Notes under the pieces: generated by a model | What the model was told of the DNA's origin: nothing | The model's database searches: none | What the model saw: only the letters and a program-made list of their open reading frames with translations | Translations under genes and position numbers: made by a program | Shown: positions 1 to 17,291 of the stretch, in pieces | Position numbering within the stretch: the stretch's first letter is position 1 | How the letters are laid out: the number at the start of each line of letters is the position of its first letter | Source: an uncultured Flavobacteriales bacterium | GTDB taxonomy: Bacteria > Bacteroidota > Bacteroidia > Flavobacteriales > Crocinitomicaceae | Reading direction: 5' to 3' | Assembly: GCA_946479985.1 (NCBI GenBank) | Contig: CAMLIF010000086.1 | Coordinates: 1 to 17,291, forward strand | Length of the DNA: 17,291 bases

Positions 1-25
1 CTGCAACTATTCTGCGTCTGCTCAT
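1..25 (-). CDS. tpiA: Triosephosphate isomerase, N-terminal fragment (runs off left edge)
   Basis: An ATG at 25-23 on the minus strand opens a frame reading MSRRRIVA before the window ends. Triosephosphate isomerases typically begin with a few residues followed by [RK]-x-[IV]-VAGNWKMN, so these eight residues fit the extreme N-terminus of glycolytic TpiA. The start lies 10 bases after the stop of the upstream membrane protein gene, which suggests co-transcription. In many Bacteroidota tpiA follows a DUF1599 gene and a membrane protein gene, which supports the call. Only eight residues are visible, so it rests on a short match plus conserved gene order. Confidence 0.7.
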
Positions 26-35
26 AATTGTAATT

Positions 36-962
36 TTACTTACCGTTTTTATTTGAAATTGATATAGAACTGGTCTGTTTTTCAGCCAGCCCAAGTTCAT
101 TGTTTAAGAAACACATGCCAACCGCCATTATCGCTGCAATTAGTATTGAGCCAAAATGGTTCCCTAAAATTCTACCGCCTGATCTGTAAGTTATCAGGCA
201 AAGCGATATACTAAGCGGAACAATAAAAATGATTTGGTACCAATGAAAGAACACGGCAAGCGCAACGGAAAGCATAGTATAAACGGGAATAATTACCCAG
301 TTCATGCGAACAGAATTTGAATGGATTTTATTCCCGAATATAATCCCGACAAATCCAATAATTATCATGAATGAACAAAAAACCAATGCAGTATTCCAAT
401 TCAGCTGAGTGATGAGATACCGGTCTAAGCCAAAATTCAAAATAATGTTATTCAGCTGATCATCCGGAAGCGATGTCGGTTGATACCAAAATAATCCTCC
501 GTAAAATGTAAAAATGAGTACAAGTACTACACTAAACTTCTGAATCCAGGCACCTATAATCAAAGCTATTGCCACAACAAACTCTGCAACAGCCAAAATA
601 TATGGAATGTATGTGGAATTTTGCAGAAATGAATAAGGATTGTTGAGACCTGAACCAGATTTATGCAAAAAAACAAAAAAATCACTGATCGCGGCAATAT
701 GAATCAATGATAGAATAAGCAAGATAAAACCAATTGTTAGCCGGGCATGCTGTACAAGGAGGTAATATCCTTTAAACATAAAGATCAAAACCAATGAAAC
801 TGCCAGACATGGAAAACCAATCCATAACAGGAGCATTTCATAATCGTTCAGAAAACGGAGCTGAGAAATAATAATGGTAAATACAGCCAGAATATGCAGT
901 ATTACCGAAAAAAGGTTAATCGGTAGTGACAGTCCTGCAAGTTGGTTTTTATAACGCCCCAT
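36..962 (-). CDS. Polytopic membrane protein of unknown function in the folP-DUF1599-tpiA cluster
   Basis: 308 residues with about nine hydrophobic segments, at roughly 15-34, 42-63, 75-97, 119-139, 143-160, 190-210, 220-239, 242-258 and 270-287. A hydrophilic stretch (about 161-189) separates segments five and six. It should be an inner-membrane protein. The start ATG is 4 bases after the DUF1599 stop, with AAGGAAA just upstream, and tpiA begins 10 bases after its own stop, so the three are probably one operon. In many Bacteroidota this slot holds the BT_3928/DoxX-like membrane protein. The segment around residues 119-160 is vaguely DoxX-like, but I do not see the usual N-terminal R-x3-G-x2-F-x2-SG signature. 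Equivalence therefore rests on position, and the function is unknown. Confidence 0.75.
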   Translation of the reverse strand: MGRYKNQLAGLSLPINLFSVILHILAVFTIIISQLRFLNDYEMLLLWIGFPCLAVSLVLIFMFKGYYLLVQHARLTIGFILLILSLIHIAAISDFFVFLHKSGSGLNNPYSFLQNSTYIPYILAVAEFVVAIALIIGAWIQKFSVVLVLIFTFYGGLFWYQPTSLPDDQLNNIILNFGLDRYLITQLNWNTALVFCSFMIIIGFVGIIFGNKIHSNSVRMNWVIIPVYTMLSVALAVFFHWYQIIFIVPLSISLCLITYRSGGRILGNHFGSILIAAIMAVGMCFLNNELGLAEKQTSSISISNKNGK

Positions 963-966
963 TATT

Positions 967-1509
967 TTAGTTTCCTTCGGAGAGTTGAATTAAAGCAAAT
1001 ACGGCATAATTGAGCATATCGAAATAATTTGCGTCAATACCTTCCGAAACCAGTGTTTTACCGTTATTATCTTCTATTTGTTTGATGCGTAAAATTTTCA
1101 TGAGAATCATATCTGTAATTGAACTTACTCGCATATCTCTCCAGGCCTCGCCGTAATCGTGGTTCTTTTTCAGCATGAGCTGAAATGCTTCAGAGGTTAC
1201 AGCGTTGTATAAAGCAAGTGATTCTTCTTCATTCAATTCCAAAGGCAGATCTTTACCCGCTCGAACCTGGATAATTGCCATAATGCAATAGTTTACAATG
1301 GCCCCGAATTCACCTTCCACGCTATCACCTACCATATTGGTCTGCGTTTCCTGTAAAGTCTTAATTCTGTTCGCTTTTATGAACAACTGGTCGGTTAGTG
1401 AACTTGAACGTGCAATGCGCCAGGAAGTACCGTAATCATTATTTTTTTTAATGAAGATTTCTCTGCAAAGCGCTACTATTTCGTTATATTGTACCGTAGT
1501 TTGACTCAT
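967..1509 (-). CDS. Tandem DUF1599 protein (nucleotide modification associated domain 1)
   Basis: The protein consists of two copies of one module. Each carries the signature KKN-x-DYG-x2-WR-x2-R-x-SS-x-TD and a later [ML]NY-[CA]-[IV]-[MF]-A-[IL]-IQ helix, covering roughly residues 5-88 and 100-179. This matches the DUF1599 family (Pfam PF07659, 'nucleotide modification associated domain 1'), whose biochemical role is not well established. The start at 1509 (MSQTTV) is preferred because the alternative in-frame ATG at 1521 would overlap the folP coding region. From 1509 the protein is 180 residues. It diverges from folP and leads the operon continuing to the membrane protein and tpiA. No exact TAnnTTTG promoter is visible upstream, where the DNA is folP coding sequence. 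Confidence 0.85.
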   Translation of the reverse strand: MSQTTVQYNEIVALCREIFIKKNNDYGTSWRIARSSSLTDQLFIKANRIKTLQETQTNMVGDSVEGEFGAIVNYCIMAIIQVRAGKDLPLELNEEESLALYNAVTSEAFQLMLKKNHDYGEAWRDMRVSSITDMILMKILRIKQIEDNNGKTLVSEGIDANYFDMLNYAVFALIQLSEGN

Positions 1510-1513
1510 AGAT

Positions 1514-2383
1514 ATGGACATGAATTTTTTGAGCGATGAAAGTAGTCAATTTCCACGAAATTACAGCTGGAATTGTGGTGGTAAGTTATTCACTTTTGAC
1601 CAACCGAAAGTGATGGGAATTGTGAATTGCACGCCTGATTCATTTTATGAAAAAAGCCGCGTTTCAACTGACAAAGATCTTCATTCATTGGTGGAAAAAC
1701 ATGTAAATGAAGGAGTTGACATTTTAGATCTTGGAGGTTACTCTTCGCGCCCGGGAGCTGAAGAGATTTCAGTAGATGAAGAATGGGCCCGTATTTCGAA
1801 AGCGTTAAAGTTTATTAAAGTCGAATTTCCTGATATTTTAGTTTCAATTGATACGTTTCGCAGCGACATAGTAAGAAGATCCTGTAATGAAGGAGCAAAT
1901 ATCATAAACGATATTTCTGCCGGAGATCTTGATAAAGATTTGATGCGCGAAGTTGCCTATCAGAAAGTACCGATGATCCTGATGCACATGAAGGGAAATC
2001 CGCAAACAATGCAAACAGAAATCACGTACAAAAACCTCCTCGCCGATACACTTTATCATTTGTCTGAAAAAGTTGGAAAAGCCCGCGAAATGGGAATTAT
2101 GGACGTTGCCGTTGACCCTGGATTCGGGTTTTCCAAAACTATGGAACAAAACTATGAACTGCTGAAACAACTCGAGCATTTTCATGTTTTCGAGGTTCCG
2201 TTACTGGTTGGATTGTCCAGAAAATCGATGATTTACAAAGCACTTGATATCCACCAAAATGATTCGCTCAACGGAACTACTGTTCTCAATACAATTGCCT
2301 TAAGCAAAGGAGCACATATTCTGAGAGTACATGATGTGAAGGAAGCGAAAGAAGCGATTAAATTGATTCAACTTTCGTATTAA
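1514..2383 (+). CDS. folP: Dihydropteroate synthase
   Basis: Condenses 6-hydroxymethyl-7,8-dihydropterin diphosphate with p-aminobenzoate to give dihydropteroate in folate synthesis; cytoplasmic TIM barrel and sulfonamide target. All family motifs are present in order: GIVNCTPDSF (pterin/diphosphate loop 1), DLGGYSSRPGA (loop 2), VSIDTFR, NDISAG, MILMHMKGNPQTMQ, VAVDPGFGFSKT, LLVGLSRKS and ILRVHDVKE. The length of 289 residues is slightly above the usual 265-285, the excess being N-terminal. ATGs at 1514 and 1520 are both possible starts. It is divergently transcribed from the DUF1599 gene with practically no intergenic space. In many Bacteroidota folP is followed by the diadenylate cyclase gene cdaA; here the next gene is an unrelated secreted protein. 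Confidence 0.97.
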   Translation: MDMNFLSDESSQFPRNYSWNCGGKLFTFDQPKVMGIVNCTPDSFYEKSRVSTDKDLHSLVEKHVNEGVDILDLGGYSSRPGAEEISVDEEWARISKALKFIKVEFPDILVSIDTFRSDIVRRSCNEGANIINDISAGDLDKDLMREVAYQKVPMILMHMKGNPQTMQTEITYKNLLADTLYHLSEKVGKAREMGIMDVAVDPGFGFSKTMEQNYELLKQLEHFHVFEVPLLVGLSRKSMIYKALDIHQNDSLNGTTVLNTIALSKGAHILRVHDVKEAKEAIKLIQLSY

Positions 2384-2490
2384 TTTAAATTTCGCTCTCA
2401 AGATCACGGATAGAATCCTCCTGTTCGATTCACAGAATTTCTTTTATTGTTTCCAACCTTCAACTGGTTTCATGCATCTGTTAACTTGTA

Positions 2491-4071
2491 ATGAAACCTA
2501 CGCTAGTTATATTATTTATACTCAGCAGGATTGCTGTTTTTTCTCAATCTGATTGTGACAACATTGATTTTGAGAATGGCACCACAACAAACTGGAACAC
2601 TTCAGGATTTGTTGAAATTGTGAATCGAAATCAGGAAGACCCGTATGGTCATTTCCCGCTATCTGTTTCCGGATTTAATGCCGTGAAATTGGGCAACAAA
2701 CTTCAACCAACTCAGTCTAAAATAAGCCGGCAAATAACTATAGACAGTACAACCAAGTATTTTATCTACTCCTATTCAATTGTTTTTTTGGGTTACCCGC
2801 ATCTGGAACAAGAAGCTTCGTTTGTAAGTCTTCATGTAAAAAATCAATCGGGAGAAGAAGTTCCCTGTACTTTACTCTATGAATATGCACAACCTGATTT
2901 AAGTGATGGATTTATTCAGAGTACCGAGGGTTTTGAACAAAATCAAGCTTCCGAGTGCTGTTATCCTATCTATTATAAACCGTGGACAACTGTTGCAGTT
3001 GACCTAACTCCATACATCAACCAAACGTTAACTTTTGAATTATCAAGTTCCTGGTGCATATATAATGTTGACTGGGGTTACGCCTATGTAGATGCCTTTT
3101 GTTCTTCAAATCTAATTTATGAATTCACAAGCTGCGACGATCAAACACATTTTATTGGAACAGCAGATGGATTTGATGTTTATAACTGGAGCGGGCCGGG
3201 AATAGTTTCAGGACAGGGGACAAATCAAATAGAAATAAACGAAGCCGGTACCTATTTACTGGATATTCCAAACAGTGATATACGTTGTGCATCTGTACAC
3301 CTTGAAATTGAAGCAGATCTGGGTGCGATTCCAAGTATCCCAACAGCATCTTTCAACACTATGTACGGTTGTGTTAATCAGCAAACGAATTTTGTGAATA
3401 CCTCTAATTCGGTTCTTCCTTTAGATAGTGTAACATGGTATTTAGGTGAGCCTGTTGCAGGAAATGAATTTGATGGCTCTCTTACATTTGATTCAACCGG
3501 CACATACGAAGTAAGCTTAATCGTTGTAAACGAAATTGGGTGCTCCGATACGGTTACTAACACAATTGTAATCCAATCACCGGCAGTTGTCTCAGTTGGT
3601 CCCGATATAGAAATGTGCCCGGCATACCCAACTTATTTAACTGCACAATCCGATGAGCTCCCTATTGTTTGGTCAACCGGTGAGACCACCCCAACGATAC
3701 AAATTAATTATCCGGGTTACTACTGGGTAACAGCATCTGAAAACGGCTGTGCATTTACGGACACCATTTTGGTTGATACTTCAGGAGCATTTCTAGGCGA
3801 AATTCCGAATGTTTTTACTCCAAACAATGACGACGTTAATGATTACTTCGAGATTGAATCAAATAAAACAACTTTCTACAAGCTTGTAATAATGAACCGC
3901 TGGGAAAACATACTGTTTCAAACATCCGATTATCAAGAATTTTGGGACGGAAAATTTGATTCGTTACCAGTTGAAGATGGTACCTATTTTTATAAATTGA
4001 CCTACCAATTTGAATGTATGACTGAACCTGAAATCAAAAGCGGGTTCATACATTTAATCCGTAATTTGTAG
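2491..4071 (+). CDS. Secreted adhesin-like protein with T9SS type B sorting domain
   Basis: 526 residues. Residues 1-19 are a Sec signal peptide ending AVFSQ. Residues 20-210 look like a beta-sandwich (jelly-roll-like) region with paired cysteines. About 213-265 is a small Ig-like segment, about 285-365 a PKD-type domain (polar strand pattern, then VVNEIGCSDTV), and about 366-432 another Ig-like domain (MCPAYPTYLTA, later GYYWVTASENGC). Residues 438-526 are a full T9SS type B / gliding-motility-associated C-terminal domain: VFTPNNDDVNDYF, MNRWENILF, WDG, DGTYFYKL and a basic end (HLIRNL). The product should be exported by Sec, then through the outer membrane by T9SS. Function beyond cell-surface or secreted adhesion is unknown. 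Its 3' end overlaps the convergent thioesterase gene by 18 bases. Confidence 0.88.
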   Translation: MKPTLVILFILSRIAVFSQSDCDNIDFENGTTTNWNTSGFVEIVNRNQEDPYGHFPLSVSGFNAVKLGNKLQPTQSKISRQITIDSTTKYFIYSYSIVFLGYPHLEQEASFVSLHVKNQSGEEVPCTLLYEYAQPDLSDGFIQSTEGFEQNQASECCYPIYYKPWTTVAVDLTPYINQTLTFELSSSWCIYNVDWGYAYVDAFCSSNLIYEFTSCDDQTHFIGTADGFDVYNWSGPGIVSGQGTNQIEINEAGTYLLDIPNSDIRCASVHLEIEADLGAIPSIPTASFNTMYGCVNQQTNFVNTSNSVLPLDSVTWYLGEPVAGNEFDGSLTFDSTGTYEVSLIVVNEIGCSDTVTNTIVIQSPAVVSVGPDIEMCPAYPTYLTAQSDELPIVWSTGETTPTIQINYPGYYWVTASENGCAFTDTILVDTSGAFLGEIPNVFTPNNDDVNDYFEIESNKTTFYKLVIMNRWENILFQTSDYQEFWDGKFDSLPVEDGTYFYKLTYQFECMTEPEIKSGFIHLIRNL

Positions 4072-4494
4072 TTTTTCTACCGGATAAGCATTCATTGTAG
4101 CACTTGCCGTAACCAAACATTTTCCGTTTTGATTGTAGATTTCACCATGTGTGAACAATAACGATTTTCCGCGTTTAATGACTTTGGCTTTGGCGAATAA
4201 TGTATCACCCAGAAATGCAGGACTTAAATAATTAACGTTCAAACTCACCGTTGAAACTACTTTTCCTTCGGAACAAACTTCCGAAAGCGCTGCTACTCCA
4301 AGAACGGCATCCATTAAAGCAGCCTGGACACCACCATGAGAAGCTTTCGTTGTAGCCAAATGCATTTCCATTATTTCCAACCGGTATTCCACTACTCCGG
4401 CTTCAATGATTGTAAAATCCATTCCAAGATGTTTACCGAAATTGTTCCATTGGATGTAACCAAGGATGATCGGATGCGAATTGAGGTCGCTCAT
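4054..4494 (-). CDS. PaaI-type hotdog-fold acyl-CoA thioesterase (candidate DHNA-CoA thioesterase)
   Basis: 146 residues, the usual length of a single-domain hotdog thioesterase. The family signature SHGGVQAALMDAV is at 52-64, with H53-G54-G55 preceding the central helix and D62 at the catalytic acid position used in PaaI/THEM2-type enzymes. The later NVNYLSPAFLGDTL strand and FTHGEIYNQNGK segment are also typical. It is the third gene of a menB-mscS-thioesterase operon, starting 4 bases after the mscS stop. Linkage to menB suggests it hydrolyses 1,4-dihydroxy-2-naphthoyl-CoA, the MenB product, as MenI/YdiI does in E. coli. That substrate is inferred from context; E. coli MenI has Glu where this protein has Asp. 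A general PaaI-like thioesterase remains possible. Confidence 0.88.
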   Translation of the reverse strand: MSDLNSHPIILGYIQWNNFGKHLGMDFTIIEAGVVEYRLEIMEMHLATTKASHGGVQAALMDAVLGVAALSEVCSEGKVVSTVSLNVNYLSPAFLGDTLFAKAKVIKRGKSLLFTHGEIYNQNGKCLVTASATMNAYPVEKLQITD

Positions 4495-4498
4495 AGTA

Positions 4499-5308
4499 CT
4501 ATAACTCCTTAAAGAACTGAATATTTAACTCCCGAAACGCATCGTAAACCGCTCTGTTGTAATCAGCGTGCACACTGCTAACCGTATCTGTTGAAACCCA
4601 CGCTCTCACTAAAACATGGGGTGCTCCGCGCTGTAATCCGTTTAAAACAACTGTTGTTTCCAGCTTGGGAATAACACGCTTTTCTTCAAGAATTAACTTA
4701 TGGAGCGTTTCATGAGCTTTCAGATAATCAACTTCCGGATCTAAAACAAACGACCACTCTACTCTTCGCTTTTTTTCTTTGGTAAAATTCACCAGATTCC
4801 CATTTGCCAACGGTCCGTTCGGAAGAATAACCACCTTATTATCACCTGTATTGAGATACGTATAGAAAATTTGAATTTCGGTTACTTTTCCTTCATGAGT
4901 AAGCGCCAAAATAGTATCACCAACTTTGAAAGGTTTGAAGAACAAGATCATTACTCCACCGGCAAAGTTTGCAAGTGTTCCGCTAAAAGCCATACCGACA
5001 GCCAAACCTGCAGCTCCGAGTATGGTAATGAACGAGGTCATTTGAACACCAACCTGCGTAATTGCAGTAATAATTACCAGCACTTTCAATGAAATCACAA
5101 CAAGTGAGGTCAGGAAAGTAATTAACCCGGCGTCAGTTTTACTTTTTGTAAGAACTTTACGGATTCCCTTTCCTGCGGTTTTGGCAATCCACCAGCCAAC
5201 AATCACAATTAGAATTGCGATTGCCAGATTAGTACCAGCAGAAACGAGTTTATTCTTTACTTCGTCCCAGTTAAAACCCATTGATTTTTGAAGAATGGAT
5301 AATCGCAT
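4499..5308 (-). CDS. mscS: Small-conductance mechanosensitive channel (MscS family)
   Basis: About 269 residues from the ATG at 5308; an ATG at 5281 (MGFNWDEV) is an alternative giving 260 residues and resembles the usual N-terminal length of MscS. Three transmembrane helices are visible. The third is the pore helix with the family pattern ILGAAGLAVGMAFSGTLANF, then GGVMILFFKPFKVGDTI and the beta domain (KVTEIQIFYTYL, VILPNGPLANGNLVNF). This is the classic E. coli MscS architecture, which releases solutes on hypo-osmotic shock. The gene starts 12 bases after the menB stop and ends 4 bases before the thioesterase start, so it is embedded in their operon, although no metabolic link is evident. 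Confidence 0.93.
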   Translation of the reverse strand: MRLSILQKSMGFNWDEVKNKLVSAGTNLAIAILIVIVGWWIAKTAGKGIRKVLTKSKTDAGLITFLTSLVVISLKVLVIITAITQVGVQMTSFITILGAAGLAVGMAFSGTLANFAGGVMILFFKPFKVGDTILALTHEGKVTEIQIFYTYLNTGDNKVVILPNGPLANGNLVNFTKEKKRRVEWSFVLDPEVDYLKAHETLHKLILEEKRVIPKLETTVVLNGLQRGAPHVLVRAWVSTDTVSSVHADYNRAVYDAFRELNIQFFKEL

Positions 5309-5320
5309 TATCAATACAGA

Positions 5321-6142
5321 TTATGGGAATTTAGGGAACTGCTGGAAGTTTGGCTCGCGCTTTTCAAGGAAAGCACGTTTCCCTTCCTGTGCTTCTTCCA
5401 TCATATAATACATCAATGTTGCATCTCCGGCAAATTCCATCAACCCGCGTTGTCCATCCAATTCAGCATTCAATCCGCGTTTGATCATACGAACTGCCAA
5501 CGGTGAACGCTTCATGATCGTCTGACACCACTCAACCGTTATATCTTCCAAATCTTTCAAAGGAACTACTTTATTCACCATTCCCATTTTCTCTGCTTCG
5601 TCAGCAGTATATTGATTACATAAGAACCATATTTCGCGTGCTTTTTTCTGTCCGACATGACTTGCAAGGAAAGAAGAACCAAAACCGGCATCAAAACTTC
5701 CGACTTTTGGTCCTGTTTGACCGAAACGCGCATTCTCTGAAGCAATCGTCAAATCACAAACTACATGAAGTACATGTCCACCACCAATTGCGTAACCGTT
5801 CACCATAGCAATTACCGGTTTAGGCAACGAGCGAATGGCTTTATGGACATCCAGTACATTCAATCTTGGAACACCGTTTTCAGAGATATAACCACCAACT
5901 CCTTTCACATTTTGATCACCCCCGGAACAAAACGCTTTATCGCCGGCACCAGTAAGAACCACAACTCCAACATCTTGTCTTTCTCTGCAAATTTCAAGTG
6001 CATCAAGCAATTCAAAATTCGTTTCCGGACGAAAAGCATTGTACACTTTCGGGCGGTTTATAGTTAATTTGGCGATTCCTTCGAAAACCTCAAATTTAAT
6101 ATCTGTATAGGATTTTACTGAAGTCCAATTACGTTGCGACAT
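5321..6142 (-). CDS. menB: 1,4-dihydroxy-2-naphthoyl-CoA synthase
   Basis: Crotonase-fold enzyme that cyclises o-succinylbenzoyl-CoA to DHNA-CoA in menaquinone synthesis. From the ATG at 6142 (MSQRNWTSV) it is 273 residues, close to the family norm; an upstream in-frame extension would run into the promoter. MenB-specific motifs are FCSGGDQ (71-77), [10 protein letters not shown] (114-123, oxyanion region), [16 protein letters not shown] (140-155), [15 protein letters not shown] and the C-terminal FLEKREPNF. Gly at the QTGPK position (G144) marks the bicarbonate-dependent class seen in E. coli, as opposed to the class with Asp there as in M. tuberculosis. It is first in an operon with mscS and a hotdog thioesterase. 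The other men genes are not in the window. Confidence 0.96.
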
Positions 6143-6163
6143 ATCATCTTTATTTTGGTTGTA

Positions 6164-6197
6164 CAAAAATAAGAAGCTCCTAAGAATAGCGCACAAA
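6164..6197 (-). promoter_or_regulatory. menB promoter (TTTG-N22-TATTTTTG)
   Basis: On the minus strand TTTG (6197-6194) is followed after 22 bases by TATTTTTG (6171-6164), an exact match to the Bacteroidota primary-sigma consensus TTTG / TAnnTTTG within the 17-23 base spacing reported for Flavobacterium. Transcription would begin near 6158, giving a leader of about 16 bases before the menB ATG at 6142. The -33 box lies in the T-tract of the preceding terminator. Confidence 0.65.
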
Positions 6198-6222
6198 AAA
6201 AGGACAAACTTCTTTGTCCTTT
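6195..6222 (-). terminator. Intrinsic terminator after the acidic-tail periplasmic protein gene
   Basis: A perfect 10-bp inverted repeat (AAAGGACAAA, loop GAAG, TTTGTCCTTT, minus-strand reading) runs directly into a run of seven T. It sits 22 bases beyond the stop codon at 6244 and ends the group of exported-protein genes before menB begins. Confidence 0.9.
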
Positions 6223-6243
6223 CTATTTCTATTGTAAATTGAA

Positions 6244-6951
6244 TTATTCTTCTTCGTCACCTTCCTCGTCGGAATACTCTTCGTCAGAATAATCACCTTC
6301 CAACAATTCGTCCCCATCTACATATCCGGCAGGAATTTCGAAATTAAATGCTGCATTCGGATTTATAACAGTTGGTGTTTTGGCTACCAGGCGCAAGGTA
6401 CTTTTCGCACCGTCAAATTCCAGGTCGTAAGAAATAATTGTTCCTTCAGCCGTATCGAAAAAAGCCAGTTCATCTGTTGCGGAAAGATGTAGTCCAAGCG
6501 CCATCCAACCGGTTCCAACTACATTTTGTTCTTCATCCATCAATGAAATTTTCTGGCAATTGAATCCATCTCTGGTTTTCTTCTCCGACTCTAAACGGAT
6601 ACTTTCACGCATAGTGGTTTTAGGGCTCAGGAAATCGCTTGACTCGGAAACCATGAAAATTTCATCGCTGCTGGTTTCCCAAAAACTATTATAGTATTCT
6701 TTATCTGTTTCATCTTCATTTAAGAGTTCCAAAACACGCTTGTTCTTAATATCAACAAGAATTTTTTCATCCACATCGTAACTAAACGAGGTACTCATCG
6801 CAAAATAATCAGCATTCAGATGAATATCTATATTGGCGGTATCAGATTCATCTTCACTGCTAATAGTTAATTGGAAAGAATAGGTACCTGTTTTCTGTGC
6901 GAATAAATTACCAGCGAGACTTAGGCAGCATAGTAAGATTAGTTTTTTCAT
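6244..6951 (-). CDS. Exported protein, DUF4412-like, with acidic C-terminal tail
   Basis: 235 residues. An N-terminal Sec signal peptide (about 1-19, ending NLFAQ) is followed by a beta-rich domain beginning [13 protein letters not shown]. It resembles DUF4412-type periplasmic proteins of Bacteroidota: a long series of strands, a central GFNCQKI segment and a closing NFEIPAGY. The last ~24 residues are almost entirely Asp, Glu, Ser, Gly and Tyr, with YSDEE repeated twice. It is a paralogue of the next upstream gene (7040-7717): both share the signal peptide, the ILVD/VIVD-x-KK/SKK segment, CQK, a GTII/GMIL strand and a PAGY ending. A candidate promoter lies 34 bases upstream and a strong terminator follows. 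The function is unknown and the family name is tentative. Confidence 0.85.
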
Positions 6952-6984
6952 AATTGCTTTTAATTAAAGTGTGTGTTGTGTTAA

Positions 6985-6992
6985 CAAAAGTA
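6985..6992 (-). promoter_or_regulatory. Candidate -7 element TACTTTTG for the acidic-tail protein gene
   Basis: On the minus strand TACTTTTG exactly matches TAnnTTTG, giving a leader of about 27 bases before the ATG at 6951. The nearest TTTG suitable as a -33 box (7011-7008) is only 15 bases away, shorter than usual, so strength is uncertain. Three copies of GATTTTG (minus strand) lie at 6997-7003, 7008-7014 and 7023-7029. Confidence 0.4.
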
Positions 6993-7039
6993 AAGCCAAA
7001 ATCGGAACAAAATCCGGGAAAGCAAAATCTGACCGCGAA

Positions 7040-7717
7040 TTACTCCATTTTGGTGTATCCCGCAGGAACGTTCGTATTATAAATTTCATCTGACTCAGAA
7101 AAGTCAGGATCATATGCCAGACATTTCAATTCCTGAATACCAAACCCAAAATCTACTTTCATTTCCAAAATCATTCCCATTTTGGTGTCCAAAAAATTCT
7201 GCTTCCCGTCAATACTACAATGAGAATTTGGTATTACCCAACCTTCCACATCTGTATACTCTCCGGGTTCACTTACGAACGATTTATGTAAGACAAACTT
7301 CTGGCATGTTAATCCAAAAATAGATTTCGTTTCTGGTAAAAATTCGATTTCCGGTTCAGAAAATCGAATCCATAAAAGGCGTCCCATGAGAAAACTCTTG
7401 TAGGAAGATTCATCTATTGAATCAGTATAAGAAATTAAAGAAAATAGTTTTTCTGTATAATTTTCATTGATGACATATTTCATTAACTCCACCGCCTCTT
7501 TCTTTGAACGGTCAACTATGACGGATTCGGAAACAAACCCATCGAATTCAGACGAAATTGTAAAGAAGTTTTTTGATGAATAAACTTCCACCCGCTGTTC
7601 TTCTACCTGATCATCACTTAGGTTCGTAAACTTATAGTTAAAAGAAAAATGACCGTTGATCTGCGCAGCGCCAGCAAATGAACAGAATAAAAACAAACAG
7701 GCAGTTAGGTAATTCAT
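7040..7717 (-). CDS. Exported protein, DUF4412-like, paralogue of the downstream gene
   Basis: 225 residues with a Sec signal peptide (about 1-18, ending FAGAAQ) and a beta-rich domain that begins INGHFSFNYKFTNLSDD. It can be aligned by eye with the protein at 6244-6951: the shared frame includes YFxxS/FFTISS, ILVD/VIVD, GFNCQK/GLTCQK and PAGY near the end. It lacks the acidic tail. It starts 6 bases after the stop of the WG-repeat gene, so those two are almost certainly co-transcribed. It probably resides in the periplasm or on the inner face of the outer membrane; no enzymatic motif is visible. The tandem arrangement points to local duplication. The function is unknown. Confidence 0.82.
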   Translation of the reverse strand: MNYLTACLFLFCSFAGAAQINGHFSFNYKFTNLSDDQVEEQRVEVYSSKNFFTISSEFDGFVSESVIVDRSKKEAVELMKYVINENYTEKLFSLISYTDSIDESSYKSFLMGRLLWIRFSEPEIEFLPETKSIFGLTCQKFVLHKSFVSEPGEYTDVEGWVIPNSHCSIDGKQNFLDTKMGMILEMKVDFGFGIQELKCLAYDPDFSESDEIYNTNVPAGYTKME

Positions 7718-7723
7718 AGCTTT

Positions 7724-9823
7724 CTATTTAGGGATAACTAATGTGTTGGTCGACAACTGGAAATAGTTTAACTCCTGACCTTTGAACAACGCATACCAAT
7801 CGTCATCTATTTTCTGCATCCGGTTGTATTCAGCAGGAACAAGTAACTTGCCTTCGTTTGAATAAATCCCGTTTTTCGCGCCTTTGGTAACGTTGTAATG
7901 TGTTTTATCAATTCGATTCACGGTTGTAAATTCAATTGGAATAATCACTTTTCCGGCAGCATTTACAGCACCATAAACGGTCAGATTCTGAACAATCCCC
8001 AAACCATCTTTGAACGATTCGGTATTCTCATAAATCGGAGCTATTTTCCATTGATTTGCCAAATCAATATATCCCCATTTACCAGCTTTTTCAACGGCAA
8101 TCAAGCTTCCGACATCTCCCATTTTCGGGTAGCTGAACGGAACTATGGTTTTTCCGGTTTTATCAATAATTCCGTATTTACCTTTCAGAGCGGTTTTTGC
8201 GTAATTGCCAACAAAGGCACCATCAACCGTACAGTTTGTAAACTCATCAAACTTCAGAGGTATGGTAACAACGGCTCTGTTGTTGATATAGCCTACTTTA
8301 CCATCGAACGTTACCACTGCCAGGTTGTTTATTAATGAACTAACCGCATCTGCTTTCAAATCGAGCAATTTTCCGGTTTTGATATTGATAAATTCCAAAT
8401 ACTCTTCTCCTTCGTTTATTAAGATCGAATCTGAGAATGATATCAGATTTTCATACATTGGTTTTACAATGTAGCTGCCGTAAACATCAATAAATCCGGT
8501 ATAACCCTGATAAACAACTTTAGCACGACCATTCTCAAATGAAAAAGCTTCATCGAAAATGGCAGGAATCCGCTGCATTCCGAATCCGTCGTAATATCCG
8601 AAAAGACTGTCTTTCTGGGCGTACATCAATCCTTCGGTGTAAAGGCCTAAATCTTTGAATTGGGGAGGGATAATAAATGCCCCGGTTCTGTCGATACATC
8701 CATAAAGCCCGTCTTTCTCTATGATTGATCTTCCTTTCTCGAAATTAGTTGCGCTTTCAAACTGAAAAGGAACGACAACTTGATTGGATTTATTAACAAA
8801 ACCATATTTTCCGTTCTTCTCAGCCCAGGCCAAACCGTCTTTAAAAAAGCCAACATTTGTATATTGAGGTGCGATCAATGTCTTACCGGTTTGGTCCATC
8901 CAGCCGAACATTCCGTCGACCTTTAACGGAAGAAAAACAACTTCTGAAAGCGCAATTTCAGCATCAAGTCCGGCCATTCCCGGATAATTCGGGTATTCGC
9001 TTTTGAATCGTGCAATGCGTTCCTTCGAGAAATCAATCATATACAATTGATAGAGTCTTCGCCAGGCATCATCAACGTTTATATTATTCGGGAATTTCTT
9101 CAAAAAAGCATCCAAATCGGCAACCGTATTGTTCCTGGTGGAAAGCGCGTAAATTTTATCCTGGGCATCTTTCACAAATGGGTTCTCCGGATAAGTTGTT
9201 TCAAAGTTCATATAACTCACCAGTGTTCCCGCTGCCGTTTTTTCCATGTATTGCAGACGGTAGAATTCTTGTTTGGCTTTAAAGCGCAATTTAGATTCAG
9301 GGTATTTTGTGAGAAAACTTTGAAATGCGGCAGAGCTTGATTGTGTTTCGGCGGTTTTGTATGCAATAGAATCGCGCAGTTCAATTGCTGTGAAACGATC
9401 TTCGGCCCAGGGATGATTTGCCTGGAATGTATCAAATCCTTTTTCTGTCGGGACCTTCTTTTCCAGCAGGAAAAACTCATGTGAGATTTGCGATCTGTAG
9501 GAGGCAATGGTCAGATAGTCGAATCCGTATTTTGCCAGTTTTGTTTTTGTTTTTTCTGAAACGGTGCCATAGGTGCTTTCAGCAATCTTAATACAAATAA
9601 GTGCTGAATCAAGTGAATGGAACGGATTATCGGTTCTGAAATAGATCTGTGCCAATCCGAAATTTGCAGCGCATGGTTCTTTCTTAAGCGATTGTGCGAA
9701 TATTCTTTTTGCTTCAAAATAGTTAAACTCCTGCAACGCTTCGAATCCTTTGGTAATGCTGCCTGCAAAAACTGCCGATTGTAAAATGAACATTCCCAAA
9801 AACACAAACCCAACTCTTCTCAT
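7724..9823 (-). CDS. Exported TPR-like / WG-repeat protein
   Basis: 699 residues. Residues 1-20 form a signal peptide (MRRVGFVFLG then a hydrophobic core ending FAG). Residues 22-290 are helical repeats resembling tetratricopeptides of the YbgF/BamD kind, with recurring F-x3-YP-x-[SN] turns (TKYPESKLR, TTYPENPFV, KKFPNNINV, SEYPNYPGM). From about 303 to 690 there are eleven consecutive ~34-residue WG repeats, each of the form (D/N)G-x-[YFW]G-[FYI]-[IVM]-[DN]-x2-G-x3-[IV]-x-P-x-[YF]; the sixth is degenerate. WG repeats form beta-structured surfaces of largely unknown function. It leads a cluster with two exported beta-rich proteins, so a shared periplasmic or envelope role is plausible. A TATTTTTG lies only 4 bases before the start codon. 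Confidence 0.92.
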   Translation of the reverse strand: MRRVGFVFLGMFILQSAVFAGSITKGFEALQEFNYFEAKRIFAQSLKKEPCAANFGLAQIYFRTDNPFHSLDSALICIKIAESTYGTVSEKTKTKLAKYGFDYLTIASYRSQISHEFFLLEKKVPTEKGFDTFQANHPWAEDRFTAIELRDSIAYKTAETQSSSAAFQSFLTKYPESKLRFKAKQEFYRLQYMEKTAAGTLVSYMNFETTYPENPFVKDAQDKIYALSTRNNTVADLDAFLKKFPNNINVDDAWRRLYQLYMIDFSKERIARFKSEYPNYPGMAGLDAEIALSEVVFLPLKVDGMFGWMDQTGKTLIAPQYTNVGFFKDGLAWAEKNGKYGFVNKSNQVVVPFQFESATNFEKGRSIIEKDGLYGCIDRTGAFIIPPQFKDLGLYTEGLMYAQKDSLFGYYDGFGMQRIPAIFDEAFSFENGRAKVVYQGYTGFIDVYGSYIVKPMYENLISFSDSILINEGEEYLEFINIKTGKLLDLKADAVSSLINNLAVVTFDGKVGYINNRAVVTIPLKFDEFTNCTVDGAFVGNYAKTALKGKYGIIDKTGKTIVPFSYPKMGDVGSLIAVEKAGKWGYIDLANQWKIAPIYENTESFKDGLGIVQNLTVYGAVNAAGKVIIPIEFTTVNRIDKTHYNVTKGAKNGIYSNEGKLLVPAEYNRMQKIDDDWYALFKGQELNYFQLSTNTLVIPK

Positions 9824-9827
9824 ATCA

Positions 9828-9835
9828 CAAAAATA
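9828..9835 (-). promoter_or_regulatory. Candidate -7 element TATTTTTG immediately upstream of the WG-repeat gene
   Basis: Exact TAnnTTTG match on the minus strand, but separated from the ATG by only 4 bases and with no TTTG at the normal -33 distance. If used, transcription would start at or inside the start codon and give a leaderless mRNA. It may instead be a chance match in AT-rich DNA. Confidence 0.3.
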
Positions 9836-9893
9836 ATTTTAATTGAACAGACAGCGCATTCCTTCGGGCATGAAATTCTTACAAGTTTCCCTT

Positions 9894-9930
9894 AAAAACA
9901 AAAATCCTGCCCGGAAAAACCAAACAGGAT
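9894..9930 (-). terminator. Intrinsic terminator of rpmE2
   Basis: On the minus strand ATCCTG pairs with CAGGAT. The stem extends inward through TTTGG/CCGGG (three G-U and two G-C pairs) to a TTTTT loop, about 11 bp in all, followed by a T-rich tract. It begins 22 bases after the rpmE2 stop. Confidence 0.85.
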
Positions 9931-9951
9931 CTAAAAATATTGTAGAGAAAA

Positions 9952-10206
9952 TTATTTCTTGTACTTGCTGTAACGCGTGTTGAATTTGTCGATACGACCT
10001 GCAGTATCAACGAATTGAACGATACCAGTAAAGAATGGATGAGATTTGTGAGAGATATCCAATTTTACCAATGGATATTCATTACCATCTTCCCACTTAA
10101 TTGTTTCAGTTGAAGTTGCTGATGAATGGCATACGAATGAGTACTCATTTGTCATGTCTTTAAAAACAACCAATCTATAATCTTCCGGGTGAATTCCTGC
10201 TTTCAT
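9952..10206 (-). CDS. rpmE2: 50S ribosomal protein L31 type B
   Basis: 84 residues from the ATG at 10206 (MKAGIHPEDYRLVVFKD), the normal length of type B L31. Family features include the GIHP-x2-Y start, FVCHSSATS, WEDGNEYPLVKLDISHKSHPFFTG and the GRIDKFNTRYSKYKK end. The zinc-binding cysteines of type A L31 are absent (only one Cys), so this is the zinc-independent form, which in several bacteria replaces the zinc form under zinc limitation. A longer reading from a TTG at 10248 is rejected because that codon lies inside the promoter -7 element. It is a monocistronic unit with its own promoter and terminator. Confidence 0.95.
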   Translation of the reverse strand: MKAGIHPEDYRLVVFKDMTNEYSFVCHSSATSTETIKWEDGNEYPLVKLDISHKSHPFFTGIVQFVDTAGRIDKFNTRYSKYKK

Positions 10207-10229
10207 GTCTTTCTTTATATGTTCTTTTT

Positions 10230-10241
10230 CCGAAATTTCGG
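10230..10241. promoter_or_regulatory. 12-bp perfect palindrome at the predicted rpmE2 transcription start
   Basis: CCGAAATTTCGG is a perfect palindrome located 5-16 bases downstream of the rpmE2 -7 element, spanning the likely transcription start (about 10240) and the first bases of the leader. It could be a repressor half-site pair, or chance; no known regulator is recognised. It does not look like a classic Zur box. Confidence 0.35.
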
Positions 10242-10245
10242 ATTG

Positions 10246-10276
10246 CAAAAATAATTAAACTTTTCAATGAAACAAA
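10246..10276 (-). promoter_or_regulatory. rpmE2 promoter (TTTG-N19-TATTTTTG)
   Basis: On the minus strand TTTG (10276-10273) and TATTTTTG (10253-10246) are separated by exactly 19 bases, an ideal match to the Bacteroidota housekeeping consensus. The transcript would start near 10240 with a leader of about 34 bases. This also fixes the rpmE2 start at 10206. Confidence 0.8.
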
Positions 10277-10296
10277 CGTCTGAGGCGTTTTTTTTT
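10274..10296 (+). terminator. Hairpin plus T-run oriented on the + strand
   Basis: AAACGTC and GGCGTTT pair (7 bp, one G-U) around a TGA loop, and the right arm runs into nine consecutive T on the + strand. It looks like an intrinsic terminator, but no + strand gene ends here. Read on the minus strand, it follows the stop of the T9SS type A gene (10299), with only a short GTTTC tail. Its left arm overlaps the rpmE2 -33 box. Confidence 0.5.
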
Positions 10297-10298
10297 GA

Positions 10299-11501
10299 TT
10301 ATTCTACAATTAATTTCATTGGAAGTGCATTGACAGCGCCTTCAGGAATAACGAAATAAGCTCCGGAATTCAAATTACTAATATCAAACTGATTGTTTTC
10401 CGAGAAAATAACAGCAGCGGTTTTACCCGTCAGATCAATCACTTGAATCGATTTTACTCCATCTACACCTATCACTTTCAGATAATCGTACGCAGGATTC
10501 GGAACCATATTCCAATTGATCGTCTCTTCTGTTAAACCGACCGTGCAACCCGGGCTGCAGAATGTCACCGTCCCGGCAACTGTTCCCATATTAAAATCAA
10601 ATCCGTTCATAGAAGCTGTTGCATCACAAATGTCCAGTGTTCCTGTAATATCAGCGGCATTGTACGAATCACCAGCTACACAAATATCTCCTGTTCCCTG
10701 CACATCTTCTGAAAAGTAAAGATCTACAGCAACTGTAAGTAATCCGTTGTGATTAAATAATGCTGTTCCGCTTATCGTGTCACCTGAATAAAATGAGCCT
10801 AAACACTCTAATTCTGTTCCCGAAGAGGTTGTGAAATCTCCTGAACTGTACATGTTTCCGGAAGTATGGATAAATCCACCCGACAAATTTGCCGTTCCGG
10901 ATGTACCAAAAGCGGTAGCAAACGTATACCCGCTGGAAAACGTCATGGTTCCCGTATTTCCAAGCGAATCGGCCTGCATTTCACCGGCAAGTACAAAATC
11001 TCCTGTATTCAGAACATCTCCCGCCATCAACAATCCGTTTTGCTGGAATGTTCCCTCAGTTAGCAAACTGTCAACATCCAGTGTATTTCCGGCATTCACA
11101 TAAGTTGCAGTTCCTCCTACATACAATGCGTTATTGATGCGGATAGTTCCGCTTGCAGATGTACTTGCGGAGGCATTATCTGTAATAGAAAGATTTTCCA
11201 TTTTGAAATTCCCTGAAACATTCAACTCACTTCCCGAACCAAGGACCGCTAAACTATGCGTTCCATTTTGAATCAGCGCACCTGAAGAATTCACAGTAAT
11301 GGAGCCGCTGTTATTCACCAGCCAGTCTACATCCATACCTACCTGGTGATTGATAATGATATTGTCTCCTGTTCCCGGAAAGCAAAAACAATCCCAGGTT
11401 AGCGGGTTAGAAGCATTTCCATTTTGTGTTGAAGTAATTGTTTGTTGAGCAATAGATCCGAACGGAATAGTCATCAACAATAAAAGGTAAATTTTATTCA
11501 T
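10299..11501 (-). CDS. Secreted beta-repeat protein with T9SS type A sorting domain
   Basis: 400 residues. Signal peptide 1-19 (ending GSIAQ). Residues 20-330 form a Gly/Ser/Thr/Asn-rich beta-solenoid-like region with irregular repeats of the type (S/T)G-[NDT]-x(2-6)-(S/T)G, resembling adhesin or autotransporter-type stacks. Residues 331-400 match the T9SS type A C-terminal domain: MVPNPAYDYLKV, IQVIDLTGK, FDISNLNSGAYFV and a final MKLIVE. The product should be exported to the cell surface or medium. Notably, residues 122-341 contain no Lys or Arg, and the mature passenger up to 330 has only K100 and R121. The gene diverges from the beta-helix lipoprotein gene at 11599. Likely structural or adhesive; exact role unknown. 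Confidence 0.88.
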   Translation of the reverse strand: MNKIYLLLLMTIPFGSIAQQTITSTQNGNASNPLTWDCFCFPGTGDNIIINHQVGMDVDWLVNNSGSITVNSSGALIQNGTHSLAVLGSGSELNVSGNFKMENLSITDNASASTSASGTIRINNALYVGGTATYVNAGNTLDVDSLLTEGTFQQNGLLMAGDVLNTGDFVLAGEMQADSLGNTGTMTFSSGYTFATAFGTSGTANLSGGFIHTSGNMYSSGDFTTSSGTELECLGSFYSGDTISGTALFNHNGLLTVAVDLYFSEDVQGTGDICVAGDSYNAADITGTLDICDATASMNGFDFNMGTVAGTVTFCSPGCTVGLTEETINWNMVPNPAYDYLKVIGVDGVKSIQVIDLTGKTAAVIFSENNQFDISNLNSGAYFVIPEGAVNALPMKLIVE

Positions 11502-11598
11502 AGTAGTGCATTAATTATTCGGCGTAAAGATAAGGAAATACAAAATCATTTTTGACAGCACCCAATATTCTTGATTCTCTTTCGTTAATTTTAGCACG

Positions 11599-13014
11599 AT
11601 GAAATTTAAATACTCATTTTTACTTCTTTTTCTGATATCGCTTTCGGGTGCTTTTTTCACTTCTTGTAAGAAATTCAAAGGTGCAAGCAAAGGAAATCTC
11701 GATTTCTCAGTTGATACTGTTGTTTTTGACACCGTATTTACGACCATTGGTTCAACAACCAAACAATTCAAGATCTACAACAAAGAAGCAGGCGAAGTAA
11801 CCATTGAAGAAGTTCAATTGATGGGCGGCACAGCTTCTCCATTCAGAATAAATCTCGACGGTTTAAGCGGAACAAGCTTTTCAGAACTCAAATTAAAAGG
11901 CGGTGATTCGCTTTTCTGTTTTGTAGAAGTAACTCTGAATATTAACGGTGGAATTTTACCGTTGGTGGTGGAAGACTCCATCCGTTTCAGAAGCAATGGA
12001 GTTGATCAATATGTAAAACTTGCCGTTTGGGGACAGGATATGTATTACCATTATTCTAATTTTCAGGCAGGAATAATTGATACGAACGAAGGTACCTGGC
12101 CGAATGACAAACCGCATGTTATTTATGGTGCCGCGGTAATAGATTCTGCAGAAACATTAAATATTCAGGCGGGAACAGACATTTACCTGCATAAGAACAG
12201 TATTCTCTTCAATTACAAAGGAACATTAAACATCAACGGAACATTGGGTAATGAAGTGACACTGCAAGGTGACAGATTAGAGGCGGAATACGCTGATGTT
12301 TCAGGTCAGTATTACGGAATCTATTTCCAGGAAGCACGACCAAGCGTAATTGATTATGCAATTATCAAAAACTCAACAGCCGGAATTCATGTTTTCTCAC
12401 GCGATGAGAGTTTTTCCGGTCCAACAGTTAAAATCACAAATACAATCATTTCCAATGCCGCCAGTTACGGTTTATTTCTCTTTGCCAAGCCCATTGTAGA
12501 AGCTGAAAACACGTTGGTTCATAGCAACGGTGTTCATTCTTTGATTGTTCTCCAGGGAGCCGATTTCGTTTTCACTCATTGTGATTTCCTTGGCTACGGT
12601 GCCGGCGATCAAAGTACTCCTGCGGTTGGAATCCGGAATTATTACACGGATGCAGACGGAGTTACAACCGTAAGTGACATTAACCAGGGCGAGTTCAGGA
12701 ACTGTGTGGTGTACGGATACGGAGAAGACCAGCTTGCTTTCGATACTATTGGCTCCGGAAGTGTGAATATCAATATCGATTTTAGAAATTGCGTTTTGAA
12801 AACAACGATTGGCAACAATCCGATGTTTACCAGCTGCATCAAGAATCAGGATCCCGCTTTCCATAGTACCGGAGGAACCAAAAATTTCCAGGCCTGGAGT
12901 AATTCCTCCATGAGCGGAACTGCTGATCCGGCTTTTACAACAACACCAAATAACGACATTCTTGGAAATGCACGAAGTCTACCTCCTGACATCGGAGCAT
13001 ATAACGTTCCTTAA
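11599..13014 (+). CDS. Lipoprotein with Hydin/DUF1573-like domain and right-handed beta-helix
   Basis: 471 residues. A lipoprotein signal peptide ends FFTSC, with C23 as the lipidation site. Residues 34-145 look like an immunoglobulin-like beta-sandwich of the Hydin/DUF1573 type (VVFDTVFTTIGSTTKQFKIYN, then LKGGDSLFCFVEVTL). Residues about 170-460 carry right-handed parallel beta-helix repeats (INGTLGNEVTLQG, YYGIYFQEARPSVIDYAIIKNS, TNTIISNAASYGLFL, FRNCVVYGYG). The C-terminus RSLPPDIGAYNVP resembles the 'DIGAYE' ending of pectate-lyase-like choice-of-anchor Q proteins. It is probably anchored in the outer membrane and may bind or cleave polysaccharide, but no catalytic residues can be assigned. 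The ATG at 11599 is the natural start for the signal peptide. Confidence 0.88.
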   Translation: MKFKYSFLLLFLISLSGAFFTSCKKFKGASKGNLDFSVDTVVFDTVFTTIGSTTKQFKIYNKEAGEVTIEEVQLMGGTASPFRINLDGLSGTSFSELKLKGGDSLFCFVEVTLNINGGILPLVVEDSIRFRSNGVDQYVKLAVWGQDMYYHYSNFQAGIIDTNEGTWPNDKPHVIYGAAVIDSAETLNIQAGTDIYLHKNSILFNYKGTLNINGTLGNEVTLQGDRLEAEYADVSGQYYGIYFQEARPSVIDYAIIKNSTAGIHVFSRDESFSGPTVKITNTIISNAASYGLFLFAKPIVEAENTLVHSNGVHSLIVLQGADFVFTHCDFLGYGAGDQSTPAVGIRNYYTDADGVTTVSDINQGEFRNCVVYGYGEDQLAFDTIGSGSVNINIDFRNCVLKTTIGNNPMFTSCIKNQDPAFHSTGGTKNFQAWSNSSMSGTADPAFTTTPNNDILGNARSLPPDIGAYNVP

Positions 13015-13144
13015 GTTATTAAAACACTGAACTGTTTCTCAGCTAAGTAGTACCCAGGTTCGCAATTGCGCTTTGTTAAGGTGAAGTAAAATTACTATTG
13101 GAGCATGGAAGATTTCACACTAAAAAGATTCCATAAGAATATAT

Positions 13145-13171
13145 CGCGGAGAACGCGAAGAGCGCAAATAA
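13145..13171. repeat. Three degenerate 9-bp units in the 13015-13242 intergenic region
   Basis: CGCGGAGAA, CGCGAAGAG and CGCAAATAA lie head to tail with a CGC every 9 bases. The wording resembles the CGC-GAAG-rich intergenic repeat fragments seen in many Bacteroidota genomes. The rest of the 228-base intergenic stretch holds no ORF that I can support. Confidence 0.4.
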
Positions 13172-13198
13172 ATTAGAACGCCGGGAAGAACAGAGAAG

Positions 13199-13227
13199 TC
13201 TGAATCATGAATGATTCTTGATTCAGA
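13199..13227. repeat. Nested, mutually exclusive inverted repeats between convergent genes
   Basis: TCTGAATCA (13199-13207) and TGATTCAGA (13219-13227) form a perfect 9-bp inverted repeat with an 11-base loop. The left arm also pairs with a nearer copy: GAATCAT (13202-13208) and ATGATTC (13211-13217) around a GA loop. The two hairpins cannot form together. It lies just after the stop of a minus-strand gene and downstream of the beta-helix gene, so it may act in 3' end formation, but no T-run follows. Confidence 0.5.
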
Positions 13228-13242
13228 GGAAAGATGAAAGCT

Positions 13243-13779
13243 TTAGTTTGGCGGAATGAATTGGAGAGTTTTTTTAATTTGTCCAAGCTCTGAACCGTAT
13301 ACTAGCCGATTTATTTCTCTCCAATAATAAAACTCACAGTCTTTTGAGAGTTCTTTATTCCAATGTATATTCATCATATTTAGTTGTAAAAAAGAAATCA
13401 AATTCGAAATTCCTTCGGGGTTATCCTGATCACCATACACGTGAACCTTATATTTTTTGCCATCAAGTTTGAAGAGTAAATAATTATTACCCGCATCACA
13501 ACAGCCTTCATAATCCTCTTTCCAGTTATGAAAATCTAGACTATTAATTTCGTCCAATAGAAGATTATATGTGCTTTGTTTTAACTTTCCAGAATAACAA
13601 TATCCGAGTTTGAAATACTCATTCCCTTCACATTGGATTTTCACACTCCTGTCTTGAAGTATTTCTATCTGAAGAAAATAGGGCCTCCAATCACCTCTTG
13701 ATGCTAGAACAACAGAAGCTTTTTTGAAATGATTCCTGATTCTTGTTCTAGTCTCTCTAAAGATCAGTGTATCTAACAT
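13243..13779 (-). CDS. Hypothetical protein, possibly DUF6438-like
   Basis: 178 residues, no signal peptide and no transmembrane segment. The order of features (FLQIEILQDRSVKIQCEGNE, a tyrosine-rich strand, a helix LLLDEINSLDF, Asp-containing DYEGCCDAG, then LLFKLDGKKYKVHVYGD and a final helix) loosely resembles DUF6438-type proteins, which combine a DG-x-V strand with a later helix and a nucleophile-free core. That match is impressionistic. The gene follows the small lipoprotein gene after 54 bases on the same strand, so the two may be co-transcribed. Base composition appears more AT-rich than flanking conserved genes. Function unknown. Confidence 0.7.
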   Translation of the reverse strand: MLDTLIFRETRTRIRNHFKKASVVLASRGDWRPYFLQIEILQDRSVKIQCEGNEYFKLGYCYSGKLKQSTYNLLLDEINSLDFHNWKEDYEGCCDAGNNYLLFKLDGKKYKVHVYGDQDNPEGISNLISFLQLNMMNIHWNKELSKDCEFYYWREINRLVYGSELGQIKKTLQFIPPN

Positions 13780-13833
13780 GTCAACCTCATAATTAGAATT
13801 AAACCAACTTTTATCAGAAATAAATTTTAGAAT

Positions 13834-14133
13834 TCAATTATTACAACCTGCTATTCGTAAATAGTGATTTTCCTTTTTATGGCGTCTGTAATGGGAGTAA
13901 GTAGTGATTTTTATAGCATTACCCTTAATGATGTATTTGTTCTTTTCATTTCTGCACCAGTCAAAAAAACAAACACTGTCTTTGAAATAGAGATTTAATA
14001 GAGTCGTATCTCCATCTTCGTTTACATAATCACATTCCCAATTCCCCTGAATCAGTTTCTGATAATCCGGTTTTTCGTTTTCGCATGAGGTAAAAAGTAA
14101 ACCGGAAAGAAAGAAGATCAGGAATAAACGCAT
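13834..14133 (-). CDS. Small lipoprotein of unknown function
   Basis: 99 residues from the ATG at 14133 (MRLFLIFF). The signal peptide ends LLFTSC, placing the lipidated Cys at residue 17. A longer frame from 14199 is rejected because it starts inside the mdh terminator and hides this lipobox. The mature part begins NEKPDYQKLIQGNWECDYV, reminiscent of small lipocalin-like lipoproteins (LxGxW motif), but it ends early, after a basic YRRHKKENHYLRIAGCNN. Either it is a short member or the C-terminal strands have been lost. It precedes the hypothetical gene at 13243-13779. Probably an outer-membrane lipoprotein facing the periplasm; the role is unknown. Confidence 0.72.
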   Translation of the reverse strand: MRLFLIFFLSGLLFTSCENEKPDYQKLIQGNWECDYVNEDGDTTLLNLYFKDSVCFFDWCRNEKNKYIIKGNAIKITTYSHYRRHKKENHYLRIAGCNN

Positions 14134-14161
14134 AGATTGAATTTTGAAACCAATATAAAAC

Positions 14162-14190
14162 AAAAAATCCCGACACAAATGGCCGGGACT
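14162..14190 (-). terminator. Intrinsic terminator of mdh
   Basis: On the minus strand AGTCCCG pairs with CGGGATT (7 bp, one G-U) across an 11-base loop and leads into a run of T. It begins 22 bases after the mdh stop. Confidence 0.85.
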
Positions 14191-14211
14191 TTCAAGCAAA
14201 GCTTTTATTGA

Positions 14212-15150
14212 TTAAGCTGTAGCATTCATGTTGTCCAGAACATCCATTACACCTTTAACGGCAACAGCAGATTCTTCTAACATTTTGCGCTCTTCAGCGT
14301 TCAAGTCTAATTCAATGATTTTTTCGATACCGTTTTTACCTAAAATTACAGGAACTCCAAGGTAAATATCTTTCATTCCGTATTCGCCTTGCAACCAAGC
14401 ACAAACTGGGAAAACACGACGTTGGTTACGGATAACCGCTTCAACCATTTGAGCAGCAGCTGCACCTGGTGCATACCAAGCAGAAGTTCCCAATAATTTA
14501 ACGATCTCACCACCACCAAATTTAGTACGTTCGATGATTTCATCCAATTTCGCTGCGTCGATCAATTCAGTTACAGGAATACCTCCAACTGTAGTGTAAC
14601 GAGGAAGCGGAACCATTGTATCTCCGTGTCCACCCATTAATACCGCCTGGATATCTTTTGGAGAAACATTCAATTCTTCGGCTAAAAATGCACGGTAACG
14701 AGCAGTATCCAAAATACCAGCCATTCCGAATACTTTCTTGGAATCAACTTTAGCATTCAGGTAAGCACAGTAAGTCATTACATCTAACGGGTTAGAAACA
14801 ATGATAATTACCGCATTCGGTGAATACTTCACGATGTTCTCAGTAACTGTTTTAACAATACCAGCGTTTGTTGCGATTAAATCATCACGAGACATTCCCG
14901 GTTTACGCGGAAGTCCTGAAGTAATCACAACAACATCTGAATCAGCTGTTTTTGAATAATCGTTCGTTGAACCTACTGTACGTGTATCGTATAGGTTAAC
15001 AGGAGAAGTCTGCCAAATATCCAACGCTTTACCTTCAGCAAAACCTTCTTTAATATCTAACAATACTACTTCGTTAGCAATCTCTCTATGGGCTAATACA
15101 TCGGCGCAAGTTGCTCCAACGTTTCCTGCTCCAACTACAGTTACTTTCAT
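14212..15150 (-). CDS. mdh: Malate dehydrogenase (LDH-like type)
   Basis: NAD-dependent oxidation of malate to oxaloacetate in the TCA cycle; cytoplasmic. From the ATG at 15150 (MKVTVVGAGNVG) it is 312 residues, the standard length for the LDH-like MDH family. Visible features are the Rossmann GAGNVG loop, the acidic residue VLLDIKEG for NAD, the mobile substrate loop GLPRKPGMSRDDL with the Arg residues that select dicarboxylate over lactate, SNPLDVMTY, GILDTARYR (catalytic Asp and substrate Arg) and GGHGDTMVPLPR (catalytic His). The 29-residue upstream extension is rejected because it would include the promoter. It is a single-gene unit with its own promoter and terminator, divergent from the sigma factor gene. 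Confidence 0.97.
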   Translation of the reverse strand: MKVTVVGAGNVGATCADVLAHREIANEVVLLDIKEGFAEGKALDIWQTSPVNLYDTRTVGSTNDYSKTADSDVVVITSGLPRKPGMSRDDLIATNAGIVKTVTENIVKYSPNAVIIIVSNPLDVMTYCAYLNAKVDSKKVFGMAGILDTARYRAFLAEELNVSPKDIQAVLMGGHGDTMVPLPRYTTVGGIPVTELIDAAKLDEIIERTKFGGGEIVKLLGTSAWYAPGAAAAQMVEAVIRNQRRVFPVCAWLQGEYGMKDIYLGVPVILGKNGIEKIIELDLNAEERKMLEESAVAVKGVMDVLDNMNATA

Positions 15151-15192
15151 GCTCTTTTTATTAATGAAAAAATTCTTTGTTATTTTGCGACC

Positions 15193-15200
15193 CAAATTTA
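15193..15200 (-). promoter_or_regulatory. mdh promoter -7 element TAAATTTG
   Basis: Exact TAnnTTTG match on the minus strand, 42 bases upstream of the mdh ATG. There is no perfect TTTG at the -33 position; TTCT at about 16 bases may serve. The predicted leader is about 35 bases and contains AAAAAGAGC just before the start. Confidence 0.55.
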
Positions 15201-15315
15201 CGTATAATAGTTTGGTAGAACTAGCACTTATGTGCAAAAGTCTTTCAAATTGTGAATAGTTTTCTTTTGGCAGGCAACCCTGTTATTTTTTTGTCGTTTT
15301 GAATGTGTAACTAGA

Positions 15316-15888
15316 GTGAAAAAGGTCTTGGACTTAGAAGAATTAATAGGCGGCTGCAAGCGTGGCGAAAGGCGTGCGCAGGAGCAACTCTTCAAACTCT
15401 ATTTCGGTAGATTATTGAGTGTGAGCTTACGTTATATACCGGATAGAGACAGCGCCCAGGATGTTGTTCAGGAAGGCTTCATAAAGATCTTTGAACATAT
15501 TAAGAATTTCGATCAGAAAGGTTCAGTCGAAGGTTGGATGCGCAGAATTATTGCAAATCAATCCATCGATTTTATCCGGAAAAAGCGTAAAGACACGTTT
15601 CTATCAGCTGACGATAACGATTACAAATTTCTTCCGGACGATGAAGAATTAAAAGAAGATTGGAGTATTACAACAGTGAAAGCAGAACTGGCTATGGAAG
15701 CCATTGAAAATCTTTCACCGGCATATCGAACAGTTTTTAACCTTGCGGTAATGGAAAACTACACGCACAAAGAAATTGCCGAAATGCTGAACATCAACGA
15801 AGGAACATCGAAATCCAACCTCGCGAAGGCTAAGATGAATCTTCAGAACTATTTGAAAAAGAAATTTATTCAACTTGAAAATGAATAA
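15316..15888 (+). CDS. ECF-family RNA polymerase sigma factor
   Basis: 190 residues with a GTG start (KKVLDLEEL). Region 2 spans about 21-91: AQEQLFKLYFGRLLSVSLRYIPDRDSAQDVVQEGFIKIFEHI for core binding and -10 recognition, then GWMRRIIANQSIDFIRKKR. Region 4 spans about 127-180 (IENLSPAYRTVFNLAVMENYTHKEIAEMLNINEGTSKSNLAKAK), with the HTH for -35 recognition. There is no region 1 or 3, as in group 4 (ECF) sigma factors. The linker is acidic. The stop overlaps the ATG of the next gene by 8 bases, so sigma and its likely membrane partner are translationally linked. A poor TAnnTTTG-like site (TCGTTTTG, 15294-15301) lies upstream. Target genes cannot be read from this window. Confidence 0.95.
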   Translation: MKKVLDLEELIGGCKRGERRAQEQLFKLYFGRLLSVSLRYIPDRDSAQDVVQEGFIKIFEHIKNFDQKGSVEGWMRRIIANQSIDFIRKKRKDTFLSADDNDYKFLPDDEELKEDWSITTVKAELAMEAIENLSPAYRTVFNLAVMENYTHKEIAEMLNINEGTSKSNLAKAKMNLQNYLKKKFIQLENE

Positions 15889-17137
15889 AAATATTGAAGA
15901 ATTAATTAAGGAAGCCCTTGAAAACCATGACTCAGGATATGTATCCGGAGCCTGGGAATCTATGCAAGCCCGCTTAGACGGAACTCCTTCTACCCCATTC
16001 TATAAGAAATGGTGGGTTGCTGCTGCGTTTGGAACTGCTTTAGTTGGTTCTGCAACGTATTTTATGTTGAATAGCAACGATGTAACAGAGCAATCGACAG
16101 CTGTAGTTGAAAACACAACTCATTCTAATAAAGAAGCTGCTAAAACAAACGAAAACATAACAACTCACAATACAAATACTGATTCTCAGGAAATTCCTGC
16201 AGAAGATCAAACGGCTCAGAATCCGTCTACAGAAAAAATTATGTATTCCGGAAATGGTGGCGCTAGTATTAGTTGCGGGAGCTCAATAAGAAAACCACAC
16301 ACAACACCACAAGTTTTCCCAACAATTTCAAACGCACAAAATCCGAACGAAATCAATCCGAATGTAAACGAAACACTTCAATACAAACAATTAAGTCTTC
16401 CGAAGACCATTTGTTTGGGTGAAGAAATGTCAATCGTAAATACGAATGATGTACTGAACGTTGTTGTGATTGAGCCATCAGGAAGAAAAATAGTTGTTAC
16501 AGGTGGAAAAACAGCCGCTGTCAATACTTCTGAAAGTGGTACAATCCGGGTTATTTCAGGAACAACAGAAGATGTGATTGCTATTCAGGAAAACAAAGCC
16601 GATTTATACATTGATGTAGATGCTTCTTTGTTATTTGAGAACGGAATTCCTTCTATCAAATTCAAAGTTCCGGGCGAATCGAACCTGAACTGGTCAAGTG
16701 ATATTAAAGGAACAGAAATCAAAGGCGATACCTACATTGTTCACCCATATACTCAGAAAGAAGTAACTGTTTCGGTTTCATCTACCAATGAATTCGGATG
16801 TACAGCAACAGAAAAACAAACAATCAGCATCAACGAACCATACAACTTATTAGCTGCGAAAGGATTAAACACAAATAGTCCGGATGTTCGAAACAGAACG
16901 TTTATGCCTTATGCATTGACACAGCGTACAAATGTGAGTTTCGAGCTGATTATTATTGATCCGAGGAACGGAGCAATTGTTTATTCCACATCTGATGCGA
17001 GCGAAGCATGGGACGGAATTGACAAAAGAACTGGAGAAATGGTGAAACAAAATACAGTTTGGCCATGGAGGGTTTTAATGAAAAATCCAAACCCGGGTGA
17101 ACCGAAAGAATACTCGGGAACCATTACAATTTTGTAA
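15881..17137 (+). CDS. Single-pass membrane protein: anti-sigma-like N-terminus fused to Ig/PKD-like domains and a degenerate T9SS type B CTD-like module
   Basis: 418 residues from the ATG at 15881, which overlaps the sigma stop; a TTG two codons earlier is less likely. Residues 1-40 are a short cytoplasmic segment with the E-x-H then W-x2-M-x3-L pattern (LENHDSGYVSGAWESMQARL) common in membrane partners of Bacteroidota ECF sigma factors. One transmembrane helix spans about 45-63. A Ser/Thr/Asn/Glu-rich linker covers 64-165. Residues 170-240 (ICLGEEMSI start) and 241-316 (ending NEFGCTATEKQTISI) resemble the Ig/PKD domains of secreted adhesins. Residues 338-418 match a gliding-motility/T9SS type B C-terminal domain (TFMPYAL, FELIIIDPRNGAIVYSTSDASEAWDG, YSGTITIL) but lack the PN-x-DG-x-ND motif and the basic end. 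Anti-sigma activity is inferred from gene order. Confidence 0.85.
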   Translation: MNKNIEELIKEALENHDSGYVSGAWESMQARLDGTPSTPFYKKWWVAAAFGTALVGSATYFMLNSNDVTEQSTAVVENTTHSNKEAAKTNENITTHNTNTDSQEIPAEDQTAQNPSTEKIMYSGNGGASISCGSSIRKPHTTPQVFPTISNAQNPNEINPNVNETLQYKQLSLPKTICLGEEMSIVNTNDVLNVVVIEPSGRKIVVTGGKTAAVNTSESGTIRVISGTTEDVIAIQENKADLYIDVDASLLFENGIPSIKFKVPGESNLNWSSDIKGTEIKGDTYIVHPYTQKEVTVSVSSTNEFGCTATEKQTISINEPYNLLAAKGLNTNSPDVRNRTFMPYALTQRTNVSFELIIIDPRNGAIVYSTSDASEAWDGIDKRTGEMVKQNTVWPWRVLMKNPNPGEPKEYSGTITIL

Positions 17138-17159
17138 CACAACTACAAGAATACTACAG

Positions 17160-17195
17160 AAGGAAAAAGGGAATTTAATCGTTACCTTTTTTCTT
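17160..17195 (+). terminator. Putative terminator after the sigma / membrane-protein operon
   Basis: AAGGAAAAAGG (17160-17170) pairs with CCTTTTTTCTT (17185-17195), 11 bp with one G-U pair, around a 14-base loop; a T-rich stretch follows. It lies 22 bases beyond the stop and its right arm is inside the convergent partial gene. Confidence 0.6.
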
Positions 17196-17291
17196 GTGTT
17201 ATTTTTCGGAATTCTTCTGATTTGACAGAATCGGGGAACAGGAATTTATGAGCTTCTCTTACACGAATTTCGGTTACCAACTTGTAAATCT
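17182..17291 (-). CDS. C-terminal fragment of an unidentified protein (runs off right edge)
   Basis: A minus-strand frame is open from the window edge to a TAA at 17184-17182, giving 35 visible residues, ending FRKITQEKR. The other two minus frames are closed within the same stretch. The composition (charged, with EIRVREAHKFLFPDS) looks like a genuine protein end. It is convergent with the sigma operon. The family cannot be identified from so little. Confidence 0.5.
   Translation of the reverse strand, partial: IYKLVTEIRVREAHKFLFPDSVKSEEFRKITQEKR

Follow-up and report, generated by a model that had tools for sequence, protein, structure and literature searches.

A putative anti-sigma factor with homology to the type B sorting domain of T9SS cargo, encoded with an ECF sigma factor in Crocinitomicaceae

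The window, i.e., the whole stretch of 17,291 nt analyzed here from an uncultured Flavobacteriales bacterium, carries near its end an ECF sigma factor gene followed by a gene for a protein that we call S. We regard S as a putative transmembrane anti-sigma factor whose sensor, a homolog of the type B sorting domain of T9SS cargo, is of a new type. Our tentative reading, which we rate at somewhat less than an even chance, is that the pair acts as a sigma/anti-sigma switch governing a portion of the T9SS secretome, with S as a cargo-mimic anti-sigma factor that would tie cargo transcription to the state of the export route. The pair would then be a candidate link between T9SS cargo supply and export capacity in a widespread Bacteroidota lineage, and it supplies a defined sigma factor, promoter, sensor domain, target set, and candidate receptor class (PorP/SprF-like). 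Coordinates are collected in Table 1.

Table 1. Features of the sigma–S operon, in positions of the window
Feature	Position	Strand	Details and basis
ECF-type promoter GGCAACC-N15-CGTT of the sigma–S operon	15273..15298	+	17 nt before the GTG start; conserved
ECF sigma factor gene	15316..15888	+	190 aa, GTG start; Pfam/NCBIfam scans
S gene	15881..17137	+	418 aa; putative TM anti-sigma factor, C-terminus homologous to type B sorting domains
S residues 1–44, conserved cytoplasmic segment, putative anti-sigma domain	15881..16012	+	N-terminal profile conserved beside homologous sigma factors
S residues 45–64, predicted TM helix	16013..16072	+	top Kyte-Doolittle window; model helix 44–64, low confidence
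S residues 65–165, predicted disordered periplasmic linker	16073..16375	+	pLDDT <50 over most of 68–163
S residues 170–236, Ig-like domain	16388..16588	+	strands in structure model; PKD_4 in 18/18 distant S
S residues 240–318, PKD-like domain	16598..16834	+	structure model; family profile weakly similar to collagenase chains, E 0.06
S residues 319–418, CHU_C-type homolog of T9SS type B sorting domains, RWG absent	16835..17134	+	hhalign E 5.7e-13 with controls; CHU_C in 16/18 distant members

Anatomy of S and homology of its C-terminal module

The open reading frames, coordinates, and 8-base overlap given in the original prediction were reproduced from the sequence. The bases common to both genes are ATGAATAA (15881–15888); the ATG at 15881 was taken as the S start, and the ORF start TTG at 15875 was set aside. 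The upstream gene encodes sigma regions 2 and 4 within about 190 aa (Sigma70_r2, 4.7e-17 at residues 25–92; Sigma70_r4_2, 5e-15 at residues 125–176; Pfam scan), with no further sigma region found, and matched TIGR02937 (sigma70-ECF) at 1.5e-27 in the NCBIfam scan, which identifies it as an ECF sigma factor. S lies directly downstream of this gene and has one predicted TM helix, the features by which we class it as a putative transmembrane anti-sigma factor. Its residues 1–44 were marked by no Pfam or NCBIfam model in a single-sequence scan; according to a survey, a class I anti-sigma domain occurs nearby in only 6% of Bacteroidetes ECFs (PMC7406223).

The layout proposed for S, comprising an N-terminal segment, one TM helix, a linker, Ig/PKD domains, and a C-terminal module, was borne out by hydropathy and by a structure model. 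Block-mean pLDDT values of the model were 82–97 over residues 171–418, which form three beta domains, and only 51–64 for the N-terminus and the TM helix. By reading, the protein begins with a charged N-terminus of 44 residues, followed by the hydrophobic helix and the linker, and it appears to lack a cleavable signal peptide; with the predicted membrane topology, the sorting domain would lie in the periplasm. The distance from the end of the TM helix to the first conserved Cys had a median of 117 residues (IQR 110–128, range 74–142, n = 52), and the linker is conserved in length more than in sequence.

The C-terminal module was compared with cargo domains by profile–profile alignment. A profile of residues 319–418 (80 rows) matched 30 CHU_C cargo domains (29 loci plus the cargo of the window; L039 was dropped) with a probability of 98% and an E-value of 5.7e-13 over 90 columns, versus E ≥ 0.16 for all controls (10 column shuffles, the reversed profile, and the middle region of S). 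The likeness to the type B domain first noticed by eye is thus real. A search against TIGR04131, which had been proposed as a check, failed for the window protein, since S alone had no Pfam or NCBIfam match at E ≤ 0.01, and succeeded for distant family members. At E ≤ 0.01, CHU_C was found in 10 of 46 near members and TIGR04131 in 0 of 46. Among 18 distant members (alignment A4), 16 matched CHU_C (best 1.2e-17), 15 matched TIGR04131, and all matched PKD_4 at E ≤ 0.001. As the distant members match these three models, S was probably built with a full type B domain: ancestral S, to judge from the sequences, probably consisted of N-terminal segment, TM helix, linker, two PKD domains, and type B sorting domain, and the form in the window is probably a drifted relative.

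The prediction that the PN-x-DG-x-ND motif is lacking holds for S of the window and does not extend to the family; distant members keep FTPNGDGxND and carry motifs such as NLLAPNSFTPNGDGLNDYF, and P[DN][GAN][DN] was present in 15 of 18 distant members and in 22 of 121 S proteins overall (121 distinct proteins with 118 distinct C-termini). The combination of an N-terminal FTPNGDGxND and RWG that marks cargo domains was not found in S, and RWG itself occurred in 0/121 S versus 42/49 cargo domains of Fluviicola chungangensis (genome G001, locus L007). All 121 S keep W-x-G, and 119 keep a strand that resembles YxW under a loose definition. The other sorting-domain protein of the window, at 2491–4071, matches both models as expected of a standard cargo of type B (CHU_C, 7.2e-18; TIGR04131, 7.4e-15).

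According to PMC12618676, no structure of the type B sorting domain had been solved. Solved structures gave only weak matches to the S family profile (E 0.06 and above), and Foldseek plus VIA-align of the S model returned many Ig-like proteins, with no type B sorting-domain structure among the matches listed. GhpA fragments of Aureispira and PorM/GldM, also among the structure matches, were taken as generic Ig-like likeness. Likewise, weak matches of S to GldM_3rd (0.027) and YidC (0.031) were set aside as generic Ig-like or low-complexity similarity.

Conservation of the gene pair and exchange of the sensor domain

Homologs of S numbered 485 at E ≤ 0.001, 120 of which were listed. Within the order of F. 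chungangensis, we searched 299 genomes with 80 S sequences and kept the best 150 matches, each from a different genome; the tally of 291 of the 299 genomes takes in cargo as well and does not give the number of S. We looked at 70 of these loci, i.e., the 30 best and 40 hand-picked from ranks 94–150 of the 150. In 68 of them a sigma ORF lay directly upstream of S, and the remaining two were cut by contig ends. The sigma–S pair is therefore conserved as predicted, and two of the three outcomes named beforehand as speaking against the proposal, lack of similarity to CTDs and lack of conservation of the pair, were tested and did not occur. The source names of S relatives were “hypothetical protein”, “PKD domain-containing protein”, “PKD repeat protein”, and “gliding motility-associated-like protein”; none of the matches listed bore an anti-sigma name. 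When the distant S profile was run against the phylum at 1e-40, matches came from 15 of 395 genomes, a number that does not measure absence of S, because at most four candidates per genome were scored. Judged by alignment span, only G012 among these 15 resembled a true S, and the others were long PKD/CHU_C proteins.

The window sigma factor was also used as a query in 395 genomes of the phylum, which returned 30 loci. The downstream partner fitted the profile of S residues 1–66 at E ≤ 1e-4 in 25 of the 30, beta-barrel proteins included. A CHU_C partner was present in three (L112–L114), and several other partners were short with no domain seen. Ten partners that looked like beta-barrels were picked by hand (nine phylum loci and L011), and nine matched OMP_b-brl_2 or OMP_b-brl at E ≤ 0.01. 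From these partner-domain matches in sigma-linked loci, one N-terminal scaffold thus appears to bear either an outer-membrane beta-barrel or a domain of a type that binds outer-membrane shuttles, which suggests contact with the outer membrane as a principle shared by both versions.

Promoter sites of the operon and of candidate target genes

The promoter in Table 1 is the sole match in the window with up to one mismatch. Since at least one such match also occurred in 96 of 200 shuffled windows, the case for it rests on conservation. RGCAACC-N15-CGTW is common to 12 Fluviicola-type loci upstream of the sigma gene, and the shorter GCAAC-N16-CGT preceded this gene in 71 of 78 loci, compared with a mean of 0.07 and a maximum of 2 in shuffles. 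This corresponds to 64 of 71 distinct loci, as the set holds seven duplicates; it also holds L011, with its beta-barrel partner, which is among the misses. By comparison, 27 related sigma genes with a partner of non-CHU_C type had GCAAC-N16-CGT in one case, GCAAC-N14..18-CGT in five (shuffles 0.2), and GCAACC alone near the start in 19. On this evidence, GCAACC by itself is widespread in front of ECF sigma genes in this phylum, and S loci are marked only by the complete, correctly spaced pattern. The frequency of GCAACC before related sigma genes makes any assignment of targets by promoter tentative, and some of the sites may also serve other ECF sigma factors.

We scanned 11 Fluviicola-type genomes for the full pattern. 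In total numbers there was no excess of sites over the reversed pattern (42 vs. 59 and 35 vs. 36 in two scans). The position of the sites differed from that of the controls. We looked at 64 of the 77 pattern sites, leaving out eight before sigma genes (6 + 2) and five that were not fetched, and at 31 of 59 reversed sites as a control, comprising all 25 of G001, G055, and G109 and 6 of 34 hand-picked from G002 and G112. Outside ORFs of at least 120 aa lay 36/64 pattern sites versus 4/31 control sites, and a start codon followed 8–60 nt downstream in 29/64 versus 1/31, with a Fisher p of 1.2e-5 that is too optimistic because of orthologs among the real sites.

The 29 genes behind these sites fall into a few groups: sigma (3 genes), F1 of about 120 aa (7), F2 of about 144 aa (5), F3 of about 905 aa (6), the mixed group F4 of 929–978 aa (4), F5 of about 95 aa (2), and F6 of 113–118 aa (2). 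The S-linked sigma gene was the only sigma gene among them. By reading, the targets of F1–F6 begin with signal-peptide-like sequences. All four scanned members of F3/F4 (L186, L197, L200, and L209) passed the CHU_C and TIGR04131 cut-offs; two F3 targets and one F4 target ran past the end of the stretch read. A sorting domain is absent from many targets, which are small exported proteins. Five small targets (of F1, F2, F5, F6, and a 147-aa group) had no family match, and the 147-aa group starts about 95 nt from its site. We recognized no protease, chaperone, or T9SS machinery gene behind the assignable sites, where the small targets are of unassigned function.

Further cargo genes were found outside the Fluviicola type. 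In four further genomes of the order, GCAACC-N15-CGTYT gave 18 sites versus 4 for the reversed pattern, with 4 of the 18 before sigma genes, and the strict pattern gave five sites in three other genomes, three of them before sigma genes. Fifteen non-sigma sites were fetched (14 of the four-genome set and one of the strict three-genome set), three of which lay inside ORFs and 12 outside. These 12 include sites before two type B cargo genes (L294 and L303; TIGR04131/CHU_C), with starts at 59 nt and, outside the 60-nt limit, at 66 nt, and before two type A cargo genes (L296 and L305; TIGR04183/Por_Secre_tail), with starts 39 and 22 nt away. The four T9SS cargo targets come from three genomes. For three of the 12 there was no listed start, or merely a 60-aa ORF about 100 nt off. 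With one mismatch allowed, sites in G001 and G055 were no more frequent than in the control, and inspection by eye of two gene starts yielded no additional cargo promoter that could be assigned. The G001 orthologs of two F4 cargo genes had no site within one mismatch by eye, and the window cargo at 2491–4071, which belongs to another sorting-domain subclass, had no promoter site. By computation, ECF-type promoter sites precede T9SS cargo genes; we infer that the S-linked sigma factor, rather than another, uses them.

Wherever a type B target was readable to its end, its sorting domain belonged to one subclass, with FTPDGD-like (FTPDGDExN-like) and YxW motifs. A first ranking of cargo domains by similarity to S was biased, as it used the 30 domains best matching Pfam, and it was repeated on 49 of the 52 CHU_C matches of G001. 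The subclass makes up 18 of these 49 domains and 14 of the 16 that the near-S profile scored highest. In a tree of 86 sorting domains (106 columns, quick method), S formed one clade (SH-aLRT 99), and the cargo subclass, all six targets included, formed a separate clade together with one further domain (SH-aLRT 95). The branch joining the S clade to the side of the cargo subclass was weak (SH-aLRT 84), with S standing beside the subclass and not inside it. A PorP/SprF gene lay within 1 kb of 0/18 subclass genes versus 10/31 others in G001 (Fisher p 0.008), a genome with 15 PorP/SprF genes. In F. johnsoniae, one shuttle is common to three cargo proteins without a linked shuttle gene (PMC12618676).

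Possible mechanisms and comparison with known systems

Conserved promoter sites suggest that the sigma factor would activate its own operon and genes of exported proteins, including T9SS cargo. S would sit in the inner membrane and hold the sigma factor by its N-terminal segment; judging from the predicted anatomy and topology, a flexible tether of about 100 residues would present the cargo-like type B domain in the periplasm. There the domain may dock on an outer-membrane collector of related cargo, most likely a PorP/SprF-type shuttle common to cargo without a shuttle gene of its own. Lacking RWG and being anchored, S would presumably not be exported, and it would compete with cargo for the shuttle. 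With the route free, S would dock and be released or cleaved, and the freed sigma factor would allow more cargo to be made; with cargo plentiful, S would be displaced and the sigma factor held. We prefer the direction in which a free route turns the sigma factor on because the assignable sites precede genes for cargo and exported proteins, with no chaperone or T9SS machinery gene recognized among them. That S is a decoy competing for an outer-membrane shuttle or translocon that cargo also uses, and so gives a homeostatic readout of T9SS export capacity, we hold with a little less assurance than the switch as such. Of the original idea of a cargo mimic that senses T9SS occupancy, the sorting-domain homology, the conserved pair, and the predicted anchoring have stood, and sigma-type promoters before subclass cargo have been added; the sensing of occupancy itself we infer.

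S may instead be an ordinary transmembrane anti-sigma factor that senses an unrelated ligand or a mechanical cue, with the sorting fold recruited as one more Ig-like module outside the T9SS. This we consider unlikely, though still a serious alternative. It would agree with the loss of RWG in every S, with the drift of the window protein beyond recognition by Pfam and NCBIfam, with the separate S clade, and with PKD/Ig folds so generic that structure matches are broad. It accounts poorly for the near-universal retention of W-x-G (121/121) and the loose YxW-like strand (119/121), for FTPNGDGxND in distant S, and for promoter sites that lead to T9SS cargo.

Another reading, which we judge rather improbable, has the sorting domain passing through the T9SS translocon or a shuttle, or lodged there, such that S reaches across the whole envelope and monitors the cell surface, much as the beta-barrel version may do from the outer membrane. 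A linker of about 100 residues with conserved length, the existence of that beta-barrel version of the scaffold, and the precedent of PorA, a surface CTD protein that feeds PorXY-SigP (PMC7712824), all speak for it. Passage through the T9SS is nevertheless hard to reconcile with the absence of RWG and with a TM anchor and no cleavable signal peptide by reading; each of the five conserved type B motifs of SprB is reported to be required for secretion (PMC12618676). Finally, a stress sensor in the manner of RseA/DegS, in which a periplasmic pile-up of cargo displaces S and triggers the sigma factor, would equally account for a cargo-like domain on an anti-sigma factor and recalls the RpoE response set off by unfolded outer-membrane proteins (PMC8103513), but is very doubtful, as the assignable sites precede cargo and small exported proteins (the latter of unassigned function) and no protease, chaperone, or T9SS machinery gene was recognized.

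In a literature search by title and abstract opening, whose scope took in few subscription papers or bioRxiv preprints, no anti-sigma factor with a sorting domain was described. The cargo-mimic reading can be compared with several known systems. In Porphyromonas gingivalis, PorA/PorXY-SigP likewise places a sorting-domain protein upstream of a T9SS-linked ECF sigma factor; PorA, however, has a signal peptide and reaches the surface, and SigP is activated by PorX and raises genes of T9SS components (PMC7712824). Here, by contrast, it is the putative anti-sigma factor that contains the sorting domain, and the sites found precede cargo genes. The SM6 promoters of Flavobacterium psychrophilum are also of ECF type with a CGT box and lie before T9SS-related genes and one sigma/anti-sigma pair (THC0290_1774/1773), but their targets include machinery (GldN and PorU; PMC9723704). 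The type B sorting domain (PF13585/TIGR04131), which works with PorP/SprF shuttles (PMC12618676, PMC9143113), is homologous to the S module, and distant S pass the Pfam model; unlike type B cargo, S has an N-terminal TM anchor, no RWG, and no signal peptide by reading, and is encoded with a sigma factor. The beta-barrel anti-sigma-like proteins of Bacteroidota (L117, L121, L124, and others) have the same N-terminal segment, TM helix, and linker beside a homologous ECF sigma factor, with a C-terminal beta-barrel in place of the PKD and sorting domains.

FlgM is a soluble anti-sigma28 factor that is exported by the flagellar apparatus. As with FlgM, S would link the activity of a sigma factor to the condition of a secretion system, although S is membrane-anchored and the secretion system is another one. 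If the cargo-mimic reading is true, an anti-sigma factor would mimic the cargo of one secretion system, and its sigma factor would control the substrates of that same system, a logic similar to that of FlgM in a different secretion system.

Subclasses of sorting domains

The type B sorting domains of the genome titled Fluviicola chungangensis, of which 49 CHU_C domains were compared, fall into two sequence subclasses. The first, characterized by FTPDGDExN/YxW, accounts for 18 of these domains, none of which has a neighbouring PorP/SprF gene, whereas such a neighbour was found for 10 of the remaining 31.

Type A T9SS cargo in the window
Feature	Position	Strand	Profile matches
Type A T9SS cargo	10299-11501	-	TIGR04183 (5.4e-6); Por_Secre_tail (1.1e-7)

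Small proteins behind sigma-type promoters

Signal-peptide-like starts were observed in small proteins encoded behind the sigma-type promoter at five loci of relatives (L174, L172, L195, L177, and L179), which represent target groups F1, F2, F5, and F6 and a 147-aa group; none of these proteins matched a Pfam or NCBIfam family. In another genome, proteins of similar size (L297 and L299) are likewise preceded by such a promoter.

Sigma–partner pairs in relatives

The anti-sigma-like N-terminal segment preceding the TM helix of S, the putative anti-sigma factor, appears to be tandemly duplicated at L081, L087, L089, L100, and L111, and inspection by eye revealed several copies in some partners from other Bacteroidota (L122 and L134). 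Record CP034120.1 (L004), titled Glaciecola amylolytica THG-3.7, carries a Fluviicola-like sigma–S pair together with Fluviicola-like target genes. As Glaciecola is a gammaproteobacterium, this content indicates that the title is probably wrong.

GCAACC also precedes sigma genes with a non-S-type partner (L011, L115, L116, L122, L132, and others), where CGT at the S-family spacing is mostly absent. Possibly, S-type and other sigma genes share a −35-like element and differ in the −10.
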